A DNA stretch of 64,000 nt from Pseudoselenomonas ruminantium (lineage in GTDB: Bacteria; Bacillota; Negativicutes; Selenomonadales; Selenomonadaceae), in contig CACZHK010000036.1 of NCBI GenBank assembly GCA_902780915.1, forward strand, positions 1-64,000, given 5' to 3'. Position numbers and translations under genes: made by a program. Below, piece by piece: positions 1 through 64,000 of the stretch (position 1 is its first letter; each line of letters begins with the position of its first letter). The notes beneath the pieces are model-generated. The model saw only the letters and a program-made list of their open reading frames with translations. It was not told the DNA's origin and ran no database searches.

Positions 1-74
1 ATGGTTTGCCATGGTGAGATTCCTCCTGTCTTTATTATACCCCTATCGGGGCTATGTGAAATTCTCACCTTGAC
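1..74. other. Nested inverted repeats at window edge
   Basis: No gene is visible. ATGGtttgCCAT at 1-12 is a small hairpin, and GGTGAGA (14-20) pairs with TCTCACC (63-69) around an inner CCCC/GGGG stem. This could be a transcript end or leader of the next gene; no T tract follows. Confidence 0.3.
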
Positions 75-518
75 TTGCTCTATTTTTATTCTAGCATCAG
101 AATAGCAGCGGCGGCAGTAAATATAGACTTCTTAAAGGGGATAGATTATTTAGCATCTAAGCTTCAAATGTCCTTTTCTGAGAAGCTTATGTGGTGGATA
201 AAGGAGCGTAAGCGCAAGCCGGTAGAGATATACAGTGCTGTGGGAATAACAAAAGGGCACTTTGCAAAAATCCGTAATAATATACATTATCACCCGACAA
301 AGGAAACTGTGTTGGCCTTTGTTGTAGCATTGCATCTGTCTATGGATGAAGCAACTGATTTGCTTAAGCGGGCAGGCTATGCTTTGTCTGATAGCTGCTT
401 GAGTGATATGATTGTGACGTATTTTCTGGAAGCGAAGCGTTATAACATAGATGAGGTCAATGAAGCATTGTATAGGTATGACTGCAAACCTCTGACGAAT
501 TGGAGGGAGTGCAAATAA
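75..518 (+). CDS. HTH-like C-terminal domain protein (orphan)
   Basis: The sequence from about residue 32 (FSEKLMWWIKERK through YDCKPL) matches by recollection a helical, Xre-like module that in Firmicutes usually sits at the C-terminus of macro-domain, phosphatase or kinase-like proteins. Here it stands almost alone: no catalytic domain is visible upstream, and the first 30 residues (TTG start) have no good ribosome binding site. An internal ATG at 168 would give just the module. It may be the remnant of a larger gene or a stand-alone DNA- or protein-binding regulator. It lies just upstream of the first copy of the repeated promoter block. Function is not established; the domain match was not checked by a search. 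Confidence 0.5.
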   Translation: MLYFYSSIRIAAAAVNIDFLKGIDYLASKLQMSFSEKLMWWIKERKRKPVEIYSAVGITKGHFAKIRNNIHYHPTKETVLAFVVALHLSMDEATDLLKRAGYALSDSCLSDMIVTYFLEAKRYNIDEVNEALYRYDCKPLTNWRECK

Positions 519-527
519 ATATCCTCA

Positions 528-574
528 AAGTTGCCTGCTAGGATACCACTTTAGCCGAAAATCTTCGTATAATC
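528..574 (+). promoter_or_regulatory. Conserved promoter block, copy 1
   Basis: This 47-bp segment contains GTTGCCTGCTAGGATACCAC followed by a TATAAT -10 box (568-573). It is repeated at 3552-3598 with about eight mismatches, and both copies precede a small membrane-protein gene. No consensus -35 lies 17 bp upstream of the -10, so the conserved 20-mer may be an activator site. Confidence 0.6.
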
Positions 575-616
575 AAAGCATGAGAAGTTTTGATTATTAT
601 TAAGGAGGAGATTTCC

Positions 617-997
617 ATGACCTGGGCAAAGAATGGGTTGCTTTTAGCTGTTGGTGGCTTGGCAGGAATGGCGTTGGCTGCCATACTTGATGTCTCGGAT
701 AAAGAGGCTGAAAAGGAAAGGGATGATGTAGATGCTTTGGAGAGTCTGATAGAGAACATACGCAGTGATGCAGAGTGGGCCATGGAGGAATGTGTTACTG
801 ATGAAGACAGGGTTAGGGTCTATGCTCGCGTAAATGATTCAGTGCGTGAGTATCAAGTAGAATTGGGAGAACTTGGGAAAGAAATTATTGACGACTTGAA
901 AAAACGAGCATCTAAGACGCCCAGCAAGGAGGATGTTGAGAAGTTTATAGCTGGTAGGGTGCAGAAGTTTAAATTTAAAATGGATAATTTTGATTGA
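617..997 (+). CDS. Small single-pass membrane protein
   Basis: A protein of 126 residues starting at the ATG at 617, chosen because AAGGAGGAG lies just upstream; the longer TTG start at 590 has no such site. It begins with a glycine-rich transmembrane helix (LLLAVGGLAGMALAAIL, residues 8-24) followed by a charged, helical cytoplasmic tail rich in Glu, Asp and Lys. No family was recognised. The N-terminal layout, with a short polar start then a GG-x-AG helix, resembles the 44-residue product at 3643-3777, which is driven by the same promoter block. It probably opens the operon that continues with the paralogous N-domain protein and the Sel1 protein. Confidence 0.7.
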   Translation: MTWAKNGLLLAVGGLAGMALAAILDVSDKEAEKERDDVDALESLIENIRSDAEWAMEECVTDEDRVRVYARVNDSVREYQVELGELGKEIIDDLKKRASKTPSKEDVEKFIAGRVQKFKFKMDNFD

Positions 998-1047
998 TTA
1001 TTGTATGTTTCGAATTTTGAGTATATGTGGAGGAGGTAGTGGTTGAA

Positions 1048-1443
1048 ATGTCTTATGTTTTTCCGCCAGAAGCTTTTAGTAGATTTAATGAAGATAGATT
1101 TCTCAATAGGTGTGAAAAAAATTTTACAGATATACGCAATCGGTACCAATTGGATGAAGGAAAATTAATGGTGTTATATCAGAATTCGCAATTAAATGAA
1201 CTTGTGAGACCAGTGTTAAAAGGTTGCACTAAGGATGGAATTATGGAAATGGCTAAATCTATGCCGGAATGGAAAAATAAGGATAAGATTTTTGGAGGTG
1301 GTTTTCCATTTATACCTTTTATATCAATAGACCTCCTTGGAAGTATATCACCTTTAGAAACCGAGATGGTTGAAAAAATCTCGCGATTATATAAGGAAAA
1401 ATGTTCTTTGCTATATCAGGAAATTAAGGAGAGGTACAATTAA
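1048..1443 (+). CDS. Unknown protein, stand-alone copy of 4402 N-domain
   Basis: A protein of 131 residues. The ATG at 1048 is chosen over the GTG at 1027 because it aligns with the start of the paralogue at 4402: MSYVFPPEAFSRF matches MTFIFTREGMEF, then FTDIRNRYQLDE matches FTDIRNEYNLDD and VLKGCTKDGI matches VIEGCTVDGI. A middle segment with Phe-Pro-Phe residues could be a hydrophobic turn. No known fold was recognised. In this copy the domain is separate from the Sel1 protein encoded immediately downstream; in the 4402 copy the two are fused, so the products likely act together. Confidence 0.75.
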   Translation: MSYVFPPEAFSRFNEDRFLNRCEKNFTDIRNRYQLDEGKLMVLYQNSQLNELVRPVLKGCTKDGIMEMAKSMPEWKNKDKIFGGGFPFIPFISIDLLGSISPLETEMVEKISRLYKEKCSLLYQEIKERYN

Positions 1444-1465
1444 GAGTTGTGGAGGGTGATTATTT

Positions 1466-2494
1466 ATGCTGAATTTTAATGAAATTGGTTCGACTTTTGA
1501 TAATGTATCCGATGCCATTGATCAAGCAAAGCTTTTGATTAAAGATGAAAGATATGAAAATGCTATAGAGTTGTTAAAAACTGAAATCAAGAAAGTTAAG
1601 AAGGCTAAAGTAAATGGTTCAGAAGAATATTATACCTTTGATGAAATGTTTCAATTCGACATGTTCATTAGATTTTATGCTATGGGGGACAAGAATAACA
1701 AAAAACAGAAAAAACATGCTAGGATACAGCCGAATGTAGTTTGGCTAACACATCCTGTAGCTGATTTATATTATTATTGTGGCTATGCATTAGTTGAAAT
1801 AGGCGATGCAGCGCAGGCGATGAATACCTTAAGGATGGGGCTCGAATGGAATCCATGTTCGTTAGACTTACGAATCGAGATGTTGAATATATTGAAGAAT
1901 CAAGGTGATATGGATAAAGTGCATAGCGCCTTGAGAGAAATGTATAAGTTTATATATACTCCGCAAAGCTTGTCTCGATTTTATCGTGATAAGGGATATG
2001 CATACATAGAAGAGAAAAAGTGGGAGGCTGCTATTACTAGTTATTTTCTGAGCATGGCTTTCACAGATGATAAAGATGATATTGAAAAAGCAAGAGGCGA
2101 ATTAGGGTATATCGAAGAGAATATGGGACGGGAAGTAGTTGAACCTAGTACAGAAGAACTGTTACGTATTGCTCATGAGTTTAAAATTCCCGTTGGTATA
2201 GATGAACGATTGTTAAAACTTGCAGAGGAAAGATTTAAGCAAAGTATAGCAAATAATGATAGTAAGTCTGCTGATTACTATCGGGGGATTTATGAAAATA
2301 AGGAGGCTACTATTGTGAATGGAGAAAAGTTGGAAGCGACTGATTTGATAAAAGAGGCACAAATAGAGCTGGATGCTCAGAATTATGCAAAAGCACTAGA
2401 TTTATATCATCAAGCTGCAATGCAGGGGGATTCTGAGGCAATGCATGCCTTGGGGATGATGTATTGTAGGGGGCGAGGGAGTGAAAAAAGATAA
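1466..2494 (+). CDS. TPR/Sel1 protein, 5' part of a frameshifted gene
   Basis: This reading frame encodes 342 residues, mostly tetratricopeptide-like helices (for example DLYYYCGYALVEIGDAAQA near residue 105), and ends inside its first Sel1 repeat (AMHALGMMYCRGRG). The stop falls just after a G5 run at 2469-2473. Removing one G would read YCRGEGVKKD, a perfect Sel1 turn, and continue into the next frame to give one protein of about 690 residues. The start is the ATG at 1466 with GGAGGGTGAT upstream. The broken state may be a real mutation, a phase-variable tract, or a base-calling error. Sel1 proteins are scaffolds for protein-protein contacts. Confidence 0.75.
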   Translation: MLNFNEIGSTFDNVSDAIDQAKLLIKDERYENAIELLKTEIKKVKKAKVNGSEEYYTFDEMFQFDMFIRFYAMGDKNNKKQKKHARIQPNVVWLTHPVADLYYYCGYALVEIGDAAQAMNTLRMGLEWNPCSLDLRIEMLNILKNQGDMDKVHSALREMYKFIYTPQSLSRFYRDKGYAYIEEKKWEAAITSYFLSMAFTDDKDDIEKARGELGYIEENMGREVVEPSTEELLRIAHEFKIPVGIDERLLKLAEERFKQSIANNDSKSADYYRGIYENKEATIVNGEKLEATDLIKEAQIELDAQNYAKALDLYHQAAMQGDSEAMHALGMMYCRGRGSEKR

Positions 2495-3542
2495 TCGAGA
2501 AGCTATTTACTGGTTTGAAAAAGCAGCAGAAAAGGGGAATACTGTTGCAATGTGCAATTTAGGGTATTCTTATGAGTTTGGTGAAGGGGTTGAAAGGGAT
2601 TTTGCTAAGTCGATAAAGTATTATCAGGATGCTATTGATGCAGGAGATGGCAACGCATTATATAGACTCGGCAATTTTTACTATTGCGAACAAGATTATG
2701 ATAAAGCCTTATCTTTGTTGGAACGCGCGGTTGTAGAGGCAACAGAACTCAAAAACGACGCAGAAGAGTTACTGGGCAGTATGTATCGTGATGGGAAGGG
2801 AGTGGAAAGAAATTATGTGAAGGCTGCGGAATGGTTTGCAAAAGCAATTGAGCATGAAAATATAATGGCTTTAGTTGCGTTGGGGATGATGTATAAACAT
2901 GGTTTGGGAGTTGAACAGGATGAGGCTAAGGCTTTGCAGATGATCCTACAGGCTGCAAATCTTGGTCAGAGTATTGCAATGTATAATATGGGTTCTTTCT
3001 ATGAAGAAGGCACATGCATTATACAGGATTATACAGCGGCTAGAGCTTGGTATCAAAAAGCGGCTGAGGCTGGTGATGGAGATGCTATGTGCAGTATGGG
3101 AGATTTGTATTATTGGGGTAATGGTGTAGAAGAAGATACGGACATAGCGCAGGAGTGGTATGAGAAAGCAGCGGAGACCGACTGTGAAGATGCCATTGTG
3201 ATGTTAGGGCTGATTTGTTATTACCGCCAGGATTATGAAAATGCATTGTCCTTATTAAAGAGAGGAGCTGTTGATACAAATTCCAGGCAGGCGCTTGCAG
3301 AGGATATATTGGGAGAAATGTATCGAGATGGTAATGGTGTTGACAAGAATGCAATGCAAGCAATAGCTTTCTTTAAAAATGCTGTAGAGCATGGCGTAGA
3401 TGTCTCGCTGATAAGTTTGGGCGATATGTATGCAAATGGAAATGGCGTAGAAAAGGATTTGTCCAAGGCGAGGTCATATTACGAAAAGGCTAAGGAAGCA
3501 GGGATTGATGTGGCAGAGCAAAGGATGACTGATTTAGGATAA
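2481..3542 (+). CDS. Sel1-repeat protein, 3' part of a frameshifted gene
   Basis: The frame encodes 353 residues of tandem Sel1-like repeats of about 36 residues, with the recurring pattern YxxGxGVxxDxxKAxxWYxKAAexG. At least eight repeats are visible, two of them degenerate (CEQDYDKALSLLERA and RQDYENALSLLKRG). The GTG at 2481 overlaps the end of the upstream frame by 14 bp and could allow re-initiation, but the run of repeats is continuous across the junction after one base is removed, so this is most likely the C-terminal part of the same protein. It lies in an operon with the genes from 617 on. Confidence 0.75.
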   Translation: MKKDNREAIYWFEKAAEKGNTVAMCNLGYSYEFGEGVERDFAKSIKYYQDAIDAGDGNALYRLGNFYYCEQDYDKALSLLERAVVEATELKNDAEELLGSMYRDGKGVERNYVKAAEWFAKAIEHENIMALVALGMMYKHGLGVEQDEAKALQMILQAANLGQSIAMYNMGSFYEEGTCIIQDYTAARAWYQKAAEAGDGDAMCSMGDLYYWGNGVEEDTDIAQEWYEKAAETDCEDAIVMLGLICYYRQDYENALSLLKRGAVDTNSRQALAEDILGEMYRDGNGVDKNAMQAIAFFKNAVEHGVDVSLISLGDMYANGNGVEKDLSKARSYYEKAKEAGIDVAEQRMTDLG

Positions 3543-3551
3543 ATAATTCTA

Positions 3552-3598
3552 AGGTTGCCTGCTAGGATACCACCTAAGTTAAAAATCTTTGTATAATC
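3552..3598 (+). repeat. Conserved promoter block, copy 2
   Basis: Second copy of the 47-bp block at 528-574, with the same 20-mer GTTGCCTGCTAGGATACCAC and TATAAT at 3592-3597. It directly follows the Sel1 gene and precedes the small membrane protein at 3643. Confidence 0.6.
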
Positions 3599-3642
3599 TA
3601 ATCAGTCAAGTGATGTTAGTTGATTGTTAGGAGGAGATATCT

Positions 3643-3777
3643 GTGATTTGGAATTTTGTAGTTGGTGGAGTAGCAGGCTGGTTGTTGGCAAACTTTATGA
3701 ATGCAGAGGGCGATGAGGTCGATAATCAAAAAGAAAATGGACAAACTGTCAGATACATTGAATTAGACTCTTTCTGA
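3643..3777 (+). CDS. 44-residue membrane miniprotein
   Basis: A GTG-start frame with AGGAGGAG six bases upstream. The product begins MIWNFVVGGVAGWLLANF, a single glycine-rich hydrophobic helix, and ends in an acidic and polar tail (EGDEVDNQKENG). It shares gene position, promoter block and N-terminal style with the 126-residue protein at 617, as if the soluble tail were cut down. Function is unknown; a membrane anchor or small toxin-like peptide are both possible. Confidence 0.6.
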   Translation: MIWNFVVGGVAGWLLANFMNAEGDEVDNQKENGQTVRYIELDSF

Positions 3778-4060
3778 TTTGAAGCCTGCATCGGCAGAGG
3801 CTTAACGAATTTTCTATAATAGTATTGCATCTTAGCACAGGCGAATTATCGCCTGTGCTATTGTCAATATGATGTCTTAGGAGAAAAGAGCATTTAGAGA
3901 AAAGTTAATATGTGAATCTTGTTCTAAATCTTCTTTGGATTAGAAGCGAGTTTTACGGCCATTATTATGTAGATGTGTTGAGCAGTCAGATATGGCAAAG
4001 CAGATGATTTGAAGATGTGTGTAGTGTGAAAAGCTTTGGCAGTAATAAGGAACTATCATT
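3778..4060. other. Intergenic, stem-loop at 3834-3859
   Basis: AGCACAGGCGA pairs perfectly with TCGCCTGTGCT around ATTA. It is followed by ATTGTC rather than a T run, so it is a weak terminator or RNA stabiliser. A related stem, GCACAGGC/GCCTGTGC, recurs at 6032-6055. No gene was seen in the rest. Confidence 0.55.
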
Positions 4061-4291
4061 ATGGGAAATAAAAATATTAACAAGGAATGTGACTATAAGA
4101 GAGCTTTACGTATATATGAAGAAAGAAGGGATAAGAGGAGAAAATCTATAAGATATAGAACAACTAAATTTATAAAAAGAATATTTAGCCATTACGATCA
4201 AGAAGAAGTACGGAGGGAAATAATTCAGCTTTTGACTCGTGTTGGTTTTTACATTGTAATGTATTATTTGCTATATGTTATTTGTAAGTGA
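4061..4291 (+). CDS. Small basic membrane protein
   Basis: A protein of 76 residues that is strongly basic over residues 8-45 (RRDKRRKS, KFIKRIF) and ends in a hydrophobic helix (VGFYIVMYYLLYVIC). AAGGAA lies upstream of the ATG. A basic cytoplasmic body with a C-terminal membrane anchor is the simplest reading. No family was recognised, and the codon usage is AT-rich like its neighbours. Confidence 0.5.
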   Translation: MGNKNINKECDYKRALRIYEERRDKRRKSIRYRTTKFIKRIFSHYDQEEVRREIIQLLTRVGFYIVMYYLLYVICK

Positions 4292-4401
4292 TTAAATAAA
4301 CTTGCAAAATATAAAGATGAATTACAACGAAAAATGGTTACTATATAAGAGGTTAATAACAAATTTTTTGAAATGGGTTTATAAAAGGAGTGAGGAATAA
4401 T

Positions 4402-5331
4402 ATGACTTTTATTTTCACACGAGAAGGTATGGAGTTTGCTGAGGAGAAATTCCTCAGTGAGTGTCTTTGTGAATTCACAGATATTCGCAATGAGTACAAT
4501 CTTGATGATGAAACATTAACGTTGGCAAAACAGAATCCATTGCTAGAACGCCAGTTATTGCCAGTCATAGAAGGCTGTACAGTGGATGGCATTAAGAAAA
4601 TGGCAAAGAAAGTCTACGAACTTGAAATGAATAAAAGAATACCGCCTTTGGGGGGGATTGCGTCATTTGCTTTTTCGCTCACTTCTGACCTTACAGAGTA
4701 TAAAAATAGTTGCATGACTAGTTACTATAGGCAGAAGTGCGTATTATTGCAACAAAAAATTAAACAGGTGGAAGGGTTTGAAGAAATTCTACGAGAGAAA
4801 GAAGAATTGGTATCAAATGGTGATGTGGCAGCGATGTTTTTCCTGGAAAAAGCTTACGAAGAAGGGCGTCTCTGTGTGAAGAATGTACAAAAGTCACTTT
4901 CATATTATCAAAAAGCTAAGGATACATGGACTGGTGATTTATTTCAGCAATATGAGAAATGGTTGGATAGGGCCGTACAGGACAGTGGGCTGGAAATGAT
5001 TGGGCGTATGGGGCGTGAATATATTGCCGGGACTTTTGCAGAAGAAGGCAAAAAGAATCGAGACTGCAAGCTGAAGAAAGAGATTAAATGGCTGAATAAA
5101 GCCATAGAAGAAGGTGATGGCTGGGCTGCGTTCACAAAAGCTAATATTTGTTACTATGGTTATGGGCATTGGAAGAAAAGGAAACAAGAAGCTTATAACA
5201 ACTATTTAAAGGCAGTAAAATCAAAAGACTCAATATATGCATTGGAGTTTGGAGAGATGTGTTTAGATAATGGAATCACACATACAGAAGTTTTACATAA
5301 GATTGCGGAGGTTTTAAGTGGGGGATTGTAG
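4402..5331 (+). CDS. N-domain/Sel1-like fusion protein
   Basis: A protein of 309 residues starting at the ATG at 4402 after AAAGGAG. Residues 1-130 are homologous to the stand-alone protein at 1048-1443 (shared FTDIRN, GCT-DGI and a PLGG/FP-type hydrophobic middle). The rest is Sel1-like: AAMFFLEKAYEEGRLCVKN, a degenerate repeat with the insertion GLEMIGRMGREY, and KWLNKAIEEGDGWAAFTKANICYYG. It is thus the fused form of the two-gene arrangement at 1048-3542, which supports a shared role for the unknown domain and Sel1 repeats. Biochemical function is unknown. Confidence 0.75.
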   Translation: MTFIFTREGMEFAEEKFLSECLCEFTDIRNEYNLDDETLTLAKQNPLLERQLLPVIEGCTVDGIKKMAKKVYELEMNKRIPPLGGIASFAFSLTSDLTEYKNSCMTSYYRQKCVLLQQKIKQVEGFEEILREKEELVSNGDVAAMFFLEKAYEEGRLCVKNVQKSLSYYQKAKDTWTGDLFQQYEKWLDRAVQDSGLEMIGRMGREYIAGTFAEEGKKNRDCKLKKEIKWLNKAIEEGDGWAAFTKANICYYGYGHWKKRKQEAYNNYLKAVKSKDSIYALEFGEMCLDNGITHTEVLHKIAEVLSGGL

Positions 5332-5342
5332 GAGGTACGGCT

Positions 5343-5771
5343 TTGAAAGTGATATTTTTAGATGTGGATGGTGTGCTTAATTCTAAACAGGATGGGAATT
5401 CGATTAAGCTAAGAACAGATTCTCATTTCCGATTGTTGCAGGAAATTGTCAAAGCTACAGGAGCCAAGATTGTTTTGTCTTCATCATGGCGGGCCGGTTT
5501 CGCTAAGGCAAGAAATACTCTTTTAAACAGATTGAAGGAATATGGCCTAGAAATCATGGACAGCACGCCTGTGCTGTCCGGGTTATCGTGCCGGGGGGAT
5601 GAAATACGTCAATGGCTTGATGATAACAAAAAGTTGGTTGAAAGATTCGTTATCTTGGACGATGATGATGATATGGAAGAGTTCACAGGTACAAATCTTG
5701 TGCAGACTGATTCAGAGGTTGGATTGCAGGAGATGGAGGCTCTTAGGTGCATTGAAATGTTAAATTCATGA
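5343..5771 (+). CDS. HAD-like phosphatase-fold protein
   Basis: A protein of 142 residues starting at a TTG after TAGGAGG. It has the HAD signature motifs: FLDVDGVLN (motif I, catalytic Asp), VLSSSWR (motif II) and FVILDDDDDM (motif IV). It lacks a cap domain and resembles the small HAD domains known from RNA-repair polyproteins and stand-alone Firmicutes proteins. The substrate cannot be told. It sits 11 bp after the Sel1 fusion gene, probably in the same transcript. Confidence 0.8.
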   Translation: MKVIFLDVDGVLNSKQDGNSIKLRTDSHFRLLQEIVKATGAKIVLSSSWRAGFAKARNTLLNRLKEYGLEIMDSTPVLSGLSCRGDEIRQWLDDNKKLVERFVILDDDDDMEEFTGTNLVQTDSEVGLQEMEALRCIEMLNS

Positions 5772-5821
5772 CGTTACAACAAGGTTGATATTCCAATCTG
5801 GAAAAGTGAGGTGTGATTTGC

Positions 5822-5998
5822 ATGGCTAAAAGAAAGAAGCAAGTCAAGAAGTATAAAAAACAGACTGAAATCAAGATTGATTCAGTAAATAGTATTGATC
5901 TCAATATGTCGGAGAATAGAATGATGATAGCACGATTGGGGACTCTCATTAGTATGAGTCCTCATCCGCTTGTAGATATAACTAAGCTGACAAAATGA
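5822..5998 (+). CDS. Small basic protein
   Basis: A protein of 58 residues (MAKRKKQVKKYKKQ start) with GAGGTG upstream of the ATG. The N-terminal 15 residues are highly basic, the remainder neutral with two Met-rich stretches. No known family was recognised. A terminator follows at 6032. Confidence 0.45.
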   Translation: MAKRKKQVKKYKKQTEIKIDSVNSIDLNMSENRMMIARLGTLISMSPHPLVDITKLTK

Positions 5999-6031
5999 CA
6001 AATTTCAACTGCATATTATAAAAGTGATTCC

Positions 6032-6062
6032 GGCACAGGCTCTATTGCCTGTGCCTTTTCTT
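6032..6062 (+). terminator. Intrinsic terminator
   Basis: GGCACAGGC and GCCTGTGCC form a 9-bp stem around TCTATT, followed by TTTTCTT. It ends the 4402-5998 group. Confidence 0.75.
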
Positions 6063-6086
6063 ATGCGAAAAAAAGGAGGCATTTAC

Positions 6087-7184
6087 ATGAAACAGGGTAG
6101 AACCTTAGAAGAGCTGGGAGAGGAGCTGCAGAGACAGCGCAATGCTCGGCAAGATTTTGTAGCAGATAGTCGTACTTTGACCTTTGCAACAGAGGATGGT
6201 GGCTCCAGGCTGTCTATGTCTATGGGGGGTAAACTGCTGGATTTTGGCGTGAATCCTTTGGCCCACCAGCAGATTTCTACGCGGCTGGGAATACCATTGA
6301 GATACTACCAACGGATGCAGAAGGAGGCACCAACTTTGCTGGATGCCAATGTCAATAACTGGCTTCAGCAGACCCGCGACCGGCGCATGCTCCGTGTCAT
6401 GGATGGCAATGTGAGGGCTTTTCTTTCTGACCGCTACCGCCGTTTGGACAATCTGGAACTTTGTGCAGCAGTATTGCCTATCATCAAGGACATGAAGGGG
6501 GCAGTCATAGAATCTTGTGAGATTACTGATACTCACCTGTACCTTAAGGTCATCAACCGGCGCATGAAGGCCGAGGTGGCTGTGGGGGATGCAGTACAGG
6601 CAGGCTTTGTCATTACAAACAGCGAGGTGGGGCTAGGGAACCTGACTGTGGAGCCAATGATTTTCCGTCTGGTCTGCAAGAATGGCATGATTGTCAAGGA
6701 CTACAGCCAAAAGAAGCGGCATGTGGGCAGGCAGGTGGAAAACTATGATACGGCTTACGAACTATATAGTGATGAGACTCTGGCCCAGGACGATAAAGCG
6801 TTCTTCATGAAGGTGGCAGATACCGTGCGTTGTGCGGTGGATGAGAGCCGCTTCATGCTGACCGTGGGAAAAATGCAGGAAGCTATGCAGATTCCCTTGG
6901 AGCATCAGCCCATGCAGGAAGTGCAGCTTCTGGCAGATAGCTTCAATCTCACAGAAAATGAGCAGGGGGATATCTTCAGACAGCTGTTCCTCAGTGGGGA
7001 TAACACCCGTTATGGTCTGCTGAATGCTGTCACGGCTGCTTCACAGAACGTGGCAGATTATGAGAGGGCTACCGAGCTGGAGCGCATTGGTGGCGAAATC
7101 CTTGCCTTGCCGGGTAAGGGTACTGTGCCGCTGGCACTTCCGGCAAGTAATGTAACACCATTTAGGAAGGAGATAGCATCATGA
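6087..7184 (+). CDS. DUF932 domain protein
   Basis: A protein of 365 residues starting at the ATG with AAAAAGGAGG upstream. The body (LNNWLQQTRDRR-like segment, VRAFLSDRYRRLDN, LYLKV, GDAVQAGFVITNSEVG, EPMIFRLVCKNGM) is the DUF932 signature found in phage- and plasmid-borne proteins. The role of the family is not known; it is typical of integrative elements and large plasmids. It is the first gene of the mobile-element run and overlaps the next small gene by four bases (ATGA). Confidence 0.85.
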   Translation: MKQGRTLEELGEELQRQRNARQDFVADSRTLTFATEDGGSRLSMSMGGKLLDFGVNPLAHQQISTRLGIPLRYYQRMQKEAPTLLDANVNNWLQQTRDRRMLRVMDGNVRAFLSDRYRRLDNLELCAAVLPIIKDMKGAVIESCEITDTHLYLKVINRRMKAEVAVGDAVQAGFVITNSEVGLGNLTVEPMIFRLVCKNGMIVKDYSQKKRHVGRQVENYDTAYELYSDETLAQDDKAFFMKVADTVRCAVDESRFMLTVGKMQEAMQIPLEHQPMQEVQLLADSFNLTENEQGDIFRQLFLSGDNTRYGLLNAVTAASQNVADYERATELERIGGEILALPGKGTVPLALPASNVTPFRKEIAS

Positions 7185-7279
7185 AAAACAATGATATCTG
7201 GCTTGCATTGGCAACGGAGGCATTGGGCGTACTGCTCCGATGGGGAGCAGATAAGCTTTCAGAAGATAAGGATAGCTAA
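7181..7279 (+). CDS. 32-residue peptide overlapping DUF932 gene
   Basis: The ATG overlaps the TGA of the DUF932 gene (ATGA), and AAGGAGATAG lies in range upstream, so coupled translation is likely. The product starts MKNNDIWLALATEALGVLL, an amphipathic or hydrophobic helix, and ends in charged residues. No family was recognised. A terminator follows within 25 bp. Confidence 0.5.
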   Translation: MKNNDIWLALATEALGVLLRWGADKLSEDKDS

Positions 7280-7302
7280 AGTTGATGTGAGAGGTTTGCT
7301 GC

Positions 7303-7330
7303 GGGCATGGCTTAGGCCATGCCCTTTTTC
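7303..7330 (+). terminator. Intrinsic terminator
   Basis: GGGCATGGC and GCCATGCCC form a 9-bp stem with a TTAG loop, followed by TTTTT. Confidence 0.85.
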
Positions 7331-7368
7331 AATGCGATTTTGTAGCAAGACTGCAGGAGGAAACTGAA

Positions 7369-8790
7369 ATGAATTTTGAGATTGAGAAGATTGTGGAGAA
7401 GAACAAACGTAATATCTGGAAGGCCATTGATGACTATCGCGCCCATACCAGCGAAACAAGTGTTCTGGACGATATTACGGACAAGTTCGTTGACCGGCTG
7501 GCCAGGGATAATGCCTACGCCAAGATGGAGCTGCGCCAGCTTTTTCGTACTTCGCCAGTTTGGAACGAAGAACTTGATGCCTTGGTCATCAACGGCACCC
7601 GCACCCATAATCCCGACTATGAGCGCATCAGGAGGCTTGCTGATGACATACTGGCTCCTGCGTTTGATGACAGTGATGAAGAAAGGCAAGGGCTACTGAG
7701 CAGGGCTGTGAACTTCTTTGCTATTGAGAAGGGTGACAAAACTCATTACATAGAAGCCATCAGGGCCTTGGCGCCCAAAGCCTATGCCCCACACAAGAAG
7801 CGAAGCCGCATCTTTAAGGCTCTCTGTGATGCGCTGGGGATTTCTGACGATAGAGCCGGAAGTGATTTTCAGAGACTGTTTGCCCAGTTCGCTGATGAGC
7901 TTTCTGCCAAGAAGATTGACTTCAAGTTCTTTGTGTCCTTGAACCCAGCCCATTTCCTGACCATGAGCAACCCGAAGGATGATGACAGGGGAAGTACCCT
8001 CACAAGCTGTCACTCTCTTAATTCGACGGCCTACAGGTATAACAACGGCTGTTCCGGCTATGCGCGGGATAACTACAGCTTCATTGCCTTTGTGGCGGCT
8101 GATCCAGATAATCCGGAGACACTGAATAATCGCAAAACCATGCGCCAGATTTTTGCCTACAAGCCTGGGAACGGAGTTCTGCTTCAGAGCAGGCTCTACA
8201 ATACGTCAGGGGGGACCTATGGAGTACAGGCTGAAGCTAGAATCTATCGTGATTTGGTTCAGAGGGAGCTATCACAGCTGGAAAAGACTGCCAATCTTTG
8301 GCAGACCTACAATTACTTCAATAATACTCATTGCAAAATCAGCACCGGCGTTGGCTTTGGTGGATACCCAGATTGGATGTATAAGGGATTTGGAGCAAAA
8401 ATCAGCATACGGCAGGATAAGGCTGATAGCTTTGAGCCCTTCTACGTTGGTACTTACGGGCTTTGCATCTGCTGCGGAACTGAGATCAACACCAACCTGT
8501 ATTGTGAGGACTGTGGGGAAGAGGATGAAGACGAGGAGGAAGGTACCTCTCAGTGTGACTCCTGCGGTGAGTATTTCGGGGATGTGTATCCCGTGTCTAA
8601 TAGCGAGGGAACCGTTATTTACGTCTGTGCCAGCTGCCGTGATAGGTATTATGCCTACTGCTCCGAATGTGGCTGCTACTATCCTCAGAATGAGGTAACT
8701 GGGGAAGAAAACGGTGAGCGTGTCTGCTGTCACTGTATGGAGCGCCGGGAAAAGGAGAAAGAGGAAGCAGAGAAGGAGCTGGTGGCATGA
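7369..8790 (+). CDS. Mobile-element protein with C-terminal zinc ribbons
   Basis: A protein of 473 residues with AGGAGG upstream. The N-terminal and middle parts contain no motif I can name with confidence; a conserved-looking core reads TLTSCHSLNSTAYRYNNGCSG near residue 215, distantly like Cys/His cores of PcfJ-type plasmid proteins. The C-terminal 110 residues hold three Cys pair clusters (CICCGTE and CEDCG, CDSCG and CASC, CSECGCYYP and CCHC), which look like tandem zinc ribbons, separated by an acidic linker. It overlaps the downstream hydrolase gene by four bases. A nucleic-acid-binding role is plausible but inferred. Confidence 0.6.
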   Translation: MNFEIEKIVEKNKRNIWKAIDDYRAHTSETSVLDDITDKFVDRLARDNAYAKMELRQLFRTSPVWNEELDALVINGTRTHNPDYERIRRLADDILAPAFDDSDEERQGLLSRAVNFFAIEKGDKTHYIEAIRALAPKAYAPHKKRSRIFKALCDALGISDDRAGSDFQRLFAQFADELSAKKIDFKFFVSLNPAHFLTMSNPKDDDRGSTLTSCHSLNSTAYRYNNGCSGYARDNYSFIAFVAADPDNPETLNNRKTMRQIFAYKPGNGVLLQSRLYNTSGGTYGVQAEARIYRDLVQRELSQLEKTANLWQTYNYFNNTHCKISTGVGFGGYPDWMYKGFGAKISIRQDKADSFEPFYVGTYGLCICCGTEINTNLYCEDCGEEDEDEEEGTSQCDSCGEYFGDVYPVSNSEGTVIYVCASCRDRYYAYCSECGCYYPQNEVTGEENGERVCCHCMERREKEKEEAEKELVA

Positions 8791-9767
8791 TTACCTTGGA
8801 AGATGTGATAAGGCCCTCCCAGAGAAATTTGTTCAGTCAGCTGAAAAAGCTATATGAAGGTAATACTGTTGCTTGTGAGGGGAAGTTCCTGCTGGTCAAG
8901 GGCGAAGCACCCGTATTACTTGTGGCTCACCTGGATACTGTACATAGAGAAAGGGCCAAGACCATCTGCTTCAGTGAGGATGGCAACATCCTGATGTCAC
9001 CTGAGGGCATAGGCGGCGATGACAGATGTGGTGTTTATGGTCTGGTCAGAGCTTGGGAGCGGTCAGACAAGAAGCCGTGGCTGTTATTTACCTGTGATGA
9101 GGAAAGAGGTGCTGGCGGGGCTAAAGCCTTTGTCCAATGGTATGGTGTAAAGAAGCTCCCAATGGAACTGGAGAACATCAAGTGTATCGTGGAGCTTGAC
9201 CGCAAGGGCAAGCAGGACGCTGTCTACTATGATTGTTACAACCAGGAATTTGAAGACTATATTTCCAGCAAGGGCTTCCAGACGGATTATGGCACCTTCA
9301 GCGATATCTCGTTGATTGCTCCGGCCATGGGGGTGGTAGCAGTCAACCTGTCTGCTGGCTATTATAACCCGCATTCGCAGCATGAATACATAAATCGGAG
9401 CCAGTTGGAGGCTGTGATTGAGAAAGTAGGGGAAATCATTGAAGAGACATCTGGCGAGAATTTTCCCCGGTATGAGTATTGGGAGCAGGAGCATGGGTAT
9501 TACGTTCCATCTGATGTGCCTTGGAAATATAAAGACTTATACAATAGGCTGCTGGACTATTGCTACCCGGAAGAAATAGAGGAATACCGCTGGGCATACG
9601 GAGACGAGGTGCTGAAACCACTATATGAGCATGTCTCTGGGAGGTCGTATAGTAGCCCAAGGGGAAGCGGCGGGAAAGGACGTGGCGCTAATGAGCGAAC
9701 TGGGGCAAAGAGCAAGATTTCCCAAGCAGCACCTGATGCATTGGTTCGTACAGGATCACTATTATGA
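8787..9767 (+). CDS. M20/M28-like metallohydrolase
   Basis: A protein of 326 residues. Metal ligands are laid out as in the zinc aminopeptidase/deacylase superfamily: VAHLDTVH (about 46-53), GIGGDDRCGVY (75-85), TCDEERGAG (103-111), ELDRKG (133-138) and HSQHEYIN (about 195-202). The C-terminal 80 residues are low-complexity and basic (GGKGRGANERTGAKSK) and probably disordered. Family members cleave peptides or amides; a substrate for a mobile-element copy is unknown. It is translationally coupled to the zinc-ribbon gene upstream. Confidence 0.75.
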   Translation: MITLEDVIRPSQRNLFSQLKKLYEGNTVACEGKFLLVKGEAPVLLVAHLDTVHRERAKTICFSEDGNILMSPEGIGGDDRCGVYGLVRAWERSDKKPWLLFTCDEERGAGGAKAFVQWYGVKKLPMELENIKCIVELDRKGKQDAVYYDCYNQEFEDYISSKGFQTDYGTFSDISLIAPAMGVVAVNLSAGYYNPHSQHEYINRSQLEAVIEKVGEIIEETSGENFPRYEYWEQEHGYYVPSDVPWKYKDLYNRLLDYCYPEEIEEYRWAYGDEVLKPLYEHVSGRSYSSPRGSGGKGRGANERTGAKSKISQAAPDALVRTGSLL

Positions 9768-9791
9768 AGATTTATGGCAGGAGGGTTGAAG

Positions 9792-10688
9792 ATGCCAGCG
9801 ACAAAATTCGTATGCCCCAGCGGGCGAAGTATTACCATCAAGCGCTGTCTGGCTGCTTGTCCAGAGAAACAAAGGTGCATGTTCCTGCCCACCCTAAGAG
9901 CTGTGGCAGAGTCCCTTGACCGTGGGATTAAGGGAGCAACCGTCACAGAGCTTATAGGGGGCGTGAGGGAAATATATCTGAAGAAAAAGACCAGCTATGC
10001 CGTAGCTCCACAGGATGTCCTGTATTCCCTTCACGGGCAGGCTGTCCATACCATACATGAAGAGCACACCTCTGGGGAAATCCTGGGGGAAATACGGCTG
10101 AAGGACAGGATTACCAGCGGTAAGTTCGACCTTTATGGCAAGATCATCGATGGGGAAGAAGGCGTGCTTGGCGACCTCAAGGTGACATCTTCCTACAAGC
10201 TGGCTAAAGCTCTGGGCATTTATAAGGTTGACGTGCCCACAGGTGAGGTCTACAAGACGGGAGCAAGAAAGGGACAGCCCAAGACCCGCAAGGAGTTCCG
10301 TTATGATGGTGTGCGCCATGTTTGGGATTGGGCGGTACAACTCAATTACTATAGGATGTTGCTGGAGCAATCTGGATTCGAGGTCAAAAAAATGTTCATA
10401 CAGGCCCTTTGTCGTGACTCATGTCTCAAGACAGCTGCAGAGAGAGGCATAGACAAACAGGTCTACATCATACCCATCAACAGAATCAGTGACCGATGGC
10501 TTCTGCGGTACTTTGGCAAGAAATCTAAGATGCTCAAGTCAGCTCTGCGCACGAGGATACTCCCGCCACCATGCTCGATAAAAGAGACATGGCAGGGGAA
10601 GAAGTGCCTGGAATACTGCGAGGTGAGGGGCAAGTGTCCACATGCTGCGGCTATGGTAGAGCTGTTGAAGGTGGGGAATGCAGGGTAG
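9792..10688 (+). CDS. Cas4/RecB-like PD-(D/E)XK nuclease
   Basis: A protein of 298 residues; the ATG at 9792 is chosen because CAGGAGGG is six bases upstream. The nuclease core is visible as GKFDLYGKII, GVLGDLKVTS (the D-x-K pair) and WAVQLNYYRMLLEQ (the QxxxY motif). Cysteines near the N-terminus (FVCPSG, CLAACPEKQRC) and C-terminus (CLEYCEVRGKCP) suggest an iron-sulfur or zinc cluster as in Cas4 and AddB. No cas genes are nearby, so a role in element DNA processing or recombination is more likely than CRISPR adaptation. Confidence 0.75.
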   Translation: MPATKFVCPSGRSITIKRCLAACPEKQRCMFLPTLRAVAESLDRGIKGATVTELIGGVREIYLKKKTSYAVAPQDVLYSLHGQAVHTIHEEHTSGEILGEIRLKDRITSGKFDLYGKIIDGEEGVLGDLKVTSSYKLAKALGIYKVDVPTGEVYKTGARKGQPKTRKEFRYDGVRHVWDWAVQLNYYRMLLEQSGFEVKKMFIQALCRDSCLKTAAERGIDKQVYIIPINRISDRWLLRYFGKKSKMLKSALRTRILPPPCSIKETWQGKKCLEYCEVRGKCPHAAAMVELLKVGNAG

Positions 10689-10719
10689 TATTATGATAAA
10701 ATATGGGAGGAAAAGAAAT

Positions 10720-11481
10720 ATGGCTAAAGCAACGAATAACAAGGATATTGTCGGCGTTGATAACAGAGGTTATTTGGCCCTAAAAGAGTTTGATTTTAGT
10801 GCCACAATAGCGGAAGAAATGGAAGGTCTTAGTACTTTCTTTGAGCGGATAAAGATGCCATCTGGTGAGACCACTGTGTATCAGCTCCCCTCGGAAAATC
10901 CAGAGGAACCAGATTTTGCAAAAGAATTTTCAGCGGTAATATTGCATCATCATCCGATACGTGCATATTTTAAAACCAAGTTTTCCGGGACGGCTAACCC
11001 GCCTGATTGTGGTAGTCTTGATGCTGTTACAGGTTTGGGTGAACCTGGTGGAGAATGCAAAAGTTGTCCCTTTAATGCGTATGATTCTGGTGAGAATGGT
11101 TCTAAAGCTTGCAAAGAACGTCATCGTCTGTATTTACTCAGAGAGGGCGAGTTGTTCCCCGTTATGTTATCGTTACCAACGGGCTCATTGAAGGAGCTGA
11201 GTCGGTATTTGATGCGGCTGTTGACTAAGGGGATAAAGAGTACAGAAGTGGTTACAAAATTTACTTTAGTTAAGGCAACAAATAAAACCGGTATTGTTTA
11301 TGCTAAGGCCTGTTTTCATATGGAACGTAAGCTTAATGCAGAGGAATTACCATTAGTGGCAGGAGTATCAGAGCAGATAAAAATGCTGAGTCGTAGCGTG
11401 GGCTTTGAAGATGTTGATACAGAACCTGCGGTGTTATCTAGAGCTGACGTGGTGCAAGTGGTGGAGGGTAAAAGTGCGTAA
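10720..11481 (+). CDS. Mobile-element protein with Cys-rich insert
   Basis: A protein of 253 residues; ATG at 10720 after GGGAGGAAAAG. A central segment with CGSLDAVTGLG, GGECKSCPFNAY and CKERHRLYLL could bind zinc, and a basic, hydrophobic C-terminal half follows. This layout recurs in uncharacterised phage and plasmid proteins placed beside recombination nucleases. A single-stranded DNA-binding or annealing-partner role is only inferred from the position next to the Cas4-like gene. Confidence 0.5.
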   Translation: MAKATNNKDIVGVDNRGYLALKEFDFSATIAEEMEGLSTFFERIKMPSGETTVYQLPSENPEEPDFAKEFSAVILHHHPIRAYFKTKFSGTANPPDCGSLDAVTGLGEPGGECKSCPFNAYDSGENGSKACKERHRLYLLREGELFPVMLSLPTGSLKELSRYLMRLLTKGIKSTEVVTKFTLVKATNKTGIVYAKACFHMERKLNAEELPLVAGVSEQIKMLSRSVGFEDVDTEPAVLSRADVVQVVEGKSA

Positions 11482-11508
11482 ATAAAGGGCGGGAATTATC
11501 AGAAGTAG

Positions 11509-11532
11509 GGAGAGCAGAAATATCTGCTCTCC
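11509..11532 (+). terminator. Stem-loop between convergent genes
   Basis: GGAGAGCAGA and TCTGCTCTCC pair around AATA, between the ends of the plus-strand run and the minus-strand relaxase-like gene. There is no clear T run. Confidence 0.5.
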
Positions 11533-11546
11533 TCTGATGATTTGTG

Positions 11547-12032
11547 TTAATTATGGTTAATTTTTATTGGAGGGAAATTATACTTTGTCAGTATGCTGTT
11601 AACCTGAGTTTGGTAATGATGGATCGAATAATTCTGTCGGTAGGCTTTTCCTTTGATGTCAATGTAATTCATCATATAGTGGCAGTGTACATTTTTAGTT
11701 CCGTTGAAGTGTATTGAAGCAAAAGCTTGACGCTGTTCATTGTTGAGTAAAACAATACCTATTTCTGTGCAGATGTTCCTTATGAAGGGGTTATTTTTAT
11801 CTATGAATTCATCAAAAGAAAAAATGAATTGTTGATAGGTTTTATAAGAATTATCCCAGAAGGGATAGTGGTAATGGTTTTGGACAAATTGCATTTCGGG
11901 GATAGGGTTATATGGATTGACATAAAAGCCGATGAATGAATTGTTGGTGGTCTTGTTTGGATTGATTAGATAAGCATACATTTCGTTCAAATGATGTCGT
12001 TTGTTCCTTGGTTCGAACTTTAGTATAGACAT
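11547..12032 (-). CDS. Relaxase-like mobilization protein (short)
   Basis: A protein of 161 residues. Near the C-terminus, IHFNGTKNVHCHYMMNYID followed by GKAYR resembles the HUH metal motif of relaxases (H-x-H-x3-N followed by G-K); an N-terminal AYLINPNKT segment fits small Mob proteins of Firmicutes. A typical relaxase is longer, so this is either a minimal nuclease domain or a truncated one. Its ATG lies one base past the stop of the ribbon-helix-helix gene, so the two are translated together. Codon use is very AT-rich. Confidence 0.6.
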   Translation of the reverse strand: MSILKFEPRNKRHHLNEMYAYLINPNKTTNNSFIGFYVNPYNPIPEMQFVQNHYHYPFWDNSYKTYQQFIFSFDEFIDKNNPFIRNICTEIGIVLLNNEQRQAFASIHFNGTKNVHCHYMMNYIDIKGKAYRQNYSIHHYQTQVNSILTKYNFPPIKINHN

Positions 12033-12033
12033 A

Positions 12034-12333
12034 TTATATCCCTTCGTTTGCTAAATCATTGAGTTTGGAAATGGCTGCGGAGATTGCGTTTTGAAGTTCT
12101 TTGACTGGGAGATCTTTGCGATTGCTAAGTTTTTGTAATTGAGCATTAAGGGTACAGACTTCAGATATGAGAACGTCACCGTCGTGGATGATATTGGTGC
12201 GGTTTTTGTCGATACAGTTGATGACATATCTGCTTATGGTCATGCTGGATTCGTCAGCTTTTTTCTTTAATCTGTCCTTGTAGTCCTTGGATACTCTGAT
12301 GTTAATGATGTCCTGCTTATTTTGTCTGGCCAT
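12034..12333 (-). CDS. Ribbon-helix-helix mobilization accessory protein
   Basis: A protein of 99 residues beginning with an Arc/MetJ-type strand and helices (INIRVSKDYKDRLKKKADESS and ISRYVINCI), then a helical C-terminus. Such proteins bind oriT and help the relaxase (MobC/relaxosome type) or act as autorepressors. It is translated together with the relaxase-like gene. A palindrome TGTATATACA lies 23-32 bp upstream of its start and again at 12,452, in keeping with autoregulation. Confidence 0.65.
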   Translation of the reverse strand: MARQNKQDIINIRVSKDYKDRLKKKADESSMTISRYVINCIDKNRTNIIHDGDVLISEVCTLNAQLQKLSNRKDLPVKELQNAISAAISKLNDLANEGI

Positions 12334-12355
12334 GATGGAACCACCCTTTCAAAAA

Positions 12356-12461
12356 TGTATATACAGATTAAATATATGTAATATATAAATTGAAAAAATA
12401 AAAATAGTGCGCTTTTAGGGCGCACTATTTTTATTTGCCAAGATAGACGGTTGTATATACA
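12356..12461. promoter_or_regulatory. Paired palindromic operators TGTATATACA
   Basis: The palindrome TGTATATACA occurs at 12,356-12,365 and 12,452-12,461, each with a TTTTG extension in opposite orientation. The pair flanks a terminator and lies upstream of the ribbon-helix-helix gene, so both are likely binding sites for its product. Confidence 0.5.
12402..12430. terminator. Bidirectional stem-loop terminator
   Basis: AAATAGTGCGC and GCGCACTATTT form an 11-bp stem around TTTTAGG, with T-rich DNA on one side and A-rich on the other. It can end minus-strand transcripts from the 12,754 gene. Confidence 0.65.
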
Positions 12462-12592
12462 TTTTGATAAGGAAATATAGGCGTTACTATAAGAGACTTG
12501 GATGGGGAGTAATTTCCTTTATGTTGGATTGGCCAGCTGTCCAGCCTGACCGCATATAGCGAAAAGCCTTGCATGGTGCGGGTCTTGGGGAG

Positions 12593-12643
12593 GCGGACAG
12601 CGCGGACAGCGCGGACAGTAATCCGGTTGTCCGCGCTGTCCGC
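12593..12643. repeat. GCGGACAGC iterons and 16-bp inverted repeat
   Basis: GCGGACAGC is repeated in tandem at 12,593, 12,602 and (as GCGGACAGT) 12,611. GCGGACAGCGCGGACA (12,602-12,617) forms a perfect 16-bp stem with 12,628-12,643 around a 10-base loop. It lies in a gene-free stretch (12,431-12,753) beside the mobilization genes, so an oriT or other replication/transfer site is the best guess. The GC-rich repeat contrasts with the AT-rich surroundings. Confidence 0.55.
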
Positions 12644-12753
12644 GGTCTTGCTATGCTGCACTTTGCCATTATATGTTGAACAGTCTGGTTACGTTTCTTA
12701 TGTATGACTATCTGAATTGGAGTGGTGCCTGATGTTGATAAGAACTATGGGGA

Positions 12754-14556
12754 CTAGTCTGGAGTGCAATCTTTTAAGGCTTTGATTGTTTGATCTAATA
12801 TCGATATTAATTCTTTGAAATTTGGAGATAAGCTATTAAGATTATCGTTATTGATTTTGAAAGATTCATTTTTGGCTTTTGCATCAATTTTCTTTTGGTA
12901 TATTTCAGCTTCAATTTCACATCTTTTTTTGTGTATTAAATTTGCGATGGTAGTACACCGTCCAGTAATCTCTTCTTGATGCTTCGCTGAGATGAACTCT
13001 AACTTTTTATTGTTGTTTTTACCAAGACTATTTATGTATTCGGAAATGTCATTTAGATTTTTAATGATATTTTCTGCGATACTGAAAAATGTAATTGGAG
13101 CTATTCTTTGCAAATGATCATAATCGTTATGATTATCGGAACCATAAAATGGCATGGATGTTAGTCCGTCTAGGAATTCATGAGTGCAACCAGATAGAGC
13201 AAGCCAAAACCATATATGTTTTCGCTGCAATGCTTTTTTTTCGTCAATTGCTTTATTTAATGTAGATTTATTCACTCCCATTAATTGGGCAGCTTTTGGT
13301 ATGGTTAAAACAAAATCATTGAGGAGCTGGATTGGTGGATATGATATAAAAATGTTATAACATGGATATATTAAAGAAGTGTAGTTAAAAATTTTAAGAT
13401 AATCTCTTATGGTGTTGCTTACTGACCTGGGATAAAGATGGTATGGTTCGTTTTTGTGCTCCTGGTCTATTATCATAGGAGTGACTATGGCCCTATATAA
13501 TACAAAAATTTTATGGAGTTTAAAGAACGTGATTGGAGTTGAATAATCTAGGTCTTCCGTTAATGAAAATTCTTTTCGCTTTTCTATAATACTTCTTTCG
13601 TAATAAATGTTAAACAATTCTCTCAGTGATGGTTTTTCGGATATTAATGTATCATATAAACGCTGGATGAAGAGTTCATGTCTTTGAGATATCATATTTG
13701 TCCATGGGGCACAAGTTTTGTCTTTGCTTATAAATAAATATATTGTTAATAATTCGTAATTGAATCCACCATCTATAGCATATTCCATAGATATTAATAA
13801 TTTTTCCGTTTGTGGGATATTAGAATTTAATTGCTTTCTAGTAGAGTTGAAAACTTCTTCACTTAAATTGAATATTTCAAAAAGATTGGCTATTATTGAG
13901 TTGTATTCATTTGTTAACCAATCTGTATTGCTATTTGTTTCTAATCTTGTTTCTTTATCTATGGTCCTGTGTTTCATCTCTTGATATTGTTCTGAGTTAT
14001 TATAGAAATAAAATCTTTTATTTTTAGCATTTAAGCGTCGACTTATTTCTGGAAACCTGGATGGTGAAAACCTTTTGCAATCTGGGTTCAATGTTTTGTT
14101 TAGAGACCATGGAATGTCGAAACCTTCGAATATCTGTTCAAAGTCTGAAGTGAAGTCTTTATAGGTATCTATCCATGTTTTTATGGATGTTATCGTTTTA
14201 CTTAACAGCATTAGGTGCTTAGATTTTTTTGGGTAGTATTCGGTTTCTTTTATAAAGTCATCTAAAAAAGAAAATATATAATCGACTTTTGATGCTACAA
14301 ATGCTTTTGCTTCTTGTTCGAATATATGCTCATAGTTGTTGATGGCCTTGTTAATGATTTCGCTTAAGTTTAGTTGAGGGAGTTCCTGTTGGATTTTATC
14401 ATAATTACCGTGTAAGAGCCAAAATGTTTCGAGCATATTTATGTTATATTTCCCTTTGCGTCCATCAGAATCATCAGAGAAGGGATTATTTTTTATTCTG
14501 TCGTTAATCTCACATAATAGTTCTACTACTGATTTTTTTGATATAGTTTCTGGCAT
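12754..14556 (-). CDS. 600-residue protein of unknown function
   Basis: The start ATG at 14,556 is preferred to that at 14,622 because AAGGGAG lies nine bases upstream. The protein is AT-rich in coding, mostly helical, with many Asn, Lys and Ile. One segment near residue 420 (TIPKAAQLMGVNKSTLNKAI) is a probable helix-turn-helix. No catalytic motif was seen. It has no operon partner: it ends before the iteron region and starts near a gene-free stretch. Base composition differs from the flanking DUF932 and ATPase clusters, so it looks like a cargo gene acquired on its own. A defence or regulatory function is possible but not shown. Confidence 0.65.
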   Translation of the reverse strand: MPETISKKSVVELLCEINDRIKNNPFSDDSDGRKGKYNINMLETFWLLHGNYDKIQQELPQLNLSEIINKAINNYEHIFEQEAKAFVASKVDYIFSFLDDFIKETEYYPKKSKHLMLLSKTITSIKTWIDTYKDFTSDFEQIFEGFDIPWSLNKTLNPDCKRFSPSRFPEISRRLNAKNKRFYFYNNSEQYQEMKHRTIDKETRLETNSNTDWLTNEYNSIIANLFEIFNLSEEVFNSTRKQLNSNIPQTEKLLISMEYAIDGGFNYELLTIYLFISKDKTCAPWTNMISQRHELFIQRLYDTLISEKPSLRELFNIYYERSIIEKRKEFSLTEDLDYSTPITFFKLHKIFVLYRAIVTPMIIDQEHKNEPYHLYPRSVSNTIRDYLKIFNYTSLIYPCYNIFISYPPIQLLNDFVLTIPKAAQLMGVNKSTLNKAIDEKKALQRKHIWFWLALSGCTHEFLDGLTSMPFYGSDNHNDYDHLQRIAPITFFSIAENIIKNLNDISEYINSLGKNNNKKLEFISAKHQEEITGRCTTIANLIHKKRCEIEAEIYQKKIDAKAKNESFKINNDNLNSLSPNFKELISILDQTIKALKDCTPD

Positions 14557-14966
14557 TATCATTCGCTCCCTTATAAGAAAAAGTTGACCCAATAAAGAAA
14601 TTGTAGGAATGTGTGATGGCAATTTTGACTTGATGTTAGCTTGGGGTTCGTAAATTTTAAAGGCGTGAAAGGTGAATACGATACAAATACATTCACTTTT
14701 GTGTCTGTTGGATATAATTGGTGTAGATGACAGAATTTTCGTAATTGGGAAATAAATCTATGAAAGAATGCTGAGATGGTATTGGGGCCAATGGAACTGA
14801 AGGCAACGTAGTATCAGTACTTATTATATTAATGAAGGAAATAACTGGAAAGACTTTTGTTGCGGTAGTGAAACCTGAGCGGATGTAATTTCCCCATAGT
14901 AAAAGGGAACCAAATATATAGGAAAGATATGATGTCATTGGTTATAGGAGGCTAGCCAAGGGGGGC
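14557..14966. other. AT-rich gene-free stretch
   Basis: No supported gene was seen. A minus-strand frame of 81 codons at 14,693-14,938 lacks a ribosome binding site. Upstream sequences for the divergent genes at 12,754-14,556 (minus) and 14,967 (plus) must lie here; no clear promoter was identified. Confidence 0.4.
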
Positions 14967-15188
14967 TTGCTTGAGCGTTTTTTTAGTCTTAGAATGGCTG
15001 ATGAGCCTGATGGTAGGTTTTCCTGGTCGTTATTTCTGCTTATGTCAGTTGATGCTTTGCTGCTATTGACCATTATGCTGCTTGTAAATGCTTATCGTTA
15101 TCAGAGTGCGTCGCTGATCATGGGGCATAATAACCAAACTGGTGGCATTTTTTCCACATATTTTTTCCGTCTGGAAAGGTGGTTATAA
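14967..15188 (+). CDS. Possible small membrane protein
   Basis: A frame of 73 codons (TTG start) with one strong hydrophobic helix (WSLFLLMSVDALLLLTIMLLV, about residues 20-40) and a polar tail. Ribosome binding is poor: AGGAGG is 14 bases upstream of the TTG, and the internal ATG at 14,994 has none. It precedes the ATPase gene. It may be real but is weakly supported. Confidence 0.35.
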   Translation: MLERFFSLRMADEPDGRFSWSLFLLMSVDALLLLTIMLLVNAYRYQSASLIMGHNNQTGGIFSTYFFRLERWL

Positions 15189-15272
15189 TGGGAATTGCTT
15201 AAGCGAAATGTTCTCAGGCAGAGTGCACTTGACCGGTTATCTGCCTATGACTCTTTATTAGGAGGCTATCTT

Positions 15273-15398
15273 ATGGAAAAGCCATTGAAAACAGTGGTCG
15301 AGTTCGTCCGCCACGAGGATGATACTGGTGGGGGGGAGCATCGACTAAGGCATCTGCTGATGGCACCATCAAGTACCGTGATGGTGTTGAAATGGTAA
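15273..15398 (+). pseudogene. 5' fragment of the ATPase gene, out of frame
   Basis: The ATG at 15,273 has an ideal AGGAGG seven bases upstream, whereas the ATG at 15,392 has none. The frame MEKPLKTVVEFVRHEDDTGG runs into a G7 tract (15,330-15,336). A one-base change in tract length would join it to the frame reading GASTKASADGTIKYRDG and on into the large ATPase. The natural gene therefore spans 15,273-17,281 and is split by the tract. Confidence 0.6.
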
Positions 15399-17281
15399 GG
15401 TACAACTACGACAAGCCTAAGGAGGTAGTGAAGTTCTACAATCCCGAGGATGTCCGTAAGGCTGTGCAGGCATGGTCGCTCAGCAATACTTGCGAGGCAG
15501 TGGCTTCATCGAACAACTATGTGGTTATGCAGGCCAATCCCTATGGTTGGAATCAGTATCGCATAGGCAAACCATTAAGGTCGCTGACGCCTGAAGAAGA
15601 AGGATACATCTGCATAGGGGACAACTACTTCTTGCGTGGAGAGGGGTTCTTCATCAGGATGAATAAGAAGGGCATGACTCAATTCAGTGATTTTGTCATG
15701 GACGTCGTTGCTGAAATTGGGCATTACAGATTCGACGGCGAAAAGCTGGAGAGGTCATTCAAGGTGGTCATTGTCGATGCTACTAATTTCGTCGTAACCC
15801 TGGACATTCCTGCTGCTGAATGGAAGTCTTTGATGCGTAGGATTGAAGAAAAGAATCCTATCTGCACGCTGCTGAAAGACTCGGTTCCTCATGCTGAAGA
15901 ATACTTCAGGCGTGCAGCCGCCTTATTGCTTCATAAAAAGCGTCCTTGCACCCTGATGGTTGACCGCTGGGGCTGGGGACCTGTCAAGAAGGATGGTACC
16001 CGTGATTTTTATCATGGAGGCCGGAAGGATTGCTCCTCAGGCAAGAAATTGCTGATTGATGAGACCGTATCCTTGACTACGGGCTTTTCAATTCTGGAGG
16101 CAGGAGAGCAACAGGTTACAGTGCCCTTGCTGTTGTACTGTGCTGCTAGCTACATGGACGCCTTGTTTTCAGATGCAGGTTACCCTCTTGACTTTTGTAT
16201 GATGTTGGTTGGTGACTCAGGCTTCATGAAGACCGCTTTTTCTAAGGTGCTTTTTAATGTCTTCGTTGAAAAGTCTAGGAGAATCCACTCGGTTCGTGGC
16301 ACTGAGGCGGCCATGCATGCACTTACTGAAGAGACGTATGACGATGTCCTTGTGGTGGACGACTTTAACTTAGAGGGATCTAGGGAAGAGGTCAATAGAA
16401 AGGCGAAGAACATACAAGGGCTGATTCGTACTTACTCTGATAAGTCTCCGCGTGAGAAGTTCTCTGTGAAAAAGCGGGCTGCGGGGTATCATGTCCGTGG
16501 AGGCTGTGTCTTTAACGGTGAGACTAGATTGCTGGGCCAAATCAAGTCGGCTGAGTTTCGGTACCTAAGGGTGAATATTACTCGCCCTATGGATGGAGCG
16601 AGACTGGAAGTGTTCCAGCAGAATCCGGCCATTATGGAGACCTTTTGGACGAGGTGGATTCAGTATCTGGAGAGCAACTACGGGCAGGTTTGCTTGCGCA
16701 TACAGCGGGACTTTTCTAGATATAGGGAAGGTGCACCAGTCAAGGTGCCACGCTTGAAGGACGACTTTGCACACTTGAGTATTACTCTTGATGAGATGCT
16801 GCGCTTCATTAAATTGAATTGTAGTTGTCTTGTTGATGAAAGCAAATACAGCGCAATCATTGCTGGATTGGTTTATAAGCAGGCAGAAGAAGCCAACCAG
16901 GTCGAGCCCTATGTGCGTTTCTTAGCAGAGATTTTTGCTCTTTTGGGTACCGGTCAGCTGAGAGTGGCCCCCAGTGTCGAGGCTTACATATCTGAATTAA
17001 AGGCGTTCGCAGGATATAAGGACGGCGATGTCTATATGATGAATTGTGACGTGGTTTACAGCCAGGTCATAAAAGCAGCAAGAGATCGTGGTGATGATTT
17101 GCCTCTTACCATTGAAGACATGAAGCGGAAATTCAAGGAGCACGAATTGCTCAGCTGTGGTAAGGATGGAATACTTAAGCGCGGATCATCAAAGATACCT
17201 GGGCGACCTCGCCTGTTGGCCTTAAGATATCAAGCCTGCTTAAGAGAATTGGAAGATAGTAAAACTGAGGAGGTAATTTAA
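15392..17281 (+). CDS. Replication-type ATPase/helicase of the element
   Basis: The open frame encodes 629 residues. A P-loop variant is visible as MLVGDSGFMKTAF (about residue 270) and a Walker B as VLVVDDFN (about 322), followed by a sensor-like RGTEAA/KSPREKF region. The arrangement fits the DUF927/primase-helicase group of phage and plasmid replication proteins, with an N-terminal domain that in such proteins may be primase-like but shows no clear motif here. The listed start has no ribosome binding site; the likely true start is at 15,273 across a frameshift. xis and int follow downstream. Confidence 0.6.
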   Translation: MVRYNYDKPKEVVKFYNPEDVRKAVQAWSLSNTCEAVASSNNYVVMQANPYGWNQYRIGKPLRSLTPEEEGYICIGDNYFLRGEGFFIRMNKKGMTQFSDFVMDVVAEIGHYRFDGEKLERSFKVVIVDATNFVVTLDIPAAEWKSLMRRIEEKNPICTLLKDSVPHAEEYFRRAAALLLHKKRPCTLMVDRWGWGPVKKDGTRDFYHGGRKDCSSGKKLLIDETVSLTTGFSILEAGEQQVTVPLLLYCAASYMDALFSDAGYPLDFCMMLVGDSGFMKTAFSKVLFNVFVEKSRRIHSVRGTEAAMHALTEETYDDVLVVDDFNLEGSREEVNRKAKNIQGLIRTYSDKSPREKFSVKKRAAGYHVRGGCVFNGETRLLGQIKSAEFRYLRVNITRPMDGARLEVFQQNPAIMETFWTRWIQYLESNYGQVCLRIQRDFSRYREGAPVKVPRLKDDFAHLSITLDEMLRFIKLNCSCLVDESKYSAIIAGLVYKQAEEANQVEPYVRFLAEIFALLGTGQLRVAPSVEAYISELKAFAGYKDGDVYMMNCDVVYSQVIKAARDRGDDLPLTIEDMKRKFKEHELLSCGKDGILKRGSSKIPGRPRLLALRYQACLRELEDSKTEEVI

Positions 17282-17282
17282 G

Positions 17283-17618
17283 ATGAAAGATCAGGTTGCT
17301 AGACGCGAAGAAGGTAAACAGTGGTTTGCGGTGACGGCAGATAATGGCTTTGCTTACACCGATAATGTAGCATTAATCTCCACATTCCTAGAAGTGTGGG
17401 TGAAGCCTACTGTCATGCCGATGCCTAATAAAGAGGAGGCGTTGAGGTACGCTATCCAGGCTTATCTTGCACGCTTTTATTCTCGCAATTATGCGTATGG
17501 GTTCATCCCTAAGCTGCCAGTAAACTTGTTGCCTGACGTTCCCTTTGTGGACTTTGAGTATGGGGATCGTGAAGGCAGGCGGGGAGGCAATACTCCGTTT
17601 CCCGGGCTGCCAGTTTGA
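17283..17618 (+). CDS. Hypothetical protein
   Basis: A protein of 111 residues starting one base after the ATPase stop, with GGAGG nine bases before the ATG. The N-terminal WFAVTADNGFAYTDNV plus NKEEALRYA has a faint likeness to the small RNase H1/viroplasmin nucleic-acid-binding domain; this is not secure. Its C-terminus is Gly/Arg/Pro-rich (GDREGRRGGNTPFPG). It is likely co-transcribed with the ATPase. Confidence 0.5.
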   Translation: MKDQVARREEGKQWFAVTADNGFAYTDNVALISTFLEVWVKPTVMPMPNKEEALRYAIQAYLARFYSRNYAYGFIPKLPVNLLPDVPFVDFEYGDREGRRGGNTPFPGLPV

Positions 17619-17734
17619 AAAGGTCATAGATATGGAGGATATATCATCAATATGAGGTGGATGATCTTCTGAACTTGCAGCGTGCCCCCACAGACGGGGA
17701 TGCCGTGCATGCTGTACTGGGTGGGTGATTGGTG

Positions 17735-17756
17735 GCGCCACTGGCGGCAGTGGCGC
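17735..17756. repeat. Hairpin upstream of xis
   Basis: GCGCCACTG and CAGTGGCGC form a perfect 9-bp stem with a GCGG loop, 20 bp before the excisionase start. There is no T run; it may control xis translation or be an integrase-system binding site. Confidence 0.45.
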
Positions 17757-17774
17757 AGATTGGAGGAGGACCAG

Positions 17775-17987
17775 ATGGAACAAAAAATGAAAGCATCGAT
17801 ACCAACAAAGGACAAATATAGTTTGACTCTCGATGAGGCTGCTGCTTACTTCAACGTGGGTGTAAAAAGACTGACCAGGCTTCTTGACTCTCCTGAGGGG
17901 GCAGAACTTGTGTTGATGGTAGGGGTCAAGCGTCTTGTCAAACGGAAGAAAATGGAAAACTTTCTAGATAAGGTGACGGCCGTATAG
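17775..17987 (+). CDS. xis: Tn916-type excisionase
   Basis: A protein of 70 residues; the ATG at 17,775 follows GGAGGAGG. The winged-helix excisionase pattern is present: SLTLDEAAAYFNVGVKRLTRLL followed by LMVGVKRLVKRKKMENFL. It would bend DNA at the element ends and direct integrase toward excision. Position immediately upstream of int is the canonical Tn916-family order. Confidence 0.8.
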   Translation: MEQKMKASIPTKDKYSLTLDEAAAYFNVGVKRLTRLLDSPEGAELVLMVGVKRLVKRKKMENFLDKVTAV

Positions 17988-18056
17988 TACCAGAGGGCCT
18001 TGGCATGCTATAATGGGAGTGCCAAGGCTCTTCCTATACATGGAGGAGCAGTTAAA

Positions 18057-19256
18057 ATGACAAGAAGACGAGACAACAAGAAGCGCGTCCTTCGCAAAGG
18101 CGAGGGCCAGCGTAGTGATGGCAGGTACTACTTCAAGTATCAGGATGCCAAGGGGGATACTCACTTTGTCTACAGCTGGAAGCTGGAGCCTTATGATATT
18201 CCGCCTGTAGGCAAGGAGTCAGAGCTTTCCTTGCGGGAGATGGAGAAAAAGATTATCCGTAACCTTGAGGATGGTATCCTGGGCTATGACAGCAAGATTA
18301 CCGTGCTGGATTTGGTGAAACTATATCTTCAGCAGAAGGTTGGGGTTCGCCATAACACACAGGCGAACTATAACTTTGTTGTCAACATCATCAAGAAGGA
18401 AGCCTTTGGTTCCATGCTCATCGGCCGTGTGAAGCAATCTGACGCCAAGAGGTGGCTGATAAAGCTGCAAAGGGATGGCCGTGGCTACAGCTCTATCCAT
18501 TCTATAAGAGGTGTTGTCAGACCGGCATTCCAGATGGCGGTAGAGGATGATATGCTCAACAAGAATCCCTTCCAGTTTGAGCTGGCATCTGTGGTGGTGA
18601 ATGACAGTGTTACCAGGAAGGCCATAAGTCGTGAGGATCAGCGTAAATTTCTGGCCTTTGTGGCGCAGGATAAGCATTTCTCAAGGTACTATGATGCTAT
18701 TTTCATCCTTTTCAACACTGGTCTCAGGATATCTGAGTTCGTAGGGCTTACTATTAAGGATGTTGATTTGGGCACCAAGCGGCTGACGATAGACCATCAG
18801 CTGCAGAGGAAGCGCAATATGGAGTACATCATAGAGAAGCCAAAGACCGAGGCCGGCAACAGGGTTATTCCCATCAGCGATGCAGTATGTGCTGCTTTTA
18901 AGCGTATCATTGACAAGCGGCCAAAACCGAAGGTGGAGCCGATGATTGATGGTCATGCTGGTTTCCTGTATTTGGACAAGAAGGGCGAGCCTATGGTCGC
19001 ATTGCACTGGGAGAAGTATTTTCAGCACATCTGTGAGAAGTACAACTCCATCTACAAGGTGCCGATACCGAAGGTTACACCTCATGTATGCCGTCATACC
19101 TATTGCAGCAACATGGCTCATTCTGGCATGAATCCCAAAACGCTGCAGTACTTGATGGGGCATTCGGATATAAGCGTAACTCTCAATACTTACGCTCACA
19201 CGAGCTTCGAGCTGGCTGAGCAGGAATTGAAAAAAGTGAATGGAATCGAGTTGTAA
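18057..19256 (+). CDS. int: Tn916-family tyrosine integrase
   Basis: A protein of 399 residues; ATG at 18,057 after GGAGG. It has an N-terminal arm-binding domain (GRYYFKYQDAKGDTHFVYSW), a SAM-like core-binding domain (NTQANYNFVVNIIKKEAFG) and the catalytic domain with Arg in NTGLRISEF, the His-x-x-Arg in HVCRHTYC, His in MGHSDISVT and the nucleophile Tyr in LNTYAHT. It is complete, so the element may still be mobile. It lies at the right-hand end of the accessory region, next to the AT-rich repeat at 19,277. Confidence 0.9.
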   Translation: MTRRRDNKKRVLRKGEGQRSDGRYYFKYQDAKGDTHFVYSWKLEPYDIPPVGKESELSLREMEKKIIRNLEDGILGYDSKITVLDLVKLYLQQKVGVRHNTQANYNFVVNIIKKEAFGSMLIGRVKQSDAKRWLIKLQRDGRGYSSIHSIRGVVRPAFQMAVEDDMLNKNPFQFELASVVVNDSVTRKAISREDQRKFLAFVAQDKHFSRYYDAIFILFNTGLRISEFVGLTIKDVDLGTKRLTIDHQLQRKRNMEYIIEKPKTEAGNRVIPISDAVCAAFKRIIDKRPKPKVEPMIDGHAGFLYLDKKGEPMVALHWEKYFQHICEKYNSIYKVPIPKVTPHVCRHTYCSNMAHSGMNPKTLQYLMGHSDISVTLNTYAHTSFELAEQELKKVNGIEL

Positions 19257-19276
19257 TTCGGTGAAAAAGGGCCGGA

Positions 19277-19299
19277 TTTACAACTTTTTTACAACTTTT
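19277..19299. repeat. Direct repeat TTTACAACTTTT, two copies
   Basis: Two copies of TTTACAACTTTT with an 11-bp period sit 20 bp after int, at the change from accessory to core sequence. They could be integrase arm sites near the right attachment site. No matching left end was found in the window. Confidence 0.4.
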
Positions 19300-19403
19300 G
19301 ATGTCGTAGATTTGCGATTTTATGCGGGATTGTGCCGCCTTATCAAAAAGACAAGAATGGCTGTGCAGCCTTATATATCAAGGGACTAAGGAGTTTTCAA
19401 GGT

Positions 19404-19865
19404 ATGAAGAAAATCTTATTTGTATGCCACGGCAATATTTGCCGCTCTACCATGTGTGAGTTCGTCATGAAGGATCTGGTCAGGAAAGCAGGGCTGGAGC
19501 AGGAGTTTGAGATTGACTCCAAGGCTTGCCGCACTGATGAGCTGGGGAATGACACCTATCCCGGTACTAAGCGGGCGCTGCAGGCGCATGGGGTGCCTTT
19601 CGCTCCGCGGCGGGCGCGGCAGATCACCAGGGCTGACTATGAGGCCTCAGACTATATCATCTACATGGATGAGGAGAACCGGCGGGATCTGATGCGGCTG
19701 ACGGGCAGTGACCCTCAGGGGAAGTGCTCGTCCTTGCTGTCCTGGGCGGGCCTCTCGCGGGAGGTAGCTGACCCCTGGTATACGGGGGAGTTCGAGACTA
19801 CCTATCAGGATGTCAGCCTGGGGTGTGAGGCTTTGCTGCGGAAGCTCGCTGGGACAGAGGTATGA
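19404..19865 (+). CDS. Low-molecular-weight protein tyrosine phosphatase
   Basis: A protein of 153 residues. The active-site loop is FVCHGNICRSTM (C-x4-5-CRS, residues 6-17), and the general acid Asp is in VADPWYTG near residue 125. The start is the ATG with AAGGAG about ten bases upstream. Members remove phosphate from tyrosine, often of BY-kinases or arginine-phosphorylated proteins; the target here is unknown. It overlaps the M48 protease gene by four bases, suggesting a shared operon. It is the first core gene after the integrase. Confidence 0.88.
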   Translation: MKKILFVCHGNICRSTMCEFVMKDLVRKAGLEQEFEIDSKACRTDELGNDTYPGTKRALQAHGVPFAPRRARQITRADYEASDYIIYMDEENRRDLMRLTGSDPQGKCSSLLSWAGLSREVADPWYTGEFETTYQDVSLGCEALLRKLAGTEV

Positions 19866-21679
19866 GCATGAGAGGTCAGCTTTCTTCAATAAAGCGCAAG
19901 GCGGTTTCCTTTTGCCTGTCTGCCTTGCTGGGGGCAGGTCTTATCCTGCCTGCTGTGCCTGCGGAAGCGGGGGTAGACCCCTGGGCGGCTGCGGCTCAGG
20001 CTCTGGGGGTATTCGCTGCGTATAAGTCCAGCCTCAGCAGCATCCTTGCCCTGGGCAATGATCCCCGCGCTCAGATAAGCGGACGGATTCAGGATATGCA
20101 GGTCAATGGCAAGGACAGGAACGAGCATGACTGGGCCGTGGTGAATGAGGTCATGGAACAGCTGGTGTCCAAGGGGGACTATGCCTTGAAGGTGAACTCC
20201 CTGCCCTTCATGTGGGGGGTCAATGACAGCAATGATTTCAATGCGGGGTGCTATCCTACCAACTATATCAGCGTCAACCGGGCGCTGGTGCGAGGGCTGC
20301 AGTGCGACCGTGACGAATTGGCGGCAGTGATGGCCCATGAGATGACTCATGGGCTGGAGCAGCACAGCGCGCACAATTATGCCAAGGCAGTGGCTCAGTA
20401 TTATGGCATGGCTTTCATCAATATGGACACAGGCAGCATGGACTGGAACAAGCTCAACGCCCTGGCAGGCTATTCCATTGCCAAGAATGTGACTCTGCCC
20501 ACGGAATATGATGCGGATGAGGGCGGCTTCTACCTGATGTGCTCGGCGGGCTTCAATCCCGGGGGCGGGGCGGCGGCCATGTATCGCATGGGGCATTACC
20601 TCACCTATGTGACACAGAATGTGATGGAGTACCATAACCTTGACCCGAGCCTGAAGGAGAAACAGGAAGACTACAGTGACCACCCGGATACGAATCTGCG
20701 CGAGACGAAGCTCTCGCAGCTCATGAGTGATTATGGGGTGGGCCATGTGACTGTGCTGGGGCGCAAGGATATCTATATTGATGGTGCCAAGCTGCTCAGT
20801 GTTGACTGGACCAGCGACGAATTCGACAATACGGCGGAAAATGCCTACTATGTGGCCGGAGCTCTCTCCAAGGCTTTTCATGACTATGATACTGCCGAGG
20901 AATGGCAGTTCCGCGATGATGGCAGGGGAGGCGTGACCTGCCTGCCGTATACCCGTGTCAATGAGGTGCTCCATGAATTCCTGCAGAAAGATGGCAACGG
21001 CGCCCGCTTGCAGGAAATGGTGACCAAGGCTTATCGCGTGGAAAAGGCCACCGGCTTCAGGGAGAAGATGAAGCTGGCAGAGGCCAAGCGATATGAGAAA
21101 ATGCGGCAGGAACGGGCAGCCGCTGTCTCTGCTTCGGCCAAGGCCTTGAAAAAGATGCGGGAAAATGCCGATACTTACAGCGATTTTGGCCTTGGCGAGC
21201 AGGCCCTGTTCCAGATGGAGCGCGTCTTTGCAGCCGAAAAGCGGGACAATGAGGCAGAAAACTATGCCATCAGAGGCCGCGCCAAGGCCGTGGTGGGGGA
21301 TTATGAGGGAGCGCTGGCCGATGCGGACAGAGCTGTGGCCCTAGATGCCAAGAATATCTACAATTTCCTCAACCGTGCCGATGTGCATCGCATGAGGGGA
21401 GAACGGGAAGCGGCTCTCTCGGATTGTGAAAGCGCCAGGGGCATAGAGCCAAAGAATGCCGTCACTTACTTCATCATGGGGCAACTCTATGAGGAAATGG
21501 GGGATGAGGAAAAGGCGCTGGCCAGCTACAGGGAACTTTACCGCCTGCAGCCCAAGGCCTTCAGGAGCATACCCGAGGAGTATCTGAAAGAAATATCCGA
21601 GAGGGATTATAAGACTTTGCAGAAAGAGAAGCAGGAGGAAAAAGAGAAAAAGGCAGAAGAGAAAAAGCAGGAAAAGTGA
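19862..21679 (+). CDS. M48 family zinc metalloprotease with TPR repeats
   Basis: A protein of 605 residues with a signal peptide (VSFCLSALLGAGLILPAVPAEA) and the zinc motif MAHEMTHGLEQHS near residue 160; the third ligand Glu is in EYDADEGG near residue 219. A C-terminal array of tetratricopeptide helices (about 440-570) and a Lys/Glu-rich end follow, as in BepA-type periplasmic proteases. It is likely exported and acts in envelope protein quality control. A second ATG at 19,868 is an alternative start. A terminator follows at 21,767. Confidence 0.85.
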   Translation: MSMRGQLSSIKRKAVSFCLSALLGAGLILPAVPAEAGVDPWAAAAQALGVFAAYKSSLSSILALGNDPRAQISGRIQDMQVNGKDRNEHDWAVVNEVMEQLVSKGDYALKVNSLPFMWGVNDSNDFNAGCYPTNYISVNRALVRGLQCDRDELAAVMAHEMTHGLEQHSAHNYAKAVAQYYGMAFINMDTGSMDWNKLNALAGYSIAKNVTLPTEYDADEGGFYLMCSAGFNPGGGAAAMYRMGHYLTYVTQNVMEYHNLDPSLKEKQEDYSDHPDTNLRETKLSQLMSDYGVGHVTVLGRKDIYIDGAKLLSVDWTSDEFDNTAENAYYVAGALSKAFHDYDTAEEWQFRDDGRGGVTCLPYTRVNEVLHEFLQKDGNGARLQEMVTKAYRVEKATGFREKMKLAEAKRYEKMRQERAAAVSASAKALKKMRENADTYSDFGLGEQALFQMERVFAAEKRDNEAENYAIRGRAKAVVGDYEGALADADRAVALDAKNIYNFLNRADVHRMRGEREAALSDCESARGIEPKNAVTYFIMGQLYEEMGDEEKALASYRELYRLQPKAFRSIPEEYLKEISERDYKTLQKEKQEEKEKKAEEKKQEK

Positions 21680-21766
21680 AGCTCATAGGGCTGCAGCCGG
21701 AGTCTGGCAGCGGTTTCCTGCGGCGCAGAGATGAGCTTCTGAATTGAGTATCTTGCCGGAGTGGTT

Positions 21767-21799
21767 CCCTTGCACCGCAAGCGGTGCAGGGGATTTTTT
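21767..21799 (+). terminator. Intrinsic terminator
   Basis: CCCTTGCACCGC and GCGGTGCAGGGG pair around AA, followed by ATTTTTT. It ends the phosphatase-protease unit. Confidence 0.85.
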
Positions 21800-21801
21800 C
21801 T

Positions 21802-21829
21802 TTGAGAATATTTCCCTTTGTGGTAGAAT
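21802..21829 (+). promoter_or_regulatory. Promoter of the ftsEX operon
   Basis: TTGAGA (21,802-21,807) and TAGAAT (21,824-21,829) are separated by 16 bp and lie 60 bp before ftsE. Confidence 0.6.
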
Positions 21830-21889
21830 ATAAAGCGGTATACTCACTTGCTGAGTGTTTTTGCAGGGGATAAGGAGTGAAAAACCTCA

Positions 21890-22576
21890 ATGATACATAT
21901 GCGCAATGTGCGGAAGGTCTACGACACCGGCGTGGTGGCCCTGGACGGGGTGAATGTGGACATCAAGAAGGGAGAGTTCGTCTTCGTGGTGGGAGCCAGC
22001 GGGGCTGGCAAGTCTACCTTCATCAAGATGCTTTTCCGGGAGGAACTGCCCACCAGCGGGGAGCTTTTAGTGAATGGCCACGATGTGGTGAATATGGAGC
22101 GCAGCGAAGTGCCCTATCTGCGCCGCGGGCTGGGAGTCATCTTTCAGGATTACCGCCTGCTGCCGGATAAGACGGTGTTTGAGAATGTGGCTTTCGCCAT
22201 GCAGGTCATCGAGGCTCCACGCCGCACCATGCAGAGGAGTGTCAATGCGGTGCTGGAGGTGGTAGGGCTCCGCGACAAGTACAGGAGCTTTCCTTCCCAG
22301 CTGTCCGGCGGTGAGCAGCAGCGTGTGGCCATCGCTCGCGCTATCGTGAATTCCCCCGCCATCGTCATTGCCGATGAGCCTACGGGGAACCTTGACCCAG
22401 AGACCAGCTGGGATATCATGGATATTTTCCACCGCATCAATCAGGCGGGCACCACCATCGTCATGGCCACCCACGACAAGCATATCGTGGACACCATGCA
22501 GCGGCGGGTCATTGCCATTGAGGGCGGTCACATAGTAAGAGATGAAGCACGGGGGGTATACGGTTATGAAGCTTAG
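21890..22576 (+). CDS. ftsE: Cell division ATP-binding protein FtsE
   Basis: A protein of 228 residues, an ABC ATPase of usual FtsE length. Walker A is [10 protein letters not shown] (about 36-45), the signature motif LSGGEQQR (about 136), Walker [12 protein letters not shown], and a switch His in MATHDKHIV. With FtsX it forms a membrane complex that activates murein hydrolases at the septum. The gene overlaps ftsX by 11 bp and is followed by the EnvC-like activator, so all parts of the pathway are adjacent. AAGGAG precedes the start. Confidence 0.95.
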
Positions 22577-23453
22577 GACCAGTGAATATTTCTTGCAGGA
22601 GGTATTCCATTCCTTGAAGCGGAATAACTGGATGACCTTTGCTTCCGTGGGCACCGTGGCAGTGTCTCTCTTCGTGCTGGGGGTGTTCCTCATCCTGGTG
22701 CTGAACATGAACCGCATGGCAGGGATGTTGGAGTCCCAGGTGCAGATCAGCGTCTACTTGGAGGACAAGCTGGAGGATAGCGACCACAAGAAAATCAAGA
22801 GCGAAATAGAGAATATGCAGGGCATCGAGTCAGTGAAATTCGTTTCCCGTGACGATGCCAAGGACAAACTGGCAGAAAGGCTGGGGGACCAGAAGTACCT
22901 GCTGGAGGCTTTGGGAGACAAGAACCCTCTGCCGGATGCCTTTGAGGTGACGGTGCATCAGCCGGAACTGGTGGAGACAGCCGCCGCTGCCATCGCCCAG
23001 ATCAAGGGGGTGGAGGAAGCCAAGTACGGCCAGGATGTGGTGGAGCATCTCTTTGATATCACCCGGCTCATGCGTGTCTTTGGCCTGGCCTTGATGGTGC
23101 TCTTGGCGGGGGCCACGCTCTTTATCATTTCCAATACCATCCGTCTGACGGTCTTTGCCCGGCGCAAGGAAATCGCCATCATGAAATACGTGGGTGCTAC
23201 GGATTGGTTCATCCGCTGGCCCTTCATCATCGAGGGCATTGTCATGGGCTGCTTCGGCGGCCTGCTGGCAGCTCTGGCGCTGCGCAGCTTCTATGCGGCC
23301 ATGGCGGCGAAGATATACAGCACCTTGGCCTTCTTCCCCTTGATGCCCCAGTATCCTTTCATGAACTATGTCACCGTGGGCATCATCCTGGCGGGCATGG
23401 CCATCGGCGCAGGCGGCTCTGCCATTTCCTTGAAGCGCTTCCTGAAGGTGTGA
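22566..23453 (+). CDS. ftsX: Cell division protein FtsX
   Basis: A protein of 295 residues with four predicted membrane helices: one near residues 22-45, then three in the C-terminal half (ALMVLLAGATLFIIS, IEGIVMGCFGGLLAALAL and TVGIILAGMAIGAGG). The extracellular domain between helices 1 and 2 (about 48-165) is the part that binds the hydrolase activator. The start is the ATG at 22,566 inside the end of ftsE. Two bases separate its stop from the next gene. Confidence 0.93.
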   Translation: MKLRTSEYFLQEVFHSLKRNNWMTFASVGTVAVSLFVLGVFLILVLNMNRMAGMLESQVQISVYLEDKLEDSDHKKIKSEIENMQGIESVKFVSRDDAKDKLAERLGDQKYLLEALGDKNPLPDAFEVTVHQPELVETAAAAIAQIKGVEEAKYGQDVVEHLFDITRLMRVFGLALMVLLAGATLFIISNTIRLTVFARRKEIAIMKYVGATDWFIRWPFIIEGIVMGCFGGLLAALALRSFYAAMAAKIYSTLAFFPLMPQYPFMNYVTVGIILAGMAIGAGGSAISLKRFLKV

Positions 23454-23455
23454 CC

Positions 23456-24583
23456 ATGAAGATGACGAAGAAGAAAAGTTTCAGCCTGGCTCTGACGGGG
23501 CTGATGCTCATGCAGTCCTCGCAGGTGCTGGCATCCCTTGAGGATGACAAGGCCAGCTACGATGCCCAGGCGGAGGAAAAGCGCCAGCAGAGTGAGGAGC
23601 TGGCAGGGAAGATTGAGTCCCTGTCCGAAGAAAAGCGCATCCTGGATGAGGAGGCCGAGGCCGCCATTGCCGAGCATGAGGCTCGCAAGGCGGAGCTTGA
23701 CGCCACGGAGGCCCGGCTGGAAGAAAATGAGGAAAAACTCAAGAAGACCCAGGCAGACTATGAAGATAAGACTGAAAAACTGGGCAAAAGGGTGCGGGAT
23801 ATCTATATCAACGGTCAGATTTCCTATATGGATGTGCTCTTCGGGGCCAAGGATTTCTCAGACTTGATGACCCGCATGGATCTCCTGAAGCGGGTCATCA
23901 AGCAGGACTATGACCTGGTGCAGCTGGTACTGGCGGAGAAGGCGGATATCGAGCGCACCAAGTCCAGCCTGGAAAAGGACAAGGCCGTGCAGGCCGAGCA
24001 GGAGCAGAGGGCCCGGGTGGCCCGTGATGAGAGGGAAGTGAAGGTGGCCAAGCGCAAGGCGCTCCTTGACCGCATGAAGAATGACAAGGCCATCATTGAT
24101 GCCCAATATGACGAGCTCATGGCGGCTTCCAAGCAGGTGGAGGAAATGCTCCGCCGTTCCAGCTACGCCACTGCCGCCCCTGCGGCGGTGGGGGGCGGCT
24201 CGGGGGCCATGCTCTGGCCCATGGCAGGGCCGGTGACTTCGGAGTTCGGCTGGCGCGTCCACCCCATCACAGGCACCCAGAAGTTCCACAGCGGTGTGGA
24301 TATCGGCGGCGACTACGGCCAGCCCATCGCCGCTGCCCAGGGTGGCACTGTGGAATATGCAGGGTGGATCTCGGGCTATGGCAATGCGGTCATCATCAGC
24401 CACGGGGGCGGCATCTCCACCCTTTACGGCCATTGCCAGTCTCTGGCGGTAGGCGTGGGACAGCAGGTATCACAGGGGGAGACCATAGCCTACTGCGGCT
24501 CCACCGGCAACTCCACCGGCCCCCACTGCCACTTCGAGGTGCGCCAGGGGGGCGAGCCTATCAGTCCCTATTCTTACTTGTGA
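23456..24583 (+). CDS. EnvC-like murein hydrolase activator (M23)
   Basis: A protein of 375 residues with a signal peptide (LALTGLMLMQSSQVLA), a long coiled coil (about 25-230), and a C-terminal LytM/M23 domain. The domain keeps the metal ligands: HSGVDIGG (His, Asp) and HCHFEVR (His-x-His), so it may be an active endopeptidase rather than a degenerate activator. Placed directly after ftsEX, it is the expected periplasmic partner that receives the FtsEX signal. Confidence 0.9.
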   Translation: MKMTKKKSFSLALTGLMLMQSSQVLASLEDDKASYDAQAEEKRQQSEELAGKIESLSEEKRILDEEAEAAIAEHEARKAELDATEARLEENEEKLKKTQADYEDKTEKLGKRVRDIYINGQISYMDVLFGAKDFSDLMTRMDLLKRVIKQDYDLVQLVLAEKADIERTKSSLEKDKAVQAEQEQRARVARDEREVKVAKRKALLDRMKNDKAIIDAQYDELMAASKQVEEMLRRSSYATAAPAAVGGGSGAMLWPMAGPVTSEFGWRVHPITGTQKFHSGVDIGGDYGQPIAAAQGGTVEYAGWISGYGNAVIISHGGGISTLYGHCQSLAVGVGQQVSQGETIAYCGSTGNSTGPHCHFEVRQGGEPISPYSYL

Positions 24584-24602
24584 TATATGAGGCAGATTCT
24601 GT

Positions 24603-25769
24603 ATGAGCTACTTTATGAATAAAAAGCGGCTGGCGGCAGTCATCATCATCACGGCGGTGATTTCCTCCCTGCTGACCATGGGGGCCTGGGTGGCCCTGCT
24701 GGGGCTGGACAGCCACAAGATAGTTGATTTGGCCAGATTCTTTGGCACCATGCGGCTCATTGAGGCTCGCTATGTGGATGGGGCAGATGAGGGCAAACTC
24801 ATGGATGGGGCTATCTCCGGCATGGTGCAGTCCCTGGGGGATCCCCACTCCATCTACATGGACAAGGAAATGTATACCAAGCTGATGGAGCACACGGAGG
24901 GAGCCTTCGGCGGCATTGGCGTCACTATGGGCTTCAAGGATAACAAGGTGACCATCATCTCCGTGCTGGAGGGGACTCCCGGCGAGCAGGCAGGCCTCCT
25001 GGCGGGGGATGAGATCATGGCTGTGGACGGCACCTCTGTCGCCGAGCTGCAGCCAGAGGAAGTGGTGCTGGGAATCCGGGGCGAGGTAGGCACTCAGGTG
25101 GCTCTGACTATCCATCGTGAGGGGCAGGAAGATGCTGACTACCAGCTGACCCGCGCCACCATCCATGTGCCTTCCGTCAAGGGCATGAAGCTGGAGGACA
25201 CTGACCTTGGCTATATCCGCATTGCTTCCTTTGCCGAGAATACGGGCAAAGAGTTCAAGGAGGAACTCAAGAAAATCAAGGATGAAGGGGCAAGAGGGCT
25301 TATCATCGACCTGCGCCAGAATCCCGGGGGGCTGATCACCAGCTGCGTGGAAGTGGCCCGGGAAGTGGTGCCCAAGGGCAATATCGTCTCCGTAGTGGAT
25401 AAAAACGGTGCCAAAGAAGAGTATGATTCTGAGCTGGAGGCACCCTATATGCCCGTGGCAGTGCTGATGGACAATGGCAGCGCCAGCGCCTCTGAGATCC
25501 TGGCCGGTGCCCTGCAGGATACCGGGGCGGGCAAGGTGGTAGGTGTCCAGTCATATGGCAAAGGCTCCGTGCAGATCGTGGTGCCTCTCATGAATGACGA
25601 CGGCCTGAAGCTCACCGTGGCGAAGTATTATACTCCCTCTGGCCGCAGCATTGACGGAACGGGCATCACCCCCGATGTGGAAGCGCAGCTTTCTGCGGAA
25701 GGTGACGTGGACAGCCAGCTGGAGAAGGCCAAGGAAGTGCTGCAACAGACCCTGGGGGAACAGTCCTGA
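24603..25769 (+). CDS. C-terminal processing peptidase (S41)
   Basis: A protein of 388 residues with an N-terminal membrane anchor or signal (LAAVIIITAVISSLLTMGAWV), a PDZ domain (about 98-175, GGIGVTMGF through VALTIHREG) and the S41 catalytic core with Ser in NGSASASEILAG and Lys in SYGKGSVQ. Such proteases trim or degrade envelope proteins, including cell-wall hydrolases, which suits the upstream ftsEX group. Twenty bases separate it from the activator gene. Confidence 0.9.
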   Translation: MSYFMNKKRLAAVIIITAVISSLLTMGAWVALLGLDSHKIVDLARFFGTMRLIEARYVDGADEGKLMDGAISGMVQSLGDPHSIYMDKEMYTKLMEHTEGAFGGIGVTMGFKDNKVTIISVLEGTPGEQAGLLAGDEIMAVDGTSVAELQPEEVVLGIRGEVGTQVALTIHREGQEDADYQLTRATIHVPSVKGMKLEDTDLGYIRIASFAENTGKEFKEELKKIKDEGARGLIIDLRQNPGGLITSCVEVAREVVPKGNIVSVVDKNGAKEEYDSELEAPYMPVAVLMDNGSASASEILAGALQDTGAGKVVGVQSYGKGSVQIVVPLMNDDGLKLTVAKYYTPSGRSIDGTGITPDVEAQLSAEGDVDSQLEKAKEVLQQTLGEQS

Positions 25770-25789
25770 AAAATAATTGCAAAAAAGCC

Positions 25790-25818
25790 TTGACATGTGG
25801 TGCTCAAATGAGTAAAAT
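25790..25818 (+). promoter_or_regulatory. Promoter of the tRNA-Gly array
   Basis: TTGACA and TAAAAT are separated by 17 bp and precede the first tRNA by 42 bp. Confidence 0.75.
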
Positions 25819-25860
25819 ATTTTTTGTCAGTCAGCGAGAAACATCGCAGGACGGGCAAAT

Positions 25861-25935
25861 GCGGAAATAGCTCAGTGGTAGAGCACCACCTTGCCAAGGT
25901 GGGGGTCGCGAGTTCGAGCCTCGTTTTCCGCTCCA
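25861..25935 (+). tRNA. tRNA-Gly(GCC), copy 1
   Basis: Full cloverleaf with acceptor GCGGAAA/TTTCCGC, anticodon loop TTGCCAA and an encoded CCA end. It is the first of three identical tandem copies separated by 4-5 bp. Confidence 0.97.
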
Positions 25936-25940
25936 TATAT

Positions 25941-26015
25941 GCGGAAATAGCTCAGTGGTAGAGCACCACCTTGCCAAGGTGGGGGTCGCGAGTTCGAGCC
26001 TCGTTTTCCGCTCCA
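25941..26015 (+). tRNA. tRNA-Gly(GCC), copy 2
   Basis: Identical to the copy at 25,861; anticodon GCC, encoded CCA. The spacer to copy 1 is TATAT. Confidence 0.97.
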
Positions 26016-26019
26016 TATT

Positions 26020-26094
26020 GCGGAAATAGCTCAGTGGTAGAGCACCACCTTGCCAAGGTGGGGGTCGCGAGTTCGAGCCTCGTTTTCCGCTCCA
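26020..26094 (+). tRNA. tRNA-Gly(GCC), copy 3
   Basis: Identical to the two copies upstream; encoded CCA. Followed by a terminator. Confidence 0.97.
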
Positions 26095-26104
26095 TTGCAA
26101 TCAC

Positions 26105-26136
26105 AGCCGGTGCAGATGCGCCGGCTTTTCTGTTTT
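26105..26136 (+). terminator. Terminator of tRNA-Gly array
   Basis: AGCCGGTGC and GCGCCGGCT pair around AGAT, followed by TTTCTGTTTT. Confidence 0.8.
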
Positions 26137-26180
26137 CGGTGGTGGCTTCGTTTTTTTTTACAAAAATATCATTTTAGGGG

Positions 26181-26209
26181 TTGACCTGCCGGGAACCATA
26201 TGCTATTAT
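26181..26209 (+). promoter_or_regulatory. Promoter of second tRNA cluster
   Basis: TTGACC and TATTAT with 17-bp spacing, 30 bp before the CAU tRNA. Confidence 0.75.
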
Positions 26210-26239
26210 AATACCTGTCGCTGATGAGCGGCGGAGTAA

Positions 26240-26316
26240 GGGCCTATAGCTCAGTTGGTTAGAGCAACCGGCTCATAACCGGTCGGTCCTTGGTTCGAGT
26301 CCAAGTGGGCCCACCA
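26240..26316 (+). tRNA. tRNA with CAU anticodon (Met or Ile2)
   Basis: A 77-base cloverleaf with acceptor GGGCCTA/TGGGCCC, anticodon loop CTCATAA and encoded CCA. It is not an initiator type by its paired first base. CAU tRNAs can be elongator Met or Ile read after lysidine modification; sequence alone does not decide safely. Confidence 0.93.
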
Positions 26317-26341
26317 AAAACTTCATATTTTACTGCAATAT

Positions 26342-26419
26342 GACTCAGTAGCTCAGCTGGATTAGAGTATTTGACTACGAATCAAAGGGTCGGGGGTTCG
26401 AGTCCCTCCTGGGTCACCA
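26342..26419 (+). tRNA. tRNA-Arg(ACG), copy 1
   Basis: A 78-base cloverleaf, acceptor GACTCAG/CTGGGTC, anticodon loop CTACGAA, encoded CCA. An identical copy lies on the minus strand at 41,981-42,058. Confidence 0.95.
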
Positions 26420-26423
26420 TTGT

Positions 26424-26499
26424 GGGTAGGTGCCCGAGTGGTTAAAGGGAAATCTGCCGCCTCACGGCTACGATGGTTCGAATCCATCCCTGCCCACCA
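26424..26499 (+). pseudogene. tRNA-Tyr lacking its anticodon
   Basis: Acceptor GGGTAGG/CCTGCCC, the D arm CCCGAGTGGTTAAAGGG, the long variable arm CCGCCTCACGGC, the T arm and CCA are those of a bacterial tRNA-Tyr. The D arm is followed directly by AAATCTGC, the 3' half of the anticodon stem. About ten bases (expected GCAGACTGTA) holding the 5' anticodon stem and the GTA anticodon are missing; length is 76 instead of about 86. It cannot decode Tyr as written. A sequence error must be excluded. Confidence 0.75.
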
Positions 26500-26511
26500 C
26501 CTTGAAATGAT

Positions 26512-26536
26512 AGCGTCGCGTCAGCGGCGCTTTTTT
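26512..26536 (+). terminator. Terminator of tRNA cluster
   Basis: AGCGTCGC and GCGGCGCT pair around GTCA, followed by TTTTTT. Confidence 0.85.
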
Positions 26537-26569
26537 CATGTTTTGCCTGATATTATTTGTGCACGATTC

Positions 26570-26598
26570 TTGACTTTGGGAGTTCTTTAGGCTACAAT
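26570..26598 (+). promoter_or_regulatory. Promoter of glmS
   Basis: TTGACT and TACAAT with 17-bp spacing. The transcript would begin near 26,605, leaving a 450-base leader before glmS. Confidence 0.75.
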
Positions 26599-26604
26599 AG
26601 GCGG

Positions 26605-26674
26605 GTAATCGGGCGAAGCCCGAGGGAAATCCGGTGTGGATTTGCCTGCTGTACCGGTGTAATGAAAAGCAGGA
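26605..26674 (+). other. Structured leader before the glmS ribozyme
   Basis: TCGGGC/GCCCGA and AAATCC/GGATTT hairpins, then CCTGCT paired with AGCAGG, lie between the transcription start and the ribozyme. GGGAAATCCGGTGTGGAT faintly recalls part of a cobalamin riboswitch core, but the rest of that fold is not seen. Confidence 0.35.
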
Positions 26675-26680
26675 ATGCTT

Positions 26681-26853
26681 AGCGCAGGCTCTCAGCTTGT
26701 TCGAGAAAAGCTGAGAGGACGAGGAGAAGGTTGTCGAGAACTCAGCGGATGCCTTCCGGCCGGTCCGGTCGAGAGAAACTTCTTAAAGCCCCTCTGCGAG
26801 GAGGGGGACAAAGGGAGTGGAGGACACAGCAGGTGTACTGTGATAGGGATGCT
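26681..26853 (+). ncRNA. glmS: glmS ribozyme
   Basis: This is the glucosamine-6-phosphate-activated self-cleaving RNA in the 5' leader of glmS. Visible parts are the cleavage site A|GCGC at 26,681-26,682, the P1 hairpin CTCTCAGCTT/AAGCTGAGAG, the core GACGAGGAGAAGGTTGTCGA, the P2.1/P2.2 strand CAGCGGATGCCTTCCGGC, and the 3' P3-P4 region with GGGACAAAGGGAGTGGAGGA. When GlcN6P is high the RNA cuts itself and glmS mRNA is degraded. The 3' boundary is approximate. Confidence 0.9.
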
Positions 26854-26928
26854 ATACCCTTTTAGGCTTTGGTTAGGTTCGTTTGTGAAGGTAATCTTTG
26901 CATTCTGAATCTATGTTTCGGCTGTTCA

Positions 26929-27005
26929 TTTCTTTGACGCAAAGAAACAGCGGCCTTGCCTTTCATCCGTGAAAGCCAACGGCCGCGGAACGCCCATCCA
27001 TGGGC
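26929..27005. repeat. Array of three hairpins in glmS leader
   Basis: TTTCTTTG-acg-CAAAGAAA, then GCGGCC/GGCCGC enclosing CTTTCA-TCCG-TGAAAG, then GCCCAT-CC-ATGGGC. All are perfect stems in 77 bp between the ribozyme and glmS. They are likely an intergenic (REP-like) repeat or mRNA-stability element. Confidence 0.5.
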
Positions 27006-27060
27006 TGAAGTACGCGAGGTCTTTAGGGGTAGTGTATCCGTTTATAGGAGGTACACTTTT

Positions 27061-28899
27061 ATGTGCGGTATTGTTGGATTTATTGGGAAGAACAAGCGTG
27101 ATAAGGCTGCCAATGTGCTTTTGGATGGCCTGGCTAAGCTGGAGTATCGCGGTTATGACTCTGCCGGCATTGCAGTGCTGGGGGATGGGAAGATCCGCGT
27201 GGAAAAGAGCGTGGGGCGCCTGGCTGCTCTCCGTGACAAGCTGAAGGGCAAGATGCCTGAGGGGCTTTTGGGCATCGGCCATACCCGTTGGGCTACCCAT
27301 GGCCGTCCGTCTGACAAGAACTCCCATCCTCATACGGACTGCTCTGGGGATTTCGTCATTGTCCACAATGGCATCATCGAGAACTACCTGACCCTTAAGG
27401 AAGAGCTGATTGAGGCTGGCCATGAGTTCAAGAGCGAGACTGACACCGAGGTGGTAGCACACCTGCTGGAGGAAGTCTACAACGGTGATTTCGTGGCTTC
27501 CGTGCGCACGGTGCTTTCCCGGGTGGAGGGCAGCTATGCTCTGGTGTTCATGAGCGCCAAGCATCCTGATATGCTGATTTGCGCCAAGCAGGACAACCCG
27601 CTGATCATCGGCCTGGGTGAAGGCGAGAACTTCATCGCCTCCGATGTGCCCGCCATCATCGCCCACACCCGCAAGAACTACGTGCTGGCTGACGGTGAGC
27701 TGGCTGTGGTCACCGCTGACAGCGTGGAGGTCACCAACCGCAAGGGCGAGAAGGTGAACAAGAAGATTTTCGAGGTCACCTGGAATGCCGAGGCTGCCGA
27801 GAAGGGCGGCTATGAGCACTTCATGCTCAAGGAAATCAACGAGCAGCCCAAGGCTGTCCGCGACACCATGAGCCAGCGCATCACCGCTGATGGCCAGGCC
27901 ATTCAGATGGAAGAGCTGAAGTGGGACAAGGAGTACCTGGAGAAGTTCAGCCGCGTCTACATCGTGGCTTGCGGCACTGCATATCATGCAGGCCTGGTGG
28001 GTAAGTATTACATCGAGAAGCTGGCCCGTATCCCCGTCATGACGGATGTGGCTTCCGAGTTCCGCTATCGTGACCCCATCATTGATGACAAGACCCTGTT
28101 CATCACCGTTTCCCAGTCCGGTGAGACCCTGGACACCCTGGCAGCCATGAAGGAAGCCAAGCGCCTGGGGGCTACTACCTTGGCTATCACCAACGTGGTG
28201 GGTTCCTCCATTGCCCGCGAGGCAGACAAGGTGCTCTACACCTGGGCTGGCCCGGAGATTGCCGTGGCTTCCACCAAGGCCTACACCACCCAGATCGTGC
28301 TGTTCTTCATGCTGGCCCTCTACATGGCTGAGATGAAGGGCACTGTGACCAAGGAAAGGGCTGCCGAGCTGGTGGGCCTCCTGCAGAAGGTTCCTGCTCA
28401 GATTTCCGAGACCCTTTCCGATGTTGACCCCATCAAGACCTTTGCCAAGGCTTATGGCTTCAATGAAGATGTATTCTACATTGGCCGCGGCCTTGACTAC
28501 AGCGTGTCCCTGGAGGGCGCCCTGAAGCTGAAGGAGATTTCTTACATCCACGCCGAGGCTTATGCCGCAGGCGAGCTGAAGCACGGCACCCTGGCTCTCA
28601 TCACCGAGGGCATTCCCGTCATCGCTCTGGCTACCCAGAAGAGCGTCTACGAAAAGACTCTCTCCAACATCAAGGAAGTCAAGGCCCGTGATGCCGTAGT
28701 CATCGGCATCGCCTCCGAGGGGGACGAGGAACTGGAGAAGTATGTGGATCACGTCATGAAGGTCCCCGCTACCGACGAGCTCCTTTCCCCCATCCTCTCC
28801 GTAGTGCCCCTGCAGCTGCTGGCCTACTACGCCGCCATCACCCGCGGCACCGATGTGGACAAGCCCAGGAACCTGGCCAAGTCCGTGACGGTGGAGTAA
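27061..28899 (+). CDS. glmS: Glutamine-fructose-6-phosphate aminotransferase
   Basis: A protein of 612 residues. It starts MCGIVGFIG, so Cys2 is the glutaminase nucleophile after Met removal; RWATHGRPS and HNGIIENY are glutamine-site motifs. Two SIS domains follow (ACGTAYHAG, SQSGETLDTL; then GRGLDYSVSLEGALKLKE) and the C-terminal KSVTVE is the conserved end. It makes glucosamine-6-phosphate for peptidoglycan and lipopolysaccharide. It is controlled by the ribozyme in its own leader. ATAGGAGG lies ten bases before the ATG. Confidence 0.97.
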   Translation: MCGIVGFIGKNKRDKAANVLLDGLAKLEYRGYDSAGIAVLGDGKIRVEKSVGRLAALRDKLKGKMPEGLLGIGHTRWATHGRPSDKNSHPHTDCSGDFVIVHNGIIENYLTLKEELIEAGHEFKSETDTEVVAHLLEEVYNGDFVASVRTVLSRVEGSYALVFMSAKHPDMLICAKQDNPLIIGLGEGENFIASDVPAIIAHTRKNYVLADGELAVVTADSVEVTNRKGEKVNKKIFEVTWNAEAAEKGGYEHFMLKEINEQPKAVRDTMSQRITADGQAIQMEELKWDKEYLEKFSRVYIVACGTAYHAGLVGKYYIEKLARIPVMTDVASEFRYRDPIIDDKTLFITVSQSGETLDTLAAMKEAKRLGATTLAITNVVGSSIAREADKVLYTWAGPEIAVASTKAYTTQIVLFFMLALYMAEMKGTVTKERAAELVGLLQKVPAQISETLSDVDPIKTFAKAYGFNEDVFYIGRGLDYSVSLEGALKLKEISYIHAEAYAAGELKHGTLALITEGIPVIALATQKSVYEKTLSNIKEVKARDAVVIGIASEGDEELEKYVDHVMKVPATDELLSPILSVVPLQLLAYYAAITRGTDVDKPRNLAKSVTVE

Positions 28900-28919
28900 G
28901 ACATTACAAATACAAGCAA

Positions 28920-28956
28920 AGCCATGAAGCCTTTCTGAGGTTTCATGGCTTTTTTG
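28920..28956 (+). terminator. Terminator of glmS
   Basis: AGCCATGAAGCC pairs with GGTTTCATGGCT, followed by TTTTT. Confidence 0.85.
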
Positions 28957-29021
28957 CTTAAAATCTTTCAAGAATTGCTGTATAATTAAAATGATTTAGT
29001 ATATAAAAGGGAGGTCTTATC

Positions 29022-30401
29022 ATGCTTTTAGGAGCCATTGCCGTACCCCATCCGCCCCTTATCATCCCGGAGGTGGGCCAGGGGCAGGAGAAGGGAATCC
29101 AGTCTACTATTGATGCTTACCGTGAGGCAGCCAGGTGGGTGGCAGCGAAAGAACCGGAAACTGTGGTTATCACCAGCCCCCACAGCGTCATGTATGGGGA
29201 CTACTTCCATATCTCGCCGGGAGAGGGAGCCAGAGGGGATTTTGGCAATTTCCGCGCCCCGGAGGTTAAAGTCACAGCAGAATACGATGTGGCCTTCCGC
29301 AAGCAGCTCTGCGCTCTGGCGGACAAGGAGGAATTTCCTGCGGGCGTCATGGGGGAGAAGAATCCTGCCCTTGACCATGCTACGCTCATACCCCTGCACT
29401 TCTTGCAAGCAGCGGGCTTCAAGGGGAAAGTCGTCCGCATTGGCCTTTCGGGGCTTTCCCGCCGTCATCACTACCATCTGGGGCAGATGATTGCCCAGAC
29501 GGCACGGCTGCTCAAGCGGCCCACGGTGCTGGTGGCCAGCGGGGATCTGTCCCACAAGCTTTTGGCTGAGGGACCTTATGGCTTTGACCCGGCAGGGCCT
29601 GTCTTTGATGAGCGCATGCAGGAATGCTTCCGTGACGGTGACTTCTTGAAGCTGCTCTCCACCCCCGATGCCATGGCAGACAGTGCGGCAGAGTGCGGCC
29701 TGCGCTCCTTCTGGATCATGGCGGGAGCTATGGACAGGCGGAAGGTGGCCTCGCGCCTGCTGGCTTACGAAGGGCCTTTTGGCGTGGGCTACGGCACAGC
29801 CATCTTCGAGCCGGGAGAGCGGGACGAAGGGCGTGCCATCCTCGACCTCTATGAGCAGGAGCAGCGGGAGCAGATTGCGAAATTGCGAGCCAGGGAGGAT
29901 GCCCATCTGGCACTGGCCCGCGCTTCTTTGGAGCATTTCGTGAAGCGCCATGAGTACCTGCCTGCGCCTGCGGATTTGCCCGCAGCCTTGCAGGGCCGTC
30001 ACGGGGCCTTTGTGTCCATCAAGAAGGACGGAGCGCTGCGGGGCTGCATCGGCACTTTCCTGCCCACCCGGGACAATCTGGCCCAGGAGATCATCTACAA
30101 TGCCGTCAGCGCCGGTCTGAATGACCCGAGATTTTCCCAGGTGACGGAAGAAGAACTCTCGGAACTGGTTTATGATGTGGATGTGCTGACGGAGCCTGAG
30201 CCAATAGACAGCCCCGCGAAGCTGGATGTGCGGCGCTATGGGGTGATAGTGCAGGCAGGCAACCGCAGGGGACTCCTGCTGCCGGATCTTGACGGGGTGG
30301 ACACGGTGGAGCAGCAGATTTCCATTGCCCGCCGCAAGGGAAATATTGGCGAAAAGGAAAAGGTGCAGCTCTACCGTTTTGAGGTAGAAAGGCATATCTG
30401 A
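29022..30401 (+). CDS. MEMO/LigB-AMMECR1 fusion (AmmeMemoRadiSam)
   Basis: A protein of 459 residues. Residues 1-270 are a class III extradiol-dioxygenase/MEMO-like fold with His-containing motifs (AVPHPPLI, VITSPHSVMYGD, LDHATLIPLHFL, VASGDLSHKL). Residues about 285-459 are an AMMECR1 domain (GAFVSIKKDGALRGCIGTF through GLLLPDLDGVDT). The family is a constant partner of the radical SAM enzyme AmrS, which is encoded 29 kb away at 59,624. The reaction is not known to me. It has its own promoter region and terminator. Confidence 0.88.
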   Translation: MLLGAIAVPHPPLIIPEVGQGQEKGIQSTIDAYREAARWVAAKEPETVVITSPHSVMYGDYFHISPGEGARGDFGNFRAPEVKVTAEYDVAFRKQLCALADKEEFPAGVMGEKNPALDHATLIPLHFLQAAGFKGKVVRIGLSGLSRRHHYHLGQMIAQTARLLKRPTVLVASGDLSHKLLAEGPYGFDPAGPVFDERMQECFRDGDFLKLLSTPDAMADSAAECGLRSFWIMAGAMDRRKVASRLLAYEGPFGVGYGTAIFEPGERDEGRAILDLYEQEQREQIAKLRAREDAHLALARASLEHFVKRHEYLPAPADLPAALQGRHGAFVSIKKDGALRGCIGTFLPTRDNLAQEIIYNAVSAGLNDPRFSQVTEEELSELVYDVDVLTEPEPIDSPAKLDVRRYGVIVQAGNRRGLLLPDLDGVDTVEQQISIARRKGNIGEKEKVQLYRFEVERHI

Positions 30402-30415
30402 GTTGAGATGATTTG

Positions 30416-30441
30416 GAGGCTCTGTGAGAGCCTCTTTTTTT
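30416..30441 (+). terminator. Intrinsic terminator
   Basis: GAGGCTCT and AGAGCCTC pair around GTG, followed by T7. Confidence 0.85.
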
Positions 30442-30450
30442 GCTTTCATA

Positions 30451-30498
30451 GTAAACGTTTAACAAATCATTGACAAAGCAATCGGGAAGGAGTAAAGT
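30451..30498 (+). promoter_or_regulatory. galM promoter with LacI-type operator
   Basis: GTAAACGTTTAA (30,451-30,462) is a LacI/GalR-type palindrome centred on AAACGTTT, seven bases upstream of TTGACA (30,470-30,475). TAAAGT (30,493-30,498) is the -10 with a 17-bp spacer. A sugar-responsive repressor is likely. Confidence 0.6.
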
Positions 30499-30578
30499 TG
30501 AATTGTATGAAATGGTAGAGAATTGACTAAAATAGAGGTCGATTCATAGCAAACAAGTTCTTTCCCGGAGGGATCACT

Positions 30579-31712
30579 ATGGCAGAAATCAAAAAAGAAT
30601 CTTTCGGCAAGCTTTCGGATGGGCGTGAGGTGTTCCTTTTCACCCTGCGCAACACCAAGGGGACGGAGGTGAAGGTCACTTCTTACGGCGCACGCTTGGT
30701 GAGCTATATCGTGCGGGACAAGGACTTCAAGAAGCGGGATATCGTCCTGGGCTATGACAGCGCCGAAGCCTATGAGAAGGACACCACCAGCATGGGCGGC
30801 GTGGTGGGCCGCCATGCCAACCGCATCGCCGGGGGCAAGGCGGTGATAAATGGCAAGGAGTACCAGCTGGAGCTGAACACCGGCTCCCAGAAGCAGAACC
30901 ACATCCACGGCGGCTTCAAGGGCTTCCATCTGAATCTCTGGGACTATGAAGAAGTCTTTGAGGGCGTGAAGTTCACCTACCATGCCAAGGATGGGGAGGG
31001 CGGCTATCCTGGCAATATGACCGTGACGGCTCTCTATTCCCTGTCCAATGACAATGAGCTTTCTATCAAGTACGAGGCGGAGAGCGATGCAGATACCATC
31101 TGCAACCTCACCAACCATGCCTACTTCAATCTGGATGGTTATGAGGCAGGCACCGAGGCGGCCATGAAGCAGAAAATGCAGATTTTTGCTGACAGCTACA
31201 CTTGGGCCGATGCCGAGTCCCTGCCTGATGGCCGCATCCTGCCAGTGGAGGGCACTCCCATGGATCTCAGGCAGCCTACGCCCATCGGCGAGCACATTGA
31301 CGATGACTTCGACGAGCTGCAGATGGGCCACGGCTATGACCACAACTGGGTGCTGCGGGACGAGCCGGTGGAGATTGAGCTGAAGCCGGGCATGTTCGGC
31401 TTTGACCCAACCTGTCCCATTGATTACAATGCAGGGGGCCTCAAGAAGGCTGCCTATGTGGAGTCTGAGGAAAGCGGCCTGGCCATGACCTGCTACACCA
31501 CGCTGCCCGGCATGCAGTTCTACAGCGGCAACTTCCTCAAGGGGGATCTCGCGGGCAAGAACGGCGTCACCTTCCCCCGCCGCAGCGGCTACTGCCTGGA
31601 AACCCAGTATTTCCCCAACGCCCTGGCCAATCCTTCCTTCCCCCAGCCGATTCTGAAGAAGGGGGAGAAATATCAGGCGCAGACGATTTATGCTGTGGAA
31701 TTGCATAAATGA
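30579..31712 (+). CDS. galM: Aldose 1-epimerase (galactose mutarotase)
   Basis: A protein of 377 residues. Family motifs are VVGRHANRIAGGKAVI (substrate Arg and Asn), NHIHGGFKGFHL (His), LTNHAYFNLDG (catalytic His), GYDHNWVL and, near the end, CLETQYFPNALA, whose Glu is the catalytic base. It interconverts alpha and beta anomers of aldohexoses. The length is normal. The upstream LacI-type site suggests sugar-controlled expression; no other sugar gene is adjacent. Confidence 0.92.
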   Translation: MAEIKKESFGKLSDGREVFLFTLRNTKGTEVKVTSYGARLVSYIVRDKDFKKRDIVLGYDSAEAYEKDTTSMGGVVGRHANRIAGGKAVINGKEYQLELNTGSQKQNHIHGGFKGFHLNLWDYEEVFEGVKFTYHAKDGEGGYPGNMTVTALYSLSNDNELSIKYEAESDADTICNLTNHAYFNLDGYEAGTEAAMKQKMQIFADSYTWADAESLPDGRILPVEGTPMDLRQPTPIGEHIDDDFDELQMGHGYDHNWVLRDEPVEIELKPGMFGFDPTCPIDYNAGGLKKAAYVESEESGLAMTCYTTLPGMQFYSGNFLKGDLAGKNGVTFPRRSGYCLETQYFPNALANPSFPQPILKKGEKYQAQTIYAVELHK

Positions 31713-31729
31713 TGTAGTACATAAAACTG

Positions 31730-31838
31730 TTGCCATTAGTGGGCGGCAGGTGGTATAATATAAGCATAACAGGAAAGTGGACTCGTGGAGTACACAAACA
31801 GAAAAGCCGCCGGGGCTGACTACCTAGGCGGCTTTTTT
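31730..31838 (+). ncRNA. Putative antisense RNA of type I TA locus
   Basis: TTGCCA (31,730) and TATAAT (31,754-31,759), 18-bp spacing, would start a transcript near 31,766 that ends at a terminator (GCCGCC...GGCGGC, T6) at 31,838. No reading frame fits. The stem is shared with the terminator of the oppositely transcribed small hydrophobic peptide gene, so the two RNAs overlap at their 3' ends. Confidence 0.55.
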
Positions 31839-31891
31839 GTGTTCGTGCATGGGCCTGACTAGGGCGTACAAAGAACGGCAGAAATGAATAC

Positions 31892-31990
31892 TTATTTGCT
31901 GTCAAGGTGCCGATCTATGGCTCTGCATATGTAGTGGGCTATTATGCTACCAACTACGCCGGAAACCATAGCTAACAGAAAAGCAGACAT
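31892..31990 (-). CDS. Putative type I toxin peptide
   Basis: A peptide of 32 residues beginning MSAFLLAMVSGVVGSIIAHYI: one membrane helix followed by a basic tail (CRAIDRHLDSK). The AAGGGAGGTG site is excellent but is masked: CTCCCT 12 bases upstream pairs with AGGGAG, a feature of toxin mRNAs of the TxpA/Fst kind. An antisense-type transcript faces it from 31,766. It may alternatively be a small regulatory membrane protein. Confidence 0.6.
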   Translation of the reverse strand: MSAFLLAMVSGVVGSIIAHYICRAIDRHLDSK

Positions 31991-32039
31991 GAAATACACC
32001 TCCCTTCGTTCTTATTCAGGGAGTATAGACAGCAGTAAC

Positions 32040-32048
32040 ATTATAGCA
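32040..32048 (-). promoter_or_regulatory. Extended -10 promoter of toxin peptide
   Basis: On the minus strand TGCTATAAT gives an extended -10 element; no good -35 is seen. The start would be about 40 bases before the peptide start codon. Confidence 0.5.
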
Positions 32049-32140
32049 TAATAAGGTTTGATTGTGTTTGCAGATGTTGAGAATGGGGGCAACTTATATT
32101 TACCATAAATAAACGAAATGATATTATTGCGCGAAAATAG

Positions 32141-32169
32141 TGGACAAATCACCTGCGAAGGGGTAAAAT
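32141..32169 (+). promoter_or_regulatory. Promoter of sucCD
   Basis: TGGACA and TAAAAT with 17-bp spacing, 70 bp before sucC. Confidence 0.6.
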
Positions 32170-32239
32170 CTAACTATGAATTGGGATAAACTAAGATAAA
32201 ATCCCAGCCTGGAGTTACCCATAAGGGAGGCAGTGCTAC

Positions 32240-33430
32240 ATGAATATCCATGAGTATCAGAGCAAGCAGATCCTGAAATCCTACGGCGTGAAGGTGCCGG
32301 AAGGATTCCCGGCTTTTTCTGTAGAAGAAGCGGTGGAGAATGCCAAGAAGCTGGGCACCCCCGTGTGCGTGGTGAAAGCCCAGATCCATGCTGGTGGCCG
32401 TGGCAAGGCTGGCGGTGTGAAGGTGGCCAAGTCCTTGGATGAGGTGAAGGCCTACGCCAGCGAAATTCTGGGCAAGGTGCTGGTGACCCACCAGACCGGC
32501 CCCGAAGGCAAGAAGGTTAACCGGCTCCTCATCGAGGCCGGTGCAGATATCAAGAAAGAATACTATCTTTCCTTCGTCATTGACCGCAACACAGCCCGGG
32601 TGGTGATGATGGCTTCCACCGAGGGCGGCATGGAAATCGAGAAGGTGGCCGCCGAGACCCCGGAGAAGATTTTCAAGGAAACCATTGACCCGGCTGTGGG
32701 CCTGCTGCCCTTCCAGACCAGCCGCATGGCTTACAAGCTGGGCCTGCCCAAAGAGGCTGTGCGCCCCGCCCAGAAACTCATGGGCTGCCTTTACAATGCC
32801 TTTGTAGGCAAGGATTGCTCCCTGGCTGAAATCAACCCCATGGTGCTTACCGGGGATAATGATGTGATGGCCCTTGATGCCAAGCTGAACTTCGATGACA
32901 GCGCCCTTTTCCGTCACCCGGATATTGCAGAGCTGCGGGACGAGACCGAGGAAGATCCCAAGGAATTGGAGGCGGCTGCTGCCGACCTGAATTATGTGAA
33001 CCTGGGCGGCGATGTGGCCTGCATGGTCAATGGCGCAGGTCTGGCCATGGCTACGGTGGACATCATCAAATACTTCGGCGGCGAGCCTGCCAACTTCCTT
33101 GATGTGGGCGGCGATTCCAATCCCGAGAAGATTGCCAAGGCCTTCAACATCATGCTGGAGGGCGGCCAGTCCAAGGGCATTTTCGTCAACATCTTCGGCG
33201 GCATCAACCGCTGCGACCAGGTGGCCAAGGGCATCCTGGAAGCAGCCAAGCTCATATCTACAGATGGCAAGAGCCTGCCGGTGCCGGTAGTGGTGCGCCT
33301 GGAGGGCACCAATGCTGAGGAGGGCAGGGAAATTCTCAAGAATACGCCCATCAAGAACGTCATCATGGCACCCACCATGGAGGGCGGCGCAGAAACCATC
33401 GTGAAGCTGGTCAAAGAAGCACAGGCGTAA
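32240..33430 (+). CDS. sucC: Succinyl-CoA ligase beta subunit
   Basis: A protein of 396 residues. The ATP-grasp N-terminal [17 protein letters not shown] is the family start, with [18 protein letters not shown] for nucleotide binding, AEINPMVLT for metal binding and a C-terminal flavodoxin-like domain with [10 protein letters not shown]. With SucD it links succinyl-CoA to succinate with ATP or GTP. In a propionate/succinate fermenter it can act in either direction. sucD follows 12 bases later. Confidence 0.95.
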
Positions 33431-33442
33431 GGGGGCCATATC

Positions 33443-34348
<906 letters not shown>

Positions 34349-34352
34349 GGGT

Positions 34353-34411
34353 ATCTGATAGTAAAAGAGAGCTGCGGCAAATGCTTTCGCATTTCGTCGC
34401 AGCTCCTTTTG
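34353..34411 (+). terminator. sucD terminator, left copy of 59-bp repeat
   Basis: GAGCTGCGGC/AAATGC-TTTC-GCATTT/GTCGCAGCTC stem followed by CTTTTG. The 59 bp is repeated at 41,501-41,559 with six mismatches, bracketing the kinase-helicase island. Confidence 0.8.
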
Positions 34412-34670
34412 GTAGGGCGTGTTGATTAAATGAACTTGGCCCGAATATGCGTAGATTGGCTGAGTAAATTAACCAATGCGTCCTAATTGCAACGCAGATA
34501 TTTTTGCTGTATAATCATTGGTAATGAATATCGAAATCTTCAGAGGAACGGAGAGGAGCTGCGAAATAAGAAACTTATGGAAGATTTTGCCATGTGCGGA
34601 AATGTACAGGTATGGGACTTTGAAGAGTTTTCTCTGAAATCTTGATTAAGAAAGAGAGGTAATTTCACTT
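34412..34670 (+). promoter_or_regulatory. Promoter region of kinase-helicase operon
   Basis: TTGCAA (34,497-34,502) and TATAAT (34,520-34,525) have 17-bp spacing. Transcription would begin near 34,532 and run through a 140-base leader; the ATG at 34,671 has GAGAGG upstream. A 22-codon frame at 34,577-34,645 has no ribosome binding site. Nothing else was seen. Confidence 0.65.
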
Positions 34671-36002
34671 ATGTCTGGAAATTTTGATTTTATGAAAAAT
34701 ATTCTCCCCAGTGCTTATGACAACTGGGTTGAGTCGGAAAAATTAGCTCATATTGACTATAAAAAAGCAGCACAGGCAATGCGCAATGCCATGGAGGTAG
34801 TAGCTACACAGTATATTTCTAAAAATAAACTTACGGACAAGTTTATGAAGGAAGTAAAATCTGATTACCATGATCTAAAAAAGGTTGAGTTGAAATATAA
34901 ACTTGATTTTCTTGAAAAAAATGGCTTGATCAATGATCCGGGGCTTGCCAGTAAATATATACTGCATAATGGCAGGAAGCGGGACGATTTCTTTGATTTC
35001 AGCAGAGATGTTGGTAATAACTCATCTCATCCAGGCGAGATAGTGACTTATTCAGAATTGTGCACATGCTTGACAGGATGGCACAAGGTTTTGCGTGAAA
35101 TGTATAAGCCTAAAAATGCAGGTGCATTTAAGGAAGGCAAAATGCCTATTGGCGAATATGAAATCTATCATTGTGAAATTCCCAAGGATAGAGACCGGTC
35201 TCATTGCATTTTAGAATATTATGCCATAAAACCAGGAAATATAGTGGATCAATATGCGCTGATCAGAGAATATGATAAAAAGGCCGTTGGAGCAACAGGC
35301 AAAAAGTTTCTGAAACGAAATGTAGATGCCATCGACATTGCTAAACAGGAAGCTGATACTTTTACAATCGGTATGCCGGATGTTGAAGAAATCACACCAT
35401 ATGAATCTAATAAGACAAATTCCTATTTGTTTGCTTATATTTTCAGGAGAAAGCCGCAAGCCTTGGAAGATGTTCTGAAAAAAGGTCTGACATTGCCTGA
35501 ACGTCTCAAACTCTGCCGTCAGATTGCAGAGTGCCTGTTGGGGCTGCATCAGTCCAGCATCCCTATTTATCATAGGTTGCTATCCTATGGCAGCATTTAT
35601 CTGTGTGATTACCATGACATGAAAAAGGGGTGGATTCCCTATCTGACGAAATTTGATTTTTCGAAATTGGAACTTGCCAATGATGATATGACCATCAGGG
35701 ATTTTGCTGATGATGCCAAGGACAGTATGCCAAGTGAAATGTCTAAGTACATTCATCCGCAGTGGAGTTCAGGTAATTGGGAGGCAGTGGATGAATATGC
35801 CCTCAGTATCTTGTGCGTGGATATTCTGAATGGGGGAATAGTCAAATCCCTGGATGAGCAGAAAGATGCAATGGAGGATATGGAGGATGAAGGTGTCTCA
35901 GGGGAGTTGATCAACTGCCTGAAGGCTATGCGCAGTGATGAAAGGCCAGGCTTGGAATATGTGCTGGAATTCTTAAATGAAGAGGAGAAAAAATGGAGCT
36001 GA
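34671..36002 (+). CDS. DUF4145-like domain plus pseudokinase
   Basis: A protein of 443 residues. Residues about 1-150 are helical, with RNAMEVVATQYI and a GNNSSHPGE end that resemble DUF4145/HEPN-type domains of defence genes. Residues about 200-440 follow a protein-kinase fold: a hinge (SYLFAYIFRRKPQ), then AECLLGLHQSSIPIYHRLLSYGSIYL in place of the HRD...N catalytic loop, and WEAVDEYALSILCVDIL matching the aF helix. Catalytic Asp, Asn and DFG are absent, so it should be a regulatory pseudokinase. It overlaps the active kinase gene by ten bases. Confidence 0.7.
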   Translation: MSGNFDFMKNILPSAYDNWVESEKLAHIDYKKAAQAMRNAMEVVATQYISKNKLTDKFMKEVKSDYHDLKKVELKYKLDFLEKNGLINDPGLASKYILHNGRKRDDFFDFSRDVGNNSSHPGEIVTYSELCTCLTGWHKVLREMYKPKNAGAFKEGKMPIGEYEIYHCEIPKDRDRSHCILEYYAIKPGNIVDQYALIREYDKKAVGATGKKFLKRNVDAIDIAKQEADTFTIGMPDVEEITPYESNKTNSYLFAYIFRRKPQALEDVLKKGLTLPERLKLCRQIAECLLGLHQSSIPIYHRLLSYGSIYLCDYHDMKKGWIPYLTKFDFSKLELANDDMTIRDFADDAKDSMPSEMSKYIHPQWSSGNWEAVDEYALSILCVDILNGGIVKSLDEQKDAMEDMEDEGVSGELINCLKAMRSDERPGLEYVLEFLNEEEKKWS

Positions 36003-36841
36003 GTTATCAGTTAGCAAAGCCAAGGTATGCGCTTATAGAGGAGAGCAAGATTGAAACGAATGATGGAGCTGTGTATTTGGCACAGGACCTGTGGTTGAAG
36101 CGCAAAGTTTGTGTGAAGCTGATCAATATTCCAGGGGATTCTCCTGCCGTCAGAAAGATCAATCTGCAGAAAGCAATAAAAGAAGTCATAATCCATTCGG
36201 AAATCAGCCTCAATAGCCAGCATGTGCCAGCAATCTTTGATGAAATACACACCAAGGATAAACTTTACATAGTGATGCAGTGGGTTGAGGGAGAGACGCT
36301 GACCAAGAAAATGCGAAATCTGAAGGCTCCTGAAATGCTTTATTTGATGGAAGAATTATGCGGGGTCTTGCAGTTGCTCGAAAAGAGGAATTTGAACCAT
36401 CGTGATATCAAGCCAGACAATATTAAAATTGTCACCACGGCAGCGGGGAAAATGGAATTGATCCTGCTAGATTTTGGCATCAGTCTCGGCCTGGTATCAC
36501 TAGGTGTAGGAACAAAGGGTTATCAAGCTCCGGAGCTTTTGTGGAAGGGGAATATGAAGCATGATAAGTTGGACATCTTTGCTGTAGGTGTAATGCTTTA
36601 TGAATTCTTTGCGAAGAAGCTGCCAGAGCCCGGTATAGACTATAAAACTCCTGCCGATAGGCAAAAGGCTTGGGCAGCTTTTACAGAGCCATGTATCTTG
36701 AACGATAAGATCCCGCCCGCAGTCAATCAGCTGATTGTGAGGTGCATGAGTTATCAGCCTGCCGACAGGCCAAAGGCCAAAGAGCTGGAGCAAATGTTGC
36801 GACATATTAGGAAAGGGCGTCCCTATAATTATGGCATATAG
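35993..36841 (+). CDS. Serine/threonine protein kinase
   Basis: A protein of 282 residues, just the Hanks-type catalytic domain with no membrane segment. VCVKLI carries the ATP-binding Lys, HRDIKPDNIKI (about 136-146) the catalytic Asp and Asn, DFGIS (about 160) the metal-binding Asp, and GTKGYQAPE the activation segment end; WAAF...DRPKA closes the fold. It looks active. It overlaps the pseudokinase upstream and the 52-codon gene downstream, so the three are translated in series. It likely phosphorylates a partner in the operon; this is an inference. Confidence 0.88.
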   Translation: MELSYQLAKPRYALIEESKIETNDGAVYLAQDLWLKRKVCVKLINIPGDSPAVRKINLQKAIKEVIIHSEISLNSQHVPAIFDEIHTKDKLYIVMQWVEGETLTKKMRNLKAPEMLYLMEELCGVLQLLEKRNLNHRDIKPDNIKIVTTAAGKMELILLDFGISLGLVSLGVGTKGYQAPELLWKGNMKHDKLDIFAVGVMLYEFFAKKLPEPGIDYKTPADRQKAWAAFTEPCILNDKIPPAVNQLIVRCMSYQPADRPKAKELEQMLRHIRKGRPYNYGI

Positions 36842-36989
36842 CATCGAAGAAATGGAACAAAAATTTGACCGGGAATTTGTCACAGAATATGCAGGACAAT
36901 CAGAAAAAGAACAGATGATTGTCGGGGAAACTGTAAAAGTAGAAATTCCAGATGCAGCAGACTTGGCTAAAATAAGGGAGCATGACTGA
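36831..36989 (+). CDS. 52-residue acidic operon protein
   Basis: A small frame that starts inside the kinase end (11-bp overlap) and stops as TGATG with the helicase start, so it is coupled on both sides. The product (MAYSIEEMEQKFDREF start) is acidic and helical with a short strand-like middle (VGETVKVEIPD). No family was recognised. Its position between kinase and helicase suggests an adaptor or kinase substrate. Confidence 0.6.
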   Translation: MAYSIEEMEQKFDREFVTEYAGQSEKEQMIVGETVKVEIPDAADLAKIREHD

Positions 36990-39900
36990 TGTTTCGCTTT
37001 GTTAAGCTAAAACAAAAATATAATGAATTACCAGGTGGACTGACTATTTTCTGCGGCCAGAATGTAAAATTCTGCGGATATGATATAGAAGAAGATACTG
37101 AAGAAAATATGATTAAAAGATTATCCGGGCAAAAGGAATTCCTTATTATGCGCAAACCGGATAAAATGAAGCCGGATTCATGGTTATATCATATATGCAG
37201 CCAGGATAGAGAATATAAGTGCAAGCGCTCGGAGACCCATCATCATGAATTGACGATTCTTTCATCCTTTCCTATCAATTTTAACGAGTATAACAGATGG
37301 ATGGGGCAGGCCATCGAGTTTTCGATTCCTGACAAATGCTCTATAATCATTCGTAATGGCGTTTTGGGTGGCATAGAATCTTATGCTGACGGAAAACAGA
37401 TTGGCTTGAATGAGGCCAACCACATGATTTACCTGCAAAAGGACAAATTGCAGGCAGGGTTGGACTTCATCGAGCAAAAATTCGCCGAGCAGGAGCAGTA
37501 TCAACAGGCGGAGAATGAGGAACGTTCAGGAGGCCTGCACGATCGTACTATAAGAAAGCTGGATATAATCCAGAATTATGCGGAAGTGTATTCGTCTGTC
37601 GAAGAAAATCATGTCAATGAGACTGCCCCTCTTTTTTATAACAAGATAAGTCCCGTATTTTCGGAGGAATATGAGCGTCTTGATCGCATAGCCTATAATT
37701 TCACTGTGGGGGAATTGCCTGAGAATGAATATCGACCGGGGACGCAGATTGTGCTCATGAGCACACAGGGAGAAGAATTGCGTGGAGAAATAACAGCTGC
37801 CTATGAATCCGTAGATTCTTCCAGTTTGGATATTTTGTTCAATAAGGTTATAGATAAAGAAATCATTCCTCCATTTGGTGAGATTCGCCTGTCTTTTTCG
37901 ACAGTCAACCGTGATGTTCAGGTGGCAGCCGTAGAGCAACTGAAAAAAAGCCAGTGCGCTGGGGCTGCCTATATCAACCAGGTTTTTCACACCAAGAAAT
38001 ATCCTCCTGCTGGTTTTGAGGATAAAGACTTATCAGCATTGCACAAATCTTTGCAGGCTCAGAAATATCCACCCAATGCCAGTCAGCAAAAGGCCATAGA
38101 GCAAGGGATTAAAACTAAAGATCTGTATCTGGTAATGGGGCCGCCAGGGACAGGCAAGACTACAGTTATCCTGGAATGGGTCAAATATTTTATTCGCGTA
38201 GAGCATAAGCGCGTATTGGTTTCTTCTCAGAATAATAAAGCTGTGGACAATGTTCTTGAACGTTTGGCCGACGAGCCTGATATCTCAATGCTCCGCATAG
38301 GCTCGGAGGCGAAGGTTCAGCCTAAAATCGTACCGTACTTATTCGAGAATAAGCTAAACAGCTATCGTGAGGAAATCCGTCAGCAGGTAGCCAGCAATGA
38401 GCCGATACTGAAGGAGTGGATTGCTCGCTGGCAGAAGATGTCTGATAAACTGGAAGAATTGTCGTTGTCGCGAGATAAATTAGACAGACAGTACGCCACC
38501 CTAGTCAATCATATTGAGGGGGAACTGCGTCCAGCCTATAAGAAAATAGAAGTTGCCAGACATGATTTGAAGTCAGTTCAGACAAGGCTGCAGGAACAGG
38601 CACATGCGTTCAATAAGGCGTATCAAAAACTTAAGTCTGCTCGAGAGGGTACGGGAGTTTTTACAAAAATCAAGCTGTTTTTCATGGAACGCACCATGCT
38701 CGGTGATTTGGATAAGACTCAGGCCACGTATGAAAATGGGCGTGCCATGGAGGAACAATGCCTTGTGGCATTAAATAAGGCTATCCGTGAATACCAGAGC
38801 ATAAAAGCCAAGCTTATAACTTCAGAGTATGCGGATATACTTGAGGCCAGGGATGGATATGAAGAACAGTACAAGATTGTCGAGGCATTGCAAAACAAGA
38901 TTTTGGCAGCGGGAGAGCCGAGTTGGGCGTTAAAAATCAGTGTGGCAGAATCCGTGCAGGACCAAGCCTGGTTTAGGCGGGCAGATATCGATAGATTGGC
39001 AGGTCTTGCCCAGGAGAAAAAAGCGAGAGCAGAGCAACTATTGCAGGCTTTTCTGACTTGGAAGACAAAAATCCTTGATAAACAAAATTATGCTCTTTTG
39101 CAGACGGTGCTGGAAGAGGTTCAGTTGGTTGGAGCTACCTGCATAGGTGTCAGTTCACAGAGAAAATTTGCCGATTTGAAATTTGATATAACAATCATTG
39201 ATGAGGCTGGTCAGATTTTGGCCCATAATGCACTGGTGCCTATGAGTGTCTCGCCAAAGCTGATTATGCTCGGCGATCATAAGCAGATTCCGCCAATGAC
39301 GGATGCAGATGTGGTGGCAGTTTGCGAAAGCAATAATATCCAAACGGACTTGTTGAAGAAAAGTCTGTTTGAGGATATGTATGAGAGAATGCCGGACGAG
39401 AACAAAATGATGCTGGATACACAGTACCGTATGCCTAAAGAAATTGCAGATATTATCTCTGACTGGTTTTATGAGGGGGCGTATAAATCTTTTGAAAAGA
39501 AAGCAGGCCTGAAGGGGGCACTGGAGTTCCTTTCCGATAAGCCCTTAGTGGTGATAGATACTTCGGGACAGGCTGGCCGCAGTGAGACTCGTGGAGTGCC
39601 AAGCGGATATTATAATAATCTGGAAGCAGAGTGCGTAATCAGGATTCTGTCCAGACTCAAGCATGATGATAGGCTGGAAGAGGATGAAATAGGGATCATA
39701 GCAGCCTATAAGGCGCAGGTTGCATATTTGCGGGAGAAACTCGTGGAGCAGGGCATACTGTCTGCCGAAGCGGCAGACAATATGATAGCCACCCTTGATA
39801 GTTTCCAGGGACATGAACGCAATATTATCATTTACAGTTTCGTGAGAAGTTCTCCGAGCAAGCTTCCCACAGATAATCGCATAGGTTTTCTGGCTGAATT

Positions 39901-40111
39901 GCGACGCCTGAATGTTGCAATGACCCGATGCAAAAAAACACTGGTAATGATTGGTGATATGGAATATCTTTCTAACTGCGCTAATGAACCTGATGCTGAA
40001 GATGATGGCAATACTCCCAGTGAGAAGCTGTTCGGAGATTTTATCAGAAAGATGCTGAATGATATCAAAAATGGTTCTGGTGATATTCTGAGCCTTGAAA
40101 ATTGGAAATGA
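36989..40111 (+). CDS. SF1 helicase (UPF1/Dna2-like)
   Basis: A protein of 1040 residues. The RecA-like core contains GPPGTGKTT (about 384-392), a Q-motif-like ASQQKAIEQG just before it, IIDEAGQ (about 737), GDHKQIPP (about 762), DTQYRMP (about 810), FQGHERNIIIYS and NVAMTRCKK (about 973). About 220 residues between motif Ia and motif II form a long coiled coil (EELSLSRDKLDRQY region). The first 370 residues form an unknown N-terminal region. This is the AAA_11/AAA_12 helicase type seen in several defence systems. Confidence 0.88.
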   Translation: MFRFVKLKQKYNELPGGLTIFCGQNVKFCGYDIEEDTEENMIKRLSGQKEFLIMRKPDKMKPDSWLYHICSQDREYKCKRSETHHHELTILSSFPINFNEYNRWMGQAIEFSIPDKCSIIIRNGVLGGIESYADGKQIGLNEANHMIYLQKDKLQAGLDFIEQKFAEQEQYQQAENEERSGGLHDRTIRKLDIIQNYAEVYSSVEENHVNETAPLFYNKISPVFSEEYERLDRIAYNFTVGELPENEYRPGTQIVLMSTQGEELRGEITAAYESVDSSSLDILFNKVIDKEIIPPFGEIRLSFSTVNRDVQVAAVEQLKKSQCAGAAYINQVFHTKKYPPAGFEDKDLSALHKSLQAQKYPPNASQQKAIEQGIKTKDLYLVMGPPGTGKTTVILEWVKYFIRVEHKRVLVSSQNNKAVDNVLERLADEPDISMLRIGSEAKVQPKIVPYLFENKLNSYREEIRQQVASNEPILKEWIARWQKMSDKLEELSLSRDKLDRQYATLVNHIEGELRPAYKKIEVARHDLKSVQTRLQEQAHAFNKAYQKLKSAREGTGVFTKIKLFFMERTMLGDLDKTQATYENGRAMEEQCLVALNKAIREYQSIKAKLITSEYADILEARDGYEEQYKIVEALQNKILAAGEPSWALKISVAESVQDQAWFRRADIDRLAGLAQEKKARAEQLLQAFLTWKTKILDKQNYALLQTVLEEVQLVGATCIGVSSQRKFADLKFDITIIDEAGQILAHNALVPMSVSPKLIMLGDHKQIPPMTDADVVAVCESNNIQTDLLKKSLFEDMYERMPDENKMMLDTQYRMPKEIADIISDWFYEGAYKSFEKKAGLKGALEFLSDKPLVVIDTSGQAGRSETRGVPSGYYNNLEAECVIRILSRLKHDDRLEEDEIGIIAAYKAQVAYLREKLVEQGILSAEAADNMIATLDSFQGHERNIIIYSFVRSSPSKLPTDNRIGFLAELRRLNVAMTRCKKTLVMIGDMEYLSNCANEPDAEDDGNTPSEKLFGDFIRKMLNDIKNGSGDILSLENWK

Positions 40112-40123
40112 GTTTTAAGGGGT

Positions 40124-41470
40124 ATGAGCATGGCTGAGTCTATGAAGGAAAAAAAATCCAGGTTGGACAGGATCCATAAAGTCCAGAATACGCTGCAGAA
40201 TATGCATCAGGAACTGAAACTGCATTATCCCAAGATACATAACGAAGATATTCTTTTTTTTGCATATATATATTATCCAGTTGCCTTAGTTGATGTGACC
40301 ATGGTTGAACGAACTTTTGAGGATATGAATGCAATAGAGGCTGCGGTACTGTCTTTTTTGAAACTTGGTTTGAATGCCAAGGAGATTGCACTCATGACAG
40401 GAATGCATGAAAATACAGTGGATTCAGTGCTTCTCTTCTTGCGCGGCAGCGGACAGATCGGCGATAGTGGCTTGACTGGTATTGGTGAGCTTAGCCTGGA
40501 GAAAGGACAGCGGGTTACCGATCATAAAGTGGTTCAGCAATTCCAGTTGGATCCTGTAGGCTTGCGTTTCCTGAGGATACATGATACGGTCAATACTAGC
40601 AAGTTGCAGCGCAAGCAATCTGTCCAAGAAGAGCAGGCACTGAAGATAGATTACTTTGATTTGGCTGAAAGGAGCAGGCTTGAAAATCAGCTGAAAGATC
40701 AGTATACGGAGATTGCATGGCACAATAAGGATGTGCTCAATGCTAATGTCGAGAGGATTGAAGAAATTGTATGCAAGGAAGTGCAATATGTACCTGCATG
40801 CATGGTTGGACTGTCAGGGTGTGATACACCTTTGGTCTTTGCCTATAGATATGATAAATCGAATTCGATCAAGAATAGCAAGGATCGCCTGGGATTCAAG
40901 CCTTTTGCTGCGCCTCCTGGCATTGTGGCGAGATATGAACTTCCTGTGGATACTCCCGATGTAATGGAAGGGAATTCTTTTATACAAGATGTCAAGCAGC
41001 TCTTTGATGAAGCAACTCAGCGAAAGCCAAATCCGAAGAACATATATGACCGTCCTTTTTATGAGCGTGCAATCATGGACGAACTTATTGGGAAGAGACA
41101 TTTGGATAAAGAACAATTCCTTCCTATAGAAAATAATTTTCGGGGTATGGGATTCTTCTTTGCACTGCATGAAGATACAGTATTGGAAGTTTCTCAGGGC
41201 CTGGTCTATATACTTAAAGAAATTGCAAATGAAGGAACTTGCCAGTTCGTTCATATCAGTCTTTGTGGAAGAGTGGTCAATCTTCTGCCGGATGAGGCGG
41301 TCAGAGCCAGAGCCGTTGCTATGCAGAAGCTCGTGAACAGTAAGCTGGAGGGAGATTGGGGAAAAGCTGCTAAATATATTAAATATCATGTGCAGGGTAT
41401 AGGCAGTGATATATGGAATGGCATGCTTCAGGCTTTGGAAGAATATACGGAAAAGGATGAGCCAATGTAA
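40124..41470 (+). CDS. Winged-helix protein of unknown function
   Basis: A protein of 448 residues ending the operon, 12 bp after the helicase; the second ATG at 40,130 is an alternative start. Residues about 70-130 read as a winged helix (LKLGLNAKEIALMTGMHENTVDSVL, then LTGIGELSLEKG). The remainder is mixed alpha/beta with no catalytic motif I recognise; WHNKDVLNANVERIEEI and PFYERAIMDELIGKRHL are notable. It could be the sensor or effector of the system. Followed by the right-hand terminator repeat. Confidence 0.6.
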   Translation: MSMAESMKEKKSRLDRIHKVQNTLQNMHQELKLHYPKIHNEDILFFAYIYYPVALVDVTMVERTFEDMNAIEAAVLSFLKLGLNAKEIALMTGMHENTVDSVLLFLRGSGQIGDSGLTGIGELSLEKGQRVTDHKVVQQFQLDPVGLRFLRIHDTVNTSKLQRKQSVQEEQALKIDYFDLAERSRLENQLKDQYTEIAWHNKDVLNANVERIEEIVCKEVQYVPACMVGLSGCDTPLVFAYRYDKSNSIKNSKDRLGFKPFAAPPGIVARYELPVDTPDVMEGNSFIQDVKQLFDEATQRKPNPKNIYDRPFYERAIMDELIGKRHLDKEQFLPIENNFRGMGFFFALHEDTVLEVSQGLVYILKEIANEGTCQFVHISLCGRVVNLLPDEAVRARAVAMQKLVNSKLEGDWGKAAKYIKYHVQGIGSDIWNGMLQALEEYTEKDEPM

Positions 41471-41500
41471 CGTGGATATTAATGATATCCTGCCAGGGAC

Positions 41501-41559
41501 ATCTGACAGCAAGAAGGAGCTGCGGCAAATGCCTTCGCATTTCGTCGCAGCTCCTTTTG
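41501..41559 (+). terminator. Island terminator, right copy of 59-bp repeat
   Basis: Same stem-loop as at 34,353-34,411 (53 of 59 bases identical), ending in CTTTTG. It terminates the kinase-helicase operon and marks the right boundary of the island. Confidence 0.8.
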
Positions 41560-41616
41560 TTGATGTCTGTATAGTTTAAGCACAAGTTGAAAGCCTTTCG
41601 GAAAATTAAGTGTTTG

Positions 41617-41787
41617 TCATGCCATGTTAAAATCCATAGTTGCCAGGTTCACGGTGGAAACGACATTTCCGTACGTTGCGGGCTTCAACCACTGGGAACC
41701 GTTTTTCTTGTTGAAATCCTTGACGAATTTGTTGAATTCATCCATAGAGGAGCATCTGCCCGTTGCGCTGCCTTTGAGGTGATCCAT
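41617..41787 (-). CDS. Possible 56-residue protein
   Basis: A minus-strand frame that starts MDHLKGSATGRCSSMDEF and continues NKFVKDFNKKNGSQWLKP, ending in NMA. Composition and codon use look protein-like, but the start lacks a clear ribosome binding site (AAGGA lies about 20 bases upstream). It may be a real small protein or a gene fragment left beside the island. The rest of 41,560-41,930 shows nothing I can name. Confidence 0.4.
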   Translation of the reverse strand: MDHLKGSATGRCSSMDEFNKFVKDFNKKNGSQWLKPATYGNVVSTVNLATMDFNMA

Positions 41788-41935
41788 ATTGTATTTGCAT
41801 TTATGTATTTCCTTTCTTGTCTGTACTTACGTTTGAGGTTGCTGTATATTACAAAGTTTTTGAAAAAAATATTTATTCCAAACAGTTAGTGATAAAGCGG
41901 CTCTTGGAGCTAGATTCTCTTAGACGCTGGCCAAA

Positions 41936-41967
41936 CAAAAACACCAGCCTTCCGAAGAAAGCTGGTG
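41936..41967 (-). terminator. Terminator of minus-strand tRNA-Arg
   Basis: CACCAGC/GCTGGTG stem; read on the minus strand it is followed by TTTTTG. Confidence 0.8.
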
Positions 41968-41980
41968 CTTAAATCTCAAA

Positions 41981-42058
41981 TGGTGACCCAGGAGGGACTC
42001 GAACCCCCGACCCTTTGATTCGTAGTCAAATACTCTAATCCAGCTGAGCTACTGAGTC
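41981..42058 (-). tRNA. tRNA-Arg(ACG), copy 2
   Basis: Identical in sequence to the tRNA at 26,342-26,419, on the opposite strand. Its 3' end faces the kinase-helicase island, the usual side for island insertion at tRNA genes. Confidence 0.95.
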
Positions 42059-42151
42059 ATGATGAGGTATGAAGTTGTTTGTTCGCTTAAGAACAAAATA
42101 ATTATAGCTTAAGAAATCTTAGGTGTCAATAAAAATATCAAAAAAATCCTC

Positions 42152-42188
42152 TTGACTTTTATATTTTTATATCGTAATATTGAGATAT
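42152..42188 (+). promoter_or_regulatory. Promoter and operator of the redox operon
   Basis: TTGACT (42,152) and TAATAT (42,175), 17-bp spacing. The imperfect palindrome ATATCGTAATATTGAGATAT (42,169-42,188) covers the -10, as expected for ArsR-family autorepression. Confidence 0.6.
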
Positions 42189-42212
42189 AGAAATTAGGAG
42201 GTGAGCAGCAAA

Positions 42213-42512
42213 GTGATTGAAGACAAAGAATGCCTTCGCCAGCTGGCTGAGAAGCTGAAGGTTATTGCCCATCCTGTGCGGCTCTGCATTGTGCGGGGAC
42301 TGTGGCGCAAGGGCTGCTGCAATGTGACTTTCATGCAGGATTGCCTGGAAGTGCCTCAGTCCACTGTGTCCCAGCATCTGGGGAAGCTCAGGCAGGCGGG
42401 CATCATTGAGGGGCAGCGGCAGGGATTGGAGATTTGCTATTCCCTGAAAGATCCCCTGGTGGAAAAGATTTTGGCTCTCATGTTTGAAGATGAGTGCAAG
42501 CAAGAGTTTTAA
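42213..42512 (+). CDS. ArsR-family transcriptional regulator
   Basis: A protein of 99 residues. The GTG at 42,213 is chosen because the GTG at 42,201 touches AGGAGG. A winged helix is clear: IAHPVRLCIVRGL, then VPQSTVSQHLGKLRQAGIIEGQRQGLEICY. Cysteines at the GCCNV turn and elsewhere could sense metal or redox state. With trxA and a thioredoxin-reductase-like gene downstream, redox sensing is the better guess. It probably represses its own promoter through the palindrome over the -10. Confidence 0.85.
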   Translation: MIEDKECLRQLAEKLKVIAHPVRLCIVRGLWRKGCCNVTFMQDCLEVPQSTVSQHLGKLRQAGIIEGQRQGLEICYSLKDPLVEKILALMFEDECKQEF

Positions 42513-42544
42513 GGAAGATTCTTGAGTTAATGGAGGAAAAGCAT

Positions 42545-42853
42545 ATGAGTACGAAAGTTATTACCGGCGCGAATTTCAACGAGGAAGTATTGCAGGCCAA
42601 GGGCACTGTGCTGCTGGATTTCTGGGCGGCCTGGTGCGGGCCTTGCCAGGCTCTTGGCCCTATCGTGGAGGAAGTGGCGGCAGCCCATCCCGAGGTGAAG
42701 GTGGGGAAGGTGAATGTGGACGAGGAGCAGTCTTTGGCCCAGCAGTTCGGCATCATGTCCATCCCCACCCTGATGGTGTTCAAGGATGGCAAGAAGGTCA
42801 ATGAGGCCCTGGGGCTGATGCCCAGGGAGCAGGTGGAAAGCCTGCTGGTCTGA
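42545..42853 (+). CDS. trxA: Thioredoxin
   Basis: A protein of 102 residues with the redox motif FWAAWCGPCQAL (Cys-Gly-Pro-Cys) and the cis-Pro in SIPTLMVFKDG. The start is the ATG after GGAGGAAAAG. It reduces protein disulfides in the cytoplasm. The next gene, 13 bp on, is its likely reductase, so the pair and regulator form one redox unit. Confidence 0.95.
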   Translation: MSTKVITGANFNEEVLQAKGTVLLDFWAAWCGPCQALGPIVEEVAAAHPEVKVGKVNVDEEQSLAQQFGIMSIPTLMVFKDGKKVNEALGLMPREQVESLLV

Positions 42854-42866
42854 CAGGAGGTGCCCT

Positions 42867-43745
42867 ATGGGAAAGGTGCTTGTTTTGGGTGCGGGCCCTG
42901 CGGGCATTTCCGCTGCCCTCTACGCCCGCCGGGGCGGGGCTGAGGTGACTGTCCTACACAAGGGGCTGGGCACCGGAGCTTTGGGCAGGGCAGAGAAGAT
43001 AGAGAACTACTACGGCCTGGCAGAACCTGTCACCGGCACAGAACTGGAGCGCAGGGGGATAGCAGGGGCTGCGGCCCTGGGCATTGAGTTTGTTGAGGAT
43101 GAACTGGTGGAGCTTGGCTATAGGTCGGATTTCAAGGGCTACCAGGCCCGCTCTGCCGGGGCTGAGTATGAAGCTGATGCCCTGATCATCGCTGCCGGTG
43201 CTTCGCGCAAGACCTTGGCCCTGCCGGGGCTGAAGGAATTAGAAGGACACGGGGTGAGCTATTGCGCCACTTGTGATGCCTTCTTCTATCGGGGCAAGAC
43301 AGTGGCAGTGCTTGGGGCGGGAGCTTATGCCCTGCATGAGGCGGAGGCTCTGCTGCCTCACGCTGCCAGGGTTTATCTCTTCACCCAGGGGGCAGAAACT
43401 TTGGCAGACAAAATCCCTGCCGGGGTGGAAGTCTGCCAAGGAAAACTGGCAGCCCTGCAGGGGGAAAACAGGGTGGAGAAAGCTGTCTTTGAAGATGGCA
43501 GCGAGCTTCCCCTGGACGGACTTTTCATCGCCCTGGGCACCGCAGGCAGCACGGAATTGGCCCGGAAATTGGGGGTCATGCTGGAAAACGGCAATATCAA
43601 AACCGATGAGCATATGGCCACCAATGTCCCTGGCATCTTCGCTGCCGGAGACTGCACTGGCGGCCTGCTGCAGATTGCCAAGGCGGTATATCAGGGAGCC
43701 GAGGCAGGGCTGGCTGCCGTGAAATATCTGCGAGCCAAAAAGTAA
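42867..43745 (+). CDS. Thioredoxin-reductase-like flavoprotein
   Basis: A protein of 292 residues. FAD binding is clear (VLGAGPAGISAALYARR, and GIFAAGDCTGG near the end), and the CATC redox pair lies near residue 133. The NADPH domain is unusual: the expected GGGDSA is LGAGAYALHEA, and the basic HRR-type segment that holds the NADPH phosphate is replaced by YLFTQGAE. This suggests another electron donor, such as ferredoxin, as in the ferredoxin-dependent flavin thioredoxin reductases of clostridia. It would reduce the adjacent TrxA. Confidence 0.85.
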   Translation: MGKVLVLGAGPAGISAALYARRGGAEVTVLHKGLGTGALGRAEKIENYYGLAEPVTGTELERRGIAGAAALGIEFVEDELVELGYRSDFKGYQARSAGAEYEADALIIAAGASRKTLALPGLKELEGHGVSYCATCDAFFYRGKTVAVLGAGAYALHEAEALLPHAARVYLFTQGAETLADKIPAGVEVCQGKLAALQGENRVEKAVFEDGSELPLDGLFIALGTAGSTELARKLGVMLENGNIKTDEHMATNVPGIFAAGDCTGGLLQIAKAVYQGAEAGLAAVKYLRAKK

Positions 43746-43756
43746 GATGGCATAGG

Positions 43757-43788
43757 AAAAGCCGCTATCCGTTTGGATAGCGGCTTTT
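43757..43788. terminator. Bidirectional terminator
   Basis: AAAAGCCGCTATCC and GGATAGCGGCTTTT pair around GTTT between convergent genes; A and T tracts on each side let it serve both. Confidence 0.85.
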
Positions 43789-43807
43789 AGGCTGTCAAGG
43801 TTATCTT

Positions 43808-45079
43808 TTAGGCACTGGCGCTGATCTGTTGCTTGCGTCCTGTGCCTGCCAGCAGGGCTCTGGTGTGGGCTGCCACATCCGTGGGAGTCATGTCGTGGCT
43901 GCGGGCGACGCCGGTGTCGATGGCGGCTTTGGCTACGGCCTTGGCCACGGCGGGGGCTACCCGCGGGTCGAAGGGGCTGGTGATGACATGGTCGGGGTCA
44001 AGCTCCTTCTCGGAGATGAGGCCGGCGATGGCATAGGCTGCTGCCAGCTTCATTTCTTCGTTGATTTCCTTGGCCCGCACATCCAGGGCACCGCGGAAGA
44101 TGCCGGGGAAGGCCAGGAGGTTGTTCACCTGGTTGGGATAGTCGGAGCGTCCTGTGCAGACGATGCGGGCACCGGCTGCGTGAGCCAGCTCAGGCATGAT
44201 CTCGGGAGTGGGGTTGGCCATGGCCATGATGATGGGATCAGCTGCCATGGAGCGCACCATCTCCTCGGTGACGCACCCTGCTACGGAAACGCCTACGAAC
44301 ACATCTGCTCCCTTGAGCACCTCGGCGAGGTTGCCCTTGTGCATCTGGCGGTTGGTGATCTTGGCGATATCGTCCTTGAAGGGGTTCATGCCCTCGGGAC
44401 GGCCTTCGTAGATGGCACCCTTGGTGTCGCAGAGCAGGATGTCCTGCACGCCCAGGGAAACCAGCAGGCGGGTGATGGCCTGACCGGCAGCGCCTGCGCC
44501 ATTCACTACCACGCGGATGGCGCCCATTTCCTTCTTCACTACTCTGAGAGCGTTGATGAGGGCAGAGGCTACCACGATGGCTGTGCCGTGCTGGTCATCG
44601 TGGAAGACGGGGATATCCAGCCTTTTCTTGAGTTCGTTCTCAATGACGAAGCATTCGGGAGCCTTGATGTCCTCAAGATTGATGCCACCGAAGGTGGGAG
44701 CCATCATCTCCACGGCGCGAATGATTTCCTGGGGATCCTTGGAGTCAAGGGCGATGGGCACAGAGTCAACTCCTGCGAAGCCCTTGAAGAGGATGGCCTT
44801 GCCCTCCATGACGGGAAGGCCTGCGCCAGCGCCGATGGAGCCGAGGCCCAGGACGGCGGTGCCGTTGGTGACTACCGCCACCAGATTGCTCTTGGAAGTA
44901 TAGTCATAAATCTTTTCCGGCTCCTCCTTGATGGCCAGGCAGGGCGCCGCTACGCCGGGGCTGTAGGCCAGAGTCAGGTCGCGCTGGGTGCGGAGGGGCA
45001 CCTTGCTCATGATTTCGATTTTGCCCTGGCTTTCCTGATGGAGCTGGAGAGAAGCGTGATTCACATTTTCCTTTTTCAT
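43808..45079 (-). CDS. NAD-dependent malic enzyme
   Basis: A protein of 423 residues, the short bacterial type. Motifs: LAYSPGVAAPCLAI, the catalytic Lys region VMEGKAILFKGFAGVDSVP, metal ligands in FHDDQHGTAIV, and the NAD fold VVVNGAGAAGQAITRLL. It decarboxylates malate to pyruvate. It is monocistronic; its minus-strand promoter is TTGGCT/TATAAT at 45,221-45,193. Confidence 0.93.
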   Translation of the reverse strand: MKKENVNHASLQLHQESQGKIEIMSKVPLRTQRDLTLAYSPGVAAPCLAIKEEPEKIYDYTSKSNLVAVVTNGTAVLGLGSIGAGAGLPVMEGKAILFKGFAGVDSVPIALDSKDPQEIIRAVEMMAPTFGGINLEDIKAPECFVIENELKKRLDIPVFHDDQHGTAIVVASALINALRVVKKEMGAIRVVVNGAGAAGQAITRLLVSLGVQDILLCDTKGAIYEGRPEGMNPFKDDIAKITNRQMHKGNLAEVLKGADVFVGVSVAGCVTEEMVRSMAADPIIMAMANPTPEIMPELAHAAGARIVCTGRSDYPNQVNNLLAFPGIFRGALDVRAKEINEEMKLAAAYAIAGLISEKELDPDHVITSPFDPRVAPAVAKAVAKAAIDTGVARSHDMTPTDVAAHTRALLAGTGRKQQISASA

Positions 45080-45192
45080 GGTGTAACATCCTTTCCGTGT
45101 GGCCGGTCTATGGTTTACTTGCTGCGTTGACCGGCAAAATGCTGTGATATATGTTACCGGTATATCAACTATGTGAAATAGTGATGCTATTC

Positions 45193-45261
45193 ATTATATC
45201 CATTTTTGACAGGAAAGCCAATATTTCTTGAGAATGAAACGATAACTGTAAACTATAGTTT
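45193..45261 (-). promoter_or_regulatory. Malic enzyme promoter and upstream palindrome
   Basis: On the minus strand TTGGCT and TATAAT have 17-bp spacing. The perfect palindrome AAACTATAGTTT at 45,250-45,261 lies about 70 bp before the expected start, where an activator would bind. Confidence 0.55.
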
Positions 45262-45300
45262 GTGCTATATAGACAAAAGTAATCAAGAATAACGGGCAGA

Positions 45301-45329
45301 TTGACAGGGGCGGAAGTGCCATCTATACT
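45301..45329 (+). promoter_or_regulatory. Promoter of rsmG
   Basis: TTGACA and TATACT with 17-bp spacing, 85 bp before rsmG. Confidence 0.7.
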
Positions 45330-45413
45330 GATTCCAGAAGGAATAGCAGGCAGTGGACGCCTGGAGGGAAATCCCTGCCTGCAAGCATAAAAGTTCGCAA
45401 GGAGTAGACGGAA

Positions 45414-46127
45414 ATGTTTCAAAAGTTCATGGCAGAAGCAGCGGAAGCGGCAGGGTTACAGTTGGCTGATAGCCAGCTGCAGCAGTTCAAGCGCTATTAT
45501 GAAATGCTGATTGAGTGGAATGAGAAGATGAATCTCACCGCCATCACCGAGGCTCGGGAGGTGGCGGTGAAGCATATGGTGGACAGCCTGACGGCGCTGG
45601 AGACGGGACTGTTCACGGAAGGCTGCACTATCATAGATGTAGGCACCGGGGCGGGATTCCCTGGACTTCCCCTCAAAATCTATCGCCCGGATATCAGGCT
45701 GACGCTGATGGATTCCCTGCAGAAACGTGTCGGTTTCCTTGAGGCGGTGGTGGAGGAGCTGGGCCTGGAAGAGGTTGCCTGCGTCCATGCCCGGGCGGAG
45801 GAAGGGGCGCGGAACAAGGCCTATCGGGAGAGGTTCGATCTCGCTGTCAGCCGTGCGGTGGCGGCAATGCCTGTGCTGGCTGAGTACACCTTGCCTTTCG
45901 TGAAAAAGGGTGGTTTTTTGGTGGCTCTCAAGGGGGCAAAATATGCAGAGGAAGCTGAGGCGGCAGAACGTGCCCTGTCACTTCTGGGTGGCTCTGCACC
46001 ACGGTGCCGGGAAGTGTCCCTGCCGGGGCTCACGGACAGGCGGGCCATCGTGACGGTGAAGAAAGTGAAGCCCACGCCCAAGGCCTATCCACGCAAGGCT
46101 GGCACACCTGCGAAAAAGCCCCTGTGA
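45414..46127 (+). CDS. rsmG: 16S rRNA m7G527 methyltransferase
   Basis: A protein of 237 residues, full length. SAM-binding motif IIDVGTGAGFPGLPLKI, then LMDSLQKRVGFL and SRAVAAMPVLAEY, all typical of RsmG/GidB. It methylates G527 of 16S rRNA. The C-terminus ends in a basic tail (PRKAGTPAKK). ATG after AAGGAGTAG. It stands alone here rather than with mnmG. Confidence 0.95.
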   Translation: MFQKFMAEAAEAAGLQLADSQLQQFKRYYEMLIEWNEKMNLTAITEAREVAVKHMVDSLTALETGLFTEGCTIIDVGTGAGFPGLPLKIYRPDIRLTLMDSLQKRVGFLEAVVEELGLEEVACVHARAEEGARNKAYRERFDLAVSRAVAAMPVLAEYTLPFVKKGGFLVALKGAKYAEEAEAAERALSLLGGSAPRCREVSLPGLTDRRAIVTVKKVKPTPKAYPRKAGTPAKKPL

Positions 46128-46174
46128 TTTTGGCAGGGAGCTGATTGCCGCTATTTTGGACATTTGCAGCACCA

Positions 46175-46226
46175 AAAAGGTTCAGGGAAACGCTTTGCAA
46201 GAGCGATTCTCTGAACCTTTTCTTTA
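46175..46226. terminator. Terminator between rsmG and acyl-CoA ligase
   Basis: AAAAGGTTCAG pairs with CTGAACCTTTT around a partly paired 25-base centre; T-rich at the right and A-rich at the left, so it can serve both convergent genes. Confidence 0.7.
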
Positions 46227-46261
46227 GGATGCATTGAAACTGGTGGAGTTTTCGGCACGCT

Positions 46262-47752
46262 TCAGTTATTCTTCTGGAACTCTTCCCAAATCATGCGCTT
46301 GGCAATCTTGCCTGTGGAAGTGCGAGGCAGATGGGGAAGTTCATGGAATTCACGGGGAATCTTGTAGAGGGCCAGGTTCTCCTGCAGGAACTTCTTCAGT
46401 TCGCGGATGTTCACGCTGGCTCCTTCGTGGAGGCTGTAGAAGCAGGCGCCGGCCTGGCCTCTCAGTTTATCTTCAATGCCTATGACGGCGGCTTCGGCGA
46501 TGCCGGGGAACTGGTAGACCACTTCCTCCACCTCGCGGGGGTAGATGTTCTCGCCCATGGAGATGATCATGTCCTTGATGCGGTCCACGATGTAGACAAC
46601 GATGTAGACATAGCCGTCCTCGTCGATGCGGGCTACATCGGCAGTGTGGAACCAGCCGCCCCGCAGGGCCTCGCCGGAGGCTTCGGGCAGGTTCCAATAG
46701 CCCAGCATGACATTCTCGCCCCGGCAGATGAGTTCGCCGGGCTCGCCCTGGGGTACGTCCCTGTTCTGGGAATCCACGATGCGGATCTCGATATCATGCA
46801 CCGGCACGCCGCTGGAGCCAACCTTGGAAGCACCGGGAGGGTTCATGGTCACAACGGGGGAAGTCTCGGAGAGGCCATAGCCCTCGCAGATTTCCAGGCC
46901 GAATTTTTCCATGAAATCCTCGGCAATCTTCAGGGGCAGGGTAGTGCCGCCGGACACCACCAGGCGCATGGAGGCCATGTCTTCTTTGGAGGCCAGCTTG
47001 GTCAGCAGGGAGCAGATGGAGGGAACCACGTACATATCCGTGACCTTTTCTTCCCGGATGGTCTTGATGGTTTCCTTCGGGGTGAAGGAATCAAGAATCA
47101 CTACGGTAGCTCCGCACCACATGGGGTAGAGCACGGCGCAGGTCCAGCCGAAGCAGTGGTACATGGGCAGCACGCAGAGCACATTGCATTCGGGCTTGCA
47201 GCCCATGTAGACGATCTGCTCGCAGTTGGCGACCAGATTGCGATGTGAGAGCACTGCTCCCTTGGGGTTGCCCGTGGTGCCGGAGGTGTAGATGATGACG
47301 CAGGGAGCGTGCTCGTCCAGGTGTGAGGGGAAGCTGGGGGCTTCCTCCAGGCCTGCCTTGGCTGTGCCGATGTTCTTGGTCTCAATCTGCTTGAGGCGGA
47401 TGTCGCAGCGGAGCGCTGCCATGGCATCTACCAGATTCAGCAGATCGTAGGTCACTAAGAACCGTGCGCCTGCATCCTTGATGATGTAGGCAATCTCACG
47501 GTTGGAGAGCTGGAAGTTGATGGGGATGGAAATGGCTCCCAGAGAGGCCACTGCCATGTAGACAAAGACAAATTCCGCGCTGTTGCGGGAGAAGATGGCC
47601 ACCCTGTCACCGGGCTTGACACCCTCGGCGTAGAGCCGGTTGCGGCAATTCCTCACGGCTTCCTTGAGTTCGTCATAGGTGAAACGGCGCTCGTGGTCAA
47701 CGATGGCGATGTCGCTGCCTGCGCCCTGATTGATGAGTTCATGTACCAGCAT
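46262..47752 (-). CDS. AMP-forming acyl-CoA synthetase
   Basis: A protein of 496 residues. The P-loop-like YTSGTTGNPKGAVLSH, the GYGLSETSPVV motif, the GWFHTADVARIDEDGY hinge and the C-terminal catalytic Lys in TSTGKIAKR are all present, so it should activate a fatty or related carboxylic acid as its CoA thioester. Residues near the hinge show a duplicated YIVV-YIVD, the product of a 12-bp tandem repeat. GAAGGA precedes the ATG. A FapR-like box sits in its promoter. Confidence 0.88.
   Translation of the reverse strand: MLVHELINQGAGSDIAIVDHERRFTYDELKEAVRNCRNRLYAEGVKPGDRVAIFSRNSAEFVFVYMAVASLGAISIPINFQLSNREIAYIIKDAGARFLVTYDLLNLVDAMAALRCDIRLKQIETKNIGTAKAGLEEAPSFPSHLDEHAPCVIIYTSGTTGNPKGAVLSHRNLVANCEQIVYMGCKPECNVLCVLPMYHCFGWTCAVLYPMWCGATVVILDSFTPKETIKTIREEKVTDMYVVPSICSLLTKLASKEDMASMRLVVSGGTTLPLKIAEDFMEKFGLEICEGYGLSETSPVVTMNPPGASKVGSSGVPVHDIEIRIVDSQNRDVPQGEPGELICRGENVMLGYWNLPEASGEALRGGWFHTADVARIDEDGYVYIVVYIVDRIKDMIISMGENIYPREVEEVVYQFPGIAEAAVIGIEDKLRGQAGACFYSLHEGASVNIRELKKFLQENLALYKIPREFHELPHLPRTSTGKIAKRMIWEEFQKNN
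46587..46610. repeat. 12-bp tandem duplication in ligase gene
   Basis: ACGATGTAGACA occurs twice in tandem (46,587-46,598 and 46,599-46,610). It adds four residues next to the conserved VDRIKDMI segment, in frame. Confidence 0.85.
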
Positions 47753-47810
47753 AGTGCACGTCCTTCTTTATGAATAGAGGTTGACAAATAGGCTTCATGA
47801 TTTAATTTGA

Positions 47811-47839
47811 ATTTTATACTAGGTACTAAAAAAAGTCAA
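47811..47839 (-). promoter_or_regulatory. Acyl-CoA ligase promoter with FapR-like box
   Basis: On the minus strand TTGACT (47,839-47,834) and TAAAAT (47,816-47,811) have 17-bp spacing. The spacer and -10 hold TTAGTACCTAGTATAA, which resembles the FapR operator of Bacillus lipid genes. Confidence 0.55.
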
Positions 47840-47940
47840 TCTAATTCTGTAGGGAAGAACAGGGGCGAACTTCCCGCTATGGGGCAGGAGAGGGAGCTGC
47901 TGATGATGCCTCGAGATGTGTCTTCAGCCAAAACCGTGTG

Positions 47941-47969
47941 TTGCATTGTAACATTCCCTATGCTATAAT
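47941..47969 (+). promoter_or_regulatory. Promoter of brnQ
   Basis: TTGCAT and TATAAT with 17-bp spacing; the extended -10 TGCTATAAT is present. Start would be near 47,976. Confidence 0.7.
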
Positions 47970-47988
47970 GTCCCTATCAAAAATCAAT

Positions 47989-48089
47989 AGTCGTACTGCT
48001 TCGGTCGTGCTCAGAGTGTTTGGGGCATGATTTTTTATATGCTCTCAGATGTACACTCGGAGAGAACATTGTACGACTCGATACGTTAG
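47989..48089 (+). ncRNA. Structured brnQ leader with a uORF
   Basis: AGTCGTAC (47,989) pairs perfectly with GTACGACT (48,071), closing an element in which GAGTGT pairs with ACACTC and GGGGCAT with ATGCTCT. A 20-codon frame (48,027-48,089, MIFYMLSDVHSE start) ends at a TAG touching the brnQ ribosome binding site. No known riboswitch was recognised and there is no T-run terminator. A translational control element is likely. Confidence 0.5.
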
Positions 48090-48100
48090 GAGAGAAACGA

Positions 48101-49459
48101 ATGAACAGCCTTAGTAAAGGAGAGCTCCTGGGTGTGGGGCTCATGATGTTTTCCATCTTTTTTGGCGCAGGCAATCTGATCTTCCCGCCTGCTTTGGGAC
48201 AGGCAGCAGGGGATAATGTGGTGCCGGCCATGGCAGGTTTCTTGATTACCGGCGTGGGGCTGCCCCTCATGGGCATTGCTGCCATTGCCATGCAGGGGGG
48301 CAAGTACATCGAATTCATCTCCCGCATGACCCGTCCGGCTTTTGCCACGGCTCTCCTGGTGATCCTCTATCTCACCATCGGGCCGATGTTCGCCGTGCCC
48401 CGCACCGGGGCTGTTTCCTTTGAGATTGGCATCCGTCCTTTCCTGACCGAGGATACCATGACTATCGGCCAGGCTATCTATACGGCGATCTTCTTCAGTG
48501 CCACCTACTGGCTGGCCTTGAATCCCAACAAGCTCATCGACCGGGTGGGCAAGATGCTGACCCCGGTGCTGCTGGTCTTCCTGGTCATCATGTTCCTGCG
48601 GGCCTTCGGCGCACCGCTGGGGGACATCATGCCCGCCACCGGCCCCTATGTGGAGGCCGCTTTTGCCCAGGGCTTCCAGGATGGCTACCAGACCATGGAT
48701 CTGCTGGCTTCCATCGCCATCGGCACGCTGGTGGTCAATGCCGTGCGCCAGCGCGGTGTAGAGGGCTCCAAGGCCCTTGGCCGCGTCTGCCTCATGGCAG
48801 GCCTGATTGCGCTGTTCCTGATGACTTTGGTTTATGGTTCTCTGGCTTATCTTGGCGCTACCAGCGCCGGTGTCCTGGGACACTCTGCCAACGGCGGCCA
48901 GCTCCTGGCTAATGCTGTGGGCATCTTCTTCGGCCCTGCAGGCAACCTGCTGCTGGCTGTCATCATCGGCCTGGCCTGCCTCACCACCAGCTGCGGCGTC
49001 ATTTCCGGCACGGCCTGGTTCTTCAACAAGCTTTTCAAGAATAAGGTGTCCTATAGGCATCTCCTGCGGTTCGGCGTGGCTTTCAGCTTCGTGGTTTCCA
49101 ACATCGGCCTGACCCAGATCATCTCCTTGGCTGTGCCTTTCCTGGTGGGCATCTATCCGCTGGTCATCGTGCTGGTGGTGCTGTCCCTGTTCCACGGCTT
49201 CATCGGCGAGCGCCGCGCTGTATACCGCTGGGCTATGGACTTCACCTTGGCCTTCGCTGTGGTTGATGCCTTGAACGCCGCAGGCTTCCAGCTGCCGGTG
49301 CTCAATGGCATCCTGGCTCAGTATGTGCCCTTCTACAGCTTGATGCTGGGCTGGCTGATTCCCGCCATCATCGGTGCTGTCATCGGCCTGACCTTCTCCC
49401 TCGTGCGGGGGGAAGCCGCCACCCTGAAAACTGATGACAGGGCAGTAGATATGAATTGA
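48101..49459 (+). CDS. brnQ: Branched-chain amino acid transporter BrnQ
   Basis: A protein of 452 residues with about twelve membrane helices. The N-terminal GVGLMMFSIFFGAGNLIFPPALG is the family signature (LivCS/BrnQ), followed by YLTIGPMFAVPRTGAVSFE. It takes up Leu, Ile and Val with sodium or protons. The ATG at 48,101 is chosen since TAGGAGAG precedes it; a longer TTG start at 48,020 in the same frame would begin inside the leader stem. Confidence 0.93.
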   Translation: MNSLSKGELLGVGLMMFSIFFGAGNLIFPPALGQAAGDNVVPAMAGFLITGVGLPLMGIAAIAMQGGKYIEFISRMTRPAFATALLVILYLTIGPMFAVPRTGAVSFEIGIRPFLTEDTMTIGQAIYTAIFFSATYWLALNPNKLIDRVGKMLTPVLLVFLVIMFLRAFGAPLGDIMPATGPYVEAAFAQGFQDGYQTMDLLASIAIGTLVVNAVRQRGVEGSKALGRVCLMAGLIALFLMTLVYGSLAYLGATSAGVLGHSANGGQLLANAVGIFFGPAGNLLLAVIIGLACLTTSCGVISGTAWFFNKLFKNKVSYRHLLRFGVAFSFVVSNIGLTQIISLAVPFLVGIYPLVIVLVVLSLFHGFIGERRAVYRWAMDFTLAFAVVDALNAAGFQLPVLNGILAQYVPFYSLMLGWLIPAIIGAVIGLTFSLVRGEAATLKTDDRAVDMN

Positions 49460-49460
49460 A

Positions 49461-49498
49461 AAAATGGCTGTTGCTCAAGGGCAGCAGCCATTTTTTTT
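49461..49498 (+). terminator. Terminator of brnQ
   Basis: AATGGCTGTTGC pairs with GCAGCAGCCATT around TCAAGG, followed by a run of T. Confidence 0.85.
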
Positions 49499-49571
49499 AT
49501 GATATCTGCCATGCAGGTTGACAGGGCTCTGGCAGCCATGGGATACTGAAGGCTGAGAGGAGTGGCGGCAA

Positions 49572-49934
49572 TTGAAAAAGATTTCCAGGGGAGATGTGTT
49601 CCTTTCATTGTTCCTGCTTGTTTTTCTGGTGGGAGCCTTCTTCGCTTTCCGCCAGGAGGCAGCGTCAGTCTGCTATGCAGAAATAAGTGTAGACGGGGAG
49701 CTGTATAAACGGGTGCAGCTCACGGGCCATCAGGGGCGGGAGGAACTGCTGGTGGAAACAGCCCGGGGAAAGAATCTGATCGTAGTGGAGGGCGAAAGCA
49801 TACGAGTGAAGGAGGCGGACTGCCCGGACAAAATCTGCGTGAATATGGGACGCTTGACTCAGCCAGGTGAAACGGCAGCTTGCCTGCCACATAAATTGCT
49901 CATAGAGGTAAAAAAATATCCTTCCCCAAAATAA
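49572..49934 (+). CDS. NusG domain II-containing membrane protein
   Basis: A protein of 120 residues, TTG start after GAGGAG. An N-terminal membrane helix (VFLSLFLLVFLVGAFFAF) precedes an extracytoplasmic beta-rich domain with VCYAEISVDGELYKRV, DCPDKICVNMGRL and ACLPHKLLIEV, the NusG-II family pattern with two Cys pairs. Such proteins are common in Firmicutes; function unknown. Its stop codon lies in the loop of the shared terminator with the next gene. Confidence 0.8.
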   Translation: MKKISRGDVFLSLFLLVFLVGAFFAFRQEAASVCYAEISVDGELYKRVQLTGHQGREELLVETARGKNLIVVEGESIRVKEADCPDKICVNMGRLTQPGETAACLPHKLLIEVKKYPSPK

Positions 49935-49949
49935 GGGGAAGGATATTTT
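49915..49949. terminator. Shared terminator stem
   Basis: AATATCCTTCCCC and GGGGAAGGATATT pair around AAAATAA; it overlaps the end of the NusG-II gene and serves the convergent LCP gene. Confidence 0.8.
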
Positions 49950-49951
49950 GC

Positions 49952-51253
49952 TTATCTTGTCTTGCCTGCACTGCTTTTTCCCGGGGCGGGAGCGTCGCTT
50001 CCTGCATCAGGAGCGGGAGCTTCTTCCTGTACCGTTTGGCGGGGAGGTTCTTCCTGCTTGGTTTCGCGTTCGCGCAGGGCACGGTTGCGCTCGGGGATTT
50101 CTTCTTCGTCTTCTTTTTCATCCTTGTCGGCTTTGACGGTTTCCTTGCGCTTGCTGCTGCTGTTTGTGCTGGTGCGTTCCTCGCTGCTGGAGGTGCTGCT
50201 GCGCTTGACGGTGGTGGCTTTGCCTATGCTGGTATCGCTTTCCGGCACCTCTGTGGCGGTGGAGGGGATAGAGCTTTCGTATTCCGCCTCGGCTCGCTCG
50301 ATGCGGGATCTCATGCTGGCATTCATAGTGATGCCCAGAGTGTCCACCAGAGCTGTGCGCAGCTCGGAAACTTTCGGGATCCAGTAGGAAATGCCCTCGA
50401 TGTAGAGGGGGCGTCCCGGCACCATTTCGGTCTTGAGGCCATTGTTCTTGGCCTTGCTCAAGGAACCGGCGAACTCCAGGAGCTGGCGCACGGAGAGGTC
50501 AGTCTTGACGGACTCAAAGACCTCGGATATGACTGAGGGCAGTTTGGTGATGATGGTGGGGGAGGTGACCTTGTCCATGCAGGCTTTCATGAAGGCCTGC
50601 TGGCGCTTGATGCGGCCGATGTCACCTTCCTCGTCACGGTAGCGCACATAGGTGACGGCGGTCTTGCCGTCCATGTGCTGGAGGCCGGGGCGCAGGTCTA
50701 TGAGAAGGCCGCCGTCATCGTCCCAGGGGTCTTCGTAGTACATGCGCTTCTCTACATCTATGTCAATGCCGCCAATGGCATCTATGATGCGCTGAAAGGC
50801 CTTGACATTGACGATGATGTAGTGATCCATGTTGACACCCAGGAAGTCCTCTACGGTGCTCTGGGTCAGGCGCTCCCCGCCGTAGGCGTAGGCTGCGTTG
50901 ATCTTGTCGTAGCCGTGGCCCTTGATCTTCACGCGGGTATCACGGGGGATGGAGAGCAGGGCGGCCTGGTCAAGCTTCGGGTCGATGGTGGCCACCATCA
51001 GAGTATCGGAGCGGCCCACATCGTCAGCCCGTTCGTCCACGCCCATGATCATGATAGTAGATTTGTCCGTGGCGGTGAGTAGCTCATCCTTCTTTTCCTT
51101 GGTGGCTACGGGTTTGTCCTCCAGGCTGGAGGAGGCAAAGTAGGCTCCGGCCAGAGCCGCGCCCGCAAAGACCAGAAAGGCCAGCACCCAGGGCCAGATG
51201 CTTCTTTTGCGCTTGTTTTTTCTGGGGGGAATACTGGAGTTTGAAGCTGCCAA
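49952..51253 (-). CDS. LytR-CpsA-Psr family cell wall transferase
   Basis: A protein of 433 residues, TTG start after AGAGG. A single N-terminal membrane helix (WVLAFLVFAGAALAGAYFA) leads to the LCP domain: GVDERADDVGRSDTLMVATI, LSIPRDTRVKI, INAAYAYGG and AVTYVRYRDEEGDIGRIKRQQ, with the phosphate-binding Arg residues. The C-terminal 110 residues are Ser/Thr/Glu/Lys-rich and probably unstructured. The family attaches glycopolymers to peptidoglycan. Confidence 0.9.
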   Translation of the reverse strand: MAASNSSIPPRKNKRKRSIWPWVLAFLVFAGAALAGAYFASSSLEDKPVATKEKKDELLTATDKSTIMIMGVDERADDVGRSDTLMVATIDPKLDQAALLSIPRDTRVKIKGHGYDKINAAYAYGGERLTQSTVEDFLGVNMDHYIIVNVKAFQRIIDAIGGIDIDVEKRMYYEDPWDDDGGLLIDLRPGLQHMDGKTAVTYVRYRDEEGDIGRIKRQQAFMKACMDKVTSPTIITKLPSVISEVFESVKTDLSVRQLLEFAGSLSKAKNNGLKTEMVPGRPLYIEGISYWIPKVSELRTALVDTLGITMNASMRSRIERAEAEYESSIPSTATEVPESDTSIGKATTVKRSSTSSSEERTSTNSSSKRKETVKADKDEKEDEEEIPERNRALRERETKQEEPPRQTVQEEAPAPDAGSDAPAPGKSSAGKTR

Positions 51254-51434
51254 TAGATAACCTCTTCTTTCTTATAATATAGTGAAATTCATTTGCTTTT
51301 CCTTGAGAAAGTCACACATAGAACAATTATAGCTACTATGATAACATGGCGCAATTAAAATTTGCTGAAAGTCCGATAAATTTTATGCCTTCCCTTCAAG
51401 GGAAGTCTTTTATTGCATATGCTGAGTAAACAGA

Positions 51435-51464
51435 TTGACAGATGAAGTGTAAAAATGCTATCAT
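51435..51464 (+). promoter_or_regulatory. Promoter of purBA
   Basis: TTGACA and TATCAT with 18-bp spacing. Start would be near 51,471. Confidence 0.65.
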
Positions 51465-51469
51465 TGTCA

Positions 51470-51551
51470 AGGGATATGTAAATAAGGTATCTTCCAGACT
51501 CAAAACGAGGCCGGGAGCCGAAGGTGTCGGCACGGTCAATTTGAGTTTTTT
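51470..51551 (+). terminator. purB leader with attenuator
   Basis: A small hairpin (GGGATA/TATCTT) is followed by a nested one: ACTCAAA (51,498) with TTTGAGT (51,540), enclosing GGCCG/CGGTC and GCCGA/TCGGC, then T6. It is an intrinsic terminator inside the leader, 62 bp before purB, so premature termination likely controls the operon. The class of any ligand sensor was not recognised. Confidence 0.6.
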
Positions 51552-51613
51552 CGTTGTGTTGTTTTCACTTCTGCGGTGCAGTGACGCCGCAAGGGCATTA
51601 GGGAGGAAAACTG

Positions 51614-52918
51614 ATGATCGCACGTTACACGAATCCTGAGATGGGCGCTATTTGGACGGATACCGCCAAGTGGCAGCGGGTGCTGGAGGTAGAGCTGGCC
51701 GCTTGCGATGCGGCTGCAGAGCTGGGATACATCCCCAAAGATGCTGTGCAGCGCATTCGCGAGAAGGTGAATGCAGGCCCTGTCTTCACCGTGGAGCGCA
51801 TCCTTGAGATCGAGGCGGTTACCCACCACGACCTCATCGCCTTCTTGACCACCGTGGCCGAGAATGTGGGCGAGGATTCCAAGTACATCCATGTGGGACT
51901 TACGTCCTCGGATGTGGAAGATACCGCTACCTGCCTGCAGTTGAAGGATGCTGCAGACATCATCTTGGAAGATCTGAAGAAATTCCGCGAGGTGGTGCGC
52001 CGTCGCGCTGCAGAATTCAAGCATACTCCCTGCATCGGCAGGACTCATGGCATTCACGCTGAGCCCATGACTCTGGGGCTCAAGTTCCTCCTGTGGAGTG
52101 CAGAGGTGGATCGTTGCATCGACCGTCTGGAGCATGCCAAGAAGACTATTTCCGTGGGCAAGCTCTCCGGCGCCGTGGGTACCTATTCAAACATCGACCC
52201 CAAGGTGGAGGAGATGGCCTGCCAGGCTCTGGGCCTTACGCCGACGCCCCTGGCTACTCAGGTCATCCAGCGTGACCGCCATGCGGAGTTCATCACTACC
52301 CTGGCTCTCATTGCCAGTTCCTTCGAGAAGTTCGCCACCGAGGTTCGCAACTGGCAGAGGACGGATATCCGTGAGGCTGAGGAGTTCTTCTCCAAGGGCC
52401 AGAAGGGTTCTTCTGCCATGCCCCACAAGCGCAACCCCATCAACTGCGAGCGCATTTCCGGCATGGCCCGCCTGGTGCGGGGCAATGCCCAGGCAGCCAT
52501 GGAGAACATCACCCTCTGGCATGAGCGTGACATTTCCCACTCCTCAGTGGAGCGCGTGATCCTGCCGGATTCCACCATCAATGTGGATTATTGCGTGCAG
52601 AAGTTTACCAATATCATAGATAAGCTGCTGGTTTATCCCGAGGCCATGCTGGAGAATCTCAACCGCACCGGCGGCCTCATCTACAGCCAGAGGCTCCTGC
52701 TGACCATCGTGGGCAAGGGCGTGCTGCGCGAGGATGCCTACAAATGGGTGCAGCGCAACGCCATGAAGCGCTGGCTGGAAGGGGAAGACTTCAAGGCCAA
52801 CGTTGAGAAGGATGAGGATATTACGAAGTATCTTTCTAAGGAAGAAATTGAGGGGTGCTTTGATTATAATTACTTCCTCCGTCATGTTGACACCATCTTT
52901 GAAAGGTTTGGCCTTTAA
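51614..52918 (+). CDS. purB: Adenylosuccinate lyase
   Basis: A protein of 434 residues. Signatures of the fumarase/ASL superfamily: THHDLIAFLTTV, GLTSSDVEDTA, GRTHGIHAEPMTLG and GSSAMPHKRNPINCE. It works twice in purine synthesis (SAICAR to AICAR, adenylosuccinate to AMP), releasing fumarate. purA follows 20 bp later, so the two steps from IMP to AMP form an operon. Confidence 0.96.
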   Translation: MIARYTNPEMGAIWTDTAKWQRVLEVELAACDAAAELGYIPKDAVQRIREKVNAGPVFTVERILEIEAVTHHDLIAFLTTVAENVGEDSKYIHVGLTSSDVEDTATCLQLKDAADIILEDLKKFREVVRRRAAEFKHTPCIGRTHGIHAEPMTLGLKFLLWSAEVDRCIDRLEHAKKTISVGKLSGAVGTYSNIDPKVEEMACQALGLTPTPLATQVIQRDRHAEFITTLALIASSFEKFATEVRNWQRTDIREAEEFFSKGQKGSSAMPHKRNPINCERISGMARLVRGNAQAAMENITLWHERDISHSSVERVILPDSTINVDYCVQKFTNIIDKLLVYPEAMLENLNRTGGLIYSQRLLLTIVGKGVLREDAYKWVQRNAMKRWLEGEDFKANVEKDEDITKYLSKEEIEGCFDYNYFLRHVDTIFERFGL

Positions 52919-52938
52919 TCATTAGAGGAGAGATTTTT

Positions 52939-54225
52939 ATGTCTACTGTCGTTATTACCGGTACCCAGTGGGGGGACGAGGGCAAAGGGAAGATTGTTGA
53001 CTACCTGGCCCAGCAGGCTGAGACTGTGGTGCGTTTCCAGGGGGGCAGCAATGCTGGCCACACTGTCATGGTGGACGGGGAAGATTACAAGCTTCGCCTG
53101 CTGCCCTCCGGTATCCTATATAAAGGAACCCATAACATCATTGCCAATGGCGTGGTGGTGGATCCCAAGGTCATGCTGCAGGAGATGGATGCCATGGAGG
53201 CCAGGGGCATCGATGTGTCCGGCATCCGCTTGTCTGACCGTGCCCATGTTGTGCTGCCCTACCATCGCCTGATGGATGGCCTGGAGGATGAGCAGAAGGG
53301 CGCTGGCAAGATCGGCACTACCAAGAACGGCATCGGCCCCTGCTATATCGACCGCGATGACCGCATCGGCATCCGGGTCTGCGAGTGGATGGACCCGGAG
53401 ACCTTTGCCGAGAAGCTGAAGGTCAATCTGGCAAGGAAGAACAAGGAACTGCAGGCTCTCTATGGCCATGAGCCTCTTGACTTCGATGAGATTTACAAGG
53501 AATATATGGGCTATGCCGACAGGCTCCGTCCTTATGTGTGCGATGCCATCACCCTGCTGAACGATGAAATCGACGCAGGCCGCAAGGTGCTCTTCGAGGG
53601 CGCCCAGGCTACCATGCTGGACATAGACTATGGCACTTATCCCTACTGCACCGCTTCCCATCCCATTTCTGGCGGCGTAGCCGTGGGGGCTGGCGTATCA
53701 CCCAAGAAGATTGGCAAGGTCTTCGGCGTGGTGAAGGCTTATTGCACTCGCGTAGGCGAAGGCCCCTTCCCCACAGAGCAGCTGAATGAGATCGGTGACA
53801 AACTCCGGGAGAAAGGCCACGAATACGGCGTAGTTACTGGCCGTCCCCGCCGCACGGGCTGGCTGGATGCCGTGGTGGTGCGCTATGCAGGCGTCATTTC
53901 CGGCATCGACTACATGGCCATCACCCGCCTGGATATCCTGGACAGCTTTGACGAAATCAAGATGTGCGTGGGCTACAAGTACAAGGGCGAGATCCTGAAG
54001 CTGGTGCCTGCCAGCCTGAAGGTGGTAGCCGAGTGCGAGCCTGTCTACGAGACTTTCGAGGGCTGGAAGACGGATATCAGCGGCATCAGGAAGTATGAGG
54101 ATTTGCCGGAGAAGGCCCGCAAGTATGTGGAGCGCATGGCAGAGGTGACGGGGATAGATGTGGGCATCGTCTCCGTGGGGCCCAACCGCGACCAGACTAT
54201 CGTGGTGGCCAAGGAGATTTTCTGA
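52939..54225 (+). CDS. purA: Adenylosuccinate synthetase
   Basis: A protein of 428 residues. TQWGDEGKGKIVDYLA is the GTP-binding P-loop, FQGGSNAGHTV the second signature, GTTKNGIGPCY and the C-terminal SVGPNRDQTI fit. It makes adenylosuccinate from IMP, aspartate and GTP. Start ATG after GAGGAGAG; terminator at 54,248. Confidence 0.96.
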   Translation: MSTVVITGTQWGDEGKGKIVDYLAQQAETVVRFQGGSNAGHTVMVDGEDYKLRLLPSGILYKGTHNIIANGVVVDPKVMLQEMDAMEARGIDVSGIRLSDRAHVVLPYHRLMDGLEDEQKGAGKIGTTKNGIGPCYIDRDDRIGIRVCEWMDPETFAEKLKVNLARKNKELQALYGHEPLDFDEIYKEYMGYADRLRPYVCDAITLLNDEIDAGRKVLFEGAQATMLDIDYGTYPYCTASHPISGGVAVGAGVSPKKIGKVFGVVKAYCTRVGEGPFPTEQLNEIGDKLREKGHEYGVVTGRPRRTGWLDAVVVRYAGVISGIDYMAITRLDILDSFDEIKMCVGYKYKGEILKLVPASLKVVAECEPVYETFEGWKTDISGIRKYEDLPEKARKYVERMAEVTGIDVGIVSVGPNRDQTIVVAKEIF

Positions 54226-54247
54226 TTCAGAATATTGATTTCAAAGG

Positions 54248-54275
54248 AGAAGTCCCGCTTGGGGCTTCTTTTTTT
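54248..54275 (+). terminator. Terminator of purBA
   Basis: AGAAGTCCC and GGGGCTTCT pair around GCTT, followed by a T run. Confidence 0.85.
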
Positions 54276-54344
54276 GCAACATTTGTTCCTGCTGTCCTCC
54301 TTATTTTGTGTATTTCCTGGAAAAACAAAATCCAATAAATGTAC

Positions 54345-54373
54345 TTGACTGTATTTTGTATACATGATACAAT
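54345..54373 (+). promoter_or_regulatory. aspA promoter with palindromic operator
   Basis: TTGACT and TACAAT with 17-bp spacing. TTGTATACATGATACAA (54,356-54,372) is an inverted repeat across spacer and -10, of GntR-family style, so repression is likely. Confidence 0.6.
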
Positions 54374-54429
54374 CTGACCAAAGTCAAGAAAGTGCTGTGT
54401 GTTTTGTTGAGAAAGGAACGTGGGCAGCA

Positions 54430-55836
54430 ATGAGAATAGAGCATGATTTCCTGGGAGAGATGCAGGTACCGGATGAGGTTTACTACGGCGTGCAGACCAT
54501 GCGTGGCAAGGAAAATTTCCACATCACCGGCCAGACCATCGACCCGGAATTCGTCCAGGCTATGGCCATGGTGAAGAAGGCTGCAGCTCTGGCCAATATG
54601 TCCACAGGGCGTCTCTCCAAGGAAATCGGCGATTTGCTGGTGCAGGCTGCCGATGAGATCATCGCTGGCAAGCTGCTGGACCAGTTCCCTCTCGATCCCA
54701 TTCAGGGCGGTGCCGGCACCTCTATCAATATGAATGTGAATGAAGTCCTCTGCAACCGCGCTCTGGAGCTGAAGGGAGAAGCCAAGGGGAGCTATGACAT
54801 CATTTCTCCCAACAACCATGCCAATATGGCCCAGTCCACCAATGATTCCTTCCCCACGGGCATCAAGGTCTGCGCCAACTATAAGGGCAAGAAGCTGGTG
54901 GCTGCCTTGAACCGCCTGGCTGACGAGCTGGATAAGAAAGCCTTTGAGTTCAAAGATATCCTGAAGATGGGTCGCACTCACCTGCAGGATGCGGTGCCCA
55001 TCACCCTGGGGCAGGAAATGGGCATGTACGCTTCTTCTGTGCGCCGTGGGGCCCGCCGCATCGAGACTGCCATGCAGGGGCTGCGTACCATGAATATGGG
55101 CGGCACCGCCGTAGGCACAGGCCTCAATGCAGAGCCGGAGTACATCAAGGCCGTGGCCAAGACCCTGTCTGGGGTCACCGGCGATACCTATGTCACCGCT
55201 GACGATATCATCGATGCCACCAACAACACCGATGGTTTTGCGGATTTTTCCGGCGCCATGAAGGTCACGGCTTTGACCCTCATCAAGATGGCCAACGATT
55301 TCCGCCTTATGGCCTCAGGCCCCCGCTGCGGCCTGAATGAACTGAAACTGCCCCAGCGCCAGCCGGGGTCTTCCATCATGCCCGGCAAGGTGAATCCCGT
55401 CATTGCCGAGGTGCTGGACCAGGCCTGCTATCAGGTGATAGGCAATGACCTGGCCCTGACCCTGGGAGTGGAAAATGGGCAGTTCGAGCTGAATGTCATG
55501 GAGCCTGTCATGGCTTTCAATATGTTCAACTCCCTGAACTACATGACCAATGCGGTGAACACCTTCGTGGACAAGCTCCTCGTCGATATCGAGCCCAACA
55601 GGGAGCAGTGCCACAAATGGCTTGGCGGCGCTGTGGGCACCGTCACCGCCCTGCTGCCCCATATCGGCTATGAAAAGTGTGCCGCCCTGGCCAGAGAAGC
55701 ATATCTCACAGGCAAGCCCATCAAGGAGGTTATCCTGGAGAAGGGCTGGCTCACCAAGGAATATATGGAGCATGTAATGTCTCCTGAGCAGATGACTACC
55801 CCGGGGATTGCCGGCGGTGACTTGCTGGAGAAATAA
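54430..55836 (+). CDS. aspA: Aspartate ammonia-lyase
   Basis: A protein of 468 residues. MRIEHDFLGEMQVPDEVYYG is the family start; QSTNDSFPTGI, GRTHLQDAVPITLGQE and the signature GSSIMPGKVNPVIAE are present, the latter carrying the catalytic Ser. Fumarase II is the close alternative, but the overall sequence suits aspartase. It yields fumarate and ammonia from aspartate, feeding fumarate respiration. Monocistronic. Confidence 0.9.
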   Translation: MRIEHDFLGEMQVPDEVYYGVQTMRGKENFHITGQTIDPEFVQAMAMVKKAAALANMSTGRLSKEIGDLLVQAADEIIAGKLLDQFPLDPIQGGAGTSINMNVNEVLCNRALELKGEAKGSYDIISPNNHANMAQSTNDSFPTGIKVCANYKGKKLVAALNRLADELDKKAFEFKDILKMGRTHLQDAVPITLGQEMGMYASSVRRGARRIETAMQGLRTMNMGGTAVGTGLNAEPEYIKAVAKTLSGVTGDTYVTADDIIDATNNTDGFADFSGAMKVTALTLIKMANDFRLMASGPRCGLNELKLPQRQPGSSIMPGKVNPVIAEVLDQACYQVIGNDLALTLGVENGQFELNVMEPVMAFNMFNSLNYMTNAVNTFVDKLLVDIEPNREQCHKWLGGAVGTVTALLPHIGYEKCAALAREAYLTGKPIKEVILEKGWLTKEYMEHVMSPEQMTTPGIAGGDLLEK

Positions 55837-55870
55837 TCATTTCCCAAGACTGGATTCCGAGATACCTATG

Positions 55871-55899
55871 GCACCCTGCCCGCCACGGCAGGGTGCTTT
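55871..55899 (+). terminator. Terminator of aspA
   Basis: GCACCCTGCC and GGCAGGGTGC pair around CGCCAC, then TTTG. Confidence 0.8.
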
Positions 55900-56015
55900 G
55901 CTCATGAAAAAATATCCTGGCGTGGCAGGTTTTTTTGTGTAATGTGCGAATAACATCATTGATATAAGTTGTGTTTTGATTCCGAAAGTTCAAATACACT
56001 CAAGGAGGAATTTCC

Positions 56016-58064
56016 ATGGCTGTAAATTTCAATCCCCTGGAGGGGGGCAGGACGGTGAAGGCCGAAATCCTGGTCTTTGTACTGCCTGTGGTTATTATTG
56101 GCCTGCTGGTGCTGGCAGGGGTTATTTTCAAATTCACCGGCTCGGCCTTTGAGGAGCAGCTGGAATCCAGCTCCTTGAAGACCACGGCTGAGGTGGCGGA
56201 CGGTGTTTCCGACTGGTTCGATGCCCGCATGCTGGAAACCCAGATGACGGCCAACTCTTTGGCGGCCCGGGGCCTGCCGGACAGTCAGGCTGAGCTGACT
56301 GCCAACAATGAGCTGCGCCTGAAGCTCATGGAAAAAGTTTATCCCGGAGTCTACGACAGCGTGAGCTGGGGCCCTTTTGACGGTTCCGGCCTGCTCCACG
56401 GCTGGACCAAGTCCGGCTACAAGGAGATGCACAACGCCGACAAGGCCTGGTATAAGGAAACCATGAAGGGTGAGAAGGATTCCTTCGTGGCACCTCCCGT
56501 CATTTCCCAGGCTACGGGCAAGATCATCGTGAACTCCATCGCCCTGGCCAAGAATCCCTCCGGCCAGAATGTGGGCATGGTGCTGGCAGCTATCTATGTG
56601 GACGCTGTCCGGGAGAAGGTGGGCGAATTCAAGATCGGCAACGATGGCTACAGCCTGTTGGTTTCCAAGGAGGGCACCTACATCGTCAACCCTGATGAAG
56701 AAGCCATCATGAAGAAGAAAATCACCGAGGATGAGGACCCTGCCCTGAAGGAACTGGGGCAGAAGATGCTCTCCGGTCAGACGGGTTTCATGAAGTTCAC
56801 CCGGGCCGACGGAGCTGACCTCATTGCCTTCTATGCCCCCGTCAAGGCTACGGGCTGGGGCATGGCGGCCATAGCCTATGAAGACGAGCTCTTTGCCCCT
56901 GTCTACAGCCTGCTGAAAATCGTGGCAGGTCTGGCTCTCCTGATCATCGTGGGCATTTCCCTGGGCATTGTCATGACTATCAACAAGGTCATGGCTCCGC
57001 TGGGAGCTATGGTATCGGAGTTGCAGCTCTTGGCTTCCGGCGACTTCCGCGACCGTCCGGCCAAGGTCAGCACCGAGAACGAGCTGGGCCAGCTGGCCAA
57101 TGCTTTGCGTGAGATGCGCAAGAGCGTGGCCAAGGTCATGCTTTCCGTCCATGATATTTCCCAGAGCCTGGCGGCAGCTTCCGAGGAGCTCAATGCAACT
57201 ACTGAGCAGTCTGCCCAGGCCTCTGACCAGGTGGCCAACTCCATCGTGCGGGTGGCGCAGGGCACCAATGAGCAGCTGGGAGCCGTGAGCTCCACCACCG
57301 AGGCCATCGAGCGCCTCAGCGGCACTATCCAGACTGTGTCCGGGGAAGCCAATGTGGCAGCCGGCGAGGGCCGTCAGGCAGCAGAGATTGCCCGTGACGG
57401 CGGCAGGACTTTGGAAGAGGCTATCACCCAGATCAAGCACATCGAGGCCAGCAGCCTGGAGTCCATGAAAGTGGTCAAGGCTTTGGGCGAGCGTTCCTCC
57501 GAAATCGTGGCTATCGTGGAAACCATCACGGGCATCGCCGAGCAGACCAACCTCCTGTCCCTGAACGCAGCCATCGAGGCCGCCCGGGCAGGCGAGCAGG
57601 GCCGCGGCTTTGCAGTGGTGGCAGAGGAAGTCCGCAAGCTGGCTGAGTCCTCTCGGGAGGCTGCCCAGCAAATTGCCGACTTGCTGAAGGCTGTAGGTGA
57701 CGATATCAACAACGCCATCAGTGGCATGGAAGCGGGCAGTGCCGAGGTGCAGAAGGGGGCCGCCAACATCATCTCCATGGGGGATTCTTTCCGTCGCATC
57801 ATCGAGCTGGTAGAGAATGTGTCCGGCCAGATCCAGGGCATCAGCGCCGATATCACCGGCATGGCCAAGAACGGCGAAGAAATCGTGGGCCATGTCCGCA
57901 CCATAGATGCCGCCAGCCACAGCGCTGCCGAGGAATCCGAGACAGTTTCCGCCGCCACGGAGGAGCAGAGCGCCTCTGTGCAGGAAATCGCCAACGCCAG
58001 CCGGAGCCTGGCAGAGATGGCTACGGACTTGCAGAACGAAGTTCAGAAGTTCAAGGTCAAATAA
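56016..58064 (+). CDS. Methyl-accepting chemotaxis protein
   Basis: A protein of 682 residues with AAGGAGG upstream. A first membrane helix (about 20-43), an extracytoplasmic dCache-like sensor domain (about 45-295; [20 protein letters not shown] and [19 protein letters not shown]), a second helix (about 302-325), a HAMP segment, and a long cytoplasmic signalling coil whose hairpin tip reads [20 protein letters not shown]. The Cache type typically binds amino acids or carboxylates. It links to CheA/CheW encoded elsewhere. Confidence 0.93.
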
Positions 58065-58077
58065 GAAAATTATTCCA

Positions 58078-58103
58078 GGGGGAGGCGCATGCCTCCCTCT
58101 TTT
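58078..58103 (+). terminator. Terminator of chemoreceptor gene
   Basis: GGGAGGC and GCCTCCC pair around GCAT, then TCTTTTT. Confidence 0.85.
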
Positions 58104-58107
58104 TGCT

Positions 58108-58159
58108 ACGAACACTTAACGAGTGCAAGCCGAAGGCGCAGCGGGAGTTTAGTGTTCGT
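58108..58159. repeat. Long imperfect inverted repeat
   Basis: ACGAACACTTAA (58,108) pairs with TTTAGTGTTCGT (58,148) around a GC-rich 28-base centre. It follows the terminator and encodes nothing visible; possibly an intergenic repeat. Confidence 0.45.
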
Positions 58160-58231
58160 GCAAGGGCGTGTGGACACCGTAAGGTGTCCGGTAAATTTGT
58201 TGCAATTGTACGGTTTATTCATTCAAATGGG

Positions 58232-58260
58232 TTGACAAAGTTACATATGAGGTATATGAT
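58232..58260 (+). promoter_or_regulatory. Promoter of BASS transporter gene
   Basis: TTGACA and TATGAT with 17-bp spacing. Confidence 0.7.
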
Positions 58261-58320
58261 ACAAAACATCGCAGGACAAATATATGTCCGTGTATGAAAA
58301 ACATTTTGGAGGGATTTATT

Positions 58321-59292
58321 ATGGAGAGAATGAAACAGGCAGCGCAGTTCTTGGCTTCGCATACGGCGGGATTCGTCATTATGGCAGCCATTATTGCGTT
58401 CTTCATGCCGCAGTTGTTTGGTTGGGTGAAAGGGCAGAGCCAGATTATTATTCTCTTCATTATTATGTTCAGCATGGGACTTACCCTTACACTGAAGGAT
58501 TTCAAGGTTTTGGCGGCAAGGCCGTTGGATATCTTCATCGGTGCCGCCGCCCAGTACCTTATCATGCCCTTCTCGGCTTACTTCCTGTCCAAGGGGCTGG
58601 GCCTTTCCGATGAGATTGCCGTGGGCCTCATTTTGGTGGGGTGCTGCCCCGGCGGCATTTCCTCGAACATCATGAGTTTCCTCTGCCGTGGTGATGTGCC
58701 CTTCTCCGTGGGCATGACCACTGCTTCGACCCTTCTGGCGCCCCTTATGACGCCTGCCATGGTGCTGCTCCTTGCGGGGGAACGCATTGAGGTACCGGCA
58801 GCCGGCATGTTTATCACCATTCTGGAGTCTGTCATCGCTCCCGTGCTGCTGGGCTTTTTCCTGAACTATCGTTACGGTGCCACTAAGGCCATGGATGATG
58901 TGCGTCAGGTGATGCCTTCTGTGGCAGTCATCGGTCTGGCCTTGATTGTGGGCGGTGTCATCTCCCTGCAGGGGAGCAACTTCTTCACTGCAGGTGTGGT
59001 CATCTTCCTGGCGGTCCTCGCTCACAATGCCCTGGGCTATTTCCTTGGCTACACCGTGGGCCGCCTGACGGGCATGAACACCGCCAAGCGCCGTACCCTG
59101 TCCATCGAGGTGGGCATGCAGAATGCAGGCCTCGCCACAGGCCTGGCCGTAGCCCATTTCGCCGCCTATCCCCACGCCGCTCTCGCCTGCGCTGTATCCT
59201 GCGCCTGGCACTCCATCTCCGGCACACTGCTGGCCGGCTGGTTCGTCCGCCGCGACGAGAAGGAAGAAAGTGCAGCCGTGTCTTTAGGCTAA
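58321..59292 (+). CDS. Bile acid:sodium symporter family transporter
   Basis: A protein of 323 residues; ATG at 58,321 after TTGGAGGG. About nine or ten membrane helices with family motifs LFIIMFSMGLTLTLKDF, LVGCCPGGISSNIMSFL and EVGMQNAGLATGLA. BASS family members import organic acids, pantoate or bile salts with sodium; the substrate cannot be decided here. A tRNA gene follows with its own promoter. Confidence 0.88.
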   Translation: MERMKQAAQFLASHTAGFVIMAAIIAFFMPQLFGWVKGQSQIIILFIIMFSMGLTLTLKDFKVLAARPLDIFIGAAAQYLIMPFSAYFLSKGLGLSDEIAVGLILVGCCPGGISSNIMSFLCRGDVPFSVGMTTASTLLAPLMTPAMVLLLAGERIEVPAAGMFITILESVIAPVLLGFFLNYRYGATKAMDDVRQVMPSVAVIGLALIVGGVISLQGSNFFTAGVVIFLAVLAHNALGYFLGYTVGRLTGMNTAKRRTLSIEVGMQNAGLATGLAVAHFAAYPHAALACAVSCAWHSISGTLLAGWFVRRDEKEESAAVSLG

Positions 59293-59300
59293 AAAATAGC

Positions 59301-59329
59301 TTGAATATAAGAGCGCGATATGCTATAAT
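59301..59329 (+). promoter_or_regulatory. Promoter of tRNA-Arg(CCT)
   Basis: TTGAAT and TATAAT with 17-bp spacing, ten bases before the tRNA. Confidence 0.75.
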
Positions 59330-59338
59330 GCTATCTAT

Positions 59339-59415
59339 GCGGTTGTAGCTCAGCTGGATAGAGCATTCGCCTCCTAAGCGAAGGGTCGGGCGTTCGAATC
59401 GCCCCAGTCGCACCA
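59339..59415 (+). tRNA. tRNA-Arg(CCT)
   Basis: A 77-base cloverleaf, acceptor GCGGTTG/CAGTCGC, anticodon loop CTCCTAA, encoded CCA. Confidence 0.95.
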
Positions 59416-59427
59416 TTTGCATACTAA

Positions 59428-59453
59428 AGCCTCCCGGTTTCGGGAGGCTTTTT
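59428..59453 (+). terminator. Terminator of tRNA-Arg(CCT)
   Basis: AGCCTCCCG and CGGGAGGCT pair around GTTT, then TTTT. Confidence 0.85.
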
Positions 59454-59475
59454 CCTTATAACGAGTACAAGATGT

Positions 59476-59585
59476 CCCCCACTTCCATAAGTGGGGGCGG
59501 CAAACTACTAACAGGCGGCGAGTTAATATCTCCCGCCTCGTTGAAAGGCCAAGAGGCCAAGAGGAGGTTTTGCCTACGGCAAAAC
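59476..59585. repeat. Three consecutive hairpins upstream of amrS
   Basis: CCCCCACTT-CCAT-AAGTGGGGG, then AGGCGG/CCGCCT around 14 bases, then GTTTTGCC-TAC-GGCAAAAC. The first resembles hairpins found at ends of IS200/IS605 elements; no transposase is present. It could be a relic or a leader RNA of amrS. Confidence 0.45.
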
Positions 59586-59623
59586 TGAAACAATGGCCTT
59601 ATAATCAGGAAAGGGTGGTCTAT

Positions 59624-60490
59624 ATGGAAGCAATGAAATTAACCTGCCATCTTTGCCATCACGCCTGTCAGCTGGGTGAGGGAGAGACTGGCTTCTGCAA
59701 GGCCAGGGGCAACCGGGGAGGGAGGCTCACGAGCCTTTCCTATGGGCTGCTGACTTCTGTGGCCCTTGACCCCATAGAGAAAAAGCCCCTGTACCACTTC
59801 CATCCCGGCAGCAGGATACTTTCCGTGGGCAGCTTTGGCTGCAATCTGGCCTGTCCCTTCTGCCAAAATTACAGCATCTCGCAAGCGGGAGAGGGGGAGT
59901 TTTGCTTTGAGGAACAGGAAGCAGGTCTGAGAGCTTACCATCTGCCCCCGGAGGAACTGGTGGCCCTGGCCCTGGACACCGGGAAGAAGCACGGCAATAT
60001 AGGTGTGGCCTTCACTTATAATGAGCCGCTGATGAATTATGAATATCTGCGGGAGAGTGCAGCACTGCTGAAAGAAGCGGGCCTGAAGACAGTGCTGGTA
60101 AGCAATGGGGAGCTATCCCCGGAGCCCTTCAGGAAACTCTTACCCTTGCTGGATGCTGCAAATATAGACTTGAAGGGGTTCACCCCTGAATTTTATCAAT
60201 GGGTGGGGGGAGATTTCGAGGAAGTAAAGGCCAATATCCGTGCCGCCCATGAGGCAGGCTGCCATGTGGAAATCACCACCCTGGTGATACCGGGACGCAA
60301 TGACGGCGAAGCAGAAATGGCTCAAGAAGCCCAATGGCTGGCCGGCCTCTCCCCGGAAATTCCCCTGCATCTGTCCAGATATTTCCCCAGGTACAAGCTG
60401 AATGTGCCCTCAACACCTATAAAGACACTGGAAAGGCTGCGGGAGATTGCCGGAGAGTTCTTGAGATATGTGTATTTGGGAAATGTGTGA
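59624..60490 (+). CDS. amrS: AmmeMemoRadiSam radical SAM protein AmrS
   Basis: A protein of 288 residues; ATG at 59,624. The cluster motif GCNLACPFCQNYS (C-x3-C-x2-C) is near residue 70; N-terminal CHLCHHACQLGEGETGFC carries four more Cys, as in this PflA-like subfamily. GVAFTYNEPLMNYE and HLSRYFPRY fit. It belongs with the MEMO-AMMECR1 fusion at 29,022. The system's reaction is not known to me. Confidence 0.9.
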   Translation: MEAMKLTCHLCHHACQLGEGETGFCKARGNRGGRLTSLSYGLLTSVALDPIEKKPLYHFHPGSRILSVGSFGCNLACPFCQNYSISQAGEGEFCFEEQEAGLRAYHLPPEELVALALDTGKKHGNIGVAFTYNEPLMNYEYLRESAALLKEAGLKTVLVSNGELSPEPFRKLLPLLDAANIDLKGFTPEFYQWVGGDFEEVKANIRAAHEAGCHVEITTLVIPGRNDGEAEMAQEAQWLAGLSPEIPLHLSRYFPRYKLNVPSTPIKTLERLREIAGEFLRYVYLGNV

Positions 60491-60497
60491 GGATGTC

Positions 60498-60524
60498 AAA
60501 AAAGGAGTTGCTTTCGCAACTCCT
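60498..60524 (-). terminator. Terminator of minus-strand tRNA-Gly
   Basis: AGGAGTTGC/GCAACTCCT around four bases; on the minus strand a run of T follows. Confidence 0.8.
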
Positions 60525-60535
60525 ATAAACTCATA

Positions 60536-60609
60536 TGGAGCGGGCAATGGGAATCGAACCCACCTCTAAAGCTTGGGAAGCTTTCATTCTACCGATGAAC
60601 TATGCCCGC
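60536..60609 (-). tRNA. tRNA-Gly(CCC)
   Basis: Minus-strand 74-base cloverleaf, acceptor GCGGGCA/TGCCCGC, anticodon loop TTCCCAA, encoded CCA. Confidence 0.94.
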
Positions 60610-60676
60610 AATTCAATTGACTTGATAATTCTACCATAGGCAGGATAAAAATGCAAGCTGTCCTTTGAGAAAGTTC

Positions 60677-60855
60677 TTGCTGACCGATGATTTTTTGCGC
60701 TATAATTGAAGAAAGGAAATGCCTGTGCTAGCAGGGAGCCTGTCTTCCTGGGCGTTTCTCAGAGGGGGTACAGGCGAAGGCGACCGTCCCGCAGGGCGTG
60801 GCGGCGCAGGCAGCCTGTGCCGGGGCATGGTATAAGCAGAGAAAGGATGATGCTT
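60677..60855 (+). promoter_or_regulatory. Promoter and structured leader of flagellin gene
   Basis: TTGCTG (60,677) and TATAAT (60,701) have 18-bp spacing. The following 140 bases are GC-rich with repeated GCCTGTGC and possible pairing of GCCTGT with ACAGGC; no frame with a ribosome binding site was seen. It could regulate flagellin mRNA. Confidence 0.45.
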
Positions 60856-61662
60856 ATGACTATTGGAGGTGTTAATAACCTCAGCACCCTGAACAGCACC
60901 CAGAAGGCCATGCAGAACAGCATGATGAAAATCGCCACGGGGAGCAAATTCCCCGGTGCGGCCAATGGGCCAGCTGAGTATGGTATACTGCAGCGCATGT
61001 ATTCCAATGCAGGAGCAATCGGCCAGTCCAACGCCAATACACAGACGGCCAGTTCCATGCTGAAGACCGCCAGCGGGGCTACGGAGAATATCGTGAATTC
61101 CCTGTCCAGCCTCCGCGAGAAGCTGATCCAGGCGGGCAACGGCACCAATGGGGCATCGGATCTGGCGACCCTGCAGAAGTCTGTGGATGAGACTATTGCT
61201 ACCATTGACCAGTCGGCAGCCAATGCCACTTACAATGGCAAGCCTCTCCTGGATGGCAGCCAGACCGTTACCGTGGCCGGAGCAGACGGCTATGAGAATG
61301 TGGCGCTGGGGAACATGAGTTCCCAGGGCCTGGGCCTGACGGATGGCAGGGGCAATACTACATTCGACTTGAAGGAGTCCGGCGGCATTGCTGCGGCTCT
61401 GGAGAAGGTGGATGCAGCTCTGGACAGTGCCCTCACCCAGTCCGCCAGCCTTGGTGCAGCTGAGCAGGGCATGGAGTACCAGTCCGCCAACTACACCACT
61501 CAGGAGACCAGCCTGTACGATTCCGCCTCCACCATGGGGGATACGGACATTGCTGCTGAGGTGACAAAACTTCGGAGCGCCGAGGTGCAGAACCAGTTGG
61601 CTCTCCATGCTATGAACCTGCAGAATCACAATCGTGCCAGTGTGCTCTCTCTCTTAGGTTAA
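60856..61662 (+). CDS. Flagellin-like protein
   Basis: A protein of 268 residues; the ATG at 60,856 is chosen since AAAGGA is eight bases upstream. The N-terminal helical region (NLSTLNSTQKAMQNSMMKIATG) and the C-terminal MGDTDIAAEVTKLRSAEVQNQ plus LALHAMNLQNHNRASVLSLLG match the flagellin D0/D1 coils; the variable middle is very short. It may be a minor filament or hook-associated subunit. No other flagellar gene is adjacent. Confidence 0.82.
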   Translation: MTIGGVNNLSTLNSTQKAMQNSMMKIATGSKFPGAANGPAEYGILQRMYSNAGAIGQSNANTQTASSMLKTASGATENIVNSLSSLREKLIQAGNGTNGASDLATLQKSVDETIATIDQSAANATYNGKPLLDGSQTVTVAGADGYENVALGNMSSQGLGLTDGRGNTTFDLKESGGIAAALEKVDAALDSALTQSASLGAAEQGMEYQSANYTTQETSLYDSASTMGDTDIAAEVTKLRSAEVQNQLALHAMNLQNHNRASVLSLLG

Positions 61663-61674
61663 GGGAAACTTTTG

Positions 61675-61698
61675 CCCCCGCAGCTGCGGGGGTTTTTT
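61675..61698 (+). terminator. Terminator of flagellin gene
   Basis: CCCCCGCAGCTGCGGGGG palindrome followed by TTTTTT. Confidence 0.88.
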
Positions 61699-61774
61699 CT
61701 ATTGAAGGATTTCCCTCAATAAAGTACAATATAGACAATAGAAATCAAACAGATTGACATAAAGGGGAAGCATA

Positions 61775-62431
61775 ATGAAGCATGTGGTAGTGGATTTGGA
61801 AATGAATCCCGTGGACAGGGAGTATAAGGAAATCAGGAAAAGGCTCAGCGGCGAGATCATCGAGATCGGGGCTGTGCGGCTGGATGAGAATTACCAGCAA
61901 GAGGATAAGTTCCGCTGCTATGTCTTGCCGGAGTACGGTGCCATCAGGAAGCATATCACAGAGCTTACGGGCATCACGCAGGAGATGGTGGCCGGCAGTG
62001 CCCATTTCGGTGAGGCTTTCCAGTCCTTCGTGGACTGGATTGGGGAAGGGGAGACGAAAATCTACTCCTGGAGCATGTCTGACATCAGGCAGCTTCGCAA
62101 GGAATGCCGTCTGAAGCTGGAGGATTTTGATACCAACTGGCTGGACAGCCGTTGGGTAGATCTCCAGAAGGCCTTTGATGACCGCATCGGCCTGCACAAC
62201 AGCCTGGCGCTGAAGCACGCACTGGGTGCGATGGACAAGGACTTCCAGGGCACGGCCCACACGGCTCTTGATGATGCCATCAACACCAGCGCCATCCTGG
62301 CCCTCATGCAGGATGATGAGGAATTCCAGCGGGTCATGAAGCCTGTCATGGATGTGCTGCGCCCCAAGGCCGAGCTGGAAACTTCCATCGCTGACCTGTG
62401 CCCGGAGCTGGCAAACTTTCAGGTGGAATGA
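61775..62431 (+). CDS. DEDD-family 3'-5' exonuclease
   Basis: A protein of 218 residues. Metal-binding motifs: VVVDLEMNP (Asp-x-Glu, residues 7-9), a middle Asp in YSWSMSDIRQL, and HTALDDAINT (His and Asp, near 168). This is the RNase T/DnaQ-like exonuclease fold as found in inhibitor-of-killing-like and other stand-alone proteins. The substrate, RNA or DNA, is not known. AAGGGGAAG precedes the ATG. Confidence 0.85.
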   Translation: MKHVVVDLEMNPVDREYKEIRKRLSGEIIEIGAVRLDENYQQEDKFRCYVLPEYGAIRKHITELTGITQEMVAGSAHFGEAFQSFVDWIGEGETKIYSWSMSDIRQLRKECRLKLEDFDTNWLDSRWVDLQKAFDDRIGLHNSLALKHALGAMDKDFQGTAHTALDDAINTSAILALMQDDEEFQRVMKPVMDVLRPKAELETSIADLCPELANFQVE

Positions 62432-62494
62432 GCATGGATGTACATCGTACGAAGACTTTTTGAAATAAAATCTAAATAATTCTTGTTAAATATG

Positions 62495-62543
62495 AAAGCC
62501 TGTGTTAAGATAAATTTACTTTATCAGCAGGCTTTTATTTATT
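62495..62543 (+). terminator. Stem-loop before pheA
   Basis: AAAGCCTG (62,495) pairs with CAGGCTTT (62,528), with GATAAA/TTTATC inside, followed by TATTTATTT. It may end the exonuclease transcript or attenuate pheA. Confidence 0.55.
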
Positions 62544-62561
62544 TGGAGGAGGTGGGACAGC

Positions 62562-63428
62562 TTGGCTAAAATGGGTGTCTTGGGCCCCCAGGGAACCCAC
62601 AGCGAGGCAGCGGGTTTCTATCTTTCAGGCCGCACGGAGGGCATAGAGCTGGTGATGGAGCCGGATATTTACGAATGTCTCCAGGCGGTGGAAGAGGGCA
62701 AGGTGGATATGGCTTTGGTGCCTGTGGAGAATTCCCTCGAGGGCGTGGTGAGCATCACCCTGGACACGCTGGCAGGCAGCAGCTCGCTGACGGTGGTGCA
62801 GGAGCTTATCTGGCCGGTGCATAACCAGCTCATGGCCAAGTGCAAGCCGGAGGAGGTCAGCCGCATCTATTCCCACCCCCAGCCCATTTCCCAGTGCCGC
62901 AATTTCCTGCGGCAGCATTATCCTCAGGCAGAAATCATCAAGACTGCCAGCACGGCCAGGGCAGCAGAACTGGTGGCGGAGGAGCCGGCTTTCCTGGGCT
63001 GGGCTGCCATCTGCCCTGTGCGGGCAGGGCAGCTTTATGGCCTCGTGCCTTTGGCCAGGGAGATTCAGGACAATATGGCCAACTGCACCCGCTTCTTCCT
63101 GGTGGAAAGGCAGGGGGCGGAAAAGGCAGAACTTCCGGCTGCGGGGAATTTAGGGCAGAAACTCTTGGTCATCTGCCAGATAGACGGTGCAAAGTCCGGT
63201 GCCCTCTATGAGGTGCTGGGAGAATTTGCCCGGCGGGGGGTCAATATGACCCGCATCGAGTCCCGTCCTGCCCGCACGGTGCTGGGGGCGTACATCTTCT
63301 TCTTTGACCTGGAAGTGGATACCTGCGCTGCGGAAGCCCTGCATGAAGCTGTGGGCGAGGTGGAGAAAAAGAGCATCTGGCTGAAAAAACTGGGGCCTTT
63401 CCCGGTGCTTTCGGCAGAAGATAAGTGA
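62562..63428 (+). CDS. pheA: Prephenate dehydratase
   Basis: A protein of 288 residues, TTG start with GGAGGAGGTG upstream. The catalytic domain (GVLGPQGTHSEAA; VPVENSLEGVV; the active-site NCTRFFLV) is followed by an ACT domain with GALYEVLGEFARRGVNMTRIESRP, the Phe-binding ESRP motif. It converts prephenate to phenylpyruvate and is likely inhibited by phenylalanine. The DAHP synthase gene follows 28 bases later. Confidence 0.95.
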   Translation: MAKMGVLGPQGTHSEAAGFYLSGRTEGIELVMEPDIYECLQAVEEGKVDMALVPVENSLEGVVSITLDTLAGSSSLTVVQELIWPVHNQLMAKCKPEEVSRIYSHPQPISQCRNFLRQHYPQAEIIKTASTARAAELVAEEPAFLGWAAICPVRAGQLYGLVPLAREIQDNMANCTRFFLVERQGAEKAELPAAGNLGQKLLVICQIDGAKSGALYEVLGEFARRGVNMTRIESRPARTVLGAYIFFFDLEVDTCAAEALHEAVGEVEKKSIWLKKLGPFPVLSAEDK

Positions 63429-63456
63429 TCGAGGAATGAGTTGAGGGGGAAAATAC

Positions 63457-64000
63457 ATGGTCATCATCATGAATCCGGAGGCATCTGCCGAAAATATCAA
63501 GGGGGTCATCGAGGCTATCGAGTCCGTGGGGCTGGAGGCCAAGGTCATGGAGGGAGCGCAGCAGAAGATCGTAGGCGTCATCGGCAATAAGGCCCGGCTG
63601 GCCTCTGTGCCTGTGGATGCACTGCCCGGTGTGGAAACCAGCGTGTCCATTTCCAAGAGCTACAAGCTGGCCAGCCGTGAATTCCACCCCCAGTCCAGCA
63701 CCGTGCGGGTGGGGGATATAGAAATCGGTGGCGAGGTGCCAGTGGTCATGGCCGGCCCCTGCGCCGTGGAGTCCAAAGAGCAGCTTTTCGAGGCGGCGGA
63801 AATCGTGAAAAAGGGCGGCGCCCAGTTCCTGCGGGGAGGCGCCTACAAGCCCCGTACTTCTCCCTATTCCTTTCAAGGGCTGGAGGAAAAGGGACTGGAG
63901 TACCTGGCCGAGGCCCGTGAGCGCACGGGGCTGAAGGTGGTCACCGAGGTCACGGTGGTGGAAGCCGTGGAGAGGGTGGCTCATTATGCCGATGTGCTGC
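63457..64000 (+). CDS. aroF: DAHP synthase (partial at window end)
   Basis: The frame starts at the ATG at 63,457 after GAGGGGG and runs off the window. An N-terminal ferredoxin-like (FBL) domain ([17 protein letters not shown], about residues 1-70) precedes the catalytic barrel start with [15 protein letters not shown] and [11 protein letters not shown]. This is the Thermotoga/Bacillus-type DAHP synthase that starts the shikimate pathway and is regulated by Tyr or Phe via the FBL domain. It forms an aromatic amino acid operon with pheA. Confidence 0.92.

Follow-up and report, generated by a model that had tools for sequence, protein, structure and literature searches.

A tRNA-Tyr gene lacking its anticodon in Pseudoselenomonas ruminantium is probably a young pseudogene

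Results

The tRNA cluster and its defective tRNA-Tyr gene

The DNA analysed here (the window, 64,000 nucleotides) is part of contig C36 in the genome of Pseudoselenomonas ruminantium (G000), a draft of 104 contigs and 3.16 Mb. It carries a tRNA cluster in the order three tRNA-Gly(GCC), tRNA-Met(CAT), tRNA-Arg(ACG) and a defective tRNA-Tyr. ARAGORN called eight other tRNA genes in the window and left the defective one, at 26424-26499, uncalled. The features of the locus and the related gene elsewhere on the contig are:

26181-26209, forward strand: sigma-70-like promoter, TTGACC-17-TATTAT, ahead of the Met-Arg-Tyr genes (consensus scan only)
26240-26316, forward strand: tRNA-Met(CAT), intact, first gene past the promoter-like site (ARAGORN)
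26342-26419, forward strand: tRNA-Arg(ACG), intact, directly upstream of the defective tRNA-Tyr (ARAGORN; 78 of 78 positions identical in four congeners)
26424-26499, forward strand: defective tRNA-Tyr copy 1 with a 10-base deletion, probable pseudogene (RF00005, 38.5 bits; uncalled by ARAGORN; CCA at 26497-26499)
26449-26450, forward strand: deletion junction, where GGG (26447-26449) abuts AAATC (from 26450)
26512-26531, forward strand: terminator-like hairpin followed by a T run, downstream of the defective tRNA-Tyr (hairpin kept in congeners)
26541-26566, no strand: synteny break private to the window genome, at the boundary of tRNA cluster and glmS unit (congener comparison)
26670-26829, forward strand: glmS ribozyme, a neighbour outside the finding (RF00234, 92 bits)
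G000:C36:90721-90806: intact tRNA-Tyr paralogue on the same contig, about 64 kb from 26424-26499

The sequence of 26424-26499 reads GGGTAGGTGCCCGAGTGGTTAAAGGG up to the junction 26449/26450 and AAATCTGCCGCCTCACGGCTACGATGGTTCGAATCCATCCCTGCCCACCA beyond it. Its match to the Rfam tRNA model RF00005 scored 38.5 bits, with an E-value of 1.4e-4 when the whole window was searched and 1.7e-6 when the genome was, and is thus not due to chance; the remaining 62 matches in the genome scored 50-75 bits. The alignment runs from end to end of the gene with the anticodon arm omitted. Acceptor strands, D-arm sequence, T arm, long variable arm, discriminator A and an encoded CCA are all present, and the initial annotation, which had described the acceptor, long variable and T arms and the CCA as kept, agrees with both the sequence and the RF00005 match. 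These elements and the Met-Arg-Tyr cluster are shared with class II bacterial tRNA-Tyr(GUA) (RF00005), from which the window copy differs in having lost the anticodon together with the 5' strand of its stem. Functional tRNA-Tyr genes combine the acceptor stem, T arm, long variable arm and CCA, which the window copy has, with GUA in a 7-base loop on a stem of five base pairs, which it lacks. Since this defining anticodon arm is absent, 26424-26499 falls outside the functional tRNA-Tyr genes.

The ten-base deletion and the intact paralogue

Searches with the 78-base stretch and then with the intact gene located two tRNA-Tyr places in the genome, namely 26424-26499 and the intact gene at 90721-90806. 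A count of other tRNA-Tyr genes had been proposed in the initial annotation as a check, and it thus yielded a second, intact copy. The two copies are identical at all 76 common positions and differ by one 10-base block: the paralogue reads ...TTAAAGGGAGCAGACTGTAAATCTGCCGCC... across the lesion site and the window copy ...TTAAAGGGAAATCTGCCGCC..., the stretch across the junction including GGTTAAAGGGAAATCTGCC. The absent block is either AGCAGACTGT or GCAGACTGTA, a one-base ambiguity caused by one A common to both ends. It comprises the 5' anticodon-stem strand GCAGA and the loop portion CTGTA with the anticodon GTA. Measured against the paralogue, the initial description of a tRNA-Tyr without its anticodon and half of the stem was exact to the base, and the ten bases reported as gone between the D arm and the 3' anticodon-stem strand correspond to this single gap.

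The main rival to a true deletion is an assembly or library artefact, in which the cell would carry an intact gene and the ten bases would have been lost during short-read assembly or gap closing over a repeated, hairpin-forming tRNA gene. Such a loss is conceivable in a 104-contig draft where the pair of tRNA-Tyr genes amounts to a repeat of 86 bases; the related assemblies G005 and G002 break at these tRNA genes, and the lesion is some 100 bases away from a synteny break private to this assembly. However, the junction sequence occurs only once in the genome, which argues against a mixture of the two copies, and an assembler mix-up as sole cause was rejected because, in addition, the flanks of the copies are distinct. 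An ordinary k-mer assembler creates no junctions that the reads do not contain. A generally poor assembly was likewise rejected, as the contig contains no N and none of the 113 long open frames matched from relatives is split. Furthermore, no tRNA match elsewhere in the genome, 62 in all, falls below 50 bits. We therefore regard an artefact as possible but rather unlikely.

The gene in relatives

The orthologue in the Met-Arg-Tyr cluster is present in four congeners, intact in three of them (G001, G003 and G004), and it is also intact in many further family members. In G001 the anticodon stem reads ACGGA/TCCGT instead of GCAGA/TCTGC, and the compensatory change of both strands indicates that the orthologue was a working gene. 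This stem allele is found again in the second tRNA-Tyr of the metagenome assembly G002, a gene cut by a contig end. The orthologue of G002 (L037 1601-1682; G002:C69:3938-4019) has a complete anticodon arm and a D loop without the four bases GTGG, a gap found in no other of the 189 family genomes. This independent lesion suggests that the tRNA-Tyr copy of the Met-Arg-Tyr cluster is dispensable in the genus. In G005, a congener with 99% completeness (L051), the contig ends within the adjacent tRNA-Arg (G005:C2:1-74) and no tRNA-Tyr match was found, an absence which is probably an assembly gap.

According to the similarity search, 171 of the 189 family genomes contain tRNA-Tyr-like genes, commonly one or two each, and genomes with a single match exist, such as the single-contig genome G012. 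The intact 10-base spacing was found in 54 genomes and the shortened gap in one of 189, the window's own. Exact-pattern scans for gaps 1 to 10 bases short returned nothing from 84,980 species genomes or from viral contigs, sets from which the window's own genome may have been left out.

The distribution bears on the last option offered in the initial annotation, a stable tRNA-like RNA with another use. Such an RNA might act as a decoy for tRNA-binding proteins or as a regulatory RNA, and in its favour the promoter-like site, the terminator and, within the gene, the acceptor, variable arm, T arm and CCA have all been kept. Some pseudo-tRNAs do have roles outside translation, as with tRNAOther of Bacillus cereus, a tRNA-like gene likewise unfit for translation (PMC3399842). 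However, tRNAOther has kept its anticodon (Trp), is found in several Bacilli and shows a deletion phenotype (PMC3399842), whereas the window copy has no anticodon and did not recur in the other genomes searched.

Conservation is the hallmark of a retained function, and an altered form seen in one genome only, among the 189 family genomes, the 84,980 species genomes and the viral contigs, does not display it. Folding prediction for the shortened RNA gave a structure unlike a cloverleaf and little better than that of shuffled sequences (z of -1.65, against -2.43 for the intact gene), and recency alone suffices to explain why the remaining sequence is identical to the intact copy. This option thus found no support, and we judge a retained RNA of any such use to be highly improbable. 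The same holds for its most specific form, in which the shortened tRNA-Tyr would be transcribed, matured at its ends and stable, and would bind tyrosyl-tRNA synthetase or processing enzymes without decoding, tuning tyrosine charging: we give it hardly any credence.

The synteny break downstream of the cluster

As far as position 26540, the contig corresponds to the surroundings of tRNA-Tyr in its relatives, and from 26567 onwards to those of glmS, which in G001 lie 130 kb from the former. The break, about 100 bases from the deletion, brings the glmS unit directly downstream of the tRNA cluster. The DNA that follows tRNA-Tyr in four congeners is found here on contig C31; it extends to some 35 bases from the old junction, and other DNA comes next. 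Since the break falls between the tRNA terminator and the promoter-like site of glmS, its clean position fits a tolerated natural rearrangement.

The deletion could be a scar of the rearrangement that joined the glmS unit about 40-65 bases downstream, with a break in or near tRNA-Tyr followed by lossy repair. This explanation is a special case of a pseudogene and adds nothing to the probability of the latter. In its favour, the sequences left of 26540 and right of 26567 match separate places in congeners, the displaced DNA resides on another contig, and deletion and synteny break are both private to the window genome. On the other hand, the whole sequence separating deletion from break, with the terminator and the 3' part of the tRNA, is intact, so that two separate lesions would be required, and the deletion ends have only one base in common. 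A common origin of both lesions therefore appears doubtful and improbable.

The attachment site of an integrated element was also considered and rejected, as the 14-base words of 26341-26600 recurred only in further tRNA-Arg and tRNA-Tyr genes on the contig, and these matches included no att-like duplicate of the 3' end of tRNA-Tyr. In the vicinity, glmS itself is located at 27061-28899, preceded by the glmS ribozyme. As a separate observation, stretches of about 40-110 bases (L153 13411-13641, G003) recur across the window genome in the manner of a dispersed intergenic repeat family, with repeat-like copies in contigs C13, C4, C53, C37, C49, C25, C47, C76 and C42.

Age of the deletion

The 144-base spacer between tRNA-Gly and tRNA-Met differs from that of the closest congener, G003, at 41 sites (28.5%). 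In the same comparison the defective gene showed no substitution in 76 positions. When half of the spacer divergence is assigned to the window's branch and all 76 bases are treated as free, about 11 substitutions in 76 bases are expected from neutral drift along the entire terminal branch. The contrast with the 0 observed indicates that the deletion is recent. The identity of the two copies may owe something to gene conversion, but conversion would also tend to restore the ten bases.

Discussion

We consider it likely that 26424-26499 is a young pseudogene, produced when a redundant tRNA-Tyr gene lost its function through a very recent deletion. The initial annotation had listed a recent pseudogene among its options, and this one is favoured by the intact second gene, the lack of substitutions and a lesion that is private among 189 family genomes. 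The copy descends from a gene that is intact at the same place in G001, G003, G004, G014 and others, its function is covered by the gene at C36:90721-90806, and the missing anticodon would abolish its canonical function. With pseudogenes of redundant tRNA copies it has in common the disabling lesion, the intact paralogue and a broken form that is not conserved. It differs from them in being otherwise undecayed and situated between a promoter-like site and a terminator; the absence of further decay is explained by its young age.

In the proposed course of events, a single 10-base deletion would have struck one of two redundant tRNA-Tyr(GUA) genes and removed the 5' stem strand together with the anticodon. 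Transcription of the cluster from the upstream promoter would persist. The promoter-like stretch of 26181-26209 is also visible in the congener alignment, and since this site and the terminator remain, a transcript of tRNA-Met, tRNA-Arg and the shortened tRNA-Tyr is probably still made; the term "expressed", used for the cluster in the initial annotation, is best taken as a prediction from sequence. The retained acceptor and T arm may still allow the precursor to be processed at its ends. The shortened product could not decode without an anticodon and would probably be removed by RNA quality control, which makes decay the likely fate of this RNA.

All tRNA-Tyr would then be supplied by the intact gene at 90721-90806. 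With one of the two tRNA-Tyr places defective, decoding of tyrosine depends on this one gene, and the redundancy explains why the loss was tolerated. Escherichia coli strains deprived of redundant tRNA genes in the laboratory survive; they pay for the loss in rich media and sometimes gain from it under nutrient limitation (PMC9981150). Such losses are thus plausible in nature.

If our interpretation is correct, 26424-26499 represents a small, datable case of a redundant bacterial tRNA gene dying, and a second species of the genus shows a different lesion in the orthologous tRNA-Tyr. Wider consequences of the shortened tRNA-Tyr are expected only if the RNA is stable and active. In this genus, the number of tRNA-Tyr genes cannot be relied on when it is taken from a draft or metagenome assembly.

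The tRNA-Arg(ACG) gene next to the defective copy is itself repeated in the window. Identical genes are located at 26342-26419 and 41981-42058, in opposite orientation and 15.6 kb apart, and may constitute a substrate for inversion.
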